In this document: positions 1 through 6,595 of the stretch, piece by piece
Numbering within the stretch: the stretch's first letter is position 1
Layout of the letters: each line of letters starts with the position of its first letter
Assembly (NCBI GenBank): GCA_011391185.1
Contig: JAABRB010000203.1
Location: forward strand, 1-6,595
Direction of reading: 5' to 3'
Source: Betaproteobacteria bacterium
Lineage (GTDB): Bacteria > Pseudomonadota > Gammaproteobacteria > Burkholderiales > SG8-39
Length of the DNA: 6,595 nt
Notes under the pieces: model-generated
Seen by the model: the letters and a program-made list of their open reading frames with translations, nothing else
Databases searched by the model: none
What the model was told of the DNA's origin: nothing
Position numbers and translations under genes: made by a program

Positions 1-1
1 C

Positions 2-478
2 CCGGAGGGCTACTCGCCGATCCTCATCGGTGGCCGGAGTGCGCTCGTCGACTTGGCCGGCGTCGTCGCGGCGACCGTGGTGCCCGCCGCGCCCGGATCG
101 CGCTTTCGCATACTTGCCGACGAGCGGCCCGCGGGACGCCGCGCCCCCACCGCGCTCGCGCATGCCGCGGCGGGCGTCGCGTTCTGCTACATGACGCAGC
201 TCGGCCGCTATATCGAGTATCGAAAGTACAAGGTGCGGGGGCTACGTGTCGTGCAGACCAACCGCTTCAGCATGGCGGGCCGCACCGAGGATTTCTCGCT
301 GCGCGGTGGCGCGGCACCGTTTGACACGCACGTCTTCCTGAATGCCGACGAACCGGACGAGGTGATGCAGACGCTGCTCGAAGTTGCCGAGAACACGTGC
401 TACCTGCATGCGGCGCTGCGCAGCGGATTGCCCGGACGCGTCGAAATCGAGTTGAACGGCGCGCCGCTCAGCGTGTAA
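2..478 (+). CDS. OsmC-family protein, 3' part only
   Basis: This open frame enters from the left edge already in progress and ends at the TAA at 476-478, giving about 158 visible residues. An ATG-initiated start is not in view; the line reads as coding from codon 1 (PEGYSPILIGG), so the true start lies outside the window. OsmC/Ohr-type proteins reduce organic hydroperoxides or related thiol-reactive compounds in the cytoplasm, using two cysteines. Both are visible in typical surroundings: Cys at visible codon 62 (FCYMTQLGRY, start of the central helix) and Cys at codon 133 (ENTCYLHAAL). The segment between them has the expected beta-rich character, and the C-terminus (VEIELNGAPLSV) resembles the closing strand of the fold. 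The gene converges on the IclR gene and is separated from it by a REP-like doublet, so it probably belongs to a different transcription unit. The family call is firm, but the physiological substrate cannot be deduced. Confidence 0.8.
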   Translation, partial: PEGYSPILIGGRSALVDLAGVVAATVVPAAPGSRFRILADERPAGRRAPTALAHAAAGVAFCYMTQLGRYIEYRKYKVRGLRVVQTNRFSMAGRTEDFSLRGGAAPFDTHVFLNADEPDEVMQTLLEVAENTCYLHAALRSGLPGRVEIELNGAPLSV

Positions 479-491
479 GCAGGGTGTGCAT

Positions 492-604
492 CCCCTCCTT
501 TGCAAGGAGGGGTGCCGCCGGAGGCGGCGGGGCGGTTGCGACGACGACCGATGCTGCCCACCACCCCGTCCGCTACGCGTCCACCCCTCCTCGGAGAGGA
601 GGGG
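492..604. repeat. REPIN-like doublet: two REP palindromes in inverted orientation
   Basis: Two similar units of about 45 nt face each other. Read on the plus strand, the left unit opens with a perfect 9-bp stem (CCCCTCCTT, loop TGC, AAGGAGGGG; 492-512). It continues with a second stem (GCCGCC, loop GGA, GGCGGC; 514-528) and a GGGGCGG tail. Read on the minus strand from 604, the right unit opens with CCCCTCCTC, loop TCC, GAGGAGGGG (604-584) and continues through a diverged stem to a GGGGTGG tail. The tails are complementary enough to pair across a spacer of about 25 nt, so the whole could fold into a long cruciform. This matches the architecture of REPINs, non-autonomous repeats mobilised by RAYT-type tyrosine transposases. 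Its place between the 3' ends of two convergent genes is typical. No T-run follows either hairpin, so a classical terminator role is not supported. A possible degenerate third arm (CCTCTCCTCCGAG) lies just downstream near 618-631. Confidence 0.7.
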
Positions 605-692
605 AAAAATCTCCTGTCCTCTCCTCCGAGAACGCGCCGTTGCTCAGCGCACGCTCAACGCAAGAATAGTGGCGAACCCGCCCGAAGCGCAC

Positions 693-1532
693 TCAGAGTT
701 CGCTCTTGCTGCTGAGAATGCTCTCGAGCCCTTCGATCTCGCCGCGCAGCAGGCCGACGAGCTCGGCCTGGCGGGCCGGCGACATCCGACTCTCGATCGC
801 CCCGATGCTGAGTGCGGCAAACGGATCACCGAAGCGCGTGCGGATCGACAGGGCGAGCGAGAGGGCACCGTGCGTGAGGTGCACGTCGTTCAGCGCATAG
901 CCCATGCTCTGAGCCCGCTTGACCAGTGAGGCGAGGCGCGGCACGGTCAGTCCGGAATAGGCGGCGAGCCGCGTGGCGTTCGCTTGCAGAATCTCGTCGA
1001 TTGCGTCGTCCGCGAGCGGCATGAGCAGGGCGAGTCCGCCGGCCCCGACGCCGAGCGGGCGGCGCGTGCCGACGTCGAGCAACAGCGCCTTGATGGGAAA
1101 CGAGCCTTCGCGGCGGTCGATGCACACCGTGTCGTAGCCGCTGCGCACCGTCAGGAACACCGTGTCACCCGATTGTTCGGCAAGGCGTGCCAGCGGGCGG
1201 GCGCAAAGCTCCCGCAGGCTGAACTGGGGCGCGGCCGCGAGCCCCAGCTCGAAAGCGAGGTGACCCAGGTGATAGCGGCGCGACGCCGGATCCTGGGCCG
1301 CGACGCCCTCCTCGCACAGGCATTTCAGAATGCGATGCACCGTCGGCCGCTCGAGCCGCACGTGGCGCGCGACCTCCACCAGCCGCAGTCCGCCATGGCC
1401 GCGCGAGGCGATCACGCGCAGCACGGCCAGCGCGCGCTGAATGGCCTGCGTCCCGGAGTGGCGCACCGCCCCCTCGCGCTCCGGGTCGAGGCCCCGTGTG
1501 CTGCGAATCCCGCGCGTCGCTCGTTGTTCCAT
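693..1532 (-). CDS. IclR-family transcriptional regulator
   Basis: The 279-residue product has the standard IclR layout. A winged helix-turn-helix spans roughly residues 28-90, beginning TQAIQRALAVLRVI, with the recognition helix near 61-72 (ERPTVHRILKCL). The C-terminal GAF-like effector domain covers about residues 108-270 and includes GDTVFLTVRSG, a VCIDR strand and the small-residue segment GVGAGGLALL at 161-170. IclR proteins of this type are cytoplasmic dimers or tetramers that sense small carboxylic or aromatic acids and act as repressors or activators of catabolic operons. The gene is transcribed divergently from the ubiX operon, so that operon is its likely target, probably along with its own promoter. 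The ATG at 1532 gives a 27-residue charged N-terminal tail before the DNA-binding domain. A GTG at 1464-1466 (residue 23), preceded by a purine-rich GAGGGGG, would give a more compact protein and is a credible alternative start. No obvious Shine-Dalgarno sequence precedes the ATG. The family call is firm; the effector is unknown. Confidence 0.93.
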   Translation of the reverse strand: MEQRATRGIRSTRGLDPEREGAVRHSGTQAIQRALAVLRVIASRGHGGLRLVEVARHVRLERPTVHRILKCLCEEGVAAQDPASRRYHLGHLAFELGLAAAPQFSLRELCARPLARLAEQSGDTVFLTVRSGYDTVCIDRREGSFPIKALLLDVGTRRPLGVGAGGLALLMPLADDAIDEILQANATRLAAYSGLTVPRLASLVKRAQSMGYALNDVHLTHGALSLALSIRTRFGDPFAALSIGAIESRMSPARQAELVGLLRGEIEGLESILSSKSEL

Positions 1533-1541
1533 ATTCTGGAA
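1527..1541. promoter_or_regulatory. Candidate operator: TTCCA-N5-TGGAA palindrome at the regulator start
   Basis: TTCCA (1527-1531) and TGGAA (1537-1541) form a perfect 5-bp inverted repeat with a 5-nt spacer, overlapping the ATG of the IclR gene. Further GAAT/ATTC symmetry follows immediately (GAAT 1539-1542, ATTC 1546-1549). A 15-bp palindrome with TGGAA/TTCCA-like arms resembles the operator type known for IclR itself, although here the arms point the other way. If bound, it would block transcription or initiation of the regulator gene, meaning autoregulation. The palindrome is directly visible; its use as an operator is inference. Confidence 0.4.
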
Positions 1542-1561
1542 TGAAATTCGCTGGTAGCCGG

Positions 1562-1590
1562 TTGCCCGGTGCTGCCGCCTGGGGCTAAAT
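1562..1590 (+). promoter_or_regulatory. Weak candidate promoter for the ubiX operon
   Basis: TTGCCC (1562-1567) is followed after 17 nt by CTAAAT (1585-1590), the only AT-rich patch in the divergent gap, about 56 nt before the ATG at 1647. The -10 match is poor (three of six), as expected if the promoter needs an activator or uses a different sigma factor. The interval overlaps the candidate IclR-gene promoter on the other strand, which would allow one bound regulator to control both directions. Confidence 0.22.
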
Positions 1591-1617
1591 CTACTCGTAG
1601 AGGCGGGGTTCCGGCAA
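1588..1617 (-). promoter_or_regulatory. Weak candidate promoter for the IclR gene
   Basis: On the minus strand, TTGCCG (complement of 1612-1617) is followed after 18 nt by TAGATT (complement of 1588-1593). Each matches the sigma-70 hexamers at four of six positions. It would start transcription near 1580, about 50 nt before the ATG at 1532. In a GC-rich genome such a match is weak evidence. Confidence 0.25.
1590..1601. promoter_or_regulatory. Candidate operator: TCTAC-TC-GTAGA palindrome in the divergent gap
   Basis: TCTAC (1590-1594) and GTAGA (1597-1601) form a perfect inverted repeat with a 2-nt centre. It lies next to both candidate -10 elements and is enclosed by wider inverted repeats (CCGCCT 1575-1580 with AGGCGG 1601-1606; GTTGCC 1561-1566 with GGCAAC 1613-1618). 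Its position midway between two divergent genes suits a shared regulator site. No experimental match to a known operator is claimed. Confidence 0.35.
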
Positions 1618-1646
1618 CTGCCGGCCGCATTTCACATCCTGGACTC

Positions 1647-2270
1647 ATGAAACGTCTCATCGTCGGTATCACGGGTGCGACCGGTGCCATCTTCGGCATC
1701 CGCATGCTCGAGGCGCTGAAGGCTGCGTCGGTCGAGTCCCACCTGATCATCAGCAAGTGGGGGCTGCAGACGCTCGAGCACGAGACGTCCTATACCGGGC
1801 AGCAGGTCCGCGACCTCGCGGCGGTGTGCCACGAGCCGGGCAACATGGGCGCGGCCGTTTCGTCGGGCTCGTTCCTCACCGAGGGCATGGTGATCGCGCC
1901 CTGCTCGGTGCGCACCCTGGCAGCTATTGCGCACGGCACCGGCGAGCACCTGGTGCACCGCGCCGCCGATGTGATCCTCAAGGAGCGCCGCAAGCTCGTG
2001 CTGCTGGTGCGCGAGACGCCGCTCTCGGAAGTGCACATCGACAACATGCTGAAGCTCGCGCGGATGGGCGTGACGATCATGCCGCCCATGCCCGCTTTCT
2101 ATAATCATCCGCAGACGCTCGACGAAATGGTCGACCATATCGTCGCGCGTCTGCTCGACCAGTTCGGCATCGAGGCCGATTTCGCGAAGCGCTGGAGCGG
2201 TGAGATGCACCGCGAATCCGCGGTGCGCCGCAAATCGAACGCCAAGTCCAACACCCCCAAGGAGGATTGA
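1647..2270 (+). CDS. ubiX: UbiX-family flavin prenyltransferase
   Basis: This enzyme joins a dimethylallyl group to reduced FMN to make prenylated FMN, the cofactor required by UbiD decarboxylases. The 207-residue product begins MKRLIVGITGATGA with the nucleotide-binding loop at residues 7-14. SSGSF (72-76) and APCSVRTLAAIAHG (84-97) are the family's FMN and phosphate contact segments. Residues matching known active-site positions of characterised UbiX proteins are present: Glu46, Arg105, Lys116, Arg122-Glu123 (VRETP), Tyr152 (PAFYNHP) and Arg168. The ATG at 1647 places the motif as in other members; upstream in-frame codons are not protein-like. No strong Shine-Dalgarno sequence precedes it. 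The tail after about residue 176 (KSNAKSNTPKED at the end) is a charged extension beyond the usual core, and its last codons carry the ribosome-binding site of the next gene. The gene immediately precedes a UbiD decarboxylase, so it probably serves that enzyme rather than ubiquinone synthesis. Confidence 0.93.
   Translation: MKRLIVGITGATGAIFGIRMLEALKAASVESHLIISKWGLQTLEHETSYTGQQVRDLAAVCHEPGNMGAAVSSGSFLTEGMVIAPCSVRTLAAIAHGTGEHLVHRAADVILKERRKLVLLVRETPLSEVHIDNMLKLARMGVTIMPPMPAFYNHPQTLDEMVDHIVARLLDQFGIEADFAKRWSGEMHRESAVRRKSNAKSNTPKED
2259..2265 (+). promoter_or_regulatory. Strong ribosome-binding site that sets the decarboxylase start
   Basis: AAGGAGG lies inside the last codons of ubiX, 7 nt before the GTG at 2273. 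An overlapping TTG at 2267 is too close to it and the ATG at 2285 is too far (19 nt). This favours the GTG as the start of the UbiD-family gene. Confidence 0.75.
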
Positions 2271-2272
2271 TC

Positions 2273-3850
2273 GTGAGCAGCGTCATGAAACCCGTTTCCG
2301 CCAGCCGCGCGAAGGACATCACCAGCCTGCGCGCCGCCATCGAATGGCTGCGCGCCGAGGCACTGTTGATCGAGACCGACAAGGAAGTCAATCCCGATCT
2401 CGAAATCACCGGTCTGCAGAAACATTTCGATGGCAGCCTGCCGATGCTCTTCAACAAGGTGAAAGGCAAGCCGCACGCGCGCGCGATCACCAACCTCTTC
2501 GCCGACATGCGGATCGTCGACCGCTACTTTGGTTGGGACGGTCCCACCGATCGCACCCGCAAGCTCGCGCGCGCACTGACTCGCCCATTGAAGCCGGTCG
2601 AGATCGCGCAGAAGGACGCGCCCTGCCAGGAGCACGTCATCACCGACGACCTGGATGTCAATAAGTGGATCACGGCGATCCGTCACACCGAGCTCGAGCC
2701 CGAGCTCACCATCGGGTCGGCCATCCGCTGCGTCACCGGCGACTATTTCGACGGCGGCTCGGACCTCGGCTACAACCGCATGAATTTCCGCTGGGGCAAC
2801 GTCGGAACATTCCAGATCTCCCCCGGCTCGCACATGTGGCAAGTCATCACCAAGCACTACAAGGACGAGGACCCGATTCCGATCACCATGTGCTTCGGGG
2901 TCCCGCCGGCCTGCACGCTGCTTGCGGGCGCCGGATTCGACTACGTGATCCTGCCCAAGGGCTGCGACGAGATCGGCATCGCCGGGGCGGTGCAGGGCTC
3001 GCCGATTCGGCTCGTCAAGGCACGCACGGTCGATGCCTACGCACTCGCCGACTCGGAATACGTGCTCGAAGGTCACATCCATCCGCGCGACAAGCGTTAC
3101 GAGACCGCCGAGTCCGAGAAGGCGGGCGTGCAGGGCAAGACGTTCTTCCATCCGGAGTGGGCCGGCTACATGGGCAAGGCCTACAAGGCGCCGACCTTCC
3201 ACGTGTCGGCCATCACGATGCGCAATCCCGAGTCGAAGCCGGTGATCTTTCCGCTCGGCGTGCATACGTTCGACGACAGCAACATCGACACCACGGTGCG
3301 CGAGGCGGCGATCTTCGAGCTTTGCGAGCGGCTGCAGCCCGGAATCGTCCAGGACGTGCACATCCCGTACAGCATGACCGACTGGGGCGGCTGCATCATC
3401 CAGGTGAAGAAGCGCAACCAGATCGAGGAAGGATGGCAGCGCAATTTCCTGTCGGCGATCCTTTCGTGCTCGCAGGGCATGCGCCTCGCCATCGCGGTGA
3501 GCCCGGACGTCGACATCTACTCGATGGACGACATCATGTGGTGCCTTACCACTAGGGTGAATCCGCGGACCGACATCCTCAACCCGATCCCGGGTGGACG
3601 CGGCCAGACGTTCATGCCGGCCGAGCGCATGACGGCGGGCGACAAGGCCTGGACCGCGTCGAACACGGAGTTCGAAGGCGGAATGGGCATCGATGCGACC
3701 GTGCCGTTTGGCTACGAGCAGGATTTCCATCGCCCGGTGTATCCGGTCGACAAGGTCAAGCCGGAGGACTTCTTCTCGAAGGACGACGTCGCCAAGGCGC
3801 GTGCGCGCATGGAAGGCTGGGTGCTTTCGCTCGCGAAGACGGGACGCTAG
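2273..3850 (+). CDS. UbiD-family prFMN-dependent decarboxylase, candidate phthaloyl-CoA decarboxylase
   Basis: UbiD enzymes use prenylated FMN and a divalent metal to decarboxylate, or carboxylate, aromatic or unsaturated acids. With the GTG start the product has 525 residues (roughly 59 kDa), slightly longer than many UbiD proteins and close to the roughly 60-kDa subunit reported for phthaloyl-CoA decarboxylase. Visible family features are Arg169 in LGYNRMNFRWGN (the active-site Arg of the N..YR motif), His187 (PGSHMWQ) and Glu233 (GCDEIGIAGAVQG) as probable metal and cofactor ligands. Glu262 and Glu266 (SEYVLEGHI) lie in the stretch where the family carries its catalytic glutamates. The position normally held by the metal-binding Asn, five residues before the Arg, is Asp164. 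ubiX precedes it by 2 nt, and two class III CoA-transferase genes follow, suggesting the substrate is an aryl-CoA thioester such as phthaloyl-CoA (product benzoyl-CoA). The family is certain. The substrate comes from context, and isophthaloyl-CoA or another aromatic acid is possible. Homologues in anaerobic phthalate degraders have, as I recall, been called phtDa or pcd. Confidence 0.9.
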   Translation: MSSVMKPVSASRAKDITSLRAAIEWLRAEALLIETDKEVNPDLEITGLQKHFDGSLPMLFNKVKGKPHARAITNLFADMRIVDRYFGWDGPTDRTRKLARALTRPLKPVEIAQKDAPCQEHVITDDLDVNKWITAIRHTELEPELTIGSAIRCVTGDYFDGGSDLGYNRMNFRWGNVGTFQISPGSHMWQVITKHYKDEDPIPITMCFGVPPACTLLAGAGFDYVILPKGCDEIGIAGAVQGSPIRLVKARTVDAYALADSEYVLEGHIHPRDKRYETAESEKAGVQGKTFFHPEWAGYMGKAYKAPTFHVSAITMRNPESKPVIFPLGVHTFDDSNIDTTVREAAIFELCERLQPGIVQDVHIPYSMTDWGGCIIQVKKRNQIEEGWQRNFLSAILSCSQGMRLAIAVSPDVDIYSMDDIMWCLTTRVNPRTDILNPIPGGRGQTFMPAERMTAGDKAWTASNTEFEGGMGIDATVPFGYEQDFHRPVYPVDKVKPEDFFSKDDVAKARARMEGWVLSLAKTGR

Positions 3851-3854
3851 CGAG

Positions 3855-3878
3855 TTTCGCGCGGCGGGAATCGCGAAA
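3855..3878 (+). promoter_or_regulatory. Hairpin spanning the start of the first CoA-transferase gene
   Basis: TTTCGCG (3855-3861) and CGCGAAA (3872-3878) form a perfect 7-bp stem with a 10-nt loop. The loop displays a purine-rich GGCGGGA that could serve as the ribosome-binding site, while the A of the ATG (3878) closes the stem. It almost fills the 27-nt gap between the decarboxylase and CoA-transferase genes. It may tune translation of the transferase or mark an RNA-processing site; that is inference. No T-run follows, so termination is unlikely. Confidence 0.45.
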
Positions 3879-5011
3879 TGCTGTCCGGCTGCCGGGTCCT
3901 CGATGCTACCGACCGGTTGGGCTGGTTGGCCGGACGGTTGCTCGCCGATCTCGGCGCGGCGGTCACGAAGGTCGAAGCGCCGGGCGCGGACACCGCTGCC
4001 GCCGAGTGGCGCGCGCTGAACGTCAATAAGGCGCTGGTCGAACTCGACCTTGATCTCGGCGCGGACCGCGAGCGCTTTGATGCGATTGCGGCGCAGAGCG
4101 ACATCCTGCTTGTGACGCCCGTTCCCGGGACCGCTGCGGCGAAGTGTTGCGACTACGCGCGACTCGCCGCGCTGAATCCCGGGCTCGTCGTCGTGGCGAT
4201 CACGCCGTTCGGTCTTGCCGGCCCCAAGGCCGAGTGGCGGGCGAGCGACATCGAGCTCATGGCCGCGAGCGGGGCAATGTCGCTCGCAGGCGAGGCCGGT
4301 GCCACGCCGCTCCGCGTGAGCGCACCGCAATCCTACGCGTGGACCGGTGCGCAGGCCGCGATCGGCGCGCTCGTCGCGCTTCACCACCGCGCGACGAGCG
4401 GCCGCGGGCAGCTCGTCGACGTGTCGGCGCAGGCCGCCGTGATCACCGCGATCTCGCACGCCCCCGCATTCGTCTCGATCACGGGCACGACGCCGACGCG
4501 TGCCGGCGCCTACATGACCGGGCGCTCGGTCACCGGCGCGCGGTTCCGCGTCTTCTGGCCGTGCCGCGACGGCTACATCAACTTCATTCTCTACGGTGGC
4601 GTCGCCGGTCGGCGCACCAACGAGCAGCTCGTGGCGTGGATGCGCGATCGCGGCGCGGAACTCGGTGCGCTCGCGGCGATCGACTGGCGGTCCTGGGACC
4701 CGACCAGCGTGACCCAGGACGAGGTCGACGCGATCGAGGCGCCGATCGAGCGGTTCCTCTCGGGTGTGAGCAAGCGGGAGTTCCTGGAGGAGGGGCACCG
4801 CCGCGAAATGCTCGGCTATCCGGTCGCCAACGTCGCCGACACCGCGGCCGATCCGCAGCTTGCGGCCCGCGGATTCTGGCAAGACGTTCCCAGGCCCGAT
4901 GGTGGCACCGAACGTCATTGCGGAAGCTTTGCGATCGTGGACGGCGTGCGCGCGGCGCTCCGGCCCGGCGGCACGGCCGCGACCCCCGGGCGGAAGGCGA
5001 AGCGGGCATGA
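3878..5011 (+). CDS. Class III (CaiB/BaiF) CoA-transferase, subunit 1, without the catalytic Asp
   Basis: The 377-residue protein belongs to family III CoA-transferases, which move CoA between carboxylic acids through an Asp-bound intermediate. Family features include LAGRLLADLGAAVTKVEAPG near residues 17-36, LNPGLVVVAITPFGLAGP near 99-116, and the helix ending GALVALHH followed by GRGQLVDVSAQ. When the helix is aligned with formyl-CoA transferase, the position of the catalytic Asp is Tyr153 (QSYAWTGAQA), so this chain probably has no transferase chemistry of its own. It probably pairs with the next gene product, which keeps the Asp. Two-gene transferases of this family are known for benzylsuccinate and for succinyl-CoA:phthalate. 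The start at 3878 lies 27 nt after the decarboxylase stop, with only a weak GGCGGGA upstream. The gene ends in an ATGA overlap with its partner, which favours coupled, balanced synthesis. In the phthalate model it is one subunit of the enzyme forming phthaloyl-CoA. Confidence 0.88.
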   Translation: MLSGCRVLDATDRLGWLAGRLLADLGAAVTKVEAPGADTAAAEWRALNVNKALVELDLDLGADRERFDAIAAQSDILLVTPVPGTAAAKCCDYARLAALNPGLVVVAITPFGLAGPKAEWRASDIELMAASGAMSLAGEAGATPLRVSAPQSYAWTGAQAAIGALVALHHRATSGRGQLVDVSAQAAVITAISHAPAFVSITGTTPTRAGAYMTGRSVTGARFRVFWPCRDGYINFILYGGVAGRRTNEQLVAWMRDRGAELGALAAIDWRSWDPTSVTQDEVDAIEAPIERFLSGVSKREFLEEGHRREMLGYPVANVADTAADPQLAARGFWQDVPRPDGGTERHCGSFAIVDGVRAALRPGGTAATPGRKAKRA

Positions 5012-6222
5012 CCACGCAGGCGCTCGCGGATGTCAAGGTCGTCGAGTTCGGCAGCTATGCCGCCGGTCCGCACATCGGCAAGGTGCTCGCGAACTACGGC
5101 GCAACCGTCGTACACGTCGAGTCCAAGGCGCGGCCGGACGGTTTCCGGCTGCAATACCCGCCCTTCCAGGACGGCAAACCGGGCATTAACGCGAGCGGCT
5201 GCTTTGCGCACTTCAACGATTCCAAGCTCGGCATCACGGTGGACCTCAAGAGCGGACACGGCCGCGCGGCGGCACGCCGGCTCGTCGACTGGGGCGATGT
5301 CGTGATCGAGAACATGCGCCCCGGCGTGATGGCGCGCGTCGGACTCGATCACGAGAAGCTCGCGGAAACCAATCCCGGGCTCGTGATGCTGTCGACCTGC
5401 AACATGGGCCAGACCGGCCCCCGTGCCGACACTCCGGGTTTCGGCTCGCAACTCACCGCGCTTGCCGGCATGTGCAATCTCACGGGGTTTCCGGATGGCC
5501 CGCCGATGCTGCTCTACGGGCCCTACATTGACTTCATTGCTTCTTCGCTGGGCGCGTCCGCCGTGCTCGCGGCGCTCGAGCGGCGACGCAGGACCGGACA
5601 GGGTGCCTACATCGACGTGTCGCAATACGAATGCGGGCTGATGTTCCTCGCCGGTCCGCTCCTCGAGTATCACCGCTCGGGGAAGATGGCCGAGCGCGCG
5701 GGCAACGCAGATCCCGGTGCGGCACCGCATGGCGCGTATCCGGCGCGCGACGGCGCGTGGATTGCGCTCTCGTGCTGGTCGGATGCGGAATTCGCGTTGC
5801 TCTTCGAAGTGATGGGGCGGGCCGAGCTTGCGGCCGACGCGCGTTTCGCCACGCTCGCACTGCGCCGGACGAATGCTGCTGCGCTCGATGCGTTGATCGA
5901 AGAATGGTCGCGCGCGCAGAACGCCCGCGCCACCGCGGAGAAACTCCAGGCAGCCGGAGTGCGCGCGCACGAAGTGAGTACGATCGCGGATCTCTTCGAC
6001 GACCCGCAGCTTGCCGAGCGCCGGCTGTGGCGCAACCGGCCGCACGCCGTGTTCGGCGAGCAGGCGTGCTGCTTCCCGGCATTCGATCTGTCCGAGACAC
6101 CCGGGGAGATCACCGGCGCGGCCCCCCTTCTCGGCGAGCACACGGAGAAGGTCTTTCGCGAGCTCCTGGGCATGAGCGCGGACGAGTACGCGGCGCACGC
6201 CGCTGCCGGCGCGTTCAACTGA
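5008..6222 (+). CDS. Class III (CaiB/BaiF) CoA-transferase, catalytic subunit 2
   Basis: The 404-residue product is a full-length family III CoA-transferase. It opens with LADVKVVEFGSYAAGP (residues 6-21) and contains GATVVHVESK (31-40), NDSKLGITVDLKS (70-82), GDVVIENMRPGVM (96-108), a QTGP turn (135-138) and GAYIDVSQYE after the central helix. The nucleophilic Asp of the family aligns with Asp175 in YGPYIDFIASSLG, at the same distance from the helix-ending AAL as in formyl-CoA transferase. Its start codon overlaps the previous stop (ATGA, 5008-5011), and GGAAGG at 4992-4997 is a suitable ribosome-binding site. The open frame continues upstream without a stop, but that part overlaps subunit 1 and is not protein-like. 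With subunit 1 it probably forms a heteromer that transfers CoA from a donor such as succinyl-CoA to an aromatic dicarboxylate, giving the thioester that the UbiD enzyme decarboxylates. The catalytic class is firm; donor and acceptor are inferred from context. Confidence 0.9.
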   Translation: MTTQALADVKVVEFGSYAAGPHIGKVLANYGATVVHVESKARPDGFRLQYPPFQDGKPGINASGCFAHFNDSKLGITVDLKSGHGRAAARRLVDWGDVVIENMRPGVMARVGLDHEKLAETNPGLVMLSTCNMGQTGPRADTPGFGSQLTALAGMCNLTGFPDGPPMLLYGPYIDFIASSLGASAVLAALERRRRTGQGAYIDVSQYECGLMFLAGPLLEYHRSGKMAERAGNADPGAAPHGAYPARDGAWIALSCWSDAEFALLFEVMGRAELAADARFATLALRRTNAAALDALIEEWSRAQNARATAEKLQAAGVRAHEVSTIADLFDDPQLAERRLWRNRPHAVFGEQACCFPAFDLSETPGEITGAAPLLGEHTEKVFRELLGMSADEYAAHAAAGAFN

Positions 6223-6229
6223 CCCGATC

Positions 6230-6595
6230 ATGCCGGACGACACGCTGGCCGCGCGCATCGAGGCATTTCTCGATGCCCACCACGTGATGACGCTCGCCAC
6301 CCGCGTCGACGACGCTCCGCATGCGGCGTCGCTCATGTACGCACGCGACGGCTTCATGCTCTACTGGACTTCCGACCCGGCCACGCGCCACTCGCGTGCC
6401 CTCGAGTCGGATGATCGGGTCGCTGCGACGATCGCGCCGGACTACACCGAGTTTCGCGTGATTCGCGGCCTGCAGATTGCCGGCCGCGCGGCACAGCTGA
6501 CCGTCGACGCGGAGGTGGATCGCGCGCGATCGCTGATGGAGAAGCGCTTCGCTTTCCTGGCGGAGCTCGCGCGGGGGCCCGAGGAACTGCGCGCG
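6230..6595 (+). CDS. YhbP-like pyridoxamine-phosphate-oxidase-fold protein, 5' part
   Basis: An open frame begins at the ATG at 6230, 7 nt after the preceding stop, and runs off the window after 122 codons. The product starts MPDDTLAARIEAFLDAHHVMTLAT and continues with PHAASLMYA (31-39), LYWTSDPATRHSRALE (44-59), RVAATIAPD and VIRGLQIAGRA (79-89). These match the split-barrel FMN-binding fold of the pyridoxamine 5'-phosphate oxidase superfamily and in particular YhbP-like proteins (TRHA, IRGxQxxG and RRF/KRF positions). Members are about 145-155 residues long, so perhaps 25-35 residues are missing. Their biochemical role is mostly unknown; flavin or other cofactor binding is expected. No clear ribosome-binding site is present, so translation probably depends on coupling with the CoA-transferase gene. 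Its place in an operon that makes and uses a flavin cofactor may be meaningful, for example in flavin reduction or delivery, but this is speculation. Confidence 0.75.
   Translation, partial: MPDDTLAARIEAFLDAHHVMTLATRVDDAPHAASLMYARDGFMLYWTSDPATRHSRALESDDRVAATIAPDYTEFRVIRGLQIAGRAAQLTVDAEVDRARSLMEKRFAFLAELARGPEELRA

Follow-up and report, generated by a model that had tools for sequence, protein, structure and literature searches.

A compact UbiX-UbiD-CoA-transferase operon from a betaproteobacterial genome as a predicted module for o-phthalate conversion to benzoyl-CoA

ortho-Phthalate (o-phthalate) is a breakdown product of plasticisers. According to the available text of PMC13040137 and PMC9516798, it is activated by a succinyl-CoA:phthalate CoA-transferase, whose product is then converted by phthaloyl-CoA decarboxylase (PCD). 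The cluster of Aromatoleum aromaticum EbN1 on plasmid 2 (NC_006824.1) is one such system. Related PCD genes come from uncultured estuarine bins, in which the accessible part of PMC8269228 describes UbiD homologues that are 74-85% identical to known PCDs, some of them with UbiX, CoA-transferase and TRAP genes nearby. The isophthalate cluster of Syntrophorhabdus aromaticivorans likewise first activates its substrate with CoA and then employs a UbiD-type decarboxylase, as the available text of PMC13040137 has it, but uses an ATP-dependent ligase instead of a CoA-transferase (PMC9516798, in part); our comparison with this cluster is by description and not by UbiD sequence. The available portions of PMC9765128 and PMC10803450 contain nothing on the PCD module.

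Here, we analyzed a contig stretch of 6,595 nt (hereafter the window) from Betaproteobacteria bacterium (Burkholderiales; SG8-39; GCA_011391185.1, JAABRB010000203.1, positions 1 to 6,595, forward strand). Four genes between positions 1647 and 6222 are intact from start to stop, lie on the same strand and are separated by gaps of at most 27 bases, the two CoA-transferase genes overlapping by 4 bases (Table 1). Chance is excluded for this four-gene arrangement because the best Pfam E-values per gene range from 3.3e-34 (UbiD) to 3.4e-105 (second CoA-transferase). Open reading frames and Pfam matches thus bear out the compact ubiX-ubiD-CoA-transferase-CoA-transferase operon with a divergent IclR gene that an earlier note had read from the sequence. 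In our view, with a probability of roughly 0.93, the operon represents a complete core module that would lead from o-phthalate via phthaloyl-CoA to benzoyl-CoA under the control of the IclR-type regulator.

Table 1 Features of the window.
Position	Strand	Feature	Support and remarks
2-478		OsmC-like domain, partial flanking gene	Pfam; not listed in the earlier note
693-1532	-	IclR-family regulator	PF01614 62.6 bits, PF09339 42.7 bits; divergent from operon
1527-1541		Perfect inverted repeat TTCCA-TATTC-TGGAA, candidate operator	Shares bases with the IclR start codon
1630-1644		Degenerate second repeat copy TTTCA-CATCC-TGGAC	Directly before UbiX; 2 mismatches, weak here
1647-2270	+	UbiX-type flavin prenyltransferase (Flavoprotein)	PF02441 152 bits
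2273-3850	+	UbiD-family, predicted phthaloyl-CoA decarboxylase (PCD)	Pfam; start at 2285 according to a codon-usage gene caller
3878-5011	+	SptA-like class III CoA-transferase subunit (CoA_transf_3)	PF02515 182.9 bits
5008-6222	+	SptB-like class III CoA-transferase subunit (CoA_transf_3)	PF02515 352.6 bits
6230-6595	+	PPOX-like flavin-binding gene (PNPOx_N), cut by window end	PF01243 46.7 bits; not listed in the earlier note

The assignment of the decarboxylase carries most of this reading. All three UbiD domains (PF20695, PF01977, PF20696) score above their cut-offs over the full length of the protein. Compared with the solved PCD structures (8pmk, 8oz5, 8p02), the protein reaches 988 bits against 8pmk over residues 17-525 in a gapless printed alignment and 987 bits against 8oz5, with substitutions scattered along its length, while the next PDB family reaches 156 bits. 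It is 80.6% identical to the EbN1 plasmid copy, which is the only one of 383 matching plasmid records in the 80-90% band; the remaining 382 fall below 60%, with none between. A quick tree placed the protein inside the PCD clade (84 rows), apart from four other UbiDs (100*), where it groups with the proteins of loci L001 and L002 (97*) and then with those of L003, L020 and L030 (95*); the starred values deserve less trust in such a tree, and the four outgroup rows were flagged as long branches. The protein lies on the same side as those of EbN1, A. evansii and A. toluclasticum and outside the Aromatoleum subclade. The 8pmk and 8oz5 proteins entered the comparison by score and not as tree rows, and the isophthalyl-CoA decarboxylase was left out of the tree. 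A relative considered as the possible 8pmk protein (P0096) was rejected at 936 bits, as it is not identical. The Arg column (YNRM, aligned with IHRM and FRQM) and the Glu columns (DEIGIAG, EYVLEG) match the four other UbiDs, and we take these residues to be catalytic in UbiD enzymes. Judged by scores, identity and tree position, the window UbiD is very probably a phthaloyl-CoA decarboxylase, an enzyme type defined by prFMN-, K+- and Fe2+-dependent conversion of phthaloyl-CoA to benzoyl-CoA, and it clusters with the characterised PCDs.

The neighbouring UbiX exceeds the cut-offs of two NCBIfam models (PRK06029, 259.8 versus 188; TIGR00421, 252.1 versus 108.9), and its family suggests that it makes prFMN for the decarboxylase. 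Adjoining the PCD gene, Pfam and locus comparison identify two adjacent subunits of a class III CoA-transferase. SptB carries Glu208 in the column of the Asp of 4ed9 and the Glu of 9fn0_B and 10uh, presumably the position of the acid nucleophile, and this column is Glu in 34 of 34 SptB rows. SptA has Ala186 at the acid position; an acid is absent there from 45 of 47 SptA rows, the other two being gapped, which points to a non-catalytic subunit. The two-subunit class III benzylsuccinate CoA-transferase (9fn0), which acts on another substrate and is distant in sequence from both window proteins, provides the best PDB match of SptA (chain A, 122 bits); SptB matches chain B with 200 bits, slightly less than 4ed9 (213). 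Chain B has Glu at the nucleophile column as in the window SptB, whereas chain A has Glu where the window SptA has Ala. Since SptA and SptB are only 62% and 64% identical to their EbN1 counterparts, compared to 81% for PCD, the decarboxylase can be identified with more certainty than the acyl acceptor of the transferase.

The EbN1 cluster contains the same IclR, UbiX, PCD, SptA and SptB as the window, with IclR and UbiX being 62% and 69-70% identical, respectively. It differs in having two UbiX-PCD copies instead of one; genes for an ABC transporter, a third UbiD, a porin and a DMT transporter separate the two copies. Its IclR gene differs as well, running in the same direction as UbiX. Its TRAP genes follow an IS element. 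No transporter gene lies inside the 6.6 kb window; in L001, TAXI-TRAP-type genes (NMT1_3 and DctM) directly follow PPOX, and in L002 the TAXI-TRAP genes are not adjacent. The estuarine PCD genes are mostly gammaproteobacterial and flanked by transposases (PMC8269228, in part), whereas no transposase was seen in the window. Of 80 loci, 23 (among them EbN1) have the order UbiX-PCD-SptA-SptB, 37 have PCD-SptA-SptB and 6 have SptB-PCD-SptA. The PPOX-like gene begins 7 bases past the second CoA-transferase gene and is possibly the last gene of the operon. In 12 of the 80 loci, a related gene is found close to the PCD module; in the EbN1 cluster, no PPOX match at E <= 1e-10 was found within the 31.5 kb read.

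The IclR-family protein is 84% identical in L001 and is a candidate phthalate regulator. It probably binds TTCCA-N5-TGGAA, a putative operator. Allowing at most one mismatch, 22 sites were found upstream of IclR, UbiX or PCD genes in 19 of 81 sequences compared to 1.2 expected, a count that is partly circular as the pattern was chosen by eye on nine loci; 15 of the 22 sites are in 12 loci outside these nine. Two of the 14 IclR-cluster loci (L007 and L027) have no such site. Matches to the pattern with two mismatches are not unusual: 3 occur in the window versus 0.89 expected, and 15 of 200 shuffles give as many. Blocks like the degenerate copy were seen by eye before UbiX in part of an alignment of nine intergenic regions.

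The same chemistry might act on another aromatic dicarboxylate, such as isophthalate, terephthalate or a natural ortho-dicarboxylate. Few members of the PCD clade appear to have been tested, and by record titles the clade spans Pseudomonadota, Acidobacteriota, Gemmatimonadota, Chloroflexota, Actinomycetota and Thermodesulfobacteriota. However, the high PCD identity and the gene order shared with EbN1 speak for o-phthalate, and the available text of PMC13040137 states that the succinyl-CoA:phthalate CoA-transferases of PA01 and EbN1 are inactive with isophthalate and terephthalate. For isophthalate, the activating enzyme is an ATP-dependent ligase (PMC13040137 and PMC9516798, both in part), and none of the seven window proteins gave the AMP-binding Pfam match of such a ligase. 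With a two-subunit CoA-transferase in its place, an isophthalate or terephthalate variant was set aside. The earlier note's alternative of isophthalate or another aromatic dicarboxylate is unsupported, and we regard it as improbable. Even less probable is a general non-oxidative hydroxyarylic acid decarboxylase of the Vdc or gallate type standing beside unrelated CoA-transferases. VdcB is indeed the best NCBIfam model for UbiX (276 bits, cut-off 290) and VdcC for UbiD, and some close relatives carry the name "gallate decarboxylase subunit C" in one source (jgi); yet VdcC scores 168.8 bits, far below its cut-off of 650, and plasmid UbiDs other than that of EbN1 are at most 32% identical among the matches listed. 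A VdcBCD or gallate decarboxylase identity was rejected on these scores and identities. The CoA-transferases, moreover, are ordered beside PCD in 43 of 80 loci (37 plus 6), which argues against an unrelated neighbourhood.

The o-phthalate reading would work as follows. SptA and SptB would transfer CoA from succinyl-CoA onto o-phthalate, and the labile phthaloyl-CoA would at once be decarboxylated to benzoyl-CoA by UbiD carrying prFMN from the neighbouring UbiX. The divergent regulator, probably bound to the repeat between IclR and UbiX, would switch the operon with phthalate. In the absence of oxygen, benzoyl-CoA might then pass to benzoyl-CoA reductase; in its presence, the Box route would probably take it up.

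The 6.6 kb window contains no gene for benzoyl-CoA degradation. By curated cut-offs, BoxB, BcrA and Oah were each found in all five nearest relatives and NarG in four, G001 being below the cut-off. Three of 50 PCD genomes (G010, G020 and G021) have neither BoxB over the cut-off nor a PF01869 match above 100 bits; G010 has two PF06050 matches. One genome counted as BoxB-only (G045, L062) reaches the PF01869 cut-off only with neighbours (32.1 versus 31.5 bits). In alphaproteobacterial clusters, PCD stands among box genes with no clear benzoyl-CoA reductase. The EbN1 phthalate genes were reportedly coupled to box under air by Sanz et al. in 2020. As given in the available text of PMC13040137, that study used EbN1 genes to make Cupriavidus necator produce polyhydroxyalkanoate from phthalate. 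Coupling to Box as a wholly new idea was dropped, as an aerobic hybrid route is already in print, to go by the title of a paper. Tentatively, and with considerable doubt about the combination, the PCD module might not be inherently anaerobic and might instead deliver benzoyl-CoA irrespective of oxygen. It could supply both benzoyl-CoA reductase and Box in the nearest relatives and, in some Alphaproteobacteria, be built into box clusters with formate-dehydrogenase-like genes, serving an aerobic hybrid phthalate pathway without a clear benzoyl-CoA reductase; in the window, IclR would act through TTCCA-N5-TGGAA and the PPOX-type flavoprotein would help prFMN supply.

Overall, the PCD clade (84 rows, 100*), the match to the solved structures and the EbN1 gene order support the anaerobic o-phthalate gene set proposed in the earlier note, which was also right to suspect a new instance: the window clearly adds another instance of a pathway already described and not a new kind of system. 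To the known module it adds a testable operator motif and a PPOX-like gene as a recurrent extra neighbour. With it, the phthalate (plasticiser) pathway is extended to an uncultured lineage near Burkholderiales, and the wider comparison suggests that bacteria with oxygen-dependent benzoyl-CoA degradation use the PCD module as well.

We found that the UbiD of the window matches two PDB sequences named phthaloyl-CoA decarboxylase (PCD) with 988 and 987 bits, compared to 156 bits for the runner-up PDB family, protocatechuate decarboxylase (phmmer). Among 72,556 plasmid records searched with this protein, 383 matched; plasmid 2 of Aromatoleum aromaticum EbN1 was the only match in the 80-90% band (80.6% identity), while the remaining 382 were below 60%. 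The o-phthalate pathway proposed in the earlier note is borne out. A genome scan revealed 255 relatives, the best 80 of which, at 79 loci (L001-L079), show best-segment identities of 73-95% to the window UbiD. In a quick maximum-likelihood tree of 88 rows, the 84 PCD-like rows form one side of a branch labelled 100. The window UbiD groups with L001 and L002 (97) and next with L003, L020, and L030 (95); the Aromatoleum PCDs are placed apart from this group, still among the 84. Since the four other UbiDs are long branches, this placement supports the PCD identity rather than proving it. The Arg and Glu columns common to other UbiDs, which serve in catalysis, are conserved in the window protein. 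The PCD of L032, a contig titled Klebsiella pneumoniae MAG, pairs with a betaproteobacterial row (98); the contig is probably mis-binned.

Features of the window
Feature	Position	Strand	Basis or remark
OsmC-like domain protein, 3' part only	2-478	+	ORF + Pfam
GC-rich palindrome	492-512		by eye
GC-rich palindrome	584-604		by eye; followed by run of A
IclR-family regulator	693-1532	-	ORF + Pfam
Perfect inverted repeat TTCCA-TATTC-TGGAA, candidate operator	1527-1541		overlaps IclR start codon
UbiX	1647-2270	+	ORF + Pfam + NCBIfam models
UbiD	2273-3850	+	ORF + Pfam
Class III CoA-transferase, first (SptA)	3878-5011	+	ORF + Pfam
Class III CoA-transferase, second (SptB)	5008-6222	+	ORF + Pfam
PPOX-like (PNPOx_N) protein, 5' part only	6230-6595	+	ORF + Pfam; directly after operon

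The genes named in the earlier note, i.e. UbiX, UbiD, two class III CoA-transferases, and a divergent IclR regulator, were all recovered, as was their operon arrangement on one strand. Because the gaps are at most 27 bases and the transferase genes share 4 bases, the operon is likely transcribed as a single unit. The two short palindromes (CCCCTCC...GGAGGGG type) are possibly terminators or repeat elements.

With up to one mismatch, the inverted repeat has 22 sites at most ~300 bases ahead of a called IclR, UbiX or PCD gene; these come from 19 of 81 sequences. Of the 14 IclR-cluster loci, 12 have such a site. From the rate elsewhere (38 sites), 1.2 upstream sites were expected, a comparison that is partly circular in that the pattern was chosen on nine of the loci; 15 of the 22 sites lie in other loci. 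On the EbN1 stretch (L080), sites at 13056 and 14138 precede IclR (13091) and UbiX (14318), the former being tallied as elsewhere because this IclR falls outside the IclR cluster.

The best match of SptA is the A chain of 9fn0, a two-subunit benzylsuccinate CoA-transferase (122 bits), and SptB matches 4ed9 (213 bits) and 9fn0 chain B (200 bits). At the column of the 4ed9 Asp, SptB has Glu208 and SptA Ala186. SptB is probably the catalytic subunit, since Glu occupies this column in all 34 SptB rows of relatives, compared to a non-acidic residue in 45 of 47 SptA rows (the other two are gapped).

Gene order was compared by tblastn over 80 loci (the 79 and EbN1), with counts that vary with flank length, as several contigs end early. 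PCD-SptA-SptB was found in 37 loci, including 23 with UbiX-PCD-SptA-SptB, and SptB-PCD-SptA in six. IclR lies within 3.5 kb in 12/80, and a PPOX relative is near PCD in 12/80; a second cluster, assigned to PNPOx_N from the two members scanned, is represented in L042, L046, L047, L051, and L075. The PPOX-like gene might possibly contribute to flavin or prFMN supply. A further gene family (cluster 5, whose single scanned representative is an AMP-binding ligase) is present in the fetched stretches of 19/80 loci (L016, L023, L032, L044, L048, L053-L058, L061, L063, L064, L069, L071, L076-L078), some of which also have a MarR-type gene. By tree label, none of the 19 has SptA or SptB, and these loci are possibly a ligase-type variant. 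nadC-like genes (one member scanned) occur in the stretches fetched around PCD in L019, L026, L029, L033, and L072; as phthalate resembles quinolinate, a phthalate-tolerant second copy is conceivable. Isopentenyl-diphosphate isomerase-like genes, named from one scanned member, the annotated idi of EbN1, lie near PCD in L027, L029, L031, L033, L053, L057, L063, and L080, and could provide the prenyl donor of UbiX. The EbN1 plasmid (L080 13000-31545) differs in that PCD is present twice, accompanied by a third UbiD, and an IS5-type transposase gene comes after SptB.

For 50 of the 79 loci, mostly with CoA-transferase neighbours and from several phyla, the genomes were searched for benzoyl-CoA degradation genes. 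BoxB exceeded the cut-off in 40/50, compared to 32/150 genomes of the order of G001 (the L001 genome, included), a rough background given the several phyla. PF01869 (BcrA/D and kin) did so in 38/50, although this broad family also did in 10 of 14 control genomes. Counting PF01869 matches above 100 bits from the printed rows, 30 genomes have both, ten BoxB only, seven PF01869 only, and three neither. All five nearest relatives (G001, G002, G003, G017, and G025, carrying L001, L002, L003, L020, and L030) have BoxB, BcrA, and Oah, and four have NarG.

Some PCD modules lie among or next to box genes. L037 encodes a molybdopterin oxidoreductase with NuoF/NuoE-like genes (formate-dehydrogenase-like), BoxD, a cupin, PCD, SptA, SptB, Oah, and Dch (292.0 bits, cut-off 292.5), followed by BoxB and BoxC on the opposite strand. 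Judged by cluster membership, the gene families and their order in L018 match those of L037 from the NuoF-like gene onward, and the BoxD-cupin-PCD-SptA-SptB part recurs in L040 and L062. In L046 and L047, BoxB is just upstream of the PNPOx_N-type gene, SptB and PCD. The ten BoxB-only genomes include those of L018, L037, L040, and L062; PF06050 was found in 0/10 and PF01314 in 1/10 (G014), a weak absence because most are draft MAGs. Oah and Dch of L037 would suggest that a reductase was once present or still is. The principle is not new, since a paper cited in the literature already has a title on denitrifiers with an aerobic hybrid phthalate pathway.

Overall, nothing points to the new substrate that the earlier note had considered for a variant, and the window is well supported as a further example of the known o-phthalate module.
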